Source of the DNA: Cryptosporangium phraense
GTDB taxonomy: Bacteria; Actinomycetota; Actinomycetes; Mycobacteriales; Cryptosporangiaceae
Assembly (NCBI RefSeq): GCF_006912135.1
Contig: NZ_VIRS01000006.1
Span: 62,001-126,000 of the forward strand
Direction of reading: 5' to 3'
Length of the DNA: 64,000 nt
Both the position numbers and the translations under genes were made by a program. This document shows, piece by piece, positions 1 to 64,000 of the stretch. Below the pieces are notes generated by a model that was not told the DNA's origin, made no database searches, and was given only the letters and a program-made list of their open reading frames with translations. Positions within the stretch are counted from its first letter, which is position 1; each line of letters opens with the position of its first letter.

Positions 1-3
1 GAA

Positions 4-2576
<2,573 letters not shown>

Positions 2577-2592
2577 GCGTTGGGGGCGCGGC

Positions 2593-3777
2593 ATGGCCGA
2601 TCGGTTCGTCGCGTTCCCCGGGGTTCCGTCGTGGGTCGTCGGCCCGGTCCGGCGCGCCCGCGACCGGTGGCGCTGGTTCGACACGGTGATCGTGGCCGCG
2701 GTCCGGTTCGACGACGTCCACGGTGGCCGGCTGGCCGCGGGCATGACGTACTACGCGTTCCTGGCCGCGTTCCCGCTCGGGTTGCTGTCGTTCTCGATCC
2801 TCGGCTTCCTTCTTTCCGACGACGCCGCGCTGACGATGCAGGTCGAGCAGTTCCTCCTGCAGAACATCCCCGGGCTGCCGGTCAGCGCGATCGCCGACGC
2901 CCGGAACACCGCGGGCATCATCGGTATCTTCGGCTTCCTGTTCGCGGGCCAGCGCTGGGTGGACTGCATCCGCAGCTCGGTGCGGGCGGTCTGGCGGCGC
3001 AACGAGTTCCCGAGCAACTGGTTCGTCCGGACGTTCAGCGACCTGGTCGCGCTGATCGGTCTCGGCGCCGCGCTGCTGCTCTCGGTCGGCGTCACCGTGA
3101 TGATCTCCAGCGGAGCCGAGTGGGCGCTCGGGGCGGCCGGGCAGGACGGCCCGATCGGCACGACCACGCTGAGCGTGCTGGCGTTCCTGGCCGGGATGAT
3201 CGTCAACGTCGTCGCGTTCGTCGGGTTCCTGGCCGGGCTGCCCCGGCTGCGGATGTCGTTCCGGCGGGTGATCGGCCCGGCGCTGCTCGGTGCGGTCGGG
3301 CTCGAGCTGCTCAAGACCGTCGGGCGCGTCTACATCAACATGACCGAGTCCAACCCGGCGTACACCGTCGTCGCCGGCACCGTCGGTCTGCTGGTCTTCC
3401 TCAACCTGTTCGACCAGCTGCTGCTCTACTGCGCCGCGCTGACCGCCGTCGCCAAGCGCGGCGGCGCGGTCGTCGACCGCACCGCGTCCTCCGACGAGGC
3501 CGACTGCGTCGAGGTCGTCGCGGTCATCGAGACCCCTCCGGCCGACGCGGGTCGGTCGGCCGACGGGGATCATGCGGACGACGGGGACGGTCCGGGTCAG
3601 CCGACGGTGCGCTATATCGCTGCGGAGGACGGCCGGCCGATCGCGGGCGGGGGCCGGACGGACCTCGATCGGGCTCCCGTCGTGACGAGCGCGGAGGCCC
3701 ACCCGGCCCCACCGGATACGGCAGCCGCCCGGGACGACGTCGTCGCGCGGCCCGGGCCCGCACCTGCCGAGCCCTGA
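2593..3777 (+). CDS. YihY/virulence factor BrkB family membrane protein
   Basis: 394 aa polytopic inner-membrane protein. Residues about 1-290 carry the YihY/BrkB core with the GMTYYAFLAAFPLGLLSF segment near residue 50 and about six hydrophobic helices. The last roughly 100 residues are a cytosolic low-complexity tail rich in Asp, Ala and Pro. Function of the family is unsettled; older RNase BN assignments are considered wrong. The ATG at 2593 lies 16 bp after the preceding stop, suggesting one operon from trpS. The tail (3524-3777) runs antisense to the end of the carboxypeptidase gene; codon third positions in the overlap are much more G/C-biased in this frame, so this tail looks genuinely coding. 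Confidence 0.88.
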   Translation: MADRFVAFPGVPSWVVGPVRRARDRWRWFDTVIVAAVRFDDVHGGRLAAGMTYYAFLAAFPLGLLSFSILGFLLSDDAALTMQVEQFLLQNIPGLPVSAIADARNTAGIIGIFGFLFAGQRWVDCIRSSVRAVWRRNEFPSNWFVRTFSDLVALIGLGAALLLSVGVTVMISSGAEWALGAAGQDGPIGTTTLSVLAFLAGMIVNVVAFVGFLAGLPRLRMSFRRVIGPALLGAVGLELLKTVGRVYINMTESNPAYTVVAGTVGLLVFLNLFDQLLLYCAALTAVAKRGGAVVDRTASSDEADCVEVVAVIETPPADAGRSADGDHADDGDGPGQPTVRYIAAEDGRPIAGGGRTDLDRAPVVTSAEAHPAPPDTAAARDDVVARPGPAPAEP

Positions 3778-4993
3778 GCAAGCCGATGCCCACCACCAGC
3801 AGGCTCACGCCGACCACCCCGGCGCCGACGAAGTAGGCCGAGGGGCCGTCGGTGGTGCCGGCCGTCGCGATCTTGCCCGCCCGCTCGGCGTCCGCCTGGT
3901 GCGTTTGAGCCGGAGACGGCGCGTCGTTCGCGCCGTTCACCAGACGGCCGACCGGAGCGGTCGCGGCCGGGAGGGCGAAGCCCCAGTCGAGCAGGCCGGC
4001 GGCCTGCTGCCAGAGCGGCTGCGGCCGGTGCTCGCCGTCGAGCATCGTGACGACGAGCCGGCGGCCGTTCCGGGTGGCCGCGCCCATGTAGGTGTGCCGG
4101 GCCAGGTCGGTGTAGCCGGTCTTGCCGCCGATCGCGCCCGGGTAGTTGTACAGCAGGCGGTTGTCGTTCTGGATCTGGAAGCCGGCGTACGTGCGCGGCG
4201 GCTGGACGTTCGGCTTCTGCGGCGGGATCTGCGCGGACCTGGTCGCGGTGAGCTTGCGGAAGTCCGGGCGGGCGAAGTCGGCCCGGGCGATCAGGGCCAG
4301 GTCGTAGGCGCTGGTCCACTGGCCGGGGCCGTCGAGGCCGGACGGGGTCGACGCGTGCGTGTCGTGGGCGCCGAGCTTCTCGGCGGTGTCGTTCATCGCC
4401 GCGAGCCCGCCCTTGACCCCGTTCTCGCCGCCGGCCAGCCGGGTCAGCACGTTGGCCGCGTCGTTGCCGGAGACCAGCATCAACCCGAGCAGGACGGTCT
4501 GGACCTTGTAGCGGCCGCCCTCGACCAGCCCGACCGCGGAGCTGCCGGACTCGAACGCCAGGTCGCCGGTGGTGACGGTGACGGTCTGGTTCGGCTTCAC
4601 CTTCGGCAGCGCGGTGAGGACGGTGAGCAGCTTGAGCGTGCTGGCCGGCGGGTGGAGCGCGTGCGGGGCGCAGGCGGCGAGGACCTGGCCGGTGTCGAGG
4701 TCGGCGAGCACCCAGGAGTGGGCGTTGAGGCTCTTCGGGAGCGGCTTCGCGTTCTCCGGGAGGACGAGGCCGTCGCTGCCCATCCGCTCGCCGCCGACCG
4801 GGTCGCCGTCGTCGTCCCTGGTCGGCGGCGTCGGCTGTGGCGGGGGCGGCGGGCTGATCGGCGGTGAGGCCTTGGCGATCGGGCACGCCGGGTCGTCGGC
4901 CGCCTGGGCGGGGTCGGCGGGCGTGGCGACGCCGAGGCCACTGACGGCACACACGAGCGCGAAGGCTGCTGCTGCGAGTCGCCGGGGTGTCAC
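3524..4993 (-). CDS. dacA: D-alanyl-D-alanine carboxypeptidase (PBP5/DacA type, S11 family)
   Basis: Secreted, membrane-anchored serine peptidase trimming the terminal D-Ala of peptidoglycan stems. From the GTG at 4993 the product is 489 aa: signal peptide with AQA cleavage site near residue 32, a Pro-rich linker, then the S11 domain with S118-T-L-K121, SGN (SGNDAA) and KTG (GGKTGYT). A C-terminal transmembrane helix near residues 395-415 is followed by a long Arg/Pro-rich cytosolic tail. The GTG is chosen because the signal peptide begins there. The last 254 bp overlap the YihY gene on the other strand; weak GC3 bias in this frame suggests the tail arose by loss of an earlier stop. Confidence 0.9.
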   Translation of the reverse strand: MTPRRLAAAAFALVCAVSGLGVATPADPAQAADDPACPIAKASPPISPPPPPQPTPPTRDDDGDPVGGERMGSDGLVLPENAKPLPKSLNAHSWVLADLDTGQVLAACAPHALHPPASTLKLLTVLTALPKVKPNQTVTVTTGDLAFESGSSAVGLVEGGRYKVQTVLLGLMLVSGNDAANVLTRLAGGENGVKGGLAAMNDTAEKLGAHDTHASTPSGLDGPGQWTSAYDLALIARADFARPDFRKLTATRSAQIPPQKPNVQPPRTYAGFQIQNDNRLLYNYPGAIGGKTGYTDLARHTYMGAATRNGRRLVVTMLDGEHRPQPLWQQAAGLLDWGFALPAATAPVGRLVNGANDAPSPAQTHQADAERAGKIATAGTTDGPSAYFVGAGVVGVSLLVVGIGLLRARQVRARAARRRRPGRLPYPVGPGGPPRSSRREPDRGPSGPRPRSAGRPPQRYSAPSADPDRPRRPHDPRRPTDPRRPEGSR

Positions 4994-5087
4994 TCTGCGA
5001 ACGCTACCGAACCGTGGGCACGTTGCTCGTGAGGTGGACACGTAAACGGGGTGTGGGCCGTTCGCCCACACCCCGATTCGGTGCGCG

Positions 5088-6071
5088 TCAGGCCGTGGGA
5101 GGGGGCGTCGTCGTGCCGAGGAGGGCGTCGAGCTTGGCCTCGATCGTGTTCAGCCGCTGGTCCACGTACTCCTTGAGCTGCTCGACCTGGGACTGGTGGT
5201 CGCGCTTCATGGCCGACTCGCGGTACGCCGCACCGTTGCCGCCGTGCACGACGTCGTCGATGGAGTCGAGCTGCTTGCGAACCCGATCCCACTGCGCCTG
5301 CGGCACCTGGGCCATGTCTTCTCCTCCGTTGGTGCGGAAATTCTCGTAGTCGCGCAGGATCGACGAGTTGTCGTTCTCGTGGCCGGCCAGACCGGACAGG
5401 TGCAGGTGCTGGTCGGCCGACGAGTACCGGCCGCGGAACGAGTCCTTGCGGGTGTACTGGTGGCCGTTGATGTTGAGGTAGTAGACCCACTTGTACGAAC
5501 CGGCGCGCAGGCGCGGAATCAGCCAGCGCTCGAGCCCGGTCATGTTCGGGGCCTCGAGGTCGATCGCGTAGACCTTGCCGACCTTGCAGGCGCGACCGGC
5601 GTAGCCCTCCGAGCACCAGGGGGTGTGGCCACCGGAGCCGCGTAAGTGCGACGCGTTGCCGATCACGCCGAGGCAGCTGTAGCCCCGGCTGCGCATGGCC
5701 TGGGCGGCGTCGTACTCGTCGGCGACCGCTTCGATCGGCGTCCAGCGGACGCGGGCGCCGGTGGACGGGCGGATCACGACTCCACCGTCGCGGATCGCGT
5801 TCGGGACCGCGGAGCGCACGGCGGTCGCGATGCCGGATCTGGCGCCGGCGGCGGCGCTCTGTCCGGCCAGCGGCCGGGCGGGCGGCGGTGTCTCCTCGGC
5901 GGCCAGCGCCTCCGGGTCGATCATTTCGCGAGGCCAGGACGATGCCGGTTCGTTCGACTCGAGAGAGTCCGGGACCGACGGCATGACCGCGGCTAACGCG
6001 GCGAGTTCGGCGTCGGTGTGGAGCGCCTCTGGGTCGCTGGTTCGGGCATCATCCGGCAGTGGCTCGGACAC
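5088..6071 (-). CDS. hypothetical protein with M15-peptidase-like central domain and coiled-coil tail
   Basis: 327 aa, no signal peptide and no membrane helix. Residues 1-90 are acidic and low-complexity. The centre (about 105-245) has GSGGHTPWC, VYAIDLEA and DQHLHLS, an H...D...HxH spacing that resembles zinc-binding positions of M15/VanY-like or phage endolysin peptidases. The last 70 residues are charged and heptad-like, consistent with a coiled coil. GTG start at 6071 with a CGGAGG ribosome site upstream. It sits next to a real carboxypeptidase, but lack of an export signal argues against a housekeeping wall enzyme. The peptidase link is inference. Confidence 0.6.
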   Translation of the reverse strand: MSEPLPDDARTSDPEALHTDAELAALAAVMPSVPDSLESNEPASSWPREMIDPEALAAEETPPPARPLAGQSAAAGARSGIATAVRSAVPNAIRDGGVVIRPSTGARVRWTPIEAVADEYDAAQAMRSRGYSCLGVIGNASHLRGSGGHTPWCSEGYAGRACKVGKVYAIDLEAPNMTGLERWLIPRLRAGSYKWVYYLNINGHQYTRKDSFRGRYSSADQHLHLSGLAGHENDNSSILRDYENFRTNGGEDMAQVPQAQWDRVRKQLDSIDDVVHGGNGAAYRESAMKRDHQSQVEQLKEYVDQRLNTIEAKLDALLGTTTPPPTA

Positions 6072-6224
6072 GTTGAGCGCCTCCGGGACGGTGTCAGTTC
6101 CTCCGTGGCCAGTACCTCGGGTGGCCTCGGTGCAAACTCAGAGTAGCGATTGTTCTTCCGTTTGGCCGAGTCCTGAGCGTATGCACAGGTGAGCCACAGC
6201 ACTCTGTCGTCGCGCGGGGGTGGG

Positions 6225-6230
6225 CATAAT
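6225..6230 (+). promoter_or_regulatory. -10 box of leaderless SCO4848-like gene
   Basis: CATAAT matches TATAAT at five of six positions and ends 6 nt before the GTG at 6237, so transcription could start at the first base of the start codon. No -35 box is obvious. Confidence 0.5.
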
Positions 6231-6236
6231 GGAGCG

Positions 6237-6476
6237 GTGATTTTGTCCCGTCGCTGGTCAGCGTTCCTTCTCGTCGCCGGAGCCTGGAACTGGCTGATCT
6301 GGCCGCGGTTCGCCAAGGCGATCTGGGACGACCCGCGCGCGTGGCACAACGGCACCCCGACGTCGTTCCTCACCGTCCACGCAGTACTCATCGTGACGGC
6401 CCTGATCATCGGCACCGTGATCGCCTACGTCGGCTACAAAGGCCTCCGCTCGGCCGCGAAGCGGCCGTTGTCCTGA
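6237..6476 (+). CDS. SCO4848 family membrane protein
   Basis: 79 aa with two hydrophobic helices (about residues 8-22 and 42-64) separated by a Trp/Asp-rich loop containing DDPRAW. Size, the WSAFLLVAGAWNWLIWP start and position beside dacA and sdh match the SCO4848-type small membrane proteins of actinomycetes, whose function is not known. I start it at GTG 6237 rather than the upstream GTG at 6189 because the first helix begins right after it and a CATAAT -10 box lies 6 nt upstream, implying a leaderless mRNA. Convergent with sdhB. Confidence 0.75.
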   Translation: MILSRRWSAFLLVAGAWNWLIWPRFAKAIWDDPRAWHNGTPTSFLTVHAVLIVTALIIGTVIAYVGYKGLRSAAKRPLS

Positions 6477-6493
6477 CCTGGACGGGCCGCCCA

Positions 6494-7282
6494 CTAGACG
6501 CGGCGGAACAGTAGGGCTCGCTTGACCTCTTGGATGGCCTTGGTGACCTCGATGCCTCGGGGGCAGGCGTCGGTGCAGTTGAACGTCGTCCGGCAGCGCC
6601 AGACGCCCTCGGCGTCGTTGAGGATCTCCAGCCGCTCCTCCGACCCCTGGTCCCGCGAGTCGAAGATGAACCGGTGCGCGTTGACGATCGCGGCCGGTCC
6701 GAAGTACTCGCCGTCGTTCCAGAACACCGGGCACGACGACGTGCACGCGGCACACAGGATGCACTTCGTCGTGTCGTCGAACCGGGCGCGGTCCTCGGCC
6801 GACTGCAGGCGCTCCTTCGTCGGCTCGTTGCCGTAGGCGATCAGGAACGGCTTCACCGCGCGGTACGCGGCGAAGAACGGCTCCATGTCGACGATCAGGT
6901 CCTTCAGGACCGGCAGGCCCTTGATCGGCTCGATCGTGACCTCTTCGCCGTCCCGGGTCAGCAGGTCCTTGAGCAGCACCTTGCAGGCCAGCCGGTTGAC
7001 GCCGTTGATCCGCATCGCGTCCGAGCCGCAGATGCCGTGCGCGCACGACCGGCGGAACGTCAGCGTGCCGTCGATGTATCCCTTGACGTGCCCGAGCGAG
7101 TTCAGCAGCCGGTCACCGGGCGTGACCGGGACCTCGTAGGTCTCCCAGTGCGGCTCCTCGTCGACCTCGGGGTTGTACCGCCGGATCTTGAGGTTGACCG
7201 TCCGGATGACCGTGCCGGACACGGTCTTCTCGACGAGTTCCTCGTCGGTCGCTTCGCGGGTGATCTCCATCGTGGAAGCCAT
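6494..7282 (-). CDS. sdhB: succinate dehydrogenase iron-sulfur subunit
   Basis: Subunit B of complex II, carrying electrons from the flavin to the membrane quinone site. 262 aa. The 2Fe-2S ligands are in SCAHGICGSDAM, and the 4Fe-4S and 3Fe-4S ligands in CAACTSSCP and CTDACPRG. The ATG at 7282 shares one base with the sdhA stop (TGATG), so translation is coupled. Last gene of sdhC-sdhD-sdhA-sdhB, transcribed on the minus strand. Confidence 0.96.
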   Translation of the reverse strand: MASTMEITREATDEELVEKTVSGTVIRTVNLKIRRYNPEVDEEPHWETYEVPVTPGDRLLNSLGHVKGYIDGTLTFRRSCAHGICGSDAMRINGVNRLACKVLLKDLLTRDGEEVTIEPIKGLPVLKDLIVDMEPFFAAYRAVKPFLIAYGNEPTKERLQSAEDRARFDDTTKCILCAACTSSCPVFWNDGEYFGPAAIVNAHRFIFDSRDQGSEERLEILNDAEGVWRCRTTFNCTDACPRGIEVTKAIQEVKRALLFRRV

Positions 7283-9024
7283 CAGTACTTGCGCTCCATC
7301 GGCTGGTAGCGGGTGACGACGACGGGCTTGGTGCCGAGCGTGATGTCACCGTTCGGCTGCCGGTAGGCCATCGTGTGCTTCATGTAGTTCTCGTCGTCGC
7401 GCGTGGTGTAGTCCTCGCGGGAGTGGCCGCCGCGCGACTCCTTGCGGGCCTCCGCGCAGAACACCAGCACCTCGGCCAGGTCGAGCAGGAAGCCCAGCTC
7501 GACCGCCTCGAGCAGGTCGGAGTTGTAGCGCTGGCCCTTGTCCATGATCGAGATGCGGCCGTAGCGCTCCTTGAGCCCGGCGATGTCGTCCAGCGCCTGC
7601 TTCAGCGAGCCCTCGGTGCGGTAGACGGCCGCGTTGAGGTCCATCGTGTTCTGGAGCTCGCGGCGGATGTCGGCCACCCGCTCCTCGCCGGTCGACTCCC
7701 GGAGACCCTCCACCAGCGCGACGACGGTCGTCTCCGGAGCTTCCGGAAGGTCCACGTGTGAGTGGGCCAGTGCGTACTCGGCCGCCGCGAGACCGGCCCG
7801 GCGTCCGAACACGTTGATGTCGAGCAGCGAGTTCGTGCCCAGGCGGTTGGCGCCGTGCACCGAGACGCAGGCGACCTCACCGGCCGCGTACAGGCCCGGG
7901 ATCACGTGCTCCGAGTCGCGCAGCGCCTCGCCGTGGATGTTCGTCGGGATTCCGCCCATCGCGTAGTGCGCGGTCGGGTACACCGGCACCGGGTCGGTGT
8001 ACGGCTCGACGCCCAGGTACGTGCGGGCGAACTCGGTGATGTCGGGCAGCTTGGCGTCGAGCTGCTCCGGCGGCAGGTGCGTGAGGTCGAGGTAGACGTA
8101 GTCCTTGTGCGGGCCGGCGCCGCGTCCCTCGCGCACCTCGGTGGCCATCGCGCGGGCGACGATGTCGCGCGGCGCCAGGTCCTTGATCGTCGGCGCGTAC
8201 CGCTCCATGAACCGCTCGCCGGCGTCGTTGCGCAGGATGCCGCCCTCGGCCCGGGCGCCCTCGGTGAGCAGGATGCCCAGCCCGGCCAGGCCGGTCGGGT
8301 GGAACTGGTAGAACTCCATGTCTTCCAGCGGCAGGCCCTTGCGCCAGACGATGCCCATGCCGTCGCCGGTGAGCGTGTGCGCGTTCGACGTCGTCTTGAA
8401 GACCTTGCCGAAGCCGCCGGTCGCGAACACGACCGCCTTGGCGTGGAAGACGTGGATCTCGCCGGTGGCGAGCTCGTAAGCCACGGCACCGGTGCACACG
8501 GGGCCCTCGGGGCCCTCCGACATGATCACGTCGAGCACGTAGAACTCGTTGTAGAACTCGATGCCGTGCTTGACGCACTGCTGGTAGAGCGTCTGCAGGA
8601 TCATGTGGCCGGTGCGGTCGGCGGCGTAGCAGGCCCGGCGGACGGCGGCCTCGCCGTGGTTACGGGTGTGGCCGCCGAACCGGCGCTGGTCGATCCGGCC
8701 CTCGGGGGTGCGGTTGAACGGCAGCCCCATCTTCTCGAGGTCGAGGACGGCGTCGATCGCTTCCTTGGCCATGATCTCGGCGGCGTCCTGGTCGACCAGG
8801 TAGTCACCGCCCTTGATCGTGTCGAAGGTGTGCCACTCCCAGTTGTCTTCCTCGACGTTGGCCAGCGCGGCGCACATGCCGCCCTGGGCCGCGCCGGTGT
8901 GGGACCGGGTGGGGTACAGCTTGGTCAGGACGGCCGTACGGCACCGCTGGCCGGCTTCCAGAGCCGCCCGCATGCCGGCGCCGCCGGCCCCGACGATGAC
9001 CGTGTCGTACCGGTGGAACTGCAT
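7282..9024 (-). CDS. sdhA: succinate dehydrogenase flavoprotein subunit
   Basis: 580 aa catalytic subunit oxidising succinate to fumarate in the TCA cycle. The N-terminal FAD-binding GAGGAGMRAAL motif is followed by SHTGAAQGG, whose His carries covalent FAD in this family. The substrate region HPTGLAG and the active-site Arg-rich C-terminal half are present. Full length for the SdhA family. It sits between sdhD (15 bp upstream) and sdhB (1-bp overlap) and is part of their operon. Confidence 0.97.
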   Translation of the reverse strand: MQFHRYDTVIVGAGGAGMRAALEAGQRCRTAVLTKLYPTRSHTGAAQGGMCAALANVEEDNWEWHTFDTIKGGDYLVDQDAAEIMAKEAIDAVLDLEKMGLPFNRTPEGRIDQRRFGGHTRNHGEAAVRRACYAADRTGHMILQTLYQQCVKHGIEFYNEFYVLDVIMSEGPEGPVCTGAVAYELATGEIHVFHAKAVVFATGGFGKVFKTTSNAHTLTGDGMGIVWRKGLPLEDMEFYQFHPTGLAGLGILLTEGARAEGGILRNDAGERFMERYAPTIKDLAPRDIVARAMATEVREGRGAGPHKDYVYLDLTHLPPEQLDAKLPDITEFARTYLGVEPYTDPVPVYPTAHYAMGGIPTNIHGEALRDSEHVIPGLYAAGEVACVSVHGANRLGTNSLLDINVFGRRAGLAAAEYALAHSHVDLPEAPETTVVALVEGLRESTGEERVADIRRELQNTMDLNAAVYRTEGSLKQALDDIAGLKERYGRISIMDKGQRYNSDLLEAVELGFLLDLAEVLVFCAEARKESRGGHSREDYTTRDDENYMKHTMAYRQPNGDITLGTKPVVVTRYQPMERKY

Positions 9025-9039
9025 GTCGCGCTCCCGGGG

Positions 9040-9444
9040 TCAGGAAATCGTCGGGTCGAACGTGAAGATGACCAGCGTGCCGAGCGCGATGATCAGCGTC
9101 GACGCGGTGAAGAGCAGCATCTTCAGCCAGAACCGGGTGCTGTCCCGCTCGGCGTAGTCGTTGATGATCACGCGCAGGCCGTTGGTGCCGTGCAGCTGGG
9201 CCAGCCACAGCAGGGCCAGGTCGAACACCTGCCAGAACGGCGAGGCGTACTTGCCCGCGACGAACGCGAAGCTGACCCGCTGCACCCCACCGTCGATGAA
9301 CGCGTTGACGATCAGGTGGGTGAACACCAGGACGACGAGCAGCAGCCCGGACAGGCGCATGAACACCCAGGCGTACATCTCGAAGTTCGTGCGGTTGGCC
9401 GCCCGCCGCCGGGGCGTGCGCGGTGCCTCGATGTCGACGGTCAT
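9040..9444 (-). CDS. sdhD: succinate dehydrogenase membrane anchor subunit
   Basis: 134 aa hydrophobic anchor of complex II with three predicted helices (about 25-50, 68-90, 105-130) and the conserved HGTNGLRVIINDY segment at the quinone/heme end. ATG at 9444 lies two bases after the sdhC stop, so translation is probably coupled. Together with SdhC it anchors SdhAB and reduces menaquinone. Confidence 0.93.
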   Translation of the reverse strand: MTVDIEAPRTPRRRAANRTNFEMYAWVFMRLSGLLLVVLVFTHLIVNAFIDGGVQRVSFAFVAGKYASPFWQVFDLALLWLAQLHGTNGLRVIINDYAERDSTRFWLKMLLFTASTLIIALGTLVIFTFDPTIS

Positions 9445-9446
9445 CG

Positions 9447-9857
9447 CTAGCTCCCGAACACTTCGAGGAAGGCGTGCTTGAGCAGGTAGTACGTGCTCGG
9501 AACCATAAGCGCGACCCAGAGCACGACGATCACCCGCAGCATCACGGCCTGGTACTTGGTGCCCTTGGACCAGAAGTCGACCAGCACGATCCGGATCCCG
9601 TTCAGGGCGTGGAACAGGATCGCGGCGGTCAGGCCGAGCTCCATCACGCTCATGATCGGATGCTTGTACGACGCGATGACGTCGTTGTAGGCGTCCGGCG
9701 ACACCCGGATCAGCGCGGTGTCGAGAACGTGGACGAAGAGGAAGAAGAAGATCAGGACGCCGGTGACCCGGTGGGCCACCCACGACCACATCCCCTCACG
9801 ACCGCGATAGAGCGTGCCCGCCGGTAGCCGGCGAGCCGTAGGTGCAGCGCTGGGCAT
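9447..9857 (-). CDS. sdhC: succinate dehydrogenase cytochrome b556 subunit
   Basis: 136 aa first gene of the sdh operon. It has three membrane helices, the HRVTGVLIFFFLFVHV signature of the SdhC family near residue 31, and FHALNGIRI, whose His is the expected heme ligand. ATG at 9857. A TAGCAT -10 box on the minus strand (9864-9869) ends 6 nt before the ATG, so the transcript is probably leaderless. Confidence 0.94.
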   Translation of the reverse strand: MPSAAPTARRLPAGTLYRGREGMWSWVAHRVTGVLIFFFLFVHVLDTALIRVSPDAYNDVIASYKHPIMSVMELGLTAAILFHALNGIRIVLVDFWSKGTKYQAVMLRVIVVLWVALMVPSTYYLLKHAFLEVFGS

Positions 9858-9863
9858 GCCCGC

Positions 9864-9869
9864 ATGCTA
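9864..9869 (-). promoter_or_regulatory. -10 box of leaderless sdhCDAB
   Basis: TAGCAT on the minus strand fits TANNNT and ends 6 nt before the sdhC ATG. No ribosome site is seen between the two. Confidence 0.5.
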
Positions 9870-9918
9870 TTCCCAGGATCCGGACACGCCGTTGAGGGTG
9901 TGACCCGTCTGACCAGGT

Positions 9919-9930
9919 GAGTGGCCACTC
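9919..9930. promoter_or_regulatory. 12-bp palindrome, possible operator
   Basis: GAGTGGCCACTC is perfectly self-complementary, with partly symmetric flanks (GGTGAG...CTCACACC). It lies about 50 bp upstream of the sdhC promoter, where a repressor or activator of sdh, or of the divergent BMP gene, could bind. The regulator is unknown and the site may be chance. Confidence 0.35.
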
Positions 9931-10198
9931 TCACACCGCCCGCTCGCCGACTGAATCGGTTCATTAGCTGCCAATGGAAGACGTTTACGTTGGGCAACAG
10001 TTGCCGTTACCTATTCGGCGTGTCGACTGCCTACTTTCCGTCGTCATCGCGGTTTAGTCACGGTCCGGTGACGACTGCCTGCTCCGCTTCTTTACACGTC
10101 TACCTGCGCCTACGCTCCCCCTGATCTGCCCCGACCGTGTCCGCCAAGCGGCGCGGCGGCGGATGTAGACGGGGTCGGGCAAATGGAGGGAGAAGGTC

Positions 10199-11254
10199 TT
10201 GCGCTACCCGCGTGGGATGAAATTCGCGGCGGTGGCCGCGGTCATGGCGTTGGCACTCACGGCCTGCGGCGGCAGTGACAGCGACTCGAGCAGCAGCTCG
10301 GACTCGTCGTCGTCGAGCTCCGCGCAGACCCTGAAGATCGGCCTCGCCTTCGACATCGGCGGGCGGGGCGACAAGTCCTTCAACGACTCCGCCGCGGCCG
10401 GCTTCGACAAGGCGGCCAAGGAGTTCAAGCTCGAGAGCAAGGAACTCGCGGCCAAGGACGGCGAGGTCGACGCCGACAAGGAGGCGCGGCTCAAGGAGCT
10501 CGCCGACGCCGGCTACAACACGATCGTCGCGGTCGGCTTCGCCTACGCGAACGCGCTGAAGGCGGTCGCGCCGGACTACCCGGACACGAAGTTCCAGATC
10601 ATCGACGACGCCAGCGTCACCGGCGACAACGTCGCGTCGTACACGTTCAAGGAGAACGAGGCCGCGTACCTGGTCGGTGCGCTGGCCGCGCTGTCCAGCA
10701 AGTCCGGCACCGTCGGCTTCGTCGGCGGCGTGAACAACCCGCTGATCCAGAAGTTCCAGGCGGGCTTCCAGGCCGGCGCCAAGGCGGCCAAGCCGAGCAT
10801 CAAGGTCCTCTCGACCTACATCTCGCAGCCGCCGGACTTCAGCGGCTTCGCCGCCCCCGACAAGGGCAAGGTGGCCGCCACCGGTCTCTACGAGCGGGGT
10901 GCTGACGTCATCTACGCCGCCGCCGGTCTGTCGAACAACGGTGTCTTCGAGGCGGCTGCGGCGGCCAAGAAGTGGGCCATCGGTACCGACTCCGACCAGT
11001 ACCAGACCGCGGCCGCCGCGGTGAAGCCGTACATCATCGGGTCCGCGCTCAAGGGCGTCGACACCGCGGTGTACGAGTTCATCAAGTCGGTCGAGGGCAA
11101 CTCCTTCAAGGCCGGTAACACCGTGCTCGGCCTGAAGGAAGACGGCGTCGGGTACGTCATCAACAACGAGCAGTTCAAGCAGTACGCAACGCAGATCGAC
11201 AAGTTCAAGGCCGACATCATCTCCGGCAAGATCACGGCGCCGGACAAGCTGTAA
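10199..11254 (+). CDS. BMP family ABC transporter substrate-binding lipoprotein (nucleoside type)
   Basis: 351 aa exported lipoprotein. The signal peptide ends in the lipobox LTAC (Cys near residue 23), followed by a Ser/Asp-rich linker of about 20 residues and a Bmp/Med periplasmic-binding domain with GLAFDIGGRGDKSFND and IYAAAG-type segments. Relatives bind nucleosides. The start is a TTG at 10199, chosen because GGAGGG (10185-10190) is ideally placed and the signal peptide follows; the ATG at 10217 is an alternative. A 15-bp perfect hairpin separates it from the ATPase gene, which would let the lipoprotein be made in excess of the transporter. Confidence 0.92.
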   Translation: MRYPRGMKFAAVAAVMALALTACGGSDSDSSSSSDSSSSSSAQTLKIGLAFDIGGRGDKSFNDSAAAGFDKAAKEFKLESKELAAKDGEVDADKEARLKELADAGYNTIVAVGFAYANALKAVAPDYPDTKFQIIDDASVTGDNVASYTFKENEAAYLVGALAALSSKSGTVGFVGGVNNPLIQKFQAGFQAGAKAAKPSIKVLSTYISQPPDFSGFAAPDKGKVAATGLYERGADVIYAAAGLSNNGVFEAAAAAKKWAIGTDSDQYQTAAAAVKPYIIGSALKGVDTAVYEFIKSVEGNSFKAGNTVLGLKEDGVGYVINNEQFKQYATQIDKFKADIISGKITAPDKL

Positions 11255-11261
11255 GCGCCTG

Positions 11262-11298
11262 CAACCGGCCCCCGCTCCTCGTGAGCGGGGGCCGGTTG
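11262..11298 (+). terminator. intra-operon hairpin (attenuator/terminator)
   Basis: Perfect 15-bp inverted repeat (11262-11276 and 11284-11298) with a 7-nt loop, directly after the BMP gene stop. There is no long U-tract, as is common in actinomycetes. Its place between binding protein and transporter genes fits partial termination or 3'-end stabilisation. Confidence 0.75.
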
Positions 11299-11342
11299 TG
11301 TAATCAACCCCTACGTACCACCGCCGAGGAGAGGAGACGGCC

Positions 11343-12878
11343 ATCTCCGAGACGACCGCCCCCGACGGCCCCCCAGCCGTCGAATTGCGGGGCATCACCA
11401 AACGTTTCCCGGGCGTCGTCGCCAACTCGGACATCAATCTTTCGGCGAACCGCGGTGAGGTGCACGCGATCGTCGGCGAGAACGGCGCGGGCAAGTCGAC
11501 GCTGATGAAGACGCTCTACGGCCTGCACAAGCCGGACGAGGGCGAGATCCGGATAAACGGACAAGCAACCAGCTTCTCCTCGCCGTCGGACGCGATCAAG
11601 GCCGGCGTCGGCATGGTCCACCAGCACTTCATGCTGGCCGACAACCTCACGGTCCTCGAGAACATCGTGCTCGGCAGCGAGCCGACCCGGTTCGGTTTCC
11701 TCGACCGTCGAAGGGCCCGGGCCAAGGTCAACGAGATCGCGAGCGCCTACCACCTCGACGTCGACCCGGACGCCCTGGTCGAGGACCTCGGCGTCGGTGA
11801 CCGCCAGCGGGTGGAGATCCTCAAGGTCCTCTACCGCGGCGCCCGCATCCTGATCCTGGACGAGCCGACCGCGGTGCTCGTGCCGCAGGAGGTCGACGAG
11901 CTGTTCGGCAACCTGCGCGAGCTCAAGGCCGAGGGCCTGACCGTGCTGTTCATCTCGCACAAGCTCGACGAGGTCCGCGCGGTCGCCGACCGGATCACGG
12001 TGATCCGCCGCGGCACCACGGTCCGGACCGTCTACCCGAACGAGGTCACCGCCCGCGACCTGGCCCAGCTGATGGTCGGCAGCGAGCTGCCGGAGCCGGA
12101 GCTCCGCGGGTCGACCGTGACCGACCGGATCGTGTTGGACGTCAAACAACTGACCGTCCTCGCGGCCGCCGGTCGCCCCGTCGTCGACGGCGTCGATCTG
12201 GCCCTGCACGCCGGCGAGGTCGTCGGCCTGGCCGGCGTCGAGGGCAACGGGCAGGCCGAGCTGGTCGAGGCGATCATGGGCATGCGCCCGTCGACCGGCC
12301 TCGTGCGCCTCGGTGAAGAGGACATCAGCGACTGGGACACCCGCCACCGCCGCGAGGCCGGGATCGGGTACATCCCGGAGGACCGGCACCGGCACGGGCT
12401 GCTGCTCGACGCCCCGCTCTGGGAGAACCGGATCCTCGGCCACCAGACCCAGCCCCCGAACGCCCGCGGCGCGTTCATCAACCGCAAGGGCGCTCGTGAG
12501 GACACCGAGCGCATCGTCCGCGAGTACGACGTCCGGACGCCGAGCGTCGACGTGTCGGCGTCCTCGCTCTCCGGCGGTAACCAGCAGAAGCTGATCGTCG
12601 GCCGGGAGATGAGCCACGACCCGGTCGCGCTGATCGCCGCCCACCCGACCCGCGGGGTGGACGTCGGCGCGCAGGCCGCGATCTGGGACGAGCTGCGCCG
12701 GGCCCGGGCGGCCGGGCTGGCGACGCTGCTGATCTCGGCCGACCTCGACGAGCTGATCGGTATGTCGGACACCCTCTACGTGATCCTGCGCGGCCGCATC
12801 GTGGCCCAGGTCGACCCCCACAGCGTGACCCCCGAGGAGCTCGGTGCTGCCATGACCGGAGCCGGTGAAGCGGCATGA
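11343..12878 (+). CDS. nucleoside ABC transporter ATP-binding protein (tandem ATPase), probable AUC start
   Basis: Two fused ABC ATPase domains as in RbsA/YufO-type importers. The first has GENGAGKST (Walker A) and ILDEPTAVL (Walker B); the second has SGGNQQKLIVGRE as signature but a degenerate Walker B (LIAAHPTRGVD). It energises the two permeases downstream. No ATG, GTG or TTG lies between the in-frame TAA at 11301 and a TTG at 11385, which falls inside the first beta strand (VEL). A strong GAGGAGAGGAG ribosome site (11327-11337) precedes an ATC at 11343 that would give MSETTAPDGPPAVELRG, a normal N-terminus. I therefore start at ATC (511 aa); the TTG would give 497 aa. The stop overlaps the next ATG by 4 bp. 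Confidence 0.9.
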   Translation: MSETTAPDGPPAVELRGITKRFPGVVANSDINLSANRGEVHAIVGENGAGKSTLMKTLYGLHKPDEGEIRINGQATSFSSPSDAIKAGVGMVHQHFMLADNLTVLENIVLGSEPTRFGFLDRRRARAKVNEIASAYHLDVDPDALVEDLGVGDRQRVEILKVLYRGARILILDEPTAVLVPQEVDELFGNLRELKAEGLTVLFISHKLDEVRAVADRITVIRRGTTVRTVYPNEVTARDLAQLMVGSELPEPELRGSTVTDRIVLDVKQLTVLAAAGRPVVDGVDLALHAGEVVGLAGVEGNGQAELVEAIMGMRPSTGLVRLGEEDISDWDTRHRREAGIGYIPEDRHRHGLLLDAPLWENRILGHQTQPPNARGAFINRKGAREDTERIVREYDVRTPSVDVSASSLSGGNQQKLIVGREMSHDPVALIAAHPTRGVDVGAQAAIWDELRRARAAGLATLLISADLDELIGMSDTLYVILRGRIVAQVDPHSVTPEELGAAMTGAGEAA

Positions 12879-14284
12879 CCCTCGCACTGCGAGCCCGTCG
12901 CATCGGGCTCATGCTGGCCGCCCCCGTGCTCGCCCTCGTGCTGGCGAGCTTGCTGGTCACGCTGTTGCTGATCGCGCTGGGCAAGGAGCCCGGCGTCGTC
13001 CTCGACGCGATGGTGCAGTCGGGCAAAAGGCCCGCGAACATCGTCGACATCGTCAACCGGGCGACGTTCCTGTACATCGCCGCGCTCGCGGTCGCGGTCG
13101 GGTTCCGGATGAACCTGTTCAACATCGGCGTCGACGGTCAGTACCGGCTGGCCGCGTTCTTCGCCGCCGCGGTCGGCGGCGCGATCGCGCTCCCCGCGCC
13201 GCTGCACATCGGCGTGATCCTGATCGTCGGGATGGCGGTCGGCGCGGCCTGGGCCGGCATCGCCGCGGTGCTCAAGGTGACCCGCGGGGTCAGCGAGGTG
13301 CTCTCCACGATCATGCTGAACGCGATCGCCACCGCGGTGATCGCGTTCCTGCTGCGTGACGGCATCCTCGGCGTGCTGTCCGACGGCGGCAACGACGTCG
13401 GAACGAAGCCGATCCCGTCGTCGGGCTGGTTTCCGTCGCTGGACCCGATCGCGCGCCCGATCATCGAGGCGCTGAGCAACTCCGGGCTGCTGGACTCCGA
13501 CACCGTGAAGCACCCGAAGCTCGCGGCCTCGAAGGAGGTCTACGGCTTCCTGATCGTCGCGATTCTCCTCGGCATCCTGTACGCGGTACTGGTCGACCGG
13601 ACCCGGTTCGGGTTCGACCTGCGGGCCAGCGGCAAGTCGCCGACGGCCGCGGTGGCCAGCGGTGTGAGCACGAAGAAGATGATCCTGATCAGCATGTTGC
13701 TGTCGGGCGCGGTGGCCGGGCTGATCGGCATGCCGGAGTTGCTCGAGGGCCGGGGTCACAACTACTCGCTGAACTTCCCGAGCGGGATCGGGTTCACCGG
13801 TATCGCGGTCGCGCTGCTGGGGCGCAACAACCCGATCGGCATGGGACTCGCGGCCCTGCTCTGGGGCTGGGTCGACGTCACCACGCGGTCCCTGGCCATC
13901 CTCGATCCGCCCAACGACACCTCGGACAAGGTCGCGTCGATCGTCCAGGCCTTGATCGTGTTCTGCGTCGTCATCGCGTACGTCGTCGTCAACCGGTGGA
14001 CCAAGGCGCAGGAGGCGCGCCAGGTGGCCCGCCAACTGGCCTCCGGCCAGGACCTCTCGACCGAGGCTCCGGTTCCGGCCGCGGTCGGCGCGCGTTCCGA
14101 CAACGCCAATGCGGACGCTTCGCCGGCGCGAGCCGCGGAAACCTCGCCGCCGCCCGCAGCCGAACCGCCGCCGGCCGCGGAGCCACCGGCCGCGGAGCCG
14201 CCGGGCGCGGAGCCGCCGGGCTCGGAACGGCCGGGCGCGGAGCGGTCGGGCGAGCGTGGCACCGAGCGGGAGGACGGGCGATGA
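12875..14284 (+). CDS. nucleoside ABC transporter permease 1
   Basis: 469 aa BPD_transp_2 family permease (YufP type) with about eight to nine membrane helices between residues 10 and 370; the GFRMNLFNIGVDGQYRLAAF segment is characteristic. The last roughly 85 residues are a cytosolic tail of repeated Pro-Ala-Glu units, unusual for the family. ATGA overlaps at both ends couple it to the ATPase and to permease 2. Confidence 0.92.
   Translation: MTLALRARRIGLMLAAPVLALVLASLLVTLLLIALGKEPGVVLDAMVQSGKRPANIVDIVNRATFLYIAALAVAVGFRMNLFNIGVDGQYRLAAFFAAAVGGAIALPAPLHIGVILIVGMAVGAAWAGIAAVLKVTRGVSEVLSTIMLNAIATAVIAFLLRDGILGVLSDGGNDVGTKPIPSSGWFPSLDPIARPIIEALSNSGLLDSDTVKHPKLAASKEVYGFLIVAILLGILYAVLVDRTRFGFDLRASGKSPTAAVASGVSTKKMILISMLLSGAVAGLIGMPELLEGRGHNYSLNFPSGIGFTGIAVALLGRNNPIGMGLAALLWGWVDVTTRSLAILDPPNDTSDKVASIVQALIVFCVVIAYVVVNRWTKAQEARQVARQLASGQDLSTEAPVPAAVGARSDNANADASPARAAETSPPPAAEPPPAAEPPAAEPPGAEPPGSERPGAERSGERGTEREDGR
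14150..14260 (+). repeat. in-frame PPAAE/PPGAE coding repeat
   Basis: Degenerate 15-bp units of the type GCGGAGCCGCCGGGC encode about six copies of a PPxAE pentapeptide at the C-terminus of permease 1. The array is in frame and ends near the stop, so it changes only tail length. Confidence 0.7.
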
Positions 14285-15744
14285 GCCTCATCGACACCGG
14301 TACGGCCGCCGCGCCCGCGGCCGGCCCCACCCCGCCCGCGCGGGTCAACCGGACCCGGCTGTACTACGTGCTGGCCGCGGTCGTCATCGCGTTCTTCGTC
14401 GTGCGGGCCCTGCTCGGGGCCGACGACCTCACCTCGGCCGGCGCGATCCGGGCCGCGCTCCAGCTCGCGGTCCCGATCGGACTCGCCGGCCTCGGCGGGG
14501 TCTGGACCGAGCGCGCGGGCGTCACGAACATCGGCCTCGAAGGCATGCTGATCGTCGGCACGCTGTTCGGCGCCTGGGCCGGCTGGCAGTGGGGACCGTG
14601 GACCGGCGTCGTCGCCGGGGTCGTCGCGGGTGCGCTGGTCGGCGCGCTGCACGCGCTCGCCACCGTCGTGTTCGCGGTCGACCAGATCGTCTCCGGCGTG
14701 GCGATCAACATCCTCGCGCTCGGCGTCGGCGGCGTCCTCGGGAAGGTGTTCTTCGAGGGCAAGCCGGCCGCCAGCGAGCGGCAGTCGCCGCCGATCCCCG
14801 ACATGGGTACCTGGTCGATCCCGGGCATCGACGACCCGCTCGGAAAGCTCGAGGGTCACCACTGGGTCGTGATCTCCGACCTGGCCGGCATCCTCCGGGG
14901 CGTGTTCGTCGGGCTCTCGCCGCTGACCGTGCTGGCGATCCTGCTGGTGCCGCTGTCCTGGCTCATCCTCTGGCGCACCGGCTTCGGCCTGCGGCTGCGC
15001 TCGTGCGGTGAGAACCCGACCGCGGCCGAGACGCTGGGCGTCGACGTCTACCGGACGAAGTTCATGGCCGTCGTCATCTCGGGCGCGTTCGCCGGGCTCG
15101 GTGGCGTCTACCTGGTGACGGTCTCCAGCGGCACCTACCTCGAGGGTCAGACCGGCGGCCGTGGCTTCATCGGTCTGGCCGCGATGATCTTCGGCAACTG
15201 GACGCCGGTCGGCACGGCCGCCGGTGCGCTGCTGTTCGGGTACACCGACGCGCTGCGCCTGCGGTCGGACAACTCGTCGGTGCCCGCGCTGCTGGCGTTC
15301 GCCGCGGTCGCGCTGATCTACCTGGCGGTCCGGCAGATGTGGCGGATCTACCAGCGTGACGGGGGCGGGGTGCTGGCCCGGCGGGTGGCCCCGTCCGGCG
15401 TCTGGCTGGTCGCGGTGGGCGTGTTCGCCGCGTTCGTGGCGCTGGGGGTGTCCGCGGCCGACGGCTGGGGGACCACCGGCATCGTGACGCTCGGATTGCT
15501 GATCGCGGCCGCGATCGGGTACGTCGGGGTGCGGCTGGGGCAACGGACGGAAGCCGGCACGCTGACGCTCTACCTGCCGACCGCGGTCGTGCTCGGGGTG
15601 CTGACGCTGATCGGGTTCGACGTCCCGAACCAGTTCGTCGGCGTCACCCCGAACATCGCGACGCTGCTGGTTCTGGCGTTCGCGACCCAACGCCTCCGGA
15701 TGCCCGCCGCCGACGGCCTGCCGTACCGAAGAGGCCAAGGATGA
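14281..15744 (+). CDS. nucleoside ABC transporter permease 2
   Basis: 487 aa second BPD_transp_2 permease (YufQ type). VWTERAGVTNIGLEGMLIVGT near residue 80 is the family hallmark. The core ends near residue 365; the remainder adds about four more helices, so the protein is longer than typical family members (about 310-430 aa). ATG at 14281 overlaps the permease 1 stop by 4 bp and its own stop overlaps the cdd ATG by 4 bp, making the transporter and cytidine deaminase one translational unit. Confidence 0.92.
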   Translation: MSLIDTGTAAAPAAGPTPPARVNRTRLYYVLAAVVIAFFVVRALLGADDLTSAGAIRAALQLAVPIGLAGLGGVWTERAGVTNIGLEGMLIVGTLFGAWAGWQWGPWTGVVAGVVAGALVGALHALATVVFAVDQIVSGVAINILALGVGGVLGKVFFEGKPAASERQSPPIPDMGTWSIPGIDDPLGKLEGHHWVVISDLAGILRGVFVGLSPLTVLAILLVPLSWLILWRTGFGLRLRSCGENPTAAETLGVDVYRTKFMAVVISGAFAGLGGVYLVTVSSGTYLEGQTGGRGFIGLAAMIFGNWTPVGTAAGALLFGYTDALRLRSDNSSVPALLAFAAVALIYLAVRQMWRIYQRDGGGVLARRVAPSGVWLVAVGVFAAFVALGVSAADGWGTTGIVTLGLLIAAAIGYVGVRLGQRTEAGTLTLYLPTAVVLGVLTLIGFDVPNQFVGVTPNIATLLVLAFATQRLRMPAADGLPYRRGQG

Positions 15745-16130
15745 TCGACTGGGAGGCTCTTCGGGCCGCCGCCACTGAGGCGATGCACAAGGCGTACGCG
15801 CCGTACTCGAAGTTCCCGGTCGGGGTGGCCGGGCTGGTCGACGACGGGCGGGTCGTCGTCGGGTGCAACGTCGAGAACGCCTCGTACGGGCTGGGGCTGT
15901 GCGCCGAGTGCGGGATGGTCTCGGCGCTGGCGGCCTCCGGCGGCGGCCGGCTGGTGGCGGTGGCCTGCGTCGACCGCTCCGGCAACCGGCTGATGCCGTG
16001 CGGACGCTGCCGCCAGCTGCTGTGGGAGTTCGGCGGCCCTGAGTGCCTGCTCGACACCGTGTCGGGCGTCAAGCCGATGCGTGACGTGCTCCCGGACGCG
16101 TTCGGGCCCGAGGACCTGGTCACCAGGTAA
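15741..16130 (+). CDS. cdd: cytidine deaminase
   Basis: 129 aa zinc enzyme converting (deoxy)cytidine to (deoxy)uridine. The catalytic CAECG and zinc-binding PCGRCRQ motifs are intact, with FPVGVA and NVENASYG for substrate binding. Being fused by ATGA overlap to the importer genes, it probably acts on imported cytidine and feeds thymidine/uridine phosphorolysis by the next gene. Confidence 0.95.
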   Translation: MIDWEALRAAATEAMHKAYAPYSKFPVGVAGLVDDGRVVVGCNVENASYGLGLCAECGMVSALAASGGGRLVAVACVDRSGNRLMPCGRCRQLLWEFGGPECLLDTVSGVKPMRDVLPDAFGPEDLVTR

Positions 16131-16221
16131 ACGCCGTGCATACGTGGCGTTGCGTTCCTGGGCTGAGGTAGGTCGGCCGGTCCCGCGTACGATCGTGGCC
16201 CGGGTGAGTTAGCGGAGGCGT

Positions 16222-17499
16222 GTGGTGCACTTCACGGCAGTCGATGTGATCCGGGCGAAGCGTGACGGCGGCGCCCTCACCGACGCGCAGATCGACTGGG
16301 TGGTCGACGCCTACACGCGGGGCGAGGTCGCCGAGGAGCAGATGGCGTCGCTCGCGATGGCGATCCTGCTGCGCGGGATGACCCGCGAGGAGATCACCCG
16401 CTGGACCGCGGCGATGATCGCCAGCGGCGACCGGATGGACCTGTCGGCGATCCCGCGCCCGACCGTCGACAAGCACTCCACCGGTGGCGTCGGCGACAAG
16501 ATCACGCTGCCGCTGGCCCCGCTCGTCGCCGCCTGCGGCGCCGCCGTCCCGCAGCTCTCCGGCCGCGGCCTCGGGCACACCGGGGGGACGCTCGACAAGC
16601 TCGAGTCGATCCCCGGCTGGCGGGCCCGGCTCACCACCGAGGAATACCTGGCCCAGCTGCGGGAAGTCGGGGCCGTGGTGTGCGCGGCGAACGACACGCT
16701 GGCTCCGGCCGACCGGAAGCTCTACGCGCTGCGCGACGTCACCGGCACGGTCGAGTCGATCCCGCTGATCGCGTCCTCGATCATGAGCAAGAAGCTGGCC
16801 GAGGGCTCGTCCGCGCTCGTGCTCGACGTCAAGGTCGGGTCGGGCGCGTTCATGAAGACCGAGGCCGACGCCCGCGAGCTGGCCGAGACGATGGTGGCGA
16901 TCGGCACGGCCTCCGGGGTTCGCACGGTGGCCCTCCTCACCGCGATGAGCACGCCGCTGGGTTACGCGATCGGCAACGCGGTGGAGGTCGAGGAGAGCGT
17001 CGAGGTGCTGGCCGGCGGCGGCCCGGCCGACGTCGTCGAGCTCACCGTGGCGCTGGCCCGCGAGATGGTGGCCGCGGCCGGCATCGACGCCGACCCGGCC
17101 GAGGTGCTGGCCTCCGGCAAGGCGATGGACAGCTGGCGCGCGATGATCAGCGCGCAGGGCGGCGACCCGTCGGCCCCGCTGCCGACCGCGCCGGTCACCG
17201 AGGTCGTGCGGGCCGAGCAGGACGGCTACCTCACGCTCGACGCCTACGCCGTCGGGGTGGCCGCCTGGCGCCTGGGTGCCGGGCGCGCCCGCAAGGAGGA
17301 CGCGGTCTCCGCGTCCGCCGGCATCCGGCTGCACAAGCGTGAAGGCGACGCGGTGCGCGCGGGCGATCCGATCCTCGAACTGCGCACCGAGGACGCCGAG
17401 CGCATCCCGTCGGCGCTCGACGCGCTGTCCGCCGGGGTTTCCGTGGGCACCGCTCCGGCGGACGCCTCCCCGCTCGTGCTCGGCCGGATCGGCGGTTGA
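16222..17499 (+). CDS. deoA: thymidine phosphorylase
   Basis: 425 aa enzyme releasing thymine or uracil and (deoxy)ribose-1-phosphate. The phosphate-binding KHSTGGVGDK motif lies near residue 83 and SGRGLGHTGGTLDKLE near 115, both diagnostic of the thymidine/pyrimidine nucleoside phosphorylase family; the C-terminal PYNP domain is present. Starts at GTG 16222 after a GCGGAGG ribosome site (16212-16218). Downstream of cdd by 91 bp. Confidence 0.95.
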   Translation: MVHFTAVDVIRAKRDGGALTDAQIDWVVDAYTRGEVAEEQMASLAMAILLRGMTREEITRWTAAMIASGDRMDLSAIPRPTVDKHSTGGVGDKITLPLAPLVAACGAAVPQLSGRGLGHTGGTLDKLESIPGWRARLTTEEYLAQLREVGAVVCAANDTLAPADRKLYALRDVTGTVESIPLIASSIMSKKLAEGSSALVLDVKVGSGAFMKTEADARELAETMVAIGTASGVRTVALLTAMSTPLGYAIGNAVEVEESVEVLAGGGPADVVELTVALAREMVAAAGIDADPAEVLASGKAMDSWRAMISAQGGDPSAPLPTAPVTEVVRAEQDGYLTLDAYAVGVAAWRLGAGRARKEDAVSASAGIRLHKREGDAVRAGDPILELRTEDAERIPSALDALSAGVSVGTAPADASPLVLGRIGG

Positions 17500-17502
17500 C
17501 CC

Positions 17503-18252
17503 GTGGTGTGCCAGCCGGTCCCCTCGCGCCGTCGTGCGCCGGTACAGGACGGGACACCCGAGCCCGACGGGCAACCGGTCGCGGCCCCGGACCCGCTGAT
17601 GATCCGGGCCGCGACGATGGCCGACCTGGCCGAGCTCGGCTTTCCGGCGCTGCCCGACGGCTACCCGCTGATCTGGGAGCAGGGTGACTCGGTGGCGCTG
17701 CGGCCGACCGAGGAGCTGCTCGGCCGGTGCGCGGTGCTCAACGCGGTGCTGGCCGGGGTGTTCGGGGCGCCGGCCGAGCTGACCTGCGGCTGGCTCGAGC
17801 GCAACGGCCTGGTCGAGGCGGTCACCGGCCCGGAGTGGGCGTTCCTGTCCGAGCGGAAGGGCTCCGGCGACCTCTACGGGCTGCACGTCGAGGCGCTCTG
17901 GGCGTTCGCCTGGGTGCTGGGCGTCGGCGAGGACCTCGACCCGGGACGCTACTGCGGCGAGGGCCTGGCGGCCTGGTTGCCCGACATCGGCGCCGACGAG
18001 TCCTTCGTGGACTGGCAGGCCAGGGCGGGCGCCCGGCCGCGTCCGGCGGTCGAGGTGGCCGCTCTGCTCGATCTGCACTACTGCTTGGACTGGGGGCATG
18101 TCCAGGCGTTGATGAACGACGAGCCCACTCCGGGCGTGACGCTACCGTACGTGATCGGCCAGCGACGGTGGGCGCTGGAATGGGCCGTCACCTTCCGTGG
18201 TCCCTACCATCCCGAGCCTCCGCGCTGGGATGAGGTCGATCTGGCGAGCTGA
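17503..18252 (+). CDS. DUF4272 domain protein
   Basis: Up to 249 aa, soluble. The C-terminal part (VIGQRRWALEWAVTF ... RWDEVDLAS) and the central EALWAFAWVLGVGEDLDP segment match my recollection of DUF4272, a family of unknown function. The GTG at 17503 lies 3 bp after the deoA stop; an ATG at 17599 (217 aa) would remove a Pro-rich extension and may be the true start. No link to nucleoside metabolism is visible beyond position. Confidence 0.65.
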   Translation: MVCQPVPSRRRAPVQDGTPEPDGQPVAAPDPLMIRAATMADLAELGFPALPDGYPLIWEQGDSVALRPTEELLGRCAVLNAVLAGVFGAPAELTCGWLERNGLVEAVTGPEWAFLSERKGSGDLYGLHVEALWAFAWVLGVGEDLDPGRYCGEGLAAWLPDIGADESFVDWQARAGARPRPAVEVAALLDLHYCLDWGHVQALMNDEPTPGVTLPYVIGQRRWALEWAVTFRGPYHPEPPRWDEVDLAS

Positions 18253-18340
18253 AAAGCCTTCGCGCTGCGACCTCGCCTCTCTAGGGTGGTATCGAGGCGC
18301 AGTGCTCCTGAGGTCCCTGCGTCAGAAGTGACCCGAAGGG

Positions 18341-19504
18341 ATGCTGACAGTGACGGAATCAGGCCGTCCGGCCGATCCGCTCAGAAGACGCACGCTTTTA
18401 CCCCTTGTCGTCATTGGTGGGCTGTTCCTGGCCGCCTGCGGGCAGGGATCCGCCACCGGGGAGACCGAGAACACCGCCGGGCCGACGAGTGACGACACGC
18501 TCAGCTCCAGCCTCGCGTCCTACACCGGGATCCCGATCGGTGGCCGCTTCGAGGACGCCGAGCACGGCGCGGTGGTCCGGGCGAAGTGCGCCGCCGACGG
18601 CTGCGGGTACCAGGTCCTCACCACTTCGGACGGTGGGAAGACGTGGTCGACGGCCGACGTGCCGGGCCCGCCGGTGACCAGCACCCCGCTGGACGACGCC
18701 TATGCGGTCGTGCTGCCCGGTGGCCAGATCGTCACCGAGATCCAGGTCGACGCCGATCGTCCGGCCCGGCGCACCGCGGACGGCGGCAAGACCTGGGCCC
18801 CGCAGAAGGCCGCGCCGGTCGGCGTCACGACGTCGGTCGCCGGCAACGAGGCGCTGGTCGGCTGGTGTGCGCAGAGCGTCGACTGCGCCGAGCCGCTCCT
18901 GCGGGTGATCCGTCCGAACGGGACGTCGGCCTCGTTCGGGCCGCCGCCGGCCCAGCTCACCGAGACGATCAGCGCGAGCCGCGTTCCAGAGGGCGCGCTC
19001 TGGGTCCAGGGCCGCGACGGCGTCGGCCGGGTGGTGCTCGCGGTGAGCCGCGACAACGGCAAGTCCTGGACGCTCAACCGGGTACCGGCCGCGGCCGCGT
19101 CCACGGTGAGCATCGCGGGCGCCGGCGATGCGGCCTGGGCGCTCTCGCTCAGCGACCCCGACACCGGGGGCGCCGGCGGAACCGTGCCGACCGAGCCGGG
19201 CCGCAAGACGCGCCAGTCGCTGCTCTACAGCGCGGACTCCGCGCGGACGTTCAACCCGGTGAAGCTGCCCGAGGATTACCGGCTGAACACCGGCAGCGGG
19301 GTCGGCGTCACCGACTCGGGTGCGGCCGTCATCGCCTCCGACGGCCGCGTAGCGGTCGTCACCCCGGACGGCGACGTCACCGACGTGCCCGACGTCCAGG
19401 GGGCGGTGTACGACCTGGGTGACAAGGTGCTGGTCTACGGCCCGAAGGCCAGCTGGGTCACCTCCGACGGCACCACCTGGAACCAACTACCAGCCCTGAC
19501 CTAG
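18341..19504 (+). CDS. lipoprotein with BNR/Asp-box repeats
   Basis: 387 aa predicted surface lipoprotein: basic N-terminus, hydrophobic stretch and lipobox LAAC with Cys near residue 33. At least five Asp-box-like motifs follow (TSDGGKTWS, TADGGKTWA, SRDNGKSWT, SADSARTFN, TSDGTTWN), the pattern of sialidase/photosystem-stability-factor beta-propellers. No catalytic sialidase residues can be assigned, so a binding role is as likely. A GTG at 18350 is better spaced from GAAGGG (18335-18340) than the ATG at 18341. Its TAG stop shares the CTAG palindrome with the stop of the convergent gene. Confidence 0.75.
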   Translation: MLTVTESGRPADPLRRRTLLPLVVIGGLFLAACGQGSATGETENTAGPTSDDTLSSSLASYTGIPIGGRFEDAEHGAVVRAKCAADGCGYQVLTTSDGGKTWSTADVPGPPVTSTPLDDAYAVVLPGGQIVTEIQVDADRPARRTADGGKTWAPQKAAPVGVTTSVAGNEALVGWCAQSVDCAEPLLRVIRPNGTSASFGPPPAQLTETISASRVPEGALWVQGRDGVGRVVLAVSRDNGKSWTLNRVPAAAASTVSIAGAGDAAWALSLSDPDTGGAGGTVPTEPGRKTRQSLLYSADSARTFNPVKLPEDYRLNTGSGVGVTDSGAAVIASDGRVAVVTPDGDVTDVPDVQGAVYDLGDKVLVYGPKASWVTSDGTTWNQLPALT

Positions 19505-20226
19505 CTCCAGGGTGGGAGTTCCGGTGGGGTGCCCTTGATCTCGAGGGCCGGGGCGGCCAGGCCGACCCGGCCGAGCAGCCAAGCCAGCAGCGCGGAATCC
19601 GGCCCCTCCAGCGACGCGACGATCTCGCCGGTGCCGAACCGGCTTTCGCCGACCTGCACCGCGACGCCCGGCGCCAGCCGGGCCGGCAGCTTGGCCAACT
19701 CGTGCGGCAGATGGGTGCCGACGAACTCCTCCGGCCAGGACTCGATCGTGTAGACGTCGAGCCCGAGATCGACGTGGTGGATCTCCACCTCGCGCCAGCG
19801 CGCCCACGCGCACCGGGAGGCCGGGTAGGCGCCGGTCGGGAACAGCACCTGACGCCCCCAGGTCGGCGCGGTCATCCGGGCGAACGCGTACACGACCTCG
19901 CGGTTCGACTCGGAGACCTCGTCCATGAGGTCGTTCACGTCGCTCTGAGCCCCGGTCTCGATCTCGGCATCGCGGACGGCCGGGCCGCCCGGGTACGCCT
20001 CGACCGACCGGTGCGTGAGCGCTCCATCGACCAGCCGCACCATCGCCGCCCCCTGCCGGGACACGTGGGCGATCACGTGCGCGCGCGACCAGCCCGGCAG
20101 CACCGACGGCTCGCGGATCTCGGCGTCGGTCAGCGTCGCGATCGTGCCGAAGAAGCGCTCCTGAGCGAGCGGAACGTTGGCGACGGCGGCGGGGAGATCG
20201 TAGGTCGAACTCGTCACCCGGCACAT
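19501..20226 (-). CDS. maleylpyruvate isomerase family mycothiol-dependent enzyme
   Basis: 241 aa. The N-terminal DinB-like helical domain carries LPGWSRAHVIAHV near residue 43 and the REVEIHHVDLGL segment near residue 145, the conserved features of the MDMPI family, in which His residues bind a divalent metal and mycothiol is the thiol cofactor. The specific substrate cannot be inferred. Start is ATG 20226 or GTG 20217. Convergent with the BNR lipoprotein, with 4 bp overlap at the stops. Confidence 0.78.
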   Translation of the reverse strand: MCRVTSSTYDLPAAVANVPLAQERFFGTIATLTDAEIREPSVLPGWSRAHVIAHVSRQGAAMVRLVDGALTHRSVEAYPGGPAVRDAEIETGAQSDVNDLMDEVSESNREVVYAFARMTAPTWGRQVLFPTGAYPASRCAWARWREVEIHHVDLGLDVYTIESWPEEFVGTHLPHELAKLPARLAPGVAVQVGESRFGTGEIVASLEGPDSALLAWLLGRVGLAAPALEIKGTPPELPPWS

Positions 20227-20326
20227 CCTGCCCTGGGCGGGACGCTGCGTGCAGGACCGTTAACGCGATTCGCGCCGAACGGTCGATCTAATAAGTCCAA
20301 CGTCTGGTTTGTGCCCCCAAACGGGA

Positions 20327-20362
20327 GCGCGCAATTGACTGCGTTTGCAGTCAATTGCGCGC
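20327..20362 (-). terminator. 16-bp perfect hairpin after MMPL gene
   Basis: Perfect 16-bp inverted repeat (20327-20342 and 20347-20362) with loop GTTT and an unusual AATTGACTGC core. It starts 13 bp beyond the MMPL stop on the minus strand and precedes the MDMPI-like gene, so it most likely ends the MMPL transcript. A second small hairpin (GTTTG/CAAAC) follows at 20307-20322. Confidence 0.7.
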
Positions 20363-20375
20363 GATCCTCGGGCAA

Positions 20376-22622
20376 TCAGTCTCGTGCGGATGCACCAGAA
20401 AGGACCGGCTCCTCTGGGGCGCGAACGACCTCCAGCGCCGACGGGGCCTCACGCAGACCGAACCGGTCGTGGAGCTTCCGGAGCGGCTTCGGCGCCCACC
20501 AGTTCGCCCGGCCGAGCAGCGTCATCGTGGCCGGTACCAGCAGGCACCGGACGATCGTCGCGTCGACCAGGACCGCGACCACCAGGCCGAGCCCGATCTG
20601 CTCGACGGTGCCGATGTCACCGAGCACGAAGCAGGAGAACACGATCACCATCGCGATCGCCGCCGACGTGATGATCCGGCCGGTCCGCTGCAGGCCGGCC
20701 CGGACCGCCTGGTCGTTGGACCTACCCGAGTCGTACTCCTCCTTGACCCGGGCCAGTAGGAACGTCTCGTAGTCCATCGACAGGCCGAACGCGAAGACGA
20801 AGATCACCATCAGCACGGCCGGATCCAGACCCGGGTTGACGAGCAGGTCCAGCGGACCGGCGCCCCAGCCCCACTGGAAGGCCGCGACCATCGCGCCGAA
20901 CGTCGCCCCCATCGAGACCAGGTTCATCAGCAGGGCCTTGATCGGCACCACCACCGACCCGGTCATCAGGAACAGCAGGATGAACATGGCGACCGCGATC
21001 ACGCCCGCGGCCAGCGGGAGGTCCCGCTGGTACAGCGTCAGCTCGTCGTGGAAGAACGCGGCCTGACCGGTCACCCACGACTCGCCCCCGTCCGGTCGGT
21101 CGGCGCGGAGACGTTCGACGAGGTGCCGGGCGTCCGACCCGTTGGCGTCACCCTTGACGTCGATCGCGACGACCGACGTGCCCGGGCGGACCTGCTCGGC
21201 CTTACCGATCCGGCGGATCTCCGGGTCGTCGGCGAAGCCGGCGGCCCAGCGGTCGAGCGCGGCCGCGTCCGTGCGGGCCACCACCGAGATCGCGGGCGCC
21301 TCCTGACGGCCGAACCGGCCGTCGAGCGTGTCGAGCACCCGGCGGGACTCGATCGACGTCGGGATCTCACCCAGGCCGGGATCGGAGATCTTGACCGAGA
21401 AGACCGGGATCGCCGCGACCATCAGCACCCCGAGCGCACCGATCAGCACGACCACCGGACGCCTCTGGACGCCCCGGGCCAGAGCAGCGAACAGCCCGCG
21501 CTCAGAGTTGACGTGCTTGGCCTTGCGGAACCGCTTCACACCGGCCGGCGTGATCCGGCGGCCGACGAGCCGGAGCAGAGCCGGGATGAGCGTGACCGCG
21601 GTGAGCATCGTGACCAGCGCGATCGAGATACCGGCGGCCCCGATCGCCTGCAGGAACGGCATCTGGACCAGCACCAGGCCGAGGAAGCTGGCCATGACCG
21701 TGAGCGCGGAGAACGCGACCGTCCGACCGGCCGTCGCCCCGGCCCGGGACGCGGCCTCTTCACGCAGCGAAGCCGGCAGGATCGGCTTGCCGACCCGGAC
21801 CTTCTTCGGCGTCAGCCCGGGGCCGGCCGCGGCGACGAGCCCGGCCAGCTCCTCGCGGTAGCGCGAGACGACGAGCAGCCCGTAGTCGATCGACAGGCCG
21901 AGACCCAGCAGCGTGACGACCGTGACCGTGTCGCTGCCCAGCCCGACGAACTTCGAGAAGCCCCAGAGCGTCAGCATCGCGGTGGCCACCGAGGCGACCG
22001 CGCCGAGCACCGGCAGGCCGGCCGCGATGAAGCCGCCGAACACGATGACCATGAAGACCAGCGTCAGCGGCAGCGAGATCATCTCCGCGGTGGAGAGGTC
22101 GTTCTGCACGGTCGCGTTGATCTCCCGGCCGAGGACCTGGTCCCCGCCGATCTGGACCTTCGCTCCGCTCAGGCCGTCGTCGATCTTGTCGAGGCGGTTG
22201 CTGACCGCGTCGACCGAGGCGTCCTCGACGTCGGACGCGAGGTCCTTCCGGTAGTGGACGATGACGAGCAGCGCGCGCTTGTCCGTCGAGACGAGCGCCG
22301 GGCCGGCGGTGTACGGGGTGTCGACCCGCGTCACGCCCTGCTCCGTGCGCACGTCGGCGGCGGCCGCTTCGACCGCGGACTTCGTGGCGGCCGCGTTCGG
22401 GTCGACCCGGTCGACGACCGCGATCACCGAGCCGCCCTCGGTCTCGGCCGCGTCGAGCACGTCGCTGCCGACGACCGACTCGAACTTCGCGTCGTTGGTG
22501 CCCTTGTCCAGCGAGCTGAACACGGGGCCGGCGGCGAAGACGCCCCCGACGATTGCCAGAACCCAGACGGCGACCACCAGTAAGCGGTGCCGGAAACAGA
22601 ATCGGCTCAACCGACCGAACAT
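20376..22622 (-). CDS. MMPL family RND transporter
   Basis: 748 aa inner-membrane transporter with the MMPL layout: one helix, a large extracytoplasmic loop, a five-helix block (about 170-340), a second loop and a second helix block near the C-terminus. GLSIDYGLLVVSRYREE and GLSMDYETFLLARVKEE are the paired Asp-Tyr motifs that relay protons in MmpL proteins. Relatives export lipids or drugs. ATG at 22622 is chosen because the first helix follows and GAAGGGC lies upstream. Divergent from add. Confidence 0.9.
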   Translation of the reverse strand: MFGRLSRFCFRHRLLVVAVWVLAIVGGVFAAGPVFSSLDKGTNDAKFESVVGSDVLDAAETEGGSVIAVVDRVDPNAAATKSAVEAAAADVRTEQGVTRVDTPYTAGPALVSTDKRALLVIVHYRKDLASDVEDASVDAVSNRLDKIDDGLSGAKVQIGGDQVLGREINATVQNDLSTAEMISLPLTLVFMVIVFGGFIAAGLPVLGAVASVATAMLTLWGFSKFVGLGSDTVTVVTLLGLGLSIDYGLLVVSRYREELAGLVAAAGPGLTPKKVRVGKPILPASLREEAASRAGATAGRTVAFSALTVMASFLGLVLVQMPFLQAIGAAGISIALVTMLTAVTLIPALLRLVGRRITPAGVKRFRKAKHVNSERGLFAALARGVQRRPVVVLIGALGVLMVAAIPVFSVKISDPGLGEIPTSIESRRVLDTLDGRFGRQEAPAISVVARTDAAALDRWAAGFADDPEIRRIGKAEQVRPGTSVVAIDVKGDANGSDARHLVERLRADRPDGGESWVTGQAAFFHDELTLYQRDLPLAAGVIAVAMFILLFLMTGSVVVPIKALLMNLVSMGATFGAMVAAFQWGWGAGPLDLLVNPGLDPAVLMVIFVFAFGLSMDYETFLLARVKEEYDSGRSNDQAVRAGLQRTGRIITSAAIAMVIVFSCFVLGDIGTVEQIGLGLVVAVLVDATIVRCLLVPATMTLLGRANWWAPKPLRKLHDRFGLREAPSALEVVRAPEEPVLSGASARD

Positions 22623-22735
22623 CCGTCTGCCCTTCGTAACGGCCCGCACCCCCGCCGGGCGCGTCGACGGGCTGAGCCTCTCGTCGACCGGCAGTTGGGG
22701 GCATCCGGTGCGCACCCTGATTCATCCCTGGGGTG

Positions 22736-22768
22736 CGACCCCTAATACCCAGGTATCGGTAGGGGTCG
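22736..22768. promoter_or_regulatory. composite palindrome, possible operator
   Basis: Left arm 22736-22749 pairs with right arm 22752-22756 plus 22760-22768: a 9-bp outer stem (CGACCCCTA/TAGGGGTCG) and a 5-bp inner stem (ATACC/GGTAT) separated by a 3-nt bulge (22757-22759). It sits in the divergent region between the MMPL and add genes, so a repressor of either is plausible; the cognate regulator is unknown. Confidence 0.45.
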
Positions 22769-22847
22769 ATCGGTGAACGCCACGCAACGAACACGCAACG
22801 ACATCGTCCCTGGTCACTGCGGTCAAACTGCCCGTGACCGACTGGGA

Positions 22848-22853
22848 TAGCCT
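22848..22853 (+). promoter_or_regulatory. -10 box of leaderless add
   Basis: TAGCCT fits TANNNT and ends 8 nt before the add ATG; no ribosome site is present. Confidence 0.4.
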
Positions 22854-22861
22854 CTTCGGGC

Positions 22862-23971
22862 ATGAGTGTTCCGTTGGCCTACTCCGACATCGTCCGGGCT
22901 CCCAAGGTCCTGCTGCACGACCACCTCGACGGCGGGCTGCGCCCGCGCACGGTCGTCGAGCTCGCCGCCGAGACCGGGTACCGCGACCTCCCGACCACCG
23001 ACGTCGACGAGCTCGCCGAGTGGTTCCGGGTCCAGGCCGACTCCGGTTCGCTGGTCCGCTACCTGGAGACGTTCAGCCACACGGTCGGCGTCATGCAGAC
23101 CAAGGACGCGCTGGCCCGGGTGGCCGCCGAGTGCGCGCTCGACCTGGCCCGCGACGGGGTCGTGTACGCCGAGGTCCGGTTCGCGCCCGAGCTGCACATC
23201 GAGCAGGGCCTGGCGCTGACCGAGGTCGTCGACTCGGTGCTGCACGGGTTCGAGGCCGGAGCGGCCGAGGCCGCGGCCGAGGGCCACACGATCCGGATGG
23301 GGACGCTGCTGACCGCGATGCGCCATGCGGCCCGCTCCCGGGAGATCGCCGAGCTGGCGGTCGCGTACCGGGACGCCGGCGTCGCCGGGTTCGACATCGC
23401 CGGGGCCGAGGCCGGCTTCCCACCCACCCGCCACCTGGACGCCTTCCAGTACATCAAGCGGGAGAACGGGCACTTCACGATCCACGCCGGCGAGGCGTTC
23501 GGGCTGCCGAGCATCTGGGAGGCGCTGCAGTGGTGCGGTGCCGACCGGCTCGGGCACGGCGTCCGGATCGTGGACGACATCGAGGCTGATTCGGAAGGCG
23601 TCGTCGATCCGCGGGACGGCGTCGCCCGGCTCGGGCGGCTGGCCGCGTACGTGCGCGACAAGCGGATCCCGCTCGAGATGTGCCCGTCGTCGAACATCCA
23701 GACCGGGGCCGCGTCCTCGATCGCCGAGCACCCGATCGGGCTGCTGCGTGACCTGCGGTTCCGGGTCACGGTGAACACCGACAACCGGCTGATGAGCGAC
23801 ACGTCGATGTCCAAGGAGTTCACGCTGCTCTCGGAGGCGTTCGGGTACGGCTGGGGCGACCTGCGCTGGTTCACGATCAACGCGATGAAGAGCGCGTTCC
23901 TGCCGTTCGACGAGCGGCTGCGGCTGATCGACGACGTGATCAAGCCCGGGTACGAAGCGCTGATGGCGTGA
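22862..23971 (+). CDS. add: adenosine deaminase
   Basis: 369 aa amidohydrolase deaminating (deoxy)adenosine to inosine. The metal-binding HDHLDGG lies at residues 19-25, and later blocks HAGEAFG, DRLGHG and NTDNRLM carry the catalytic Glu, His and metal-binding Asp. The product feeds purine nucleoside phosphorylase, encoded near 42 kb. Its TGA overlaps the next gene's GTG (GTGA), coupling their translation. Confidence 0.95.
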
Positions 23972-24945
23972 CCGCTCCGGCGGGGGTCGCCCGTCGGGTG
24001 GGCGTCCGGCTGTGGACCTTGGTGCTCTGGCTGACGGTGGCCGGCTGCGCGGTGTGGGCGCTGGTGCGCGGGATCGGGTTCGACACCCGGACGCCGTTCG
24101 CGCAGCTGGTCTCGTTCACGCCCTACGTGGCCGCGTTCTCGCTGGTGCCGGTGGTGGCGGCCGGGGTCACCCGGCGGTGGCGGGTGCTCGTGGCGGCGCT
24201 GGCGGTGGCCGCGCTGTTCGGGGCGTTCGTCGTGCCGCGGGTGCTGCCGTCGGGGTCGCCCTCGGGTGGGACGCGGCTGCGGGTGATGGCGTTCAACACG
24301 AAGATCGGTGCCGGTTCGGTGTCGTCGCTGGCCGCGCTGGTGCGTCGGGCCTCGCCCGACGTCCTGACGGTGCAGGAGCTGACGCCGGAGTGGGCGGCGG
24401 AGTTCTCGGCGCTGGGGCTGTTCCCGTACTCGGCGCTGCGGGCGTTGCCGGGCGCGTCGGGCACCGGGATCTGGGCGAAGTACCCGCTGACCGATGCCCG
24501 GACCGTCGACTCGCGGACCGGGTTCGATCAGACCCGGGCGACGCTGCGCGGGCCCCGGGTGATCGACGTGATCAGCGCGCACCCGCGTCCGCCGATCTTC
24601 AAGCCCGAGGAGTTCGGGTCGGTCTCCCGGTGGACCGAGGATCTCTCCCGGCTGCCCGGCGCCTCGACGTCGGGGGCGGTGCGGGTGATGGCCGGGGACT
24701 TCAACGCGTCGCTCGACCACTCGCCGTTCCGGAAGCTCGTCGACACCGGCTACGTGGACGCGGCCGCCGAGGTCGGTAAGGGGCTGGTGCCGACCTGGCC
24801 GATGAACGGCAACAAGGCGCCGCCGGTGACGCTCGACCACGTCCTGGTCGACTCGCGCGGCGACGCCTCGTCGTTCAACGCCTACACGATCCCCGGCAGC
24901 GACCACCGGGCGATCGTGGCCGACCTGATCATTCGTTCGGAATGA
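23968..24945 (+). CDS. membrane endonuclease/exonuclease/phosphatase family protein
   Basis: 325 aa. Three hydrophobic helices (about 14-35, 48-66, 72-92) precede an EEP-fold domain (about 105-325) with [26 protein letters not shown] and GSDHRAI, which together supply the metal- and phosphate-binding residues. The catalytic domain should face outside, so it may hydrolyse extracellular phosphodiesters, lipids or nucleic acid; the substrate is not deducible. It is coupled to add by GTGA overlap, hinting at extracellular nucleotide scavenging (inference). The end overlaps the PspC gene by 17 bp, convergently. Confidence 0.82.
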
Positions 24946-25126
24946 CGATCCAGGCGCCGAGATAGATCAGGAACTGGGGGCCGGGCAGCAGGCAGGAGAG
25001 CACGAAGAGCAGGCGGACCAGGTTGCTCGAGAGGCCGTAGCGACGGCCGATGGCCGAGCAGACACCGGCGATCCACCGGTCGTTACGCGGACGGGCGAGG
25101 CGACGGCCGTAGGAAACCGATGACAT
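24929..25126 (-). CDS. PspC domain-containing small membrane protein
   Basis: 65 aa with a PspC domain spanning nearly the whole protein: DRWIAGVCSAIGRRYGLS then a hydrophobic helix ending in IPNE. Full-length PspC proteins are stress-sensor membrane proteins; this is the short actinobacterial form. No psp partners are adjacent. Confidence 0.82.
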   Translation of the reverse strand: MSSVSYGRRLARPRNDRWIAGVCSAIGRRYGLSSNLVRLLFVLSCLLPGPQFLIYLGAWIVIPNE

Positions 25127-25245
25127 CTCCGAGCACCTTTCGTAGCTCCGACTGGGTCGCTGTCAACGGTGCTCCTCGGCGTGGCCCGGCGGTATCGGGG
25201 CTCGCCCGGACTTGCCGTCCTCGGGGTTTCTCAGGGCTGCTACCG

Positions 25246-25602
25246 CTACTGCTCGAAGATGCCGAACACGTTGCCGGCCGGGTCGCGGAACCGGGCCGTC
25301 ACCTCCGGCGGCTCGCCGCCGATCGGCGCGACCACCTCACCGCCGTGCTGCACCAGCGACGCGATCGTCTTCTCGACGTCGTCCACCATGATGTAGATCA
25401 GCAACCCCGGTTCGGACGCCGGCGGCCGCCCGGTGACCCAGACCCCGCTCACCTCGCCGACCGCGTCGTCGAACGCCAGCCTGCCGTCACCCCGCCGACG
25501 CAGAGCCCACCCGAACACCCGGCTGTAGAACTCGGCGGACTGCCGCACGTCGACGGCCGGGATCTCGAGATAACTGAGCTTTCCGTTGGCCAAAGTGGGC
25601 AT
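25246..25602 (-). CDS. VOC (glyoxalase/bleomycin resistance) family protein
   Basis: 118 aa single vicinal-oxygen-chelate domain: LSYLEIPAVDVRQSAEFY near the start and FRDPAGNVFGIFEQ at the end, the two beta-alpha-beta-beta-beta halves. Small lyase, isomerase or binding protein; substrate unknown. The ATG at 25602 with GGAGC upstream is chosen over the longer frame beginning at 25707, whose extension lacks similarity. Confidence 0.82.
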   Translation of the reverse strand: MPTLANGKLSYLEIPAVDVRQSAEFYSRVFGWALRRRGDGRLAFDDAVGEVSGVWVTGRPPASEPGLLIYIMVDDVEKTIASLVQHGGEVVAPIGGEPPEVTARFRDPAGNVFGIFEQ

Positions 25603-25703
25603 CGCAGCTCCGTAACCGTCGTTTTCGGACCGGACACCCGTAAGTGTGCCGTTTCGTAGGGTGTATCGCGGGCCGTCGTCCATGAAAGCGTGGCGTTCTC
25701 GGC

Positions 25704-26636
25704 TCACTCACGTATGAAAGGCCCGCTCGGCTCAGCGACATCGGCGCGTCGCAGCCGCAAAGTTGTTCCGGGCGCGGATTGAGCGGCTAGCGGAAGATCG
25801 TCGGGATTGACCACTCCGATGACGGGATAGCCTCCGGTGACCGGATGATCGGCGAGGAACAGCACGGGCCCGGAGGGCGGCACCTGTAGCGCGCCGGCCA
25901 CCATTCCTTCGCTCGGGAGCTCACCCTCGATCGCACGGGCCAGCGCGGGACCGTCGAGGCGCGCGCCGACGCGGTCGCTCTCCGGGGTGACGATCCAGGG
26001 CGCGGTGTAGAGCGCGTCGAGGGCCGCCGGGGAGAACCAGGACTCGCGGGGTCCGGGGTGGACCCGGAGCACCGGCTCGGCCGGGATCGCCGGCTCGACG
26101 ACGGCCCGGGCCCGGGCCCCGGCGAGGACGCCGTCGAGGTCGAGCTCGGCGGAGCCTCCGGTGGCGGGGGCGCGGAAGACGTCGGTGCCGAGCGGGAGGC
26201 GGTCGCCGTCCTGGACTCGAGGCGGCCCCAGAATCGAGAGCGTGTCGGTGCTGCGGCTGCCGAGCACCGGGTCCGCCGCGATCCCGCCGGCCACCGCGAG
26301 GTACGCCCGCACCCCGCCCCGGGCGGTGTTCAGGCGGAGTACGGCGCCGGCCGGCACTCCGACCGCGGTCGCGTGCCGGGCCGGGACGGCGTCGATCGAG
26401 AGCGGGCAGCGGGCCCCGGTGACCGCGACCACGGCGTCGGTATCGAAGACCGCGACCAGGCCGCCGAGCGTCACCTCCAGCGCGGCCGCGCTCGGCGCGT
26501 TGCCGACGAGCGCGTTCGCGCGGTCGAGCGCGGGCCGGTCGGCCGCCCCCGAGCGCGGGACGCCCAGGTGCGCCCACCCCGGGCGGCCGCGGTCCTGCAC
26601 GGTCGTGAGCGGCCCCGCGCTGCGGATCGTCAGCAT
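25704..26636 (-). CDS. pxpC: 5-oxoprolinase subunit PxpC / biotin-dependent carboxyltransferase family
   Basis: 310 aa KipA/PxpC family protein: TTVQDRGRPGWAHLGVPRSGAAD near the N-terminus, GGVRAYLAVAGGI centrally and HPVTGGYPVIGVV toward the end. With PxpB and PxpA it hydrolyses 5-oxoproline to glutamate using ATP. ATG at 26636 overlaps the pxpB stop by 7 bp. No pxpA (LamB/YcsF type) is visible in the window. Confidence 0.87.
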   Translation of the reverse strand: MLTIRSAGPLTTVQDRGRPGWAHLGVPRSGAADRPALDRANALVGNAPSAAALEVTLGGLVAVFDTDAVVAVTGARCPLSIDAVPARHATAVGVPAGAVLRLNTARGGVRAYLAVAGGIAADPVLGSRSTDTLSILGPPRVQDGDRLPLGTDVFRAPATGGSAELDLDGVLAGARARAVVEPAIPAEPVLRVHPGPRESWFSPAALDALYTAPWIVTPESDRVGARLDGPALARAIEGELPSEGMVAGALQVPPSGPVLFLADHPVTGGYPVIGVVNPDDLPLAAQSAPGTTLRLRRADVAEPSGPFIRE

Positions 26637-27223
26637 GGAACGAAGCGGACGCGGTCGCCGGGCGCGAGCAGCGCGGGCGGGTGGGCCGACGGGTCCCAGA
26701 GCGGCTGGTCGGTGTGGCCGATGAGCTGCCACCCGCCCGGCGACGGGCGCGGGTAGATGCCGGTGAACTCCCCGGCGAGCCCGACCGCACCGGCAGGCAC
26801 CCGCGTGCGCGGCGAGTCGCGGCGCGGAACGTGCAGCACGTCCGGGAGCCCGGTGAGGTACCCGAAACCCGGCGCGAAGCCGGTGAACGCCACCGTGTAG
26901 ACGGCGCCGACGTGCAGTGCGACGACCCGGTCGCGGTCGAGGCCGGTGCTCGCGGCGACGTCGTCGAGGTCGGGGCCGTCGTAGTGCACGTCGATCGTGA
27001 CCTCGCGCCCGGTGGCGGCCGAGGCCTCGTCCGGCCGCCAGGACGTCAGCCAGGCCAGCTCCGGGGCCGGTCCGGGGCGCCACCGCACGAGCACGGTCCG
27101 TGCCCCGGGAACGACGTCCTCGACGCCCGGCAGCGCCCGCCGCACGATCTCGGCGCGCAGCGCCGCCGGGGCCGCGGTCTCGATCAGTGCGGCCAGCGGC
27201 CCCATCGGCAGTGCGACGGGCAT
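26630..27223 (-). CDS. pxpB: 5-oxoprolinase subunit PxpB / KipI family
   Basis: 197 aa. The cyclophilin-like C-terminal part has FTGFAPGFGYLTGLP and PAGAVGLAGEFTGIYP, the strongest family signatures. Partner of PxpC immediately downstream. The ATG at 27223 is 7 bp after the stop of the acidic protein, so all three genes probably share a transcript. Confidence 0.87.
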   Translation of the reverse strand: MPVALPMGPLAALIETAAPAALRAEIVRRALPGVEDVVPGARTVLVRWRPGPAPELAWLTSWRPDEASAATGREVTIDVHYDGPDLDDVAASTGLDRDRVVALHVGAVYTVAFTGFAPGFGYLTGLPDVLHVPRRDSPRTRVPAGAVGLAGEFTGIYPRPSPGGWQLIGHTDQPLWDPSAHPPALLAPGDRVRFVPC

Positions 27224-27230
27224 CGGTGGA

Positions 27231-28202
<972 letters not shown>

Positions 28203-28273
28203 GGGTCCTCCAAGGTGCGGCCGATTCGTCCCCGTCTACCTTAGGGCTGCTCCGCAGCGGAGTGGCGGGCGCC

Positions 28274-28774
28274 TCACCCGTCGCCGTTGTCGACGTCGAG
28301 CTTGGGCGCGTTGTTGCTCCACCACGCGGTGATCTCGGTCGATTTTCCCCCGGAAACGAACGTGATCTCGATCCGGGTGGGGTTCTGACGCGTTACGTGC
28401 GACTCATAACCCGCTTCCGGGAGCGAATCGAGGATGGTCACCTCTTCGCGATTCCACTGGATCTTCGCCCAACCGCCATCGGTCGGCACCGTGCTGAGGT
28501 AATTGAGCAGACCCTGATCGTCGGTCCACGACTGCAACGCGGGCTCGGAATCGTTGCGCGTTTCTACGGACGGTGACGGAGTCGGGCTGTGGGTCGTTCC
28601 TCCCGCGGCCGGTGGACCCGCGCTTTTTAATTCCCGGACCGCGGGTAGTTTCGACCGATCTGGCACGGCTGCATAAAGGACGAGGCGAACGCCAAACCAC
28701 GAAACGGTCACCGCTAACGCCGTAGCCCCGAGCCACAGCAGGGTGAGCCGTACCGCACGAGGCATACCGTCCAT
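28274..28774 (-). CDS. membrane-anchored extracytoplasmic hypothetical protein
   Basis: 166 aa: short basic N-terminus, one signal-anchor helix (about 10-35), a Pro/Ser/Thr-rich linker, and a roughly 90-residue extracytoplasmic domain (SWTDDQGLLNYLSTVP...ITAWWSNN). No family recognised. A start at 28765 (ATG, 163 aa) is equally possible. It is divergent from the response regulator across about 25 bp, so it might be its target or a sensor accessory (inference). Confidence 0.6.
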   Translation of the reverse strand: MDGMPRAVRLTLLWLGATALAVTVSWFGVRLVLYAAVPDRSKLPAVRELKSAGPPAAGGTTHSPTPSPSVETRNDSEPALQSWTDDQGLLNYLSTVPTDGGWAKIQWNREEVTILDSLPEAGYESHVTRQNPTRIEITFVSGGKSTEITAWWSNNAPKLDVDNGDG

Positions 28775-28787
28775 CCTTCCATCGGGC

Positions 28788-28793
28788 TACCGT
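28788..28793 (+). promoter_or_regulatory. -10 box of leaderless response regulator gene
   Basis: TACCGT fits TANNNT and ends 7 nt before the ATG at 28801. Confidence 0.4.
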
Positions 28794-28800
28794 GCCGAAC

Positions 28801-29487
28801 ATGCCGACCGTGTTGCTCGTCGAGGACGACCCCACGATCCGTAGTGCCCTTGTACGTTCTCTGTCAAAGGCGGGCCACGTCGTCCGCGCTGTGGGAACTG
28901 CCTTGGACGCACTGCGCGAAGTCACGTCCGCGCGTCCCGACGTAGTAATTCTCGACCTAGGACTACCCGACTTGGACGGTGCAGACGCATTACGCATGTT
29001 GCGAGGCGTTTGTGATGTTCCGGTAGTGGTGGCAACTGCCCGGGACAATGAGCGGGAAATAGTTCGTCTGCTCAACTCGGGTGCCGACGACTACCTGGTC
29101 AAGCCGTTCTCGTTCGAGCACCTCACCGCGCGGATGACCGCGGTGTTGCGTCGCAGTAGCCCGGGCGAGGTCCGGCGCGATCCCACGCTGACCGTCGGCG
29201 GCCTGCGCATCGACCTCAACCGACGCGAGGCCGTTCTCGACGGCACCGCGCTCGACCTGGCCCGCCGAGAGTTCGACCTGCTGGCCTACCTGGCCGCCCG
29301 GCCCGGCACGGTCGTGAGCAGGCGCGAGCTCGTCGAGGCGGTCTGGCGTCAGCCGGCGGTCGGCGGCGACCAGACGATCGACGTCCACCTCTCCTGGTTA
29401 CGGCGAAAGCTCGGCGAAACCGCGGCCGCTCCGCGGTATCTTCGGACGGTCCGCGGGGTGGGAGTGAAACTCGTGGATCCCACATGA
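28801..29487 (+). CDS. OmpR/PhoB-family response regulator
   Basis: 228 aa. Receiver domain (1-115) with the acidic pocket E8-D9-D10, phosphoacceptor D52 in VVILDLGLPDLDG, and the conserved Lys in VKPFSFEHL; winged-helix DNA-binding domain (125-228) ending RYLRTVRGVGVKL. Paired with the histidine kinase that starts 13 bp downstream. Confidence 0.93.
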   Translation: MPTVLLVEDDPTIRSALVRSLSKAGHVVRAVGTALDALREVTSARPDVVILDLGLPDLDGADALRMLRGVCDVPVVVATARDNEREIVRLLNSGADDYLVKPFSFEHLTARMTAVLRRSSPGEVRRDPTLTVGGLRIDLNRREAVLDGTALDLARREFDLLAYLAARPGTVVSRRELVEAVWRQPAVGGDQTIDVHLSWLRRKLGETAAAPRYLRTVRGVGVKLVDPT

Positions 29488-29500
29488 GGTCAGGCCGCCG

Positions 29501-30973
29501 ATGAGACGTGCGCTCGCGCTGGTCGCGCTCGCGACCACGTCGATGGTTTCGCTTGCCTTCGTCGTGCCGTTGCTGCTGGTGGTGCACCAGATCGCCCGCG
29601 ATCGGGCCATCACCGACGCCCAGCGGCAGGCGAACGCGGCGGTCTCCATCCTGGCGGCGACCAACGACCTGCACGAGCGGGAGCGCGCGCTGGCCACTGT
29701 GCCGGCCTGGAAACAGGACGGGCTGGCCATCCACATCCCAGGCCAGGCCACGCTGGGCACGACCAGGGCGAAGCCGGCCGACATCAAGACCGTCCGGACG
29801 GGCACCGACGAGTCGACGACCGCGGGCGTGGACGGCGGTGTCGTCTACCTGCTGCCGACGCAGCTCGCGCAGCCGACGTCGACCGGCGAGGACACCGCGG
29901 TGATCGAGGTGTTCGTGCCGTCCGAGGCGCTCAGCCGCGGGGTGGCCGGTGCCTCGCTGGCGCTGATCGTCGTCGCGATCGGGTTGGTCGTCGGGTCGGT
30001 GGTGGTCGCCGACCGGCTGGCCGCGAAAGTCGTCGGCGCGACCCGGAACCTGGCCGCGGTCGCGCGTGCGTTCGGTGACGGAAACCTGGATGCGCGGGTG
30101 GAACCGTCCGGTCCGCGGGAACTGTCGGAAGCGGGATTCTCGTTCAACACGATGGCCGACCGGGTCGTCGCGACCCTGGATGCGGAGCGTGAGCTCGCGG
30201 CCGACCTCTCGCACCGCCTGCGAACGCCGCTGACCGCCCTCCGGCTCGACGCCGAGGCCCTCGACGACGGCGTGGACGCGGCCCGGATGCGCGAGGCCGT
30301 GGCGACGCTCGAGCGCGAGGTCGACATCATCATCCAGACCGCGCGCCGGCCGCTGTCCGAGCGCGGGCCGGAGTGGTGCGACCTGGCCGAGGTCGTCGCC
30401 GAACGCGTCGACTTCTGGGGTGCGCTGGCCGAGGACGAGGGCCGCGACTTCCGGTTGGCCGGGGTCGGGCGGCGGGTGCCGGTCGCGGTCTCCCGCACCG
30501 AGCTGGTCTCGATCGTGGACGTTCTGCTCGGCAATGTGTTCCGGCACACCGCACCCGGAGTGGCGTTCGCGGTCAGCGTGCTCGTGTTACGGGGTCCGGT
30601 GGCCGCGTTGGTGGTCGAGGACGCCGGTACCGGCATCAAGCACCCGCGGATGGCGGTGCGCCGGGGCAACAGCGGTGGCGGGTCCACCGGGCTCGGGCTC
30701 GACATCGTCCGCCGGGTGGCGGAGACGGCCGGGGGGTCGATCCGGATCGACATCAGCCCGATGGGCGGCGCGCGGATCCGGGTCGATCTGGCGATGCTCG
30801 ACCCGGCGGTGTTCCGCAACATGGCCCGCGGTGGGGGGCCGGTGCCCGACCGCGAAGAGCCGTGGCCGGATGTGCCTCGTGGGGCTGGTGATTACCGCCC
30901 GCTACATCGGGCGGTCGGCGCGCTGCGGGCCATGCGGAAGACGCGGGTTAACTCGCGATCAGAGAGACCTTAA
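29501..30973 (+). CDS. two-component sensor histidine kinase
   Basis: 490 aa. Two helices (about 5-28 and 145-168) flank an extracytoplasmic sensor of about 115 residues, followed by HAMP, the HisKA H-box ADLSHRLRTPLTAL, an N-box VLLGNVFRHT, and G-boxes VEDAGTGI and GSTGLGLDIV. All catalytic boxes appear intact. The C-terminal 50 residues are a Pro/Arg-rich tail. Signal unknown; the sensor loop has no recognised domain. Confidence 0.92.
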   Translation: MRRALALVALATTSMVSLAFVVPLLLVVHQIARDRAITDAQRQANAAVSILAATNDLHERERALATVPAWKQDGLAIHIPGQATLGTTRAKPADIKTVRTGTDESTTAGVDGGVVYLLPTQLAQPTSTGEDTAVIEVFVPSEALSRGVAGASLALIVVAIGLVVGSVVVADRLAAKVVGATRNLAAVARAFGDGNLDARVEPSGPRELSEAGFSFNTMADRVVATLDAERELAADLSHRLRTPLTALRLDAEALDDGVDAARMREAVATLEREVDIIIQTARRPLSERGPEWCDLAEVVAERVDFWGALAEDEGRDFRLAGVGRRVPVAVSRTELVSIVDVLLGNVFRHTAPGVAFAVSVLVLRGPVAALVVEDAGTGIKHPRMAVRRGNSGGGSTGLGLDIVRRVAETAGGSIRIDISPMGGARIRVDLAMLDPAVFRNMARGGGPVPDREEPWPDVPRGAGDYRPLHRAVGALRAMRKTRVNSRSERP

Positions 30974-31079
30974 GCAAACCTCAAGGGTCTTCCCGCTGGT
31001 CAACGTGCCATCGTAACGTTCAGTTGTCAGACACCACGCGAGCCGACGCCGACCCCCCGGGCGCCGGACGCAGCCAAAG

Positions 31080-31121
31080 CGCGGTGGGACAGGGATGGCA
31101 AAGGCCCCCCGTCCCACCGCG
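31080..31121. terminator. bidirectional terminator between kinase and ALDH genes
   Basis: Perfect 11-bp inverted repeat CGCGGTGGGAC / GTCCCACCGCG with a 20-nt loop, in the 157-bp gap between convergent genes. It could end both transcripts. Confidence 0.72.
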
Positions 31122-31130
31122 TAGGTCTGT

Positions 31131-31943
31131 TTAGACCCCGATCGGGTGCCAGACGGTCTTCGTCTCCACGAACGTGGTCAGGCGCGCGAGCGCCGGTTCC
31201 GCCGGCCAGTCCTCGGCCGGATCCGGCCGGCGGACCCGCTTCAGGTTGGCCGCAGCCAGCCCCTCCCACTCGACCGCCTGCTCGCCCTCGGCGCCGGTCA
31301 GGTCCAGGCCCCGGACCTCCTCGTGGGACGCCAGCCACGAACCGAGCTCCGCGGCCTGCCCGGTCAGCACGTTGACGACCCCGCCGGGAAGATCGGACGT
31401 GGCCAGCACCTCGGCCAGCGTGATCGCCTCCACCGCATCCGGCGCCACGACCACACACGTGTTCCCGGTCGTGATCACCGGCGCGATCACGCTCACCAAC
31501 CCGAGCAGCCCCGAAGGCGCCAGCACCCCCACGACCCCGGTCGGCTCGGGCGTCGAGAGGTTCAGGTACGGCCCGGAGACCGGGTTCGTCGCGCCCACGA
31601 CCTGGGCGTACTTGTCGGCCCACCCGGCGTACCAGACGAACCGGTCGACGGCCGCGTCCACCTCGTCGAGCGGGAGCCCGAACTCCTCCCGGCGGGCCTC
31701 CAGCATCTCGGCGGCCCGGTAGAGGATCTGCCCGCGGTTGTAGCCGGTCCGCCCGGCCCACCCGGAAAAGGCACGGGAAGCCGCGACGACCGCGTCCCGG
31801 ACGTCCTTCCGGGATGCCCGTGCCGCGTTCGCCACGAACGCCCCCTCCGCGTCGGTCACCGGGTACGTCCGTCCCGACTCGCTCCGGGGGAACGCCCCGC
31901 CGATGTACAGCTTGTAGGTCTTCCGAACCGAGAGACGGCTCAT
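31131..31943 (-). CDS. half-length aldehyde dehydrogenase family protein lacking catalytic Cys
   Basis: 270 aa. It aligns with the N-terminal NAD-binding half of aldehyde dehydrogenases: YIGGAFPRSESGRTYPV at the start, FVWYAGWADKYAQV mid-protein, APVITTGNTCVVV and PGGVVNVLTG later. The sequence ends where the ELGGK and GxxC catalytic region should begin, replaced by a unique tail ending VETKTVWHPIGV. It overlaps the full-length ALDH upstream by 4 bp (ATGA), so both are made together. It may form a heteromer or be a structural partner; on its own it cannot be a standard dehydrogenase. Confidence 0.82.
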   Translation of the reverse strand: MSRLSVRKTYKLYIGGAFPRSESGRTYPVTDAEGAFVANAARASRKDVRDAVVAASRAFSGWAGRTGYNRGQILYRAAEMLEARREEFGLPLDEVDAAVDRFVWYAGWADKYAQVVGATNPVSGPYLNLSTPEPTGVVGVLAPSGLLGLVSVIAPVITTGNTCVVVAPDAVEAITLAEVLATSDLPGGVVNVLTGQAAELGSWLASHEEVRGLDLTGAEGEQAVEWEGLAAANLKRVRRPDPAEDWPAEPALARLTTFVETKTVWHPIGV

Positions 31944-33358
31944 TTGACGTAGGCCTCCAGGCCGTGGCGGCCGCCCTCGCGGCCGTAACCCGACTCCTTG
32001 TAGCCACCGAACGGTGACGCCGGATCGAACTTGTTGAACGTGTTGGCCCAGACCACGCCCGCGCGCAGCTTGTCGGCCATCCAGAGGATCCGGGACCCCT
32101 TCTCGGTCCAGATCCCGGCCGACAGCCCGTACGGCGTGTTGTTGGCCTTCTCGACGGCCTCCGCGGGCGTCCGGAACGTCAGCACGGACAACACGGGCCC
32201 GAACACTTCTTCCCGGGCGATCCGGTGGGCCTGCGAAACCCCGGTGAACACCGTCGGGGCGAACCAGAAGCCGCGATCAGGGAGCGAGCACGACGGCGAC
32301 CACCGGGTAGCGCCCTCGGCCTCGCCTATGTCGGACAGCTCGCGAATCTTCGCCAGCTGCTCAGCCGAGTTGATCGCGCCGACGTCCGTGTTCTTGTCGA
32401 GCGGATCCCCGACCCGCAGCGTCGACATCCGTCGTCGCAACGAGGACAGGACCTCGTCGGCCACCGACTCCTGCACCAGCAGACGGGAACCGGCGCAGCA
32501 GACGTGCCCCTGGTTGAAGAAGATCCCGTCGACGATGCCCTCGACCGCCTGGTCGACCGGCGCATCGTCGAAGACGATGTTCGCGGCCTTGCCGCCGAGC
32601 TCGAGCGTCAGCCGCTTCGACGACCCCGCGACCGCGCGGGCGATCTCCCGCCCGACCTCGGTCGATCCGGTGAACGCGACCTTGTCGACGCCCGGGTGCG
32701 CGACCAGCGCGCGCCCGGTCTCCCCGGCCCCGGTCACGATGTTGACGACGCCCGGCGGCAGCTCGGCCTGCTGGCACACCTCGGCGAACAGCAGCGCGGT
32801 GAGCGGGGTCGTCTCGGCCGGCTTGAGCACGACCGTGTTGCCGGTGGCCAGCGCCGGAGCGATCTTCCAGGCCAGCATCAGCAGCGGGAAGTTCCACGGG
32901 ATGACCTGCCCGGCCACTCCCAGCGGCCGCGCTCCCCCGAGGCCCGCGTACGACAGCTTGTCGGCCCAGCCCGCGTAGTAGAAGAAGTGCGCGGCGACGA
33001 GCGGCAGGTCGATGTCCCGCGACTCGCGGATCGGCTTGCCGTTGTCGAGCGACTCCAGCACCGCGAACTCGCGGGCCCGCTCCTGCAGGATGCGGGCGAT
33101 CCGGAACAGGTACTTGCCCCGTTCCCGCCCCGGCATCGACCCCCACACGGTGTCGAAGGCGCGCCGAGCCGCGGCCACGGCCCGGTCGACGTCCGCCGAA
33201 TCGGCCGACGCGACCTCGGCCAGCACCTCCTCGTCGGCCGGGTTGACGGTCTTGAAGACCCCGCCGCCGTCGGTGAACTCGCCGTCGATGAACAGACCGT
33301 AGGAGTCGCGGAGCGCGACGACGTCGCGCGACTCCGGTGCAGGCGCGTACTCGAACAT
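31940..33358 (-). CDS. aldehyde dehydrogenase family protein
   Basis: 472 aa NAD(P)-dependent aldehyde dehydrogenase. PWNFPLLMLAWK, FTGSTEVG, ELGGKAANIVF with the general-base Glu, and NQGHVCCAGSR with the catalytic Cys (about residue 290) are all present, and the C-terminal bridging domain is complete. ATG at 33358 lies two bases past the deoC stop. Order deoC-ALDH-short ALDH suggests oxidation of the acetaldehyde released by DeoC to acetate (inference from context). Confidence 0.92.
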   Translation of the reverse strand: MFEYAPAPESRDVVALRDSYGLFIDGEFTDGGGVFKTVNPADEEVLAEVASADSADVDRAVAAARRAFDTVWGSMPGRERGKYLFRIARILQERAREFAVLESLDNGKPIRESRDIDLPLVAAHFFYYAGWADKLSYAGLGGARPLGVAGQVIPWNFPLLMLAWKIAPALATGNTVVLKPAETTPLTALLFAEVCQQAELPPGVVNIVTGAGETGRALVAHPGVDKVAFTGSTEVGREIARAVAGSSKRLTLELGGKAANIVFDDAPVDQAVEGIVDGIFFNQGHVCCAGSRLLVQESVADEVLSSLRRRMSTLRVGDPLDKNTDVGAINSAEQLAKIRELSDIGEAEGATRWSPSCSLPDRGFWFAPTVFTGVSQAHRIAREEVFGPVLSVLTFRTPAEAVEKANNTPYGLSAGIWTEKGSRILWMADKLRAGVVWANTFNKFDPASPFGGYKESGYGREGGRHGLEAYVK

Positions 33359-33360
33359 CT

Positions 33361-34293
33361 TCAGTCCAGGGTGACGTAGTCGGAGCCGGCGTAGTGACCG
33401 GTGGCCATCTTGCGACGCTGCAGCAGGAGGTCGTTGAGCAGGCTGGACGCCCCGAACCGGAACCAGTCGGGGTCGAGCCAGTCGGGCCCGGTGATCTCGT
33501 TGACCATCACCAGGTACTTGATCGCGTCCTTCGCGGTGCGGATGCCGCCGGCCGGCTTCATCCCCACCTGCCGCCCGTGCGCGTCCCGGAAGTCCCGGCA
33601 CGCCTCCAGCATCACCAGCGTGACCGGCAGCGTCGCGGCCGGGGAGACCTTGCCGGTCGACGTCTTGATGAAGTCCGCGCCGGCCAGCATCGCCAGCCAG
33701 GACGCCCGGCGCACGTTGTCGTAGGTGACCAGCTCGCCGGTCTCCAGGATCACCTTGAGGTGCGCGTCACCGCACGCCTCCTTGACCGCGACGATCTCGT
33801 CGAACACCTGGGTGTACTGGCCGGAGAGGAACGCGCCCCGGTCGATCACCATGTCGATCTCGTCGGCGCCCGCCTCGACGGCGGCGCGGGTGTCGGCCAG
33901 CTTCACCGGCAGGGGCGCGCGGCCGGACGGGAACGCGGTCGCGACCGCGGCGATGTGCACGTTCGATCCCTTCAGCGCCTCCACGGCGTCGGGCACGCGG
34001 TCGCCGTAGACGCAGATCGCCGCGACCGGCGGAGCGTCGTCGCCCGGGTGCAGGCCCTTCGCGCACAGCGCGCGCACCTTGCCCGGGGTGTCGGCGCCCT
34101 CGAGCGTGGTCAGGTCGATCATCCGGATCGCCAGGTCGAGCGCGTAGGCCTTGGCCGACGTCTTGATCGAGCGGGTGCCGAGGCGGTCGGCCCGAGCCTT
34201 GGCGCCGACCTCGTCGACGCCGGACAGGCCGTGCAGGAACCGGCGCAGCGAGGCTTCGGACCGGCCGACATCAGGAACGGCGGTAACGGACAT
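33361..34293 (-). CDS. deoC: deoxyribose-phosphate aldolase
   Basis: 310 aa class I aldolase splitting 2-deoxyribose-5-phosphate into acetaldehyde and glyceraldehyde-3-phosphate. The Schiff-base Lys is in DFIKTSTGK, with VILETGEL and GMKPAGGIRT as flanking barrel strands. The N-terminal 40 residues extend beyond the short bacterial form. ATG at 34293 is chosen because a TAGGAT -10 box lies 7 nt upstream. It completes the deoxynucleoside catabolic route begun by deoA and add. Confidence 0.95.
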   Translation of the reverse strand: MSVTAVPDVGRSEASLRRFLHGLSGVDEVGAKARADRLGTRSIKTSAKAYALDLAIRMIDLTTLEGADTPGKVRALCAKGLHPGDDAPPVAAICVYGDRVPDAVEALKGSNVHIAAVATAFPSGRAPLPVKLADTRAAVEAGADEIDMVIDRGAFLSGQYTQVFDEIVAVKEACGDAHLKVILETGELVTYDNVRRASWLAMLAGADFIKTSTGKVSPAATLPVTLVMLEACRDFRDAHGRQVGMKPAGGIRTAKDAIKYLVMVNEITGPDWLDPDWFRFGASSLLNDLLLQRRKMATGHYAGSDYVTLD

Positions 34294-34300
34294 GAAGACG

Positions 34301-34306
34301 ATCCTA
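34301..34306 (-). promoter_or_regulatory. -10 box of leaderless deoC
   Basis: TAGGAT on the minus strand fits TANNNT and ends 7 nt before the deoC ATG. Confidence 0.42.
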
Positions 34307-34398
34307 CGCAGCGCGTTACCGCCCCGGTCAGGGCAACATTTGCCGTGCGGGACGGTTAATGACCGGTGAAGGCACCCCGGGCGGAGCACCGGCGCCTC

Positions 34399-34404
34399 TA
34401 CCTT
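34399..34404 (+). promoter_or_regulatory. -10 box of leaderless glycosyltransferase gene
   Basis: TACCTT fits TANNNT and ends 8 nt before the ATG at 34413; there is no ribosome site. Confidence 0.38.
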
Positions 34405-34412
34405 CGGGGCCC

Positions 34413-35708
34413 ATGCGCGTCGCCCACTTCTCGGACACTTTCCTGCCGCGGCGGGACGGCGTGATCACGTCGATCCGGACGCTCGCCGGCGCGCTGGCCG
34501 AGCGGGGCCACGAGAACGTGCTGTTCACGCCCGGATACCCGGAGGCGACGCCGGTCGGCTTCCCGGTCGTCGGGCTGCCGTCGGTGCCGTGCGGGGTCGC
34601 CGACCTCCGGTTGGCGACCTGGCCGCGGGCCCGGCAGGTGGCCCGGGTGGCGTCGGCGGCGCCCGACCTGGTGCACGTCCACACACCCGGGCCGGCCGGT
34701 CTGCTCGGCGTTCTGGCTGCTCAGCGGCTCGGTCTGCCGCTCGTGCAGACCTACCACACCGACCTGCACGCCTACCTGGAGGCGTACCGGATCCCGACCA
34801 CCGTCATGCGGCTGATCGAGACCGCCTACCGGCGCCGGCTGGGCGTCGAGATCCGGCCCGCGCGCCGGCCGATGCGGGTCGTGGCCGGGGCCTGGCGGTC
34901 GGAGCAGCGGTCGGCGACCCGCGGCGGGCTGCTCGACGCGGCCAACTCCGCGTTCTTCGGCGGTACCGACGTCGTCGTGGTGCCGACCGGGGCGGTGCTG
35001 CGCCGTTCGGCACTGCCGGTGGCGCCCGACCAGGTCGTCCGGGTGCCGACCGGGGTCGGGCCGCGTCCGGTGGGGGAGGACGCCGGTCCGGCGTTCCGGT
35101 CCCGGCACCGGATCCCGGCCGGCGCTCCGCTGGTGCTGTTCGTCGGCCGGGTGAACCGCGAGAAGAACGTCGAGGGCCTGCTCGCCGCCGTCTCGGTCCT
35201 CGCCGTCACCCTTCCCGACGTCCGGGTGGCGCTGGTCGGGGCGATCTACGAGCAGCGGTGGCTGAACGGCCTGATCCGGACGTACGGGCTCGGCGACCGG
35301 GTGGTCACCACCGGGCAGCTGACGGCGGCGTCGGTGGCCGAGGCCTACGCGGCCGCGGACGTGTTCGCGTTCCCGTCGATGACCGACACCCAGGGGCTGG
35401 TGCTGCAGGAAGCGGCGCTGGCCGGTCTGCCGGTCGTGCTGGCCGACGCCGTCCTGAACGAGCACGGCCCGCTGGCCGGCGCGGCCGTCTGCGCGCCGGG
35501 CGACGGCTTCCCGTCCGCCCTCGCCGCCATGCTCACCGACCCGGACCTGGCCGCGCGGACGGCCGTCGCGTGCCGCACCGCGGCCCTGAAGCACACTCCC
35601 GACGCGTACGGCGCGGCGATCGAGGCGGTCTACCGGCGGGCGGTGACCACCCGCCGGGCCGTGGCGCCGAGCGGCGCGCGCGCCACCCAGCGCACGCGCG
35701 CGGCGTAG
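34413..35708 (+). CDS. GT4-family glycosyltransferase
   Basis: 431 aa GT-B fold enzyme. N-terminal acceptor domain begins RVAHFSDTFLPRRDGV; HVHTPG and YHTDLHAY follow. C-terminal donor domain has LFVGRVNREKNVEGLL and SMTDTQGLVLQEAALAGLPVV, the latter holding the EX7E-type nucleotide-sugar site. Similar to PimB-like mannosyl- or glucosyltransferases acting on lipids or small acceptors; donor and acceptor are unknown. ATG at 34413 is preferred over 34359 because the first beta strand begins there. Confidence 0.85.
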   Translation: MRVAHFSDTFLPRRDGVITSIRTLAGALAERGHENVLFTPGYPEATPVGFPVVGLPSVPCGVADLRLATWPRARQVARVASAAPDLVHVHTPGPAGLLGVLAAQRLGLPLVQTYHTDLHAYLEAYRIPTTVMRLIETAYRRRLGVEIRPARRPMRVVAGAWRSEQRSATRGGLLDAANSAFFGGTDVVVVPTGAVLRRSALPVAPDQVVRVPTGVGPRPVGEDAGPAFRSRHRIPAGAPLVLFVGRVNREKNVEGLLAAVSVLAVTLPDVRVALVGAIYEQRWLNGLIRTYGLGDRVVTTGQLTAASVAEAYAAADVFAFPSMTDTQGLVLQEAALAGLPVVLADAVLNEHGPLAGAAVCAPGDGFPSALAAMLTDPDLAARTAVACRTAALKHTPDAYGAAIEAVYRRAVTTRRAVAPSGARATQRTRAA

Positions 35709-35759
35709 GTCGCCCCGGGCGAATCCGCACCCTGGCAGTGGGCTGCTGACCTGGGGCGG

Positions 35760-35765
35760 TACCGT
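35760..35765 (+). promoter_or_regulatory. -10 box of leaderless upp
   Basis: TACCGT fits TANNNT and ends 6 nt before the upp GTG at 35772. Confidence 0.42.
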
Positions 35766-35771
35766 CGCGAC

Positions 35772-36395
35772 GTGCAGACCCTTGTCGTGGACCACCCGCT
35801 CGCCAGTGCCCGGCTCACCACGATGCGCGACGCGCGCACCGAGCCGTCCGTCTTCCGTGCCGCGCTCCGCGAACTGACGCTCATGCTCGTCTACGAGGCC
35901 ACCCGCACCATCGAGATCGAGCACTACCCGATCCACACCCCGGTCGCCCGCACCACCGGCGTCCGGCTGGGCAACCCGCCGCTGCTGGTGCCGGTGCTCC
36001 GGGCCGGGCTGGGCATGGCCGAGGCCGCGTTCGGGCTGCTCCCCGAGGCGTCGATGGGGTTCGTCGGGCTGGCCCGGGACGAGGAGACCCACCAGCCCCG
36101 CGCGTACATGGAATCGCTGCCGGAGAACCTCACCGGCCGCCCGGTCTTCGTGCTCGACCCGATGCTCGCCACCGGCGGCTCGCTCCAGCACTGCGTCGGC
36201 CTGCTCACCCAGCGGGGCGCCACCGACGTCACGGTGATCTGTGCGCTGGCCGCGCCCGAGGGGCTGCGTCGGCTGGAAGAGGCGAACCTGCCGATCCGGG
36301 TGATCACCGCCAGCATCGACGAGCGGCTGAACGACTCGGCGTACATCGTGCCCGGTCTCGGTGACGCCGGTGACCGTCAGTTCGGCGCTGTGTGA
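35772..36395 (+). CDS. upp: uracil phosphoribosyltransferase
   Basis: 207 aa PRTase converting uracil and PRPP to UMP. The PRPP loop [13 protein letters not shown] is near residue 125 and the uracil-binding end [12 protein letters not shown] is intact. It would salvage uracil released by the phosphorylase encoded at 16 kb. GTG start at 35772, leaderless by the -10 spacing. Confidence 0.95.
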
Positions 36396-36426
36396 GCCTT
36401 TTCGTGGTACAGCCCGTGTAGGAACC

Positions 36427-37395
36427 GTGCCACAGACACAGGGATCACTGGGCATCGTCCGGCTCGCGCCGTGGGTGCTCCTCGCATTGTCGGTCGCGAT
36501 CACGCTCGACCTCGTCGTGGTCGGCGTCGCCGCCGACGGACCGACGGTGGCGCTCTGGCTCACCGCCGGTGCGGTCGGCCTGGTGCTCGAGGTGCTGGTC
36601 ATGCTGGGGTTACCGGCCGCGGTGGCGCTCGCGGCGATCGGTGGGCTGGCCGGCCGGCCGGTGCTGCGGTCGCTGGTCTGGGTGCTGGCTCCGCCGGTCG
36701 TCGTCGCGGCCGGGTTCGCGGCCGGGGTCCTGATCGCCCGGCAGGCCGATCCGCCGGTCGACCTGGTCGAGGTCGTCGGGGGCCTGGTCGGCGTGCTGCT
36801 GCTCGTGCTGCAGGTCGGCGTGCTGGCGACGCTCGTCTGGTCGCTGGCGTCGCAGAAGGTCCGCCGGTACGTCTGGGAGCAGACCGCCCGGCGGGACCCT
36901 CGGCGGGTCGCGGCCGAGGCGGGCCGCCGTCAGGCCAGAGGCGCCGGGACGCTCGGGTGGGTGTCGCTGGGGCTGCTGGCGGCCGCGCTGGCGGTCACGA
37001 TCGTCTCGTTTACCGTCGCCGACTCGGGGTCGATCCAGATCCTCTACCTGTTCCTGCCCAGCGTCGTCCTGCTCGTGCTCCTGCTGCTGGCGGTGCGGAG
37101 CGTGCTCCGGCGTCGCACCGGCGCGCGAGCCTGGCGGTACGTGGTGTTCTCGTTCGGGCTGGCCGCGATCGCGATCGCGGTGCTCGCCCTCGGCGTGGAG
37201 ATCGACGGCTCGATCGAGTTGGCGACCAGTGCGGGCGTCGTGGCCTCTCTGGCCCTGCAGACCGGGTCGGTGGTCGCGTTCGCGGGGGCGCTGGTGCGGC
37301 TGGCCGGCCCGGCCGTCACGACCTGGCTGAGCGAAGCGCCGACCTCGCTAGTCCAGCCCCAGCGCGGTGGCCATCTCGGTACGCAGCTGCGCTAG
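36427..37395 (+). CDS. polytopic membrane protein of unknown function
   Basis: 322 aa with about eight hydrophobic helices and a basic cytosolic loop near residues 150-180 (RRDPRRVAAEAGRRQARG). No conserved family recognised. Starts at GTG 36427, 31 bp after upp, probably the same transcript. Its last 48 bp overlap the end of the convergent phosphohexomutase gene. Confidence 0.6.
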   Translation: MPQTQGSLGIVRLAPWVLLALSVAITLDLVVVGVAADGPTVALWLTAGAVGLVLEVLVMLGLPAAVALAAIGGLAGRPVLRSLVWVLAPPVVVAAGFAAGVLIARQADPPVDLVEVVGGLVGVLLLVLQVGVLATLVWSLASQKVRRYVWEQTARRDPRRVAAEAGRRQARGAGTLGWVSLGLLAAALAVTIVSFTVADSGSIQILYLFLPSVVLLVLLLLAVRSVLRRRTGARAWRYVVFSFGLAAIAIAVLALGVEIDGSIELATSAGVVASLALQTGSVVAFAGALVRLAGPAVTTWLSEAPTSLVQPQRGGHLGTQLR

Positions 37396-38994
37396 GTGCG
37401 AGGTCGCCGCCGCCCGGGCGGTGGGCACCCCGGCCGGGACCGGCTCCACGACCTCCAGGTAGGCCTTGAGCTTCGGCTCGGTGCCGGACGGCCGCACCAC
37501 CACCCGGACGCCCGGCGCGCGCAGCGTCAGCACGTCGGCCGACGGCAACCGGTCGTGCACCTCGGTCACCGCCCGGCCCAACAGCGTCTCCGGGGGAGCC
37601 GACCGGACCCGCTCCATCGCCGCCGCGATCTCGCTCAGGTCCGTGACCCGCACCGACAGCTGCGACGTCGCGTGCAGCCCGAACTCCACGGCCAGCTCGT
37701 CGAGCCGGTCGGTCAGCGTCCGCCCCTCGGCCTTGAGCGCGGCGGCCAGCTCGGCCACGGCCAGCGCCGCGCCGATCCCGTCCTTGTCCCGGACGACGCC
37801 CGGCGCGACCGCGTACCCGAGCGCCTCCTCGTAGCCGAACGCGAGGTCGTCGGCGGCCCGGACGATCCACTTGAAGCCGGTCAGCGTCTCGGCGGCCTTC
37901 GCGCCCCGGGCCGGTGCCAGCGTGCTGAGCAGCGACGACGACACGATCGTGGTCGCGTACGTGCCCTTGACCCCGCGTCGCAGCAGCGAGTCCGCGAGCA
38001 GCACCCCCACCTCGTCGCCGTGCAGCAGCCGCCAGCCGTCTCCGGCCGGGACGACGACCGCACACCGGTCCGCGTCCGGGTCGTTGGCGATCGCGATGTC
38101 CGCGTCGATCGACGACGCCAGCGCGATCAGCTCGTCGACCGCCCCCGGCTCCTCCGGGTTCGGGAAGGCCACGGTCGGGAACGCGGGGTCCGGCTCGGCC
38201 TGCGACCCGACGACGGCCGGTGGCTCGAACCCGGCCACCGCGAACGCGCGCACCAGCACGTCCCGGCCCACCCCGTGCAGCGGCGTGTAGGCCACCCGCA
38301 GCGACCGGGGGCCTCCGGCCGACAGCACCGCGCGGGCCGTCGCGTCGAGGTACTCGTCCACCAGCCGGTCTTCGACCTGCTGGGCGGCCGTCCCGAGCGG
38401 CACGGCCGCGAGCGTCTCGACCGCCCGGATCCGGGCCTCGATCTCCCGGTCGGCCGGCGGGACGATCTGCCCGCCGTCGGACAGGTAGACCTTGTATCCG
38501 TTGTCGGCCGGTGGGTTGTGGCTGGCCGTGACCATCACGCCGGCGGCCGCCTCGAGCCGCCGGACCGCGTAGGCGAGCACCGGCGTCGGCAACGGCCTCG
38601 GCAGCAGGAGCGCGGCCCGCCCGGCGCCGGTCACGACGGCGGCGGTCTCGGCCGCGAACTCGGCGCTCCCGCGGCGGGCGTCGTAACCGATGACCACCGG
38701 ACCGGCCACCCGGAAATCGTCCAGGTAAGCACAGAGACCGGCGGCCGCGGCCCGCACCACCGCGCGGTTCATGCCGTTCGGACCGGCCCGGACCGGGCCG
38801 CGGAGGCCCGCCGTCCCGAACGTGAGCGGTCCGGCGAACCGGTCGGCCAGGTCGTCGACCGTCGCCGGCAGCCCGGCGAGCACGTTCTGCAGCTCGGCGC
38901 GGGACACCGGATCGGGATCGTCGGCGATCCAGACTTCGGTGCGGTGCCGCAGCGCGGCCACCTCGTGGCCGGTCCACCCGGACGTATCGGTCAT
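37348..38994 (-). CDS. phospho-sugar mutase (PGM2/ManB-like; possible phosphopentomutase)
   Basis: 548 aa alpha-D-phosphohexomutase with four domains. Phosphoserine loop TASHNPPADNGYKVY, metal loop DPDADR and sugar-phosphate loop RPSGTEPK are intact. About 550 aa with this layout resembles PGM2, which in other organisms isomerises (deoxy)ribose-1-phosphate as well as hexose phosphates. Given deoA, deoC and PNP nearby and no deoB seen here, a phosphopentomutase role is attractive but unproven. ATG at 38994; longer frames add no similarity. Confidence 0.88.
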   Translation of the reverse strand: MTDTSGWTGHEVAALRHRTEVWIADDPDPVSRAELQNVLAGLPATVDDLADRFAGPLTFGTAGLRGPVRAGPNGMNRAVVRAAAAGLCAYLDDFRVAGPVVIGYDARRGSAEFAAETAAVVTGAGRAALLLPRPLPTPVLAYAVRRLEAAAGVMVTASHNPPADNGYKVYLSDGGQIVPPADREIEARIRAVETLAAVPLGTAAQQVEDRLVDEYLDATARAVLSAGGPRSLRVAYTPLHGVGRDVLVRAFAVAGFEPPAVVGSQAEPDPAFPTVAFPNPEEPGAVDELIALASSIDADIAIANDPDADRCAVVVPAGDGWRLLHGDEVGVLLADSLLRRGVKGTYATTIVSSSLLSTLAPARGAKAAETLTGFKWIVRAADDLAFGYEEALGYAVAPGVVRDKDGIGAALAVAELAAALKAEGRTLTDRLDELAVEFGLHATSQLSVRVTDLSEIAAAMERVRSAPPETLLGRAVTEVHDRLPSADVLTLRAPGVRVVVRPSGTEPKLKAYLEVVEPVPAGVPTARAAATSHLAQLRTEMATALGLD

Positions 38995-39149
38995 GCCCTC
39001 ATCGTGCCCACTCTCCGGGACGATCGTGCTTCCGGGGGCCGACATTGCCGAAGAGTCCTGTTCAGAGGTACACGAAAGAACGAGTTCCTGATCTACGCTG
39101 TCGCCGACTGACCCCCGTTGGGTGGTCACCCGGTTGCCGGAGAGGGAGC

Positions 39150-40814
39150 ATGACCGACCCGACGTCGACGTTCCGTGCCGCCCGTGACCTCCTCCTCGCG
39201 ACCGCCACCGACTTCAACCGAGCCCTGAACCGCTTCGCCCACCCTCGTTTCACCGAGTTCAACTGGGCCCTGGACTGGTTCGACGCCGTGCTCGCCACCG
39301 AGCACGCCGACGACCGTGCGCTGTGGATCGTCGGCGACACCGAATCGTTCTGGACGTTCGCCGAGCTGTCCGCCCGCTCGAACCAGGCCGCGAGCTGGCT
39401 CCGGGCCCGGGGCGTGCGGCGCGGCGACCGCGTGCTCGTGCAGCTCGGCGACCAGGTCGAGCGGTGGGAAACGCTGCTCGCGCTGATGAAACTCGGCGCG
39501 GTGGCGGTCCCGACGTCGTCGCAACTGTCGCCGGCCGACGTCCGCGGCCGGATCTACCGGCTCGGAGTCCGGCACGTCGTCGCCCGCGCCGACCGGGCCG
39601 CGATGCTCCCGGCCGACGGCATCACCCGCATCGCGGTCGGCCCGCCGGTCGAGGGCTGGCAGCACTACGAGGACTGCCGCCGGGAGGGGCCGGGTTTCGT
39701 CCCCGATGGCCCGACCATGGCCGACGACCCGCTGCTGATCCTGATCACGCCGGGCACGACCGGCTGGGCCAAGGCGATCGTGCACACCCACACGTCGTAC
39801 CCGGTCGGGCACCTGACGACGATGTACTGGACCGGCCTGCGCCCCGGCGACGTCCACCTCGGCGTGTCGTCGCCGAGCTGGGGCAGCGCGCTGTTCACGC
39901 CGTGGAACGCGGCCGCCTGCGCGCTGGTCCACGCGGCCGCGGAGCCGGGCCCGGAGACGCTGCTCGCGCTCGTCGCGCGGTGTGGCGTCAGCACGCTGTG
40001 CGCGCCGCCCAAGGCCTGGCGGGCCCTCGCCGAGGGCGACCTGATGAGCTGGCGTCCGCACCTGTCCGCGCTGCGTGAGCTGGTGACGATCGGCGAACCG
40101 GTCAGCCCCGGCGTCGTGCACCGCGTTCGGCGCGCCTGGGGGCTGACGATCCGCGAGGGCTACGGCCAGTCCGAGACGACCGCGCTGGTCGGGCACACGC
40201 CCGGTAGCCCGGTCACGCTCGGCGCGATGGGACGGCCGCTGCCCGGCTGCCCGGTCGTCCTCGTCGACCCGGTCACCGGCTACCCGGCTGCGCCGGGCGA
40301 GGAGGGTGAGATCTGCCTCGACCTGACCCGCCGTCCGCTGGGCCTGATGGCGCACTATGTGGACGCTCCGCGAGCGCTGCCGCCGACCGGCCGGTACTAC
40401 CGCACGGGGGACGTCGCGGTGGCCGACGAACTCGGGTACCTGCGGTATCTGGGCCGGGTCGACGACGTGTTCTCCAGCGCCGACCACCGGATCTCGCCGG
40501 TCGAGCTGGAGGGCGTGCTGGTCGAGCACGAAGCGGTCGGCGAGGCCGCGGTCGTGCCCGCCGACGGTCTGCCGAAGGCGTACATCGACCTGGCCGTGGG
40601 GCACCGGGCCGGACCGGAGACGGCCAGGGCGATCCTGTCGTTCGCCCGCTCGCACCTGCCGCCGTACTCGCGCGTCCGCCGGGTGGAGTTCGGCCCGCTG
40701 CCGCGGACGGTGTCCGGGCGGGTCCGGCGGGCCGAGCTGCGTCAGCGGGAGTCCGACGGCTGTCGCCGGGCCCGGGAGTATCGCGATTCCGACTTCCCGG
40801 AGCTCGTCGACTGA
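39150..40814 (+). CDS. AMP-binding acyl-CoA synthetase family protein with altered A10 motif
   Basis: 554 aa ANL-superfamily protein similar to acetate/medium-chain acyl-CoA ligases: TPGTTGWAKA in place of the usual TSGTTGxPK loop, EGYGQSETT, RYYRTGDVA and GRVDDVFSSADHRISPVELE. The C-terminal motif that normally reads SGKIxR is SGRVRR, so the catalytic Lys is Arg524 (codon 40719-40721). Adenylation may be weak or lost. Preceded by a GGAGAGGGA ribosome site. Possible role: activating acetate from the aldehyde dehydrogenase route, or a CoA-thioester enzyme of another kind. Confidence 0.85.
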   Translation: MTDPTSTFRAARDLLLATATDFNRALNRFAHPRFTEFNWALDWFDAVLATEHADDRALWIVGDTESFWTFAELSARSNQAASWLRARGVRRGDRVLVQLGDQVERWETLLALMKLGAVAVPTSSQLSPADVRGRIYRLGVRHVVARADRAAMLPADGITRIAVGPPVEGWQHYEDCRREGPGFVPDGPTMADDPLLILITPGTTGWAKAIVHTHTSYPVGHLTTMYWTGLRPGDVHLGVSSPSWGSALFTPWNAAACALVHAAAEPGPETLLALVARCGVSTLCAPPKAWRALAEGDLMSWRPHLSALRELVTIGEPVSPGVVHRVRRAWGLTIREGYGQSETTALVGHTPGSPVTLGAMGRPLPGCPVVLVDPVTGYPAAPGEEGEICLDLTRRPLGLMAHYVDAPRALPPTGRYYRTGDVAVADELGYLRYLGRVDDVFSSADHRISPVELEGVLVEHEAVGEAAVVPADGLPKAYIDLAVGHRAGPETARAILSFARSHLPPYSRVRRVEFGPLPRTVSGRVRRAELRQRESDGCRRAREYRDSDFPELVD

Positions 40815-40815
40815 C

Positions 40816-40821
40816 TACGGT
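40816..40821 (+). promoter_or_regulatory. -10 box of leaderless methyltransferase gene
   Basis: TACGGT fits TANNNT and ends 7 nt before the GTG at 40829; it sits only 1 bp after the stop of the previous gene. Confidence 0.4.
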
Positions 40822-40828
40822 CGCGGGC

Positions 40829-41542
40829 GTGCGCGCGGACTACGGGGTGGACGCTCCGCCTGCTCTGTACGGGCTCGGAGCGGCGGCTTTGCTCAGCGGC
40901 GTCGTGACCACGGTCGTCGCGGTGCTGGCGCCCGGCGGGTGGTGGCTGATCCCGCTGGCCTACGCGCTGTTCTTCCTGGCCAGCTTCGGCAGCTTCCTGT
41001 ACACGACCCGGCGTGGGAAGTTCGTGGTCTGGGACGAGTTGCTGGCCGGCGCCGGTCCGGCCGCCCGGATCGTCGACCTCGGGTGCGGGCGCGGAGCCGT
41101 GCTGATCAAGGCCGCGGCCCACGGACGGGCGCTCGGCGTCGACCTGTGGCGCTCGGTCGATCAGTCCGGGAACGACCCGGCGCGCACGGCCGCGAACGCC
41201 GCCGCCGAAGGCGTCCGGATCGACCTCGTCACCGGTGACCTGCGGAACCTGCCGCTGGCCTCGGCCGAGGCCGACCTCGTGGTGAGCAGCCTGGCGATCC
41301 ACAACATCCCGAACGCCGAGGGACGCCTCGCCGCGGTGCGGGAAGCCGCCCGGATCCTCCGCCCGGGCGGGCGGATGATCCTGGTCGACTTCCGGCACAC
41401 CCGCGACTACGCGGCCGAGCTCTCGCGTTCGGGCCTCACCGACGTCCGGGTACGACCGCTGGGCTGGCGCTTCTGGTACGGCGGCCCCTGGGGTGCGGCG
41501 GCGGTCGTCACCGCCTCACGCGCGGGAGATCAGCTCGCCTAG
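40829..41542 (+). CDS. membrane-anchored class I SAM methyltransferase
   Basis: 237 aa. Two hydrophobic helices (about 12-32 and 38-56) precede a class I methyltransferase domain with VDLGCGRG (SAM motif I, near residue 90), [10 protein letters not shown] and [12 protein letters not shown]. Substrate unknown; membrane anchoring suggests a lipid or quinone-like acceptor. Its end overlaps the convergent PNP gene by 27 bp. Confidence 0.82.
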
Positions 41543-42328
41543 GAGGGTGCCCATGCGCTCGGCCGACGCCCGGCCGGCCTCGATCACCTCGTCGTGGGCG
41601 AGCGGCTTGCCGGCCAGCCCGGCGGCGAGGTTCGTGACCAGCGAGAGCCCGAACACCTCGGTACCGGCCGCGCGGGCCGCGATGGCCTCCAGCGCGGTCG
41701 ACATCCCGACCAGGTCGGCGCCGATCGTCGACAGGTACCGGATCTCGGCCGGCGTCTCGTAGTGCGGCCCGGGCAGGGCCGCGTACACGCCCTCCTCGAG
41801 CGACGGGTCGATCTGGCGGGCCAGCTCCCGCAGCCGCGGCGAGTACAGGTCGGTGAGGTCGACGAACGTGGCCCCGACCAGCGGCGACCGACCGGTCAGG
41901 TTGATGTGGTCGCTGATCAGCACCGGCTGCCCGACCGACATCCCGGCCCGCAGCCCACCGGCGGCGTTCGTCAGCACGATCGTCCGGACCCCGGCCGCGG
42001 CCGCGACCCGCACGCCGTGGACGACCGGCTCGACGCCCCGCCCCTCGTACAGGTGGGTACGCCCGAGGAAGATCAGCACCTTCTTCTCGCCGACGGTCAG
42101 CGACCGCACGGTGCCGACGTGCCCGAGCGCGGTCGGCGCGGCGAACCCGGTGAGGCGCTCGAGCGGGATCTCGACGTCGGCCGCACCGATCCGGTCGGCG
42201 GCGGGCGCCCAGCCCGAACCGAGGACGAGGGCAACGTCGTGCTGGCGGACCCCGGTGGCCTCGCCGAGAGCGGTCGCCGCCGACGCGGCAGTGAACTCAG
42301 GGCTGGCGGGATCGGTCGTCATCGTCAC
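41516..42328 (-). CDS. purine nucleoside phosphorylase
   Basis: 270 aa trimeric-type PNP splitting (deoxy)inosine and (deoxy)guanosine into base and (deoxy)ribose-1-phosphate. [37 protein letters not shown] and SLVTNLAAG are the phosphate, purine and sugar contacts. It takes the product of adenosine deaminase. Start is GTG 42328 (8 nt from a TAGCCT -10 box) or the ATG 6 bp on. Confidence 0.95.
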
Positions 42329-42336
42329 GACGCTGG

Positions 42337-42342
42337 AGGCTA
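42337..42342 (-). promoter_or_regulatory. -10 box of leaderless PNP gene
   Basis: TAGCCT on the minus strand fits TANNNT and ends 8 nt before the GTG at 42328. Confidence 0.38.
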
Positions 42343-42347
42343 CCCGG

Positions 42348-44711
42348 TCAGGCTTTGTCCAACTGAAACGACGCGGTGATCTCGTCGAACAGCGGCTTGC
42401 GGTCGTTGAACGAGTCGGCCGGCGCGGTCAGGTAGACGCTGTAGGCCGAACCGTCGACCACCGCGACCCGCCAGAGCCGGTGCTTCTTCGTGCCGCCCTC
42501 GGTGTAGGTGAACTCCCACTCCCAGGTCTCCTGGCCGGCCAGCTTCTGGTCGGACTCCTCCTGGCGCAGCGACTGGTAGGCGGTGATCTGCCCCTTGCTC
42601 AGCCGCTGCTTCTGGACGTTCTCCGACGCCTTCAGGTAGTTCTCCACCGAGGACGCGTTCTCGACCAGCACGCGCAGCTTGTCGCCGGTCGAGCTGTCGA
42701 AGTCGACGTACGACTTGGCCTCGTTCTCCTTCCAGGCGACCGGTGCCTTCACCGAGAAGCCGCGGTTGGAGTACGAGTGCTGCTTCAGGTCGAGGCCGCC
42801 GCTGGCCGGCGCGGACGACGTCGAACGCGCGGACGTTGCGTTGTCGTCGCCCGAGGCGGCCACGCTGATCAGGTAGCTGATCAGGCCGATGAGTAGCACC
42901 GCGACCACGATCGCGACGACGATGATCACGGTGCGCCGACGCCCGTCGGGCTGAGCCGGGAACGGCTGCGGGGCCACCATCGTGTGCCCGCTGACCGGCG
43001 GACGGGAGGACCCGCCCGGGTTGTTCGGGTAGCTCGGGGCCGGCGGCGTCGCTGGGGATCCCTGCGGGCCGGGGCCCATGTAGGCCGAGCGGCGCGGAGA
43101 CGTCGGCGGCGGCGACGAGTTCGGGATCGGCGCGGTGGCGTTGCCCGGTTCGCCATAGTTGGGGGAGTTGCCGTACGGCGAGCCGTAGGTCGTCCCCCCG
43201 TAGTTCTGGGGCGGGCCCGCGGCCGGCGGCGGCGTGGGCGTCAGCCCCGGGACCCGGGCCGAGCCCGAGATCGGCGCGGTCGCCCCACCGGCGGCCGGTG
43301 GCCCGGACGCGGCGGCCCCGGACACCGAGACGCTCCCGCGCACGCTCGCCCGTCCGCCCGGCCGGGCCGGTCCGCCGCTCTGCGGGGTGGCCTCCGGCTT
43401 GTTCGGCGCGGGCTCCGCGTCCGCATCGTTCGGAGGGGGAACCGACGGCAGACCTTCGGTGGTGAACGGGACGCCCGCCATCGCCGCGGTGCCCTCCGGG
43501 CGCGCGCCCTCGGCGGCCGGCCGCTGGCCGGGCGTGCCCGAGCCGGCCTCGGACGGCCCGGTGGGGGCCGTGGGTCCGGCCGGCGGTGCGCCGGGAGGCG
43601 CGGGCGGGGCGGCGCGGTTCGGCCGCGCCGAACCGGCCGGAGGCGGCGGCGGAGGAGACCCGGCCAGGGCCGCGCTGGCCGGCATCGGCCCTGAGCCCGG
43701 CGTGGGACCGGAACCCGGCATGGGCCCGGAGCCCGGCATGGGCCCTGGGGCCGGCGTGCCGGCGGCCGGGCTGGCGTCTTCGCGGCGGCGACGCCGGTCG
43801 GCCGGACCGGTCTGACGCGGGGCCCGGCCACCGCCGTCGAGCGACGTGATGCGGCCGCCGGACAGGACCGTGCGCAGCGCGTTGCGCGTCTTGTTCGTGT
43901 CCCAGCGCTGCTCGGGGTCTTTCTCGAGCAGGCCGAGCAGCACCGGCGCCAACGGCCCGGCGAACGTCATCTGGTCGGGCGGCTCGACGACGACCGCGGT
44001 CATCGTCGGCAGCGGGTCACCCCGGTCGAACGGCGGACGCCCCTCGACCGCGGTGTAGAGCGTGGCGCCGAGCGAGAACAGGTCGCTGGGCGGCCCGAAC
44101 GGACGCCCGCGGGCGCGCTCGGGCGCGATGTACTGCGGCGAGCCGAGCAGCAGGCCGGTGCTGGTCAGCGGCGATTCGTTGGGGGAGCGGGCGACGCCGA
44201 AGTCGGTCAGCGTGACCCGGCCGTCGGTGCCGAGCAGCACGTTGCCGGGCTTCACGTCCCGGTGCAGGACGCCGACCCGGTGGGCGGCCTCGAGCGCACC
44301 GAGCACGGCCAGGCCGATCTCGGCGACCCGGTCGTAGGGCAACGGGCCCTCGTCGCGGAGCGTGTCGGCCAGGCTGGCCGCGTCGAGCAACTCCATGACG
44401 ATCCAGGGCCGGTCGCCGTCGTTGACGACGTCGTAGACCCGGATCACCGCGGGGTGGTTCAGCGCGGCGGCGGCGCGGGCCTCGCGCAGCGTCCGCTCGC
44501 ACAACACCGACCGCTCCGCGGCCGGGATACCCGGCGGGAGCAGCACCTCCTTGACGGCGACCTCACGGCGGAGGAGCTCGTCGAAGGCCCGCCAGACGGT
44601 TCCCATGCCACCGGACCCCACGGACGATCGCAGGGTGTACCGTCTGCCGACGGTCCGGCCATCGGGCGCCTTCGCTGCCGAGGGGCCGTCTACCGGGGTG
44701 GGTGCGTCCAC
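42348..44711 (-). CDS. receptor-type Ser/Thr protein kinase (Hanks type)
   Basis: 787 aa. Cytosolic kinase domain (about 24-285): [10 protein letters not shown]-loop, K54, HRD at 150-152 and DFG at 170-172, all intact. A 320-residue Pro/Gly/Ala-rich linker with repeated PGSGP(M/T) units leads to one membrane helix (about 600-625) and a C-terminal extracytoplasmic domain of about 150 residues without PASTA repeats ([21 protein letters not shown]...[10 protein letters not shown]). The outer domain resembles PsbP/Mog1-like lipid- or ligand-binding folds only loosely. GTG start with an AAGG ribosome site. Confidence 0.92.
43670..43760 (-). repeat. GSGPMP coding repeat in kinase linker
   Basis: Three to four imperfect 18-bp units encode [18 protein letters not shown] just after the kinase domain. 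In frame, so copy-number change would only alter linker length. Confidence 0.65.
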
Positions 44712-45070
44712 GCTTACCTTTTCTACTCGCCCGTCCTAGCGCTCGGGTCCTATGGTGCCAGCCCGGGTTCGCCTGCTGCCGATCGCTTCGAGAAAGGGTG
44801 TCGGACGCAGGCGCGCCGGGCAAGTGCGCTGTGGTGCGACCCCTGTGATTATCGGGACAAATGAGGTGCGTGCGCAGCCCGGAGTCAGTATTTCTCGGAT
44901 GATCGAGATCGCTGCGGAAAAGTCGTTCCGATCGTCAAGGCGCTAACACGGTAAGTACCGCTTTTCCTCGTGAAATGCCTGGTGGCGCGGATCACCGGGG
45001 TATCCGGCCGGGGGTACACTCTGCCGATGCATTTGCACCCGCCGCATTCGGACGAGGGTGGCCCGGCCCG
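44712..45070 (+). other. divergent intergenic region between kinase and M20 amidohydrolase
   Basis: 359 bp with lower GC than its surroundings and no gene larger than a 15-codon leader. It contains the kinase ribosome site at its left edge and, at its right edge, the TACACT promoter element and leader ORF of the M20 gene. I see no strong palindrome or RNA gene in the middle part. Confidence 0.6.
45015..45020 (+). promoter_or_regulatory. -10 box upstream of leader ORF
   Basis: TACACT fits TANNNT and ends 6 nt before the ATG at 45027, the same geometry as the other leaderless starts in the window. Confidence 0.5.
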
Positions 45071-45074
45071 GTGA
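45027..45074 (+). CDS. 15-residue leader peptide overlapping the M20 amidohydrolase start
   Basis: ATG at 45027 opens MHLHPPHSDEGGPAR, ending in a TGA (45072-45074) that overlaps the GTG start of the M20 gene as GTGA. The ATG is 6 nt past a TACACT box, so it would be read from a leaderless mRNA, and ribosomes ending there could re-initiate at 45071. The peptide has three His in its first seven residues. No homolog is known to me; coding status is inferred from geometry alone. Confidence 0.45.
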   Translation: MHLHPPHSDEGGPAR

Positions 45075-46237
45075 ATTTGGACGCCTGGGTGGCCGACCAC
45101 TTCGATGAGCTCGTCCGGTTCCGTCGCCACGTGCACGCGCACCCCGATCTCTCGAACCACGAGCAACCCACCGCGGGGCTGGTCGCCGAGCGTCTGAGAG
45201 CGGCCGGGCTGCAACCGGTGATGCTCCCGAAGGGCAACGGGCTCTCCTGCGACGTCGGCTCCGGCGAGCACCTCGTGGCGCTCCGCGCCGACCTCGACGC
45301 GCTGCCGCTGCCCGACGTCAAGGACGTGCCCTACCGGTCGACGGTGGAGGGGGTGTGCCACGCCTGCGGGCACGACGTCCACACGACGGTCGTGCTCGGG
45401 GCCGGGCTCGCGCTGGCGTCGCTCGGGGACGCGCTGCCGGGGCGGGTGCGGCTGCTGTTCCAGCCGGCCGAGGAGGCGCTGCCGTCCGGCTCGCTCGACA
45501 TCATCAACGCCGGGCGGATGGCGGGTGTCCAGGAGATCTTCGCGATCCACTGCGACCCGCGGACGCTGGCCGGCCAGGTCGGGCTGCGGGTCGGGGCGAT
45601 CACCGCGGCGGCCGACTTCGTGAAGGTCGACCTCTCCGGGCCCGGTGGGCACACCGCGAGGCCGCACCTCACCGTCGACCTGGTGGGTGCGCTGGCCCGG
45701 GTCGTGTCCGAGGTGCCCGCGCTGCTCTCCCGCCGGGTCGACGTCCGGTCGGCGCTGTCGCTGGTGTGGGGCGCTGTGCACAGTGGCGTCGCGCCGAACG
45801 CGATCCCGCAGACCGGCACCGTGCTGGGCTCGGTGCGCTGTCTCGACCACGCGGCCTGGGAGCTGGCGCCGAAGCTCATCGAGCAGCTCGTCCACCAGGT
45901 GGTCGCGCCGACCGGAGCGTCGGCCGTGGTCGAGTACACCCGCGGTATGCCGCCGGTCGTCAACCACCCGCACTCGGCCGGGATCCTGACCCAGGCCGCG
46001 GTCTCGGCGCTGGGCGAGGAGTCGGTCGTCGACACGCAGCAGAGCATGGGTGGTGAGGATTACTCCTGGTATCTCGAGCACTGCTGGGGCGCGATGGCCC
46101 GCCTCGGCGTCGGCCGCCCCGGCGAGGCGCTCGACCTGCACCAGGGCTCGTTCGACGTCGACGAGAAGGCGATCGGGTACGGCGTGAAGCTGCTCGCCGA
46201 GGCCGCTCTGATCGCCTTGCACGAGCGGGTGGTCTAG
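45071..46237 (+). CDS. M20 family metallo-amidohydrolase
   Basis: 388 aa amidohydrolase/aminoacylase of the M20D group. FRRHVHAHPDLSNHE opens the catalytic domain; ALRADLDALPL, CHACGHDVHT, FQPAEEALPSG and MGGEDYSWYL carry metal-binding and catalytic residues, and PGGHTARPH marks the dimerisation domain. It hydrolyses N-acyl amino acids or similar amides; exact substrate unknown. GTG at 45071 is chosen because the domain starts directly after it and it overlaps the leader ORF stop. Confidence 0.88.
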   Translation: MNLDAWVADHFDELVRFRRHVHAHPDLSNHEQPTAGLVAERLRAAGLQPVMLPKGNGLSCDVGSGEHLVALRADLDALPLPDVKDVPYRSTVEGVCHACGHDVHTTVVLGAGLALASLGDALPGRVRLLFQPAEEALPSGSLDIINAGRMAGVQEIFAIHCDPRTLAGQVGLRVGAITAAADFVKVDLSGPGGHTARPHLTVDLVGALARVVSEVPALLSRRVDVRSALSLVWGAVHSGVAPNAIPQTGTVLGSVRCLDHAAWELAPKLIEQLVHQVVAPTGASAVVEYTRGMPPVVNHPHSAGILTQAAVSALGEESVVDTQQSMGGEDYSWYLEHCWGAMARLGVGRPGEALDLHQGSFDVDEKAIGYGVKLLAEAALIALHERVV

Positions 46238-46241
46238 CCAG

Positions 46242-46300
46242 GAGGAGTAGGTCGCCGGCTTGAGCCCGAAGGTCTTCCAGATCCGTTCCATGCAGGTCAC
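46242..46300 (-). pseudogene. possible IS630-type transposase remnant
   Basis: In the 62-bp gap between convergent genes the minus strand reads MERIWKTFGLKPATYSS. RIWKTFGLKP closely resembles the conserved RIWrxFGLkPH segment of IS630-family transposases. Only about 15 residues remain, with no terminal repeats or target duplication visible, so this is a scar at best. Confidence 0.35.
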
Positions 46301-47748
46301 TAGTTCTCGCGGGCCACGTCGCCCGGCTTCTTGTCGGCGCGCAGGCCCCGCCAGGCCGGGTGGCGGAGCAGTCCGTCACCCGTCCACTCGCCGAACGCGA
46401 CCTCGCCGACCAGGTGCGGCGTCACCCAGTGCGCGTCCTTGGCGTGCGGCCGGGGCAGCTCGGCGCTGAACGGGCTGGTCTTGCGTTCGGTCCGGCGCAG
46501 CCGCCTGGTCAGGTCGTCGAGCACCGCGTCGGTGAAGCCGGTGCCGACGTGCCCGACGTAGTCCAGGCCGTTCTCCCCCGGTATACCGACGAGCAGCGAG
46601 CCGATCTTCCCCTCGCGGCGCCCGGCCCCCGGGCGCCAGCCGCCGACGACGACCTCCTGCGTCCGGATGTTCTTGACCTTCAGCCAGTCCCGCGTGCGTT
46701 TCCCGGCCAGGTACTTCGAGGTCAGCCGCTTCGCGACGACCCCCTCCAGGCCCTGCGCGCGGCTCGTCGCGACCGCGTCCTCCCCGCCGCCGTCGAAGTG
46801 CGGCGGGGTGGACCAGTGCGGGCCTTTCAGGCCCAGCTCGGTGAGCTTCTGCCGACGCTCCGCGTACGGACGTTCGAGCAGCGGCTCCCCGTCCAGGTGC
46901 AGGAGGTCGAACGCGAGGTAGGTCACGGGGACGTTGGTGAGCAGCGTCTTGTTCGGGCGGGCGACGTGCATCCGGGGCTGGAGCGCGCCGAAGCTGATCC
47001 GCCCACCGGCGTCGACCGCGACGACCTCGCCGTCGAGGACCAGCTGCCGGGTGCCGACGCTCGCCGCCAGCGCGTGGAGTTCCGGGTACGTGCTGGTCAC
47101 GTCCCGGTTGTTGCGGGTGAGCGCGCGGACGCGTCCGCCGGAGATGTAGAGCACGAGCCGGACGCCGTCCCACTTCATCTCGTAGGCCCAGCCGTCGTCG
47201 GTGGCCGGCAGGGCGCCGAGCGTCGCGAGCATCGGGGGCACGAGCTCGGGCAGCGGCTTCCAGCCGTCGGCGGGCGGGTCCATGCGGTGGATCATCCAGT
47301 CCCGGCCGCGTTTTCCCTCGCCGTTTCCGGTCTTGAACAGCACATACCGACCCTCGGATCGGTTTCCGTGGAGCACGACCTTCACCTCGCGGTCGGTCCA
47401 CTTCTCCAGGTCGTAGGTGCCGTAGTCCCAGACCGAGACGTTGCCGCCGCCGTACTCGCCCTCGGGGATGCGGCCCTCGAAGCTCGCGTAGTCGAGCGGG
47501 TGGTCCTCGGTGTGGACGGCGAGGTGGTTCTGTTTCGGGTCGGGCGGGAGGCCCTTGGGGATCGCCCAGGAGACCAGGACGCCGTCGCGCTCGAGGCGGA
47601 AGTCCCAGTGCAGGGCCCGGGCATGGTGCTCCTGGATGACGAAGGAGTTCCCAGCACGAGGTTCCGGAGCGCTCTCCGGAACGGGCTCGGGCGTGCGGTC
47701 GGCTGAGCGCATCGCCCGGTAACGCGCCAGCCGGTCCTTCTCGGCCAC
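46300..47748 (-). CDS. PE-LIG type ATP-dependent DNA ligase (LigD-like without polymerase domain)
   Basis: 482 aa. N-terminal 3'-phosphoesterase domain (about 30-155) with HHARALHWDFRLE (metal-binding His and Asp) and WAIPKGLP, then an ATP-dependent ligase domain with EMKWDGVRL (nucleotidyl Lys192), DGEVVA, FDLLHLDG and EGVVAKR, and an OB-fold end. This is the PE and LIG part of LigD, used in non-homologous end joining, without the POL domain. No ku gene is adjacent. Convergent with the M20 gene. Confidence 0.92.
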   Translation of the reverse strand: MAEKDRLARYRAMRSADRTPEPVPESAPEPRAGNSFVIQEHHARALHWDFRLERDGVLVSWAIPKGLPPDPKQNHLAVHTEDHPLDYASFEGRIPEGEYGGGNVSVWDYGTYDLEKWTDREVKVVLHGNRSEGRYVLFKTGNGEGKRGRDWMIHRMDPPADGWKPLPELVPPMLATLGALPATDDGWAYEMKWDGVRLVLYISGGRVRALTRNNRDVTSTYPELHALAASVGTRQLVLDGEVVAVDAGGRISFGALQPRMHVARPNKTLLTNVPVTYLAFDLLHLDGEPLLERPYAERRQKLTELGLKGPHWSTPPHFDGGGEDAVATSRAQGLEGVVAKRLTSKYLAGKRTRDWLKVKNIRTQEVVVGGWRPGAGRREGKIGSLLVGIPGENGLDYVGHVGTGFTDAVLDDLTRRLRRTERKTSPFSAELPRPHAKDAHWVTPHLVGEVAFGEWTGDGLLRHPAWRGLRADKKPGDVAREN

Positions 47749-47780
47749 GTACTCTGCTTACCCCAGATCGGGGCCGGCGA

Positions 47781-48233
47781 TCACCCGTTCGCGGTGATCG
47801 CGGCCCGGGCCCGGGCTATCGCCCGCTGGTAGCGCGCGATGTTGAAGAACGACGTCCCGATCAGCAAGACGGTGAACAGAGCGGTGAACAGCCAGGTATG
47901 ACCGTCGCGGTCGGTCAGCGCGGCGGCCACGACGATGACCGCGAGCCCGACGTACACCCAGCGCAGCACCCGCTGCCAGCGCAGATTGACCTCGCCGGCC
48001 GCGATCTCGTGCTCGGCCCAGGCGGTGGTGGCCGCGGCCAGCGTGGGGTCGGCGACCGGGCGGCCGGTGCGCACGGCGTCCCGGACCTCGGTGCGCTCGG
48101 GGGCGGCCAGTCCGGCGAGCGCGTCCCGGTGCGGGAGCGCGGCGAACTGCCGCCGCTGGAGCAGGACCAGCGGAACGGCCAACGCGATGACGACGACGAA
48201 CGGCAGCAGGACGATCACGGTGCTCAGTACCAT
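47781..48233 (-). CDS. small membrane protein, paralog A
   Basis: 150 aa with three hydrophobic helices (1-25, about 88-105, about 115-135) and a cytosolic region of 60 residues containing APERTEVRDAVRTGRPVADP. It ends RARAAITANG, as does the next gene upstream, and both share the order TM, EVRDAVRTGR-type loop, TM, TM, marking them as tandem duplicates. Family unknown. ATG at 48233. Confidence 0.65.
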   Translation of the reverse strand: MVLSTVIVLLPFVVVIALAVPLVLLQRRQFAALPHRDALAGLAAPERTEVRDAVRTGRPVADPTLAAATTAWAEHEIAAGEVNLRWQRVLRWVYVGLAVIVVAAALTDRDGHTWLFTALFTVLLIGTSFFNIARYQRAIARARAAITANG

Positions 48234-48241
48234 TGTGGACC

Positions 48242-48703
48242 TCACCCGTTGGCCGTGATCGCCGCCCGGGCCCGGGCGATCCGGTGGCGGAACTGGGCCG
48301 GCAGAACGACCGTGTAGAGCACGACCACGATCACGCTCCAGACCGCCGAGAGCACCGCGCTCGAGTCCAGCCCGTCGGACAGCGAGAACGCGAACCCGAT
48401 CAGCGCGATCGCGGCCCCCAGCAGCACGATCCAGCGAACCCAGCGGATCCGCCGGAACCCGCGCTCGGCCTGCCCGACCTCGAACCGGGCGCGCTCGACC
48501 GCCGCCCCGGCCAGCGCGGGCTCATCCACCGCCCGCCCGTCCCGGACCGCCCGTTTGATCTCGGCGGCCTGGGCCTCGGTCACGTCGAACATCGGAGCCT
48601 CGAGCCGATTCCGGACCAGCGCGGCGAGCCCGACCGCCACACCGAAGGCCACGAGGGCCAAGACCACGGTCACCACGGCGGCGATGAGCACGAAATCCGT
48701 CAC
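48242..48703 (-). CDS. small membrane protein, paralog B
   Basis: 153 aa, same architecture as its downstream neighbour: N-terminal helix, loop with AAEIKRAVRDGRAVDEPALA, two further helices and the terminal RARAAITANG. GTG at 48703. The two genes are 8 bp apart and surely co-transcribed; together they may form a heteromeric membrane complex (inference). Confidence 0.65.
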   Translation of the reverse strand: MTDFVLIAAVVTVVLALVAFGVAVGLAALVRNRLEAPMFDVTEAQAAEIKRAVRDGRAVDEPALAGAAVERARFEVGQAERGFRRIRWVRWIVLLGAAIALIGFAFSLSDGLDSSAVLSAVWSVIVVVLYTVVLPAQFRHRIARARAAITANG

Positions 48704-48744
48704 GCGTCCACATTCCCCAGTGGACGCTGCCCTTGAAACGCGGG

Positions 48745-49197
48745 CTAAAGCTCCGTCGAGTTGCAGGGACGGGCGCGGAGGGCGCTGACGTAGTCGTCGG
48801 GGGCGCCGGCCTCCTGGGCGGCCTCGGCGATCAGCCCGAGGTACCGCGCGGACGGCAGGCCGCCCTCGTAGGAGTCGAGCACGTGCAGCCAGGCCAGCGC
48901 CTCGCCCTCGAGCGTGTGCACCCGCACCTTGAGCTTCTGGTACAGCCCGCGGTCGGCGCCCTCCCAGGCGTCCAGCGTCGGCTCGTCGAACTCGCTGACG
49001 TCGTACAGCGCGACGAACACCCGCTCGTCGGGCGCCTCGACGATCGTCGCCAGCGCGCCCTCCCAGCCGAGCTCTTCGCCGCCGAAGGTCAGGCGCCACC
49101 CTTCCAGCCAGCCGATGCCGGCGCTCGGGGAGCGCGGGCACCGCTCTCGCATCTGACTCGGGTGCATGTTCGTCCCGTAGGCGGCGTAGAGGGCCAT
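48745..49197 (-). CDS. gamma-glutamylcyclotransferase-like protein
   Basis: 150 aa GGCT-like fold: YAAYGTNMHPSQM at the N-terminus is the YGSN-type substrate loop, and DAWEGADRGLYQK holds the expected catalytic Glu. Members release 5-oxoproline from gamma-glutamyl compounds. ATG at 49197 is preceded by TAGAGT placed 8 nt upstream for a leaderless start. Notably the window also encodes PxpBC, which would consume 5-oxoproline. Confidence 0.8.
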   Translation of the reverse strand: MALYAAYGTNMHPSQMRERCPRSPSAGIGWLEGWRLTFGGEELGWEGALATIVEAPDERVFVALYDVSEFDEPTLDAWEGADRGLYQKLKVRVHTLEGEALAWLHVLDSYEGGLPSARYLGLIAEAAQEAGAPDDYVSALRARPCNSTEL

Positions 49198-49205
49198 GGG
49201 TCCGC

Positions 49206-49211
49206 ACTCTA
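49206..49211 (-). promoter_or_regulatory. -10 box of leaderless gamma-glutamylcyclotransferase gene
   Basis: TAGAGT on the minus strand fits TANNNT and ends 8 nt before the ATG at 49197. It lies back-to-back with the lpdA promoter. Confidence 0.4.
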
Positions 49212-49242
49212 ACCGGCACCCTGGCCCGGTACAGCAGTCGGA

Positions 49243-49248
49243 TACTGT
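49243..49248 (+). promoter_or_regulatory. -10 box of leaderless lpdA
   Basis: TACTGT fits TANNNT and ends 6 nt before the GTG at 49255; no ribosome site exists. Confidence 0.5.
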
Positions 49249-49254
49249 TCTGAC

Positions 49255-50652
49255 GTGTCGCGCATCGTAATCATTGGTGGGGGTCCGGCCGGATACGAGG
49301 CAGCGCTCGTCGCCGCTCGCCTGGGCGCGGAGGTGACGCTCGTCGAGCGGGACGGCCTGGGTGGGGCGTGCGTTCTCTACGACTGCGTCCCGAGCAAGAC
49401 GTTCATCGCGTCGTCCGACGCGGCCACCGCGTTCAAGCAGGGCGACGCGCTCGGCGTGATGGCCTGCGAGCCGGAGGACGTCGAGGTCAACGCCCCGGCC
49501 GTGCACGGACGGGTGAAGGGACTGGCGCTGGCCCAGTCGGCCGACATCCGGGGCACGGTCGCTGCGACCGGCGTCGAGGTCGTGCGCGGCTTCGCCAAGC
49601 TCGACGGGCGCACCGGGCTGCGTCACGTCGTCACGGTCGAGCCGACCGGCGGCGCGCCGTACCGGGTCGAGGCCGACACCGTGCTGCTGGCCACCGGCGC
49701 GACCCCGCGGATCATCCCGGGCGCCGAGCCCGACGGCGAGCGGATCCTGACCTGGCGGGACGTCTACGACCTGCCCGAGCTGCCGAAACACCTGGTCGTC
49801 GTGGGCTCAGGGGTCACCGGCGCCGAGTTCGCCAGCGCGTACCTGGCGATGGGCGTGCAGGTCACGCTGGTCTCCAGCCGCGACCGCGTGATGCCGCACG
49901 AGGACTCCGACGCCGCCAACCTGATCGAGCAGGTGTTCGCCCGGCGCGGGATGACGATCCTCTACAAGGCGCGGGCCGAAGGGGTCTCGCGCACGGCCGG
50001 TGGCATCGAGGTGCGGCTGACCGACGGGCGGGTCGTCGAGGGCAGCCACGCGCTGATGACGATCGGCTCGGTACCGAACACCGCCGGCCTGGGCCTGGAG
50101 GAGAGCGGGGTCGAGACCGGCCCGGGCGGGTTCCTCACCGTCGACCGCGTGTCGCGGACCAACGTGCCCGGCATCTACGCGGCCGGGGACGTCACCGGGG
50201 TGCTGATGCTGGCGTCGGTCGCGGCCACCCAGGGGCGGATCGCGATGTGGCACGCGCTCGGCGAGGCCGTGCAGCCGCTTCGACTACGGACCGTGGCCGC
50301 GAACGTGTTCACCGATCCGGAGATCGCGACGGTCGGGTTCGGGCAGACCGCGGTCGAGGCCGGCGAGGTGCCGGCCCGCACCGTGACGCTGCCGCTGGGC
50401 ACCAACCCGCGGGCGAAGATGCAGGGGCTCACCGACGGGTTCGTGAAGCTGTTCTGCCGTCCGGCGTCCGGGCTGGTGATCGGCGGGGTCGTGGTGGCGC
50501 CCCGGGCGAGCGAGCTGATCCTGCCGATCGCGCTGGCCGTGGAGAACCACCTCACGGTCGAACAGATCGCCCGGACGATCAGCATCTACCCGTCGCTGTC
50601 CGGATCTCTCACCGAGGCCGCCCGCCAACTCATGCAGCACGAATTCGAGTAG
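49255..50652 (+). CDS. lpdA: NAD(P)H-quinone dehydrogenase (LpdA type flavoprotein disulfide reductase)
   Basis: 465 aa. FAD motif GGGPAGYEAAL, redox-active CX4C in GGACVLYDCVPSK, NAD motif VVGSGVTGAEFA and a C-terminal dimer domain. The C-terminal HxxxxE dyad of true lipoamide dehydrogenases is replaced by IYPSLSGSLTE, with no His, as in the mycobacterial LpdA (Rv3303c) group that reduces quinones with NAD(P)H. Starts at GTG 49255, likely leaderless. Confidence 0.9.
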   Translation: MSRIVIIGGGPAGYEAALVAARLGAEVTLVERDGLGGACVLYDCVPSKTFIASSDAATAFKQGDALGVMACEPEDVEVNAPAVHGRVKGLALAQSADIRGTVAATGVEVVRGFAKLDGRTGLRHVVTVEPTGGAPYRVEADTVLLATGATPRIIPGAEPDGERILTWRDVYDLPELPKHLVVVGSGVTGAEFASAYLAMGVQVTLVSSRDRVMPHEDSDAANLIEQVFARRGMTILYKARAEGVSRTAGGIEVRLTDGRVVEGSHALMTIGSVPNTAGLGLEESGVETGPGGFLTVDRVSRTNVPGIYAAGDVTGVLMLASVAATQGRIAMWHALGEAVQPLRLRTVAANVFTDPEIATVGFGQTAVEAGEVPARTVTLPLGTNPRAKMQGLTDGFVKLFCRPASGLVIGGVVVAPRASELILPIALAVENHLTVEQIARTISIYPSLSGSLTEAARQLMQHEFE

Positions 50653-50658
50653 TGGGCG

Positions 50659-50757
50659 GCCCGCCCAGGGCGGCGCTGACAGCCGCGCCACCCGACTTGA
50701 GTACGGACTAGTACGCGGCGTCGAGTGGCGCGGATGTCAGCGCCGCCCTGGGCGGGC
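50659..50757. repeat. 38-bp near-perfect inverted repeat downstream of lpdA
   Basis: Arms 50659-50696 and 50720-50757 pair over 38 bp with two mismatches, around a 23-nt loop. It starts 7 bp after the lpdA stop, so it may terminate transcription, but it is much longer than the other terminators here. A mobile palindromic element (REP or MITE type) is equally likely; no target-site duplication is evident. Confidence 0.85.
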
Positions 50758-50869
50758 TCCGGGTCAGAACAATCGCGCCTGGCGGCGCACTAGAAGCTGG
50801 CCCGTTGACTCATCGGGCGCCTGATGTGAGGGTGAAAACCGACCCGCTGTCTGGTTCCTGGGAGTCGTC

Positions 50870-51607
50870 ATGCAGGGCAGGACTGCGCTCGTCACCGGGG
50901 CGGCTAGTGGGATCGGGCTGGCGATCGCCGAAGCGTTCCACCGGGCCGGGGCCGGGCTCGTGCTGCTCGATCGGGACCCCTCCGTCGCCGAGCCGGCCGA
51001 GCGCCTCGGCGGCACCGCGCACGTCGTCGATCTGGCCGACCGGGACGCGATCCTCGCGCTCGGGCGTCTCGACGCGGACGTCCTGGTCAACGTCGCCGGC
51101 GTGCAGCACGTCGCACCGGTCGAGGACTTCCCGCCGGAGAAGTTCGCGCTGATCCTGGCCCTGATGCTCGAGGCACCGTTCCTGCTCAGCCGGGCCGTCC
51201 TGCCGGGCATGTACGAGCGTGGCTGGGGCCGCCTGATCCACGTCTCCTCGGCCCACGGGCTGCGCGCGTCGCCGTACAAGTCCGCCTACGTCTCGGCCAA
51301 GCACGGCCTGGAGGGCCTGTCGAAGGTGCTGGCGCTCGAGGCCGGCCCGAAGGGCGTCACCTCGAACACGATCTGCCCGGCCTACGTGCGGACGCCGCTG
51401 GTCGAGAAGCAGATCGCCGACCAGGCGCGCACCCACGGCATCGGCGAGGACGAAGTGATCGAGAAGATCATGCTGACCCAGCCGGCGATCAAGCGGCTGA
51501 TCGAGCCGTCCGAGGTCGCCGCGGCCGCGCTGTGGCTGTGCGACGACGCCGCGAGCTTCCAGAATGGGTCGGCACTCGTTCTCGACGGCGGATGGAGCGC
51601 GCGATGA
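50870..51607 (+). CDS. 3-hydroxybutyrate dehydrogenase (SDR family)
   Basis: 245 aa short-chain dehydrogenase. TGAASGIG cofactor loop, NVAGVQHV, catalytic Ser in HVSSAHGL and YVSAK; the stretch AHGLRASPYKSAYVSAKHG and NTICPAYVRTPLVEKQI closely match BdhA-type D-3-hydroxybutyrate dehydrogenases, which make acetoacetate. ATG at 50870 has a GGGAG ribosome site. Stop overlaps the next ATG (ATGA). First gene of a three-gene operon with two hydrolases. Confidence 0.88.
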   Translation: MQGRTALVTGAASGIGLAIAEAFHRAGAGLVLLDRDPSVAEPAERLGGTAHVVDLADRDAILALGRLDADVLVNVAGVQHVAPVEDFPPEKFALILALMLEAPFLLSRAVLPGMYERGWGRLIHVSSAHGLRASPYKSAYVSAKHGLEGLSKVLALEAGPKGVTSNTICPAYVRTPLVEKQIADQARTHGIGEDEVIEKIMLTQPAIKRLIEPSEVAAAALWLCDDAASFQNGSALVLDGGWSAR

Positions 51608-52449
51608 CGTATCGCCTGGAACAGGTCGCGGGTCTCACCGTGGGGGTGTGGGGAGAACCCAACGGCACCCCGGTGCTGGCCATTCACGGGATCACGGCCA
51701 ATCACCAGAGCTGGAAAGCCATCGCCGACGCCTACGACGGCCAGATCATCGCGCCCGACCTGCGCGGGCGCGGCGGCAGCTGGGAGCTGCCCGGTCCGTC
51801 GAGCATGGAACGGCACGCGGAGGACGCGCTGGCCGTCCTCGACGAACTCGGCGTCGAAAAAGCGATCATCGCCGGCCACTCGATGGGCGGGTTCGTCGCG
51901 TCGGTGCTCGCCCACCGGCACCCCGAGCGCGTCGAGCGGCTCGTCCTGGTCGATGGCGGTATACCGTTCCCGCCGATCGAGGACGACGTCGACCGGGTCA
52001 TGGAGGCGATCCTCGGCCCGGCGCTCTCCCGGCTGGAGATCACCTGGCCCGACCGCGAGGCCGTCCACCTGTTCTGGAAGGCCCACCCGGCGCTGTCCGA
52101 CTGGAACTCCTACGTCGAGGCCTACGTCGACTACGACGTCGGCGACGGTGAGACCGACCTCCGCAGCCGGATCGCGCCGGAGATCATCCGGGCCGACGGC
52201 CGGGACATGCACCTCGGCCAGGCCGCCAAGGACGCCTACGCCGACCTGCCGAACCAGCCGTTCCCGGCCGTGTTCCTGCACGCCGAGCGCGGTCTGCTGA
52301 ACGAGTCGACCTCGCTCTACGGCGATCCGGCGAAGTACGAGGACCACATCGCGGTCGAACGTCTCCCCGGGTCGAACCACTACACGATCCTGTTCCAGCC
52401 GCAGTACGCCGCCGCGGTCGCCCGCGCCCTGACGAACGGAGCCTCGTGA
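51604..52449 (+). CDS. alpha/beta hydrolase 1
   Basis: 281 aa alpha/beta-hydrolase. Oxyanion HGITANHQ, nucleophile GHSMGGF near residue 98, and catalytic His in GSNHYTI near the C-terminus. Cap domain from about 130 to 200. Esterase, lactonase or C-C hydrolase; substrate unknown. ATGA overlap with the dehydrogenase and GTGA overlap with the next hydrolase imply a shared pathway, possibly hydrolysis of 3-hydroxybutyrate esters or oligomers. Confidence 0.85.
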   Translation: MTYRLEQVAGLTVGVWGEPNGTPVLAIHGITANHQSWKAIADAYDGQIIAPDLRGRGGSWELPGPSSMERHAEDALAVLDELGVEKAIIAGHSMGGFVASVLAHRHPERVERLVLVDGGIPFPPIEDDVDRVMEAILGPALSRLEITWPDREAVHLFWKAHPALSDWNSYVEAYVDYDVGDGETDLRSRIAPEIIRADGRDMHLGQAAKDAYADLPNQPFPAVFLHAERGLLNESTSLYGDPAKYEDHIAVERLPGSNHYTILFQPQYAAAVARALTNGAS

Positions 52450-53516
52450 TGGACCTGCTCCTGCCCGGGATCACCACCCGTCGCATCCCGACCGAGCGAC
52501 TCACGACGAACATCCTCGAGGTCGAGAATCGCACCGACGGCGAGCCCGTCGTCTTCATCCACGGCAACGTCTCGTCGTCGCTGTTCTGGCAGTACGCGAT
52601 GCGCGACCTGCCGGCCACGTTCCGGCCGATCGCCGTCGACCTCCGCGGGTTCGGCGACAGCGACCCCGCGCCGGTGGACGCCACCCGCGGCCTGCGCGAC
52701 TTCAGCGACGACGTCGTGTCGCTGCTCGAGTGGCTCGAGCTCGACCGGGTGCACTTCGTCGGGTGGAGCATGGGCGGCGGGGTGGTGCTGCACCTGCTCC
52801 GCGAGCACCCGGCCCTGGTCCGGACGGCCACGCTGGTCAACCCGGTCTCGCCGTACGGATTCGGCGGGACGAAGGGCGTCGACGGCGTCCACCTGGAGCC
52901 GCCGGGCCTCGGGGCCGGCGCCGGATCGGCGAACGCCGAGTTCGTCGAGCGCCTGTCGGTCGGCGACCGCACGGCCGACGAGCCGGTGTCGCCGCGGGCC
53001 GTGCTGGGCAGCAGCTACGTCAAGGCCGGCTTCACGCCGGAGCCGGACGACGCCGACCGCTGGGTGGCCTCGATGCTCAGCACGCGTACCGGTGACGACA
53101 ACTACCCGGGGACGTCCGAGGTGACGCCGGAGTGGCCGGGCGTGCTGCCGGGGACGCGGGGCGTGCTGAACACGATGGCGCCCACGTTCTTCCGGGTCGA
53201 CGATCTCGACGTGATCGAGCCGAAGCCGCCGATCTACTGGATCCGCGGCGACTCCGACGTGATCGTGTCGGACACGTCGCTGTTCGACCTGGCCTACCTG
53301 GGCCAGATCGGTGCGGTGCCGGGCTGGCCGGGCGACGAGCTGGCGCCGCCGCAGCCGATGGTGTCGCAGACCCGGCACGTGCTCGACCGCTACGTGCTGG
53401 CCGGCGGGCGCTACGAGGAGCTGGTGATCACCGACACCGGTCACTCCCCGCACATCGAGAAGCCCAAGGAGTTCCTGGCCACCCTGGTCGAATCGATCAC
53501 GGAGTACACCGACTGA
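52446..53516 (+). CDS. alpha/beta hydrolase 2
   Basis: 356 aa alpha/beta-hydrolase with HGNVSSSLFWQ, nucleophile GWSMGGG near residue 104 and catalytic His in TGHSPHIEKP. A cap of about 120 residues is longer than in its neighbour. Only distantly similar to hydrolase 1, so not a recent duplicate. GTG at 52446 overlaps the previous stop; ATG at 52449 is an alternative. Confidence 0.85.
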   Translation: MMDLLLPGITTRRIPTERLTTNILEVENRTDGEPVVFIHGNVSSSLFWQYAMRDLPATFRPIAVDLRGFGDSDPAPVDATRGLRDFSDDVVSLLEWLELDRVHFVGWSMGGGVVLHLLREHPALVRTATLVNPVSPYGFGGTKGVDGVHLEPPGLGAGAGSANAEFVERLSVGDRTADEPVSPRAVLGSSYVKAGFTPEPDDADRWVASMLSTRTGDDNYPGTSEVTPEWPGVLPGTRGVLNTMAPTFFRVDDLDVIEPKPPIYWIRGDSDVIVSDTSLFDLAYLGQIGAVPGWPGDELAPPQPMVSQTRHVLDRYVLAGGRYEELVITDTGHSPHIEKPKEFLATLVESITEYTD

Positions 53517-53561
53517 AGATGTCCGTCCAGCCCGCGGACGACCTTCGGGCCCGACCGGGAG

Positions 53562-55301
53562 TCAGGCGATTTCGCAGACCGCCGCGCCGCTCGCGATCAC
53601 GTCCCCGACCGACGCGGACAGGCCGCTGATCGTGCCGGCCTTGTGCGCGGTGAGCGGCTGCTCCATCTTCATCGCCTCGAGCACGACCACGAGGTCCCCC
53701 TCGGCGACCTGGTCGCCGTCCGAGACCGCGATCTTCACGATCGTGCCCTGCATCGGCGAGACGACCGCGTCGCCGCCGGCGGCGACGCCGGCCTTCGCGC
53801 CCCCGGCCCGCTTCTTCGGTTTCTTCGACGGCTCCGCCGAAGCGACCCCCAGCCCGGCGGGCAGCGACACCTCGAGCCGCTTCCCACCGACCTCGACCAC
53901 GACCGTCTCGCGCGTCTCCGCTTCGGCCGCCGCAGCCGCCGCGGTGTAGGCCGGGATCTGGTTGTCGAACTCGGTCTCGATCCACCGCGTGTGCACGCTG
54001 AACGGCTCGGACGTGAACGCCGGGTCCCGCACCACGACCCGGTGGAACGGCAGCACGGTCGCGATGCCCTCGACCTGCATCTCGTCCAGTGCCCGGCGCG
54101 AGCGCTCGAGCGCCTCCTCGCGCGTCGACCCGGTGACGATCAGCTTGGCCAGCAGCGAGTCGAAGTTCCCGCCGATCACCGAGCCCGGCTCGACGCCGGT
54201 GTCGACCCGGACGCCCGGCCCGGTCGGCAGCACGAACGACTTCACCACGCCGGGCGCGGGCAGGAAGCCGCGGCCCGGGTCCTCGCCGTTGATCCGGAAC
54301 TCGATCGAGTGGCCGCGCGGCGCCGGGTCCTCGGTGATCCGCAGCGGCTCGCCGTCGGCGATCCGGAACTGCTCGCGCACCAGGTCGAGTCCGGACGTCT
54401 CCTCGCTGACCGGGTGCTCCACCTGCAGGCGGGTGTTGACCTCGAGGAACGAGATCGTCCCGTCGACCCCGACCAGGAACTCGACGGTGCCGGCGCCGTG
54501 GTACCCGGCCGCCTTGCAGATCGCTTTAGCGGCGTGATGGATGGATCCGCGCTGCTCGTCGTTCAGGAACGGCGCCGGCGCCTCTTCGACGAGCTTCTGG
54601 TGCCGCCGCTGCAACGAACAGTCCCGCGTCCCCACCACGATCACGGTGCCGTGGGTGTCGGCCAGCACCTGCGCCTCGACGTGCCGGGGATGGTCCAGGT
54701 ACCGCTCGACGAAGCACTCACCACGTCCGAAGGCGGATTCGGCCTCGCGGACCGCGGACGCGAACAGCTCCGGGATCTCCTCCAGCGTCCGGGCGACCTT
54801 CAGACCGCGGCCACCACCGCCGAACGCGGCCTTGATCGCGACCGGGAGACCGTGCTCCCGCGCGAACGCGACGATCTCGTCGGCGCTACCGACCGGGTCC
54901 TTCGTGCCGGGGACCAGCGGCGCACCGGCCGCGGTCGCGATGTGCCGGGCCTCGACCTTGTCGCCCAGCGCGGTGATCGCCTCCGGCGTCGGGCCGATCC
55001 AGGTGAGGCCGGCGTCGATCACGGCCTGCGCGAACGACGCGTTCTCGGACAGGAAGCCGTACCCGGGGTGCACCGCGTCGGCCCCGGAGCGCTTCGCGAC
55101 GTCGATGATCTTGTCGATGCGCAGGTACGAGTCGCCCGGGGTGTCGCCGCCGAGGGCGTAGGCCTCGTCGGCGAGCCGCGTGTGCAGCGCGTCCCGGTCG
55201 GAGTCGGCGTACACCGCGACGCTGGTCAGCCCGGCGTCGCGACAGGCCCGAGCGACCCGGACCGCGATCTCGCCCCGATTGGCGATGAGGACCTTGTGCA
55301 C
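53562..55301 (-). CDS. accA: acyl-CoA carboxylase alpha subunit (biotin carboxylase and biotin carrier)
   Basis: 579 aa. Biotin carboxylase domain (1-450): [45 protein letters not shown] biotinyl domain closes the protein with EAMKMEQ (biotin Lys about 545). AccA3-type subunit shared by acetyl- and propionyl-CoA carboxylases of actinomycetes; partners AccD and AccE are encoded near 60-62 kb. GTG at 55301 is preferred because GGGAGG lies 5 nt upstream and the domain begins at once; the ATG at 55319 adds six residues. Confidence 0.94.
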
Positions 55302-55332
55302 GCTCGCCTCCCTCGTCATCGGGAGCTTAACC

Positions 55333-56355
55333 TCAGCCGAACGGGGTCGGAGACGTTCCGATCGGGGCCACCACGCGCTCCAGCGGCACGAACTTGAAGT
55401 TCTGCTTGAGCACGGTCGAGCCGCGGACGTTGTAGCCGTCCTGGCAGACGAACATCCCGGCCGGGAACCCCGCCCCGAGCGGGCGCGAGGTCGCGTCGAT
55501 CCCGTCGGTGTCCTGGCACCCGTCGACGTCGCCGCTGTTCACGACCCGGAACCGACCGAGGTAGGCGTTGACCATCCGTCCGTACACGGTGAAGTCGCTG
55601 CTGCCCTGGGAGGAGGCGTACAGCCGGTCACCGGCGATGGCCAGCCCCTCGACGTCGGCCTGCAGGTGCCCGTCGCGCTCCGGGCGCGCGCCGTCGACCA
55701 GGACCCGCGAGTGCCGGGGGCTCGGCTCGGCGTCGTACCGCCAGATCCCGACCTTCTCCTCGGCCACGTACAGCGCCCCGGACGCGTCGTCGGCCACGCA
55801 GCCCTCGACCGTCCGCCCGAGGTTGAACAGCCGCACCGACCGGGCGTCCACCCGCGACCCGCGGACCGTCAGCTCGAACTCCTCCACCCGGCCGGACACC
55901 GCGGTCGGGAACGCGTACAGCTTGTCGGACACCGGCGACCGGTACATGCACACGCCGTGCGCGGTGACCGCGGTCGGGATGACCGCGGCCGGCCGCAGCT
56001 TCCGCGTCGCCGGGTCGACCAGGAAGATCCGCAGCACGCCCTCGTCGGTGTCGTCGTCCGCGGCCACCACCACGTCGTCACGCACGTCGACGTTGTTCGG
56101 CATGATGCCGGTGATCCGCTGCAGGAGGCGTCCCTGCAGGTCGTAGGTCTCCAGCGCGCCCATCTTGTCGGTGCCGATCACCATCGACCGCGACGAATCC
56201 GTGCGGTCGTACCAGATCGCCGGGTCGTCGGCCGCGTCGCCGGAGTGCTGCACCGGAGGCGTCTCGACGGTGGCGCCGGCCGTGGCCTGGCCGTCGGGCG
56301 CGGCCGCGGCTCCCGTCGACAGCAGGGCCAGCAGCACCACCAGTGCGATACGCAT
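55333..56355 (-). CDS. secreted beta-propeller phytase-like protein
   Basis: 340 aa with a signal peptide (cleavage near residue 20, GAAAAP). The rest matches 3-phytase/BPP-type propellers: [22 protein letters not shown] near the N-terminus, [33 protein letters not shown] and [13 protein letters not shown]. Such enzymes release phosphate from inositol hexakisphosphate with calcium. Phosphate scavenging outside the cell is the likely role. Leaderless-type promoter. Confidence 0.87.
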
Positions 56356-56361
56356 GGAGTA

Positions 56362-56367
56362 ACGGTA
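56362..56367 (-). promoter_or_regulatory. -10 box of leaderless phytase gene
   Basis: TACCGT on the minus strand fits TANNNT and ends 6 nt before the phytase ATG at 56355. Confidence 0.42.
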
Positions 56368-56396
56368 ACCACACAATCGGTAGCGATCGCGGAGGC

Positions 56397-56402
56397 TAGG
56401 CT
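56397..56402 (+). promoter_or_regulatory. -10 box of leaderless MFS gene
   Basis: TAGGCT fits TANNNT and ends 7 nt before the GTG at 56410; it is back-to-back with the phytase promoter in a 54-bp divergent gap. Confidence 0.42.
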
Positions 56403-56409
56403 GGCGATA

Positions 56410-57594
56410 GTGAGACTCGTCCGCACGCGCGCCACGTATCTCGTCTACGCGAGCCTCGGCTTCTACGGTTGGTTCATCTACGGCTTCGGCCCGGTCGTCC
56501 CCCTGATCCGCGACGAGCAGGGCACCAGTCGCGCGGTGGCCGGCCTGCACAGCACCGCGCTGGCCGCCGGCGCGCTCGTCGCCGGAGCGCTGTACCCGGT
56601 GCTGGCCCGCCGGATCGGCCGCAGCAACACGCTCTACGGCACCGTGCTCGGTCTCGGACTCGGGATCGTGCTGCTGGTGTCGGTCCCGTCCGCCCCGGCC
56701 GTGACGATCGCGGCCACGCTCTGCTGCGGGATCGTCGGCTCCACGTTGGTCAACGTCGCCCCGCCCGCGCTGCTCGACGTCCACGGCGCCGAGACGTCCG
56801 GTGCGGCGTTGGTCGAGGGCAACGCGATCGCGACCGGCACCGGCCTGATCGCCCCGCTGGCCGTCGGGCTCGCCCTCGACCACGGTTACGGCTGGCGGCC
56901 CGCGCTGCTGGTGGCGAGCGTGCTTGCGGCCGTGATCCTGGTGGTCGGCCGGTCCACCGGTGCCCGCCTGCCGTCCCCTCCGCTTCATTCTGACGATGGG
57001 CGGCGAACCGAAGTTGTAAATGCTGCCTTACCGGGCCGGTACTGGATCGCCTGGGGCGTCACGCTGTGTTGCATCGCGGCCGAGTTCGCGACCACGCTCT
57101 GGGCGTCGGACGTCCTCCGCGACCGGACCGGGGCGAGCGCGGCCCTGGCGACCGCGGCGGTGACCGCGGTGGTGGGCGGAATGTGCGCCGGGCGGATCGT
57201 GGGGGCGTTGCTCGCGGCCCGGTTGCCGGGGTTCGTCGTGTTGTTGCCGGCGCTGGGGGTGGCGCTGGCCGGGACGGCGGTGTTCTGGGGGGTGACCGCG
57301 GCGGGGTGGGCGATCGTCGGGCTGGCGGTTCTGGGGTTGGGGTTGGGGCCGTTGTTTCCGTTGTCGGTGGATCTGGCGTTGCGGGCTTCTGGGGGGCAGT
57401 CGGATCGGGCGGCTGGGTATTCGTCGTATGCGGCTGGGCTGGCGATCGGTGGGGGGCCGTTCATTCTCGGAGCCTTGGCCGACGTGGTTGGCCCGCACGC
57501 GGCGTTCTTAGTAGTTCCAGCCCTTTTCGCCGCAGCGGCGCTAGGGGTCCTAGGAGTCCGCCGCTCCACCAAGTCAACCCTGCTACCCGCGTAA
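56410..57594 (+). CDS. MFS transporter
   Basis: 394 aa with 12 predicted helices in two six-helix bundles and a central loop near residue 190. The A-motif-like RRIGRSNT between helices 2 and 3 supports MFS; the substrate is unknown. The GTG at 56410 starts a helix directly (RTRATYLVYASLGFYGW) and has a leaderless promoter. The last third uses a poorer set of codons (many TTG, GGG, TTT) than its neighbours, close to the start of the repeat tract. Confidence 0.85.
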   Translation: MRLVRTRATYLVYASLGFYGWFIYGFGPVVPLIRDEQGTSRAVAGLHSTALAAGALVAGALYPVLARRIGRSNTLYGTVLGLGLGIVLLVSVPSAPAVTIAATLCCGIVGSTLVNVAPPALLDVHGAETSGAALVEGNAIATGTGLIAPLAVGLALDHGYGWRPALLVASVLAAVILVVGRSTGARLPSPPLHSDDGRRTEVVNAALPGRYWIAWGVTLCCIAAEFATTLWASDVLRDRTGASAALATAAVTAVVGGMCAGRIVGALLAARLPGFVVLLPALGVALAGTAVFWGVTAAGWAIVGLAVLGLGLGPLFPLSVDLALRASGGQSDRAAGYSSYAAGLAIGGGPFILGALADVVGPHAAFLVVPALFAAAALGVLGVRRSTKSTLLPA

Positions 57595-57658
57595 TCCCTC
57601 AGCAGCCGCCCGAGAGCGCCGTCCCCTGCGCCGTGCGTACCTCTCGCCCGCGCTTCGA

Positions 57659-57702
57659 CGACTTTCCGGGCTTCTCCCGCCCCGCGAAGCCCCCAAAAGT
57701 CG
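57659..57702. terminator. palindrome left of the C-rich tract, probable terminator
   Basis: CGACTTT and GGGCTTC pair with GAAGCCC and AAAGTCG around an 11-nt loop. It lies 65 bp past the MFS stop. A closely similar sequence recurs at 58851-58894. Confidence 0.6.
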
Positions 57703-57779
57703 CAAACCCGCGCCCCCGCCCGCCGACCCCCGCCTTCTGCCCGCGCCCTCCACCCGCACCCTGCACCCCTGCACCCCTG

Positions 57780-58400
57780 CACCCCTGCGCCGCGCCTGCG
57801 CCCTGCGTCCCGCGCCTTGCGCCCGCGCCCTGCGCCCGCGCCGTGCTCCCGTGCCCGCGCCCGTGCCCTGCGCCCGCGCCCTGCGCCCGCCCTGCGCCCG
57901 CCCTGCGCCCGCCCTGCGCTCGCGCCCTACGCTCGCGCCCTGCTCCCGTGTCCTGCACCCGCGCCCTGTGCCCGTGCCCTGCGCCCGCGCCGTGCTCCCG
58001 TGCCCGTGCCCTGCGTCTGCGCCCTGCGCCCTCGCCCTACGCTCGTGCCCTACGCTCGCGCCCTGCTCCCGCGCCCTGTGCCCGTGCCCTTTGCCCGTGC
58101 CCGTGCCTGTGCCCGTGCCCTGCGCCCGCGCCCCGCCCTGCGCCCGTGCCCTGCGCCCGCGGCCTCCGCCCGCACCCTGTGCCCCTGCACCCCTGCGCCG
58201 CGCCTGCGCCCTGCGTCCCGCGCCTGCGGCCTGCACCTACGCCTGCGCCGCCGCCTGCGCCTGCGCTCTTCGCGGGCGCCCCTGCGCCGCGGCCAGCGCC
58301 TGCGCTCTTCGCGGGCGTCCCTGCGCCCGGGGCCTGCGCCTGCGCTCTTCGCGGGCGTCCCTGCGCCCCCTGTGGCCTGCGTCCCGCGCCTTGTGCACTC
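57780..58400. repeat. C-rich degenerate tandem repeat, quadruplex-prone on the minus strand
   Basis: Several hundred bases of short units such as GCCCTGCGCCCGC and GCCCGTGCCC, repeated imperfectly. CCC runs recur every 3-6 nt, so the minus strand holds many overlapping G3N1-7 quadruplex motifs. Plus strand is strongly C-rich over G, unlike flanking genes. Confidence 0.85.
58261..58357. repeat. three tandem copies of a ~40-bp unit
   Basis: CTGCGCTCTTCGCGGGCG occurs at 58261-58278, 58300-58317 and 58340-58357 (period 39-40 bp), followed each time by C/TCCCTGCGCC. The most regular part of the C-rich region. Confidence 0.8.
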
Positions 58401-58850
58401 CGTCCCGCGCCCCGCGCCTGCGTTTCATGCCCGGCGTGCGGCCACGCGCCGGAGCCCCGAGCCCGCGCCTGACGGGCCACCGCGCCCGTGACCTCGCTCT
58501 CCGCACCCCGGCGGGTGGCCGGGCCGGAGTCGGTGGGTCGGCCGGCGTGGGCTCGGCGGGCGGCCGAACGGGCGCGAAGGGTCGGCGGGGGATGGAGTGG
58601 GGCGGCGGATGATCGGCCGGTCATTGTGTCCGCCGACAGGCGCAACCGGTGGCTGAGTCGGCCGACCGGGGGCGCTCAGGTCAGGCGGTGGCGGCTCGGC
58701 CGCGGCCGGTCGGCAGCGGCGGCACGGCGGGTGGCTGGGTTTCGTGGTCGGCGCCGATGCCTGCCGGGGTCGCTGCCTTTGCGAACCGCAGGGGCCGACC
58801 CCGACGACGGTGCCACCAACCACCTCAGGGCAGGGTGACTCGCGCTTTAC

Positions 58851-58894
58851 CGACTTTCCGGGGTCTCCCGGCTGCTCAGAAGCCCGGTAAGTCG
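58851..58894. terminator. palindrome right of the C-rich tract, probable terminator of maf operon
   Basis: Arms 58851-58862 (CGACTTTCCGGG) and 58883-58894 (CCCGGTAAGTCG) pair with one mismatch. It is 90 bp past the maf stop on the minus strand and nearly repeats the sequence at 57659. Confidence 0.6.
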
Positions 58895-58984
58895 TGAATC
58901 CGCGCGGTAGTGCACACCCGTTCGCGCTGTCGGCCCCGCAGCCCCACGGGGCCCCGCGGCCGCGGGCGCACATCCGGGGGCGGG

Positions 58985-59575
58985 TCAGGGCCAGAGGGAG
59001 ACGGCGGGGATCCCTAGTTGGGACAGCAGCGAGCGGAACAGGGGCATCGAGAGGCCGATGACGTTCGTGTGGTCACCATCCAGCCCCTCCACGAACAGCG
59101 AACCACGGCCATCGATCGTGAACGCACCGGCCACCACGAGCGGCTCCCCACTCGCCACGTACGCCGCAACCTCATCCTCCGACGGCGTCCCGAATCGCAC
59201 CGCGGTGGACGCCACGGCCGAGACCTCCTGGCCGGTCACCGAGTCGACGATGCAGTGCCCGGTGCGCAACACGCCGGTGCGCCCGGCCATCAGCTGCCAC
59301 CTGGTCACCGCGTCGGCGGCGTCCTTCGGCTTTCCGTAAGCCACGCCGTCCAATTCGAGCACCGAGTCGCAGCCGATCACCACCGCGCCGGCCGCGGCTT
59401 CGGTGGCCACGACGGCGCGGCACTTGAGCTGGGCCAACTCGAGCGCGATCTCGCTGGGCGTACCGGTCGCGCCGGACTCGTCCACTCCCGACACGATCAC
59501 CTCGGGCGCGAACCCGGCGTTGCGCAGCAGGTTCAGCCGCGCCGGCGACTGGGACGCCAGAATCAGCCGCCTCAT
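58985..59575 (-). CDS. maf: Maf family nucleotide pyrophosphatase
   Basis: 196 aa house-cleaning pyrophosphatase acting on non-canonical nucleoside triphosphates. LILASQSPARLNLLRNAG at the N-terminus and GCDSVLELDG with the catalytic Asp are diagnostic; KPKDAADA and VGAFTIDG-type blocks follow. ATG at 59575 overlaps the upstream GNAT stop by 4 bp. Last gene of accD-accE-GNAT-maf. Confidence 0.93.
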   Translation of the reverse strand: MRRLILASQSPARLNLLRNAGFAPEVIVSGVDESGATGTPSEIALELAQLKCRAVVATEAAAGAVVIGCDSVLELDGVAYGKPKDAADAVTRWQLMAGRTGVLRTGHCIVDSVTGQEVSAVASTAVRFGTPSEDEVAAYVASGEPLVVAGAFTIDGRGSLFVEGLDGDHTNVIGLSMPLFRSLLSQLGIPAVSLWP

Positions 59576-60309
59576 GGTTCCAGCGACTTCGTCAGCACCA
59601 GCGCCACGTCGGTCTCCCATAAATCCTCCAGCTCCAGCACGGGGGCGTATCCGCGGCCGCGCCAGAACTGCCGAGTGGGCTCGTAGGTGTGGGAGAACGC
59701 GGACGTGATCGCCGAGATGTTCTGAAAACCCTGGGTGGCCAGCAGCCGTTCCAACCTGGTCAGCAACGTGGTGCCGACGCCCTTGTGCCGCAGTGCGGAG
59801 TGGACGGCCATCCAGGTGATCTCCGCGGCCTTGTCACCGTGGCGCTTCCAGGTCAGGAACCCGAGCACGTCGCCGCCCGGTCCGATCGCGACCAGCCCGC
59901 CCTGGGTGCCCAGGTCACGGGCGGCCTGGGCGATGCTCCGGCCGCCGGGCGCCGGCTCGTCCTCGTCGTCGGGCATGCCGTGACGACCGCGGCGGGGACG
60001 GACCGGATGCACACCGGACGCCGGATGCGTCGCGGACGTGGGGCGCGTGCTGCGGAGCGGGGTCCGCGACGCGCCGGAAGACTGCGACCGGTGCGCGCCG
60101 ACCTTCTCCGGCTCGTCGGTCTTGGCGGTCTCGTCCGCCGCGGCCCGCTCGGCCGCCTCCTTGGCCGCGGCCTCCTTGGCGACGTCGGCGCGCATGCTCT
60201 CGCCGAGGGGACCGCCCTCGCTGACGGCGAAGAAGCGCGGCAGCGACGCGATGACCCGGAGACAGCCTTCGACGTCTCCGCGGCGGAGTGGACGGATCGT
60301 GAGGCTCAT
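59572..60309 (-). CDS. GNAT acetyltransferase with long disordered insert
   Basis: 245 aa. LTIRPLRRGDVEGCLRVI begins a GNAT fold, which resumes after about 80 charged, low-complexity residues (about 35-115) with GGLVAIGPGGDVLGFLTW and the acetyl-CoA loop MAVHSALRHKGVGTTLL. Normal GNAT length is about 150-170 aa, so the insert accounts for the excess. Lies between accE and maf, overlapping each by 4 bp. Acceptor unknown. Confidence 0.82.
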   Translation of the reverse strand: MSLTIRPLRRGDVEGCLRVIASLPRFFAVSEGGPLGESMRADVAKEAAAKEAAERAAADETAKTDEPEKVGAHRSQSSGASRTPLRSTRPTSATHPASGVHPVRPRRGRHGMPDDEDEPAPGGRSIAQAARDLGTQGGLVAIGPGGDVLGFLTWKRHGDKAAEITWMAVHSALRHKGVGTTLLTRLERLLATQGFQNISAITSAFSHTYEPTRQFWRGRGYAPVLELEDLWETDVALVLTKSLEP

Positions 60310-60530
60310 CGAGGGAGCCCGGAGGCGCGCCACGCCCCCGGACCCGCGACTAGCGGGGCACCGACCCGTGCTTCCTTGCGACGCCAGAGTTCCCGCGCCT
60401 GCGGGGCCGCCGGGGTCACCGCCGCCGACCGAGCCGCGAGCACGCCCACCAGCGCGGCGAGCTCTTCGGCAGTGGGTACGCCCCGCAGGATCCGAAGAAC
60501 TGGCTCGGTGCCGGCGTCATCGGTGGTCAT
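60306..60530 (-). CDS. accE: acyl-CoA carboxylase epsilon subunit
   Basis: 74 aa. VLRILRGVPTAEELAALVGVLAAR and the end segment ELWRRKEARVGAPLVAGPGAWRASGLPR match the small actinobacterial AccE/PccE subunit, which bridges alpha and beta subunits. 56 bp downstream of accD and overlapping the GNAT gene by 4 bp. Confidence 0.88.
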   Translation of the reverse strand: MTTDDAGTEPVLRILRGVPTAEELAALVGVLAARSAAVTPAAPQARELWRRKEARVGAPLVAGPGAWRASGLPR

Positions 60531-60586
60531 CACGTCCCTATCGTCCGGTGCGAAGCAACTGTGCGGCAAGTTCTGCGAGCACAGCG

Positions 60587-62191
<1,605 letters not shown>

Positions 62192-62278
62192 CGGTGAGTG
62201 CCCTCCTCCGCAGCGCTGCTGGCCGCGAGCCTAAGTCAGTTTCCCGGACGTGCCGCGGAAGTAAGGCGTGGATCACTT

Positions 62279-62369
62279 TGAGACTTGTTCGGGACCGAGC
62301 GCGCCATTTGAGCCCGTCACACGCTGGCCACTGCGATCCGCGCGGCGGAACGCTCCCGAACAAGCCTCA
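62279..62369. promoter_or_regulatory. spaced inverted repeat between accD and birA, possible operator pair
   Basis: Arms 62279-62294 and 62354-62369 (TGAGACTTGTTCGGGA type) pair with one mismatch across 59 bp. The right arm abuts the birA -10 box. Spacing suits looping or two half-sites of one regulator. Regulator unknown. Confidence 0.5.
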
Positions 62370-62371
62370 TT

Positions 62372-62377
62372 TACTCT
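62372..62377 (+). promoter_or_regulatory. -10 box of leaderless birA
   Basis: TACTCT fits TANNNT and ends 7 nt before the ATG at 62385. Confidence 0.45.
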
Positions 62378-62384
62378 CCGTGGC

Positions 62385-63152
62385 ATGGAACAAGAGGCTT
62401 TGCGGGCCCGATTGCTGGACGACTTCTGGGTGGCTCTGGACGTCGTACCCCGGACCGGGTCGACCAACGCCGACCTGGCCGAGGCCGCTCGGGGCGGGGC
62501 GCCGGCCGGGACCGTGCTGGTCGCCGACGTACAGGACGCCGGGCGCGGGCGGATCGGCCGCTCGTGGACGTCGCCGCCGGGGGCCGGGCTGCTGTTCTCG
62601 GTGCTGTTCCGCCCCACCGACGTCCCGACCGAGCGGTGGGGCTGGTTGCCGCTGCTGGCCGGCGTCGCCACCGCCCGCGCCCTGCCCGGCGTCGACGCCC
62701 GGCTGAAGTGGCCCAACGACCTGCTCATCGGCCCGCAGCGCAAGAAGGCGGCCGGGATCCTGGCCGAAGCGGCCGGGGACGCGGTCGTGCTCGGGATCGG
62801 GCTCAACGTGACGCTCGGCCGCGACGACCTGCCCCCCGACCGCCCGGACACCACGTCGCTGGCGATCGAGGGCGCACCCGTCACCGACCGCGACGAGCTC
62901 CTGGTAGCGATCCTGGGCGCACTGAAGGACGAGTACGAGTTCTGGCGGGCGTCGAACGGCGACGCAGCGGCGTCCGGGTTGCTGGCGTCGTACCGGGAGC
63001 GGTGCGACACGCTCGGCCGCGAGGTCCGGGTAGAGGTCCCCGGCGGCGAGCCCGTCCAGGGACGAGCCGACGACATCGACGCCGAGGGCCGCCTCGTCGT
63101 CGGCGCCACCCACGTCGCCGCCGGCGACGTCATCCACGTCCGCCCGGCCTGA
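62385..63152 (+). CDS. birA: biotin-[acetyl-CoA-carboxylase] ligase
   Basis: 255 aa biotin protein ligase without an N-terminal DNA-binding domain. GSTNADLAE, QDAGRGRIGRSW (biotin/ATP loop), LKWPNDLLI and KAAGILAEA are conserved; the C-terminal SH3-like domain is present. Attaches biotin to the carrier of AccA encoded at 53.5 kb. ATG at 62385 after the leaderless promoter; the frame extends upstream without similarity. Confidence 0.94.
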   Translation: MEQEALRARLLDDFWVALDVVPRTGSTNADLAEAARGGAPAGTVLVADVQDAGRGRIGRSWTSPPGAGLLFSVLFRPTDVPTERWGWLPLLAGVATARALPGVDARLKWPNDLLIGPQRKKAAGILAEAAGDAVVLGIGLNVTLGRDDLPPDRPDTTSLAIEGAPVTDRDELLVAILGALKDEYEFWRASNGDAAASGLLASYRERCDTLGREVRVEVPGGEPVQGRADDIDAEGRLVVGATHVAAGDVIHVRPA

Positions 63153-63161
63153 CGACAACGA

Positions 63162-63194
63162 ATCGGGCCTACACCGACCCGGCGTAGGCCCGAT
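63162..63194. terminator. bidirectional terminator between birA and MFS genes
   Basis: Perfect 11-bp inverted repeat ATCGGGCCTAC / GTAGGCCCGAT with an 11-nt loop in the 44-bp gap between convergent genes. Confidence 0.8.
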
Positions 63195-63196
63195 CG

Positions 63197-64000
63197 TCAG
63201 TGAACCGGCGCCGGCGCCCGGCCCGGTAAGTCGGACGGCTCCCAGCCGTCGGCCGCGCGCCGGGCCGAACGCTCGGCCCACGGCGTCGTCGTGACGACCC
63301 CCAGCGCGACCACGACCACCCCGATCCCCACGACCAGCCACCACGCCGGATGCGTGGCCCGCGCGAACCCGGCGTCCGACGCGGCGACCCCGCTGGTCAG
63401 CGTCCCGGCAATCGCCACCCCGAGGACCTGGCCGATCTGCCGGGCGGCCGACGTCGTCGCCGACGCCACCCCGGCCTGGGCCTTCGGCATCGACGACACC
63501 GCGGTGTTGGTGATCGGCGCGTTCACCAGCCCGTGCCCGATCCCGAACAACCCGTACGCGACCGCCAGCACGGCCAGCGGCGTCGAGCCGGTCAGGAACG
63601 CCAGGACGAGCCCGGAGACCGCCACCGCCGATCCCGCCAGCACCATGGGCAGCCGTGCCCCCACCCGCCCGACCAGCCGCCCCGACACCGGCGACGCGAT
63701 CACCGCCGCCGCGGCCAGCGGCAACGTCAGCGCCCCGGCGGCCAGCGCCGAGTAGCCGCGCGACTGCTGCAGGTACAGCGTGTTCAGGAACAGGAACGCG
63801 GCCAGCGCGGCGAAGTGCACGACCGCGGTCACCGACGCCCCGGCGAACGGCACGCTCCGGAACAGCTTGACGTCGATCAGCGGCTGCTCGCGGTGCGGCT
63901 CGTACGTCACCAGGGCGGCCACCGCCACCGCGGCCAGCACCAGGAACCCGGCCGCCGCACCCCAGCCCCGCGACGGCCCCTCGATCAGCCCGAACGTCGC
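63197..64000 (-). CDS. DHA2-type MFS exporter, 5' end outside the window
   Basis: Partial: the last 267 residues, with the reading frame open to the window edge. Helices resemble the C-terminal half of EmrB/QacA-type 14-helix exporters: LIDVKLFRSVPFAGASV, YLQQSRGYSALAAGALTLP and GHGLVNAPITNTAVSSMP. Probable drug or metabolite efflux. Ends with a short hydrophilic tail GRAPAPVH. Confidence 0.85.
   Translation of the reverse strand, partial: ATFGLIEGPSRGWGAAAGFLVLAAVAVAALVTYEPHREQPLIDVKLFRSVPFAGASVTAVVHFAALAAFLFLNTLYLQQSRGYSALAAGALTLPLAAAAVIASPVSGRLVGRVGARLPMVLAGSAVAVSGLVLAFLTGSTPLAVLAVAYGLFGIGHGLVNAPITNTAVSSMPKAQAGVASATTSAARQIGQVLGVAIAGTLTSGVAASDAGFARATHPAWWLVVGIGVVVVALGVVTTTPWAERSARRAADGWEPSDLPGRAPAPVH

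Follow-up and report, generated by a model that had tools for sequence, protein, structure and literature searches.

A C-rich repeat tract in a convergent gene gap of Cryptosporangium phraense is probably a lineage-specific minisatellite

Four described kinds of bacterial element come closest to the locus analysed here: intergenic minisatellites (VNTRs), Rho-utilisation (rut) sites, quadruplex-forming tracts and, for its flanks, bidirectional terminators or REP-like palindromes. The search rule given in the available part of PMC6407284 recognizes a Rho-utilisation (RUT) region by a surplus of C relative to G and by C residues recurring every 11-13 nt, and according to the same part these rules derive from E. 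coli, B. subtilis and Salmonella. For G-quadruplexes (G4s), the part of PMC12563890 available to us reports that bacterial motifs are enriched between genes, particularly near gene starts. A limited literature search returned nothing on point for convergent-gap repeats, terminator palindromes or G4s in actinobacteria or Cryptosporangium. The tract described below lies in a 64,000-nt stretch of the Cryptosporangium phraense genome (the window, to which its coordinates refer) and, taken with its flanks, resembles each of these systems in part. We conclude that it is probably a lineage-specific, non-coding, GC-rich minisatellite that grew by slippage and duplication in a convergent gene gap. Many gaps in this genome are filled with repeats, and this appears to be another of them, not a dedicated switch or barrier.

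A first-pass annotation had reported a degenerate C-rich tract at 57780-58400, and the tract is real, with the repeat reaching slightly wider, from about 57715 to 58430 (Table 1). Within 57780-58400 the plus strand is 53% C, 29% G, 16% T and 2% A and contains 60 runs of three or more C residues. Its GC skew of -0.29 lies more than 4 sd from the window mean (0.001, sd 0.067), and the window's top eight 620-bp stretches for C skew all start within 57541-57681. Tandem Repeats Finder (TRF) scored the array at 433, with 48.3 copies of a 13-bp unit and 71% matches, and also found periods of 97 and 123 bp; autocorrelation peaked at 13, 123, 97 and 408 bp. Identity at a shift of 13 was 59% where 40% was expected, which shows head-to-tail copies beyond chance. 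The perfect CCCTGCAC run is apparently a recent local expansion, and by eye a short inverted repeat can be seen within every 40-bp unit at the array end. Because the assembly is in 87 contigs, with several arrays and hairpins at contig ends, the tract's real length may not match its length in the assembly.

Table 1 Features of the convergent gene gap and its flanks (window coordinates; gene models from our home-made gene finder).
Feature	Position	Strand	Description	Evidence
MFS transporter gene	56410-57594	+	Left convergent neighbour	Gene model; Pfam MFS_1, E 7e-24
Hairpin A	57652-57712		Decayed copy of dispersed palindrome family	Covariance model R1, 55.1 bits on +, A being among the 20 copies used to build R1
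Quadruplex-motif stretch	57707-58193	-	7 non-overlapping G3N1-7 motifs	Regular expression
Degenerate tandem array	57739-58368	C-rich +, G-rich -	13-bp unit GCCCGCGCCCTGC	TRF
Perfect 8-bp run	57759-57788		Unit CCCTGCAC, 3.8 copies	TRF, 100% matches
Three tandem 40-bp units	58248-58367		At array end	Repeat family D5, 93% identity
Unique stretch	58431-58841		Rest of the spacer, GC-rich and non-repetitive	No gene model
Hairpin B	58846-58907		Second copy of dispersed palindrome family	Covariance model R1, 66.3 bits on +, B likewise among those 20 copies
Maf-like protein gene	58985-59620	-	Right convergent neighbour	Gene model; Pfam Maf, E 9e-51

The flanking genes converge, as the first-pass annotation had it (MFS ends at 57594 on the plus strand, Maf-like at 58985 on the minus strand), and the non-coding spacer between them measures 1390 bp. 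Nine open reading frames of at least 80 aa overlap 57715-58430. Each scored below zero, from -0.13 to -0.45 per codon, when codon usage was trained on this same genome, where the two flanking genes scored +0.28 and +0.29, and none of the nine had a Pfam match at E 0.01. The earlier claim that the tract holds no credible coding frame is thus borne out, and a protein-coding repeat is ruled out. The window also contains no known RNA family at gathering score.

Comparison within the genus gave the clearest indication of how the block arose. We compared four genomes, this one and those of three congeners, with one genome per species. Orthologues of maf are present in all three congeners, and maf and the MFS gene are adjacent and in the same orientation in each. 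In two congeners (L019, L020) the genes share a 26-bp overlap, in the third (L021) a 4-bp gap separates them, and the array, hairpins A and B and the unique stretch are all missing from the orthologous junction in 3/3. Since the same genes overlap or nearly touch in all three, the block is specific to this lineage, and the 1390 bp would most simply be a gain in it. The suggestion that the tract is an expanding repeat is supported by this absence and by repetition at 8, 13, 97, 123 and 408 bp. Four further array-bearing spacers were compared with the congeners and three were informative. One spans about 805 bp here and 48-55 bp between aligned flanks in 3/3 congeners; another is about 1750 bp here and 115 and 227 bp in the two congeners with both flanks aligned; and the last is about 635 bp shorter in the sole congener in which both flanks aligned. 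An array gap (L275) and a hairpin gap (L217) were uninformative, their flanking genes not aligning together in the congeners.

Arrays of this general kind are common in the genome. With TRF thresholds of score 80 and length 80 bp, on which these counts depend, 31 gene spacers carried an array in a 1.264-Mb sample (parts of contigs 1-3 plus the window, chosen regardless of repeats), which extrapolates to about 200 array spacers in 8.46 Mb. Searching the genome with the tract as query returned the full block a single time, and repeat units vary from array to array. A single shared 13-bp array family is therefore ruled out, and the differing units argue against one shared nucleoid-protein binding sequence, a role that had been proposed for the tract. 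Arrays occurred in 11/205 convergent, 14/677 tandem and 6/206 divergent spacers (convergent versus tandem, p 0.027; convergent versus divergent, p 0.23). Among spacers of at least 300 bp the figures became 10/37, 13/52 and 4/37, so the difference is mostly a length effect and arrays specific to convergent gaps are ruled out. Long gaps hold arrays, and convergence itself adds little. One congener (G001, 0.4 Mb sampled) has its own arrays in seven spacers, and thus the genus has two or more species with such arrays. Separately, in the same congener an 18-bp repeat run (unit TCCGGGGGCTCCGTTCAG with variants, L317 at about 217-290) lies inside a predicted gene (2-640).

These observations suggest how the tract could have been built. 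Short C-rich units would have multiplied through replication slippage and unequal duplication, with those of 8 to 13 bp growing first and blocks of about 100 to 400 bp following, and point mutation would later have blurred the array. Such growth would have been tolerated because neither a promoter nor a reading frame is present where two gene ends meet. Growth may also have been aided by the G-rich strand, as quadruplex-prone DNA can stall a polymerase. The tract seems to lack a selected function, and its quadruplex and Rho-site potential is more likely a consequence of its growth than a function, with G4s perhaps a driver of that growth. Selection on G4s or a causal role for them may nonetheless operate, given their enrichment in the arrays as a group (below). 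The minisatellite reading draws on one genome of the species.

The best functional rival, though an unlikely one, is Rho termination: the array would be an oversize Rho-utilisation region where transcripts running on from the MFS gene are stopped short of maf, as a backup to the decayed hairpin A. Such RNA would be C-rich and G-poor with cytosines every 12-13 nt. On the plus strand C exceeds G and C residues recur every 11-13 nt across about 78 nt, which fits the rule in the available part of PMC6407284. Using our own regular expression rather than the published program, we counted 97 rut-like starts on the plus strand in 716 bp (135 per kb) and none on the minus strand, compared with 4.4 per kb for a single strand of the sampled genome and 4.5 per kb when both of its strands were counted. 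Mononucleotide shuffles of the tract gave 58 +/- 16 starts, and 3/300 reached 97. This spacing follows from the C-rich 13-bp unit, however, and other arrays have other periods; in several of the 20 largest, rut-like counts were not above shuffles. The sense strand of the 14 tandem array spacers leans the expected way, with 8 C-rich, 3 G-rich and 3 neutral, but against 138 control spacers (30 C-rich, 45 G-rich) the lean was not significant (Fisher p 0.054). Furthermore, the congeners manage without the tract, and the RUT rules, as the available part of PMC6407284 gives them, are based on E. coli, B. subtilis and Salmonella.

A broader proposal would make gene ends in the genus hot spots of turnover, where each species repeatedly installs its own hairpin family and C-rich, quadruplex-prone arrays at convergent and 3' borders. 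C-richness of the sense RNA would be favoured for helping Rho to insulate adjacent genes, stalling of polymerases on the G-rich strand would promote further growth, and the tract would be an extreme, fast-evolving terminator with no conserved sequence. We consider this proposal doubtful.

The G-rich minus strand could instead form quadruplexes, or R-loops between maf run-through RNA and DNA, and act as a roadblock to transcription or replication, an explanation we judge improbable. The minus strand was said to carry dozens of overlapping G3N1-7 motifs. That is correct for overlapping starts, of which there are 23 in 57780-58400 and 30 in 57715-58430, and incorrect for non-overlapping motifs, which number 5 and 6, respectively; the plus strand of 57715-58430 has none. 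Seven of the window's nine minus-strand motifs lie within the quadruplex-motif stretch of Table 1, and G4Hunter scores fell below -1.2 in 19.6% of the tract's 25-nt steps as against 0.9% in the window. The 30 starts exceed dinucleotide shuffles (9.4 +/- 5.5; 0/500 reach 30), but they are within the range of mononucleotide shuffles (mean 19.5; 60/500 reach 30). The evidence is stronger for arrays together: 24/31 array spacers contain one or more motifs, and the 74 motifs of all 31 (1.9 per kb) exceed mononucleotide shuffles (58.3 +/- 7.1; 0/100 reach 74), whereas 99 array-free spacers of at least 300 bp hold 13 motifs (0.15 per kb), well below mononucleotide shuffles (34 +/- 5). Array spacers thus have about 13 times the G4 density of array-free ones of that length. 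The highest count among array spacers is eight, in the tract's own spacer and in one other.

G4 motifs are a real feature of the arrays as a group. This enrichment need not mean selection, since repeating any unit with a G-run brings G-runs together, but quadruplexes driving array growth would fit it equally, a point in favour of the first-pass annotation. Against a roadblock, 7/31 array spacers have no motif on either strand, one of them with a 504-bp array, and no G4 element is conserved at the orthologous place, the tract being absent in 3/3 congeners. The intergenic enrichment described in the available part of PMC12563890 is in line with G4s between genes, but it applies particularly near gene starts and not ends. 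The suggested replication or transcription barrier thus finds no direct support: the tract is within mononucleotide shuffles, it is absent from the congeners, and G4-free arrays exist.

The related palindromes noted in the first-pass annotation do flank the tract, and both belong to a dispersed family with a consensus of about GCGGNTTGACGACTTTCCGGGGTTCT-loop-AGAACCCCGGAAAGTCGTCAATCCGC. The covariance model gave at least 102 strand matches in this genome, counted as 55 distinct sites, and at least 10, 11 and 11 strand matches in the three congeners; all of these are lower bounds because scoring covered 150 of the roughly 9,000 initial candidates in each genome. One further site truncated at a contig end and another present only in separately retrieved sequence brought the number to 57, with weaker or cut matches left out (L220:5186, L165:1 and L204:4787). 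Beyond A and B, the 55 further sites lie in L161-L186 and L201-L220. A half-site pattern matched 34 times, a few of them outside palindromes, and the reversed pattern 0 times. With three sites inside predicted genes and ten at contig ends set aside, and the window's spacer counted twice, 33 of the 44 sites with both neighbours resolved were convergent, 10 tandem and 1 divergent. Convergent spacers make up 65/492 of background spacers of at least 60 bp (p 5e-18 for the bias). A and B have predicted fold energies of -19 to -27 kcal/mol, while those of two intact family members are -43 to -53. Covariation between the arms was not beyond shuffles (0.144 versus 0.142 shuffled), and 13 pairs showed a double change where 10.5 were expected (64/500 shuffles reach 13). 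In the light of pairing that lacks covariation beyond shuffles, the hairpins resemble decaying copies of a sequence more than stems maintained by compensatory change. They are probably bidirectional intrinsic terminators that spread as repeats.

Several single loci add detail on this family. One convergent gap holds the palindrome here (L170:5018-5090), strong hairpins of other sequence in G001 (L309) and G003 (L310), and no strong hairpin of that kind in G002 (L311), as though the terminator at this gap had been exchanged separately in each species. Family hairpins also lie inside tandem duplications near contig ends, of about 490 bp with 82% identity at L174:4985-6466 (contig C39) and of about 198 bp with 87% identity at L165:1-567 (contig C24). 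Congeners have sister palindromes (L194, L195 and L197 in G003; L199 in G002) with similar outer and different inner arms, for example TTGACG...CGTCAA in G003 and GACGACTTTT...AAAAGTCGTC in G002.

The hairpins are a population of elements separate from the array. Convergent hairpin spacers hold arrays no more often than convergent spacers of at least 60 bp (6/32 versus 11/65, Fisher p 1.0, the window being in both). We accordingly reject as highly improbable the idea that the 1390-bp block arrived as one mobile unit bounded by A and B: the two are related, and array and hairpins are missing together from three congeners, but arrays and hairpins show no association among convergent spacers, 41/57 hairpin sites lie more than 1 kb from any array (though the other 16/57 lie closer), and the units of other arrays differ.

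If the tract is a lineage-specific minisatellite, as we favour, then repeat growth in a permissive gap can give a single lineage a striking G4-prone tract, and G4 counts in high-GC genomes therefore need controls for composition, repeats and orthologues. The roughly 13-fold G4 density in arrays raises the question of whether quadruplexes drive repeat growth or repetition creates quadruplexes. The strand lean, if upheld in a larger sample, would provide a test of Rho termination as a force shaping repeats that look neutral. Finally, the hairpin family at convergent genes offers a compact system for the spread and decay of bidirectional terminators.

Set against the known systems, the hairpins resemble bidirectional terminators or REP-like palindromes, as these are generally understood, in having at least 57 dispersed copies, mostly convergent, and long stable stems in intact copies; they differ in that the copies looked at have no T-run and the arms are conserved in sequence with no covariation beyond shuffles. 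Like quadruplex-forming bacterial tracts, the tract repeats G3N1-7 motifs on its minus strand and belongs to arrays that are G4-rich as a group, yet it sits at gene ends and taken alone is not above mononucleotide shuffles. Like rut sites, as the available part of PMC6407284 describes them, its plus strand has C over G and cytosines every 11-13 nt, whereas its length is about nine times a 78-nt site, it is unconserved at the locus and its spacing is unlike that of other arrays. It departs from bacterial intergenic minisatellites and VNTRs in being degenerate (71% matches) and very GC-rich (83%), in a comparison of one genome per species. With them it shares head-to-tail units of 8 to more than 100 bp in a gene gap, lineage specificity and local perfect runs.
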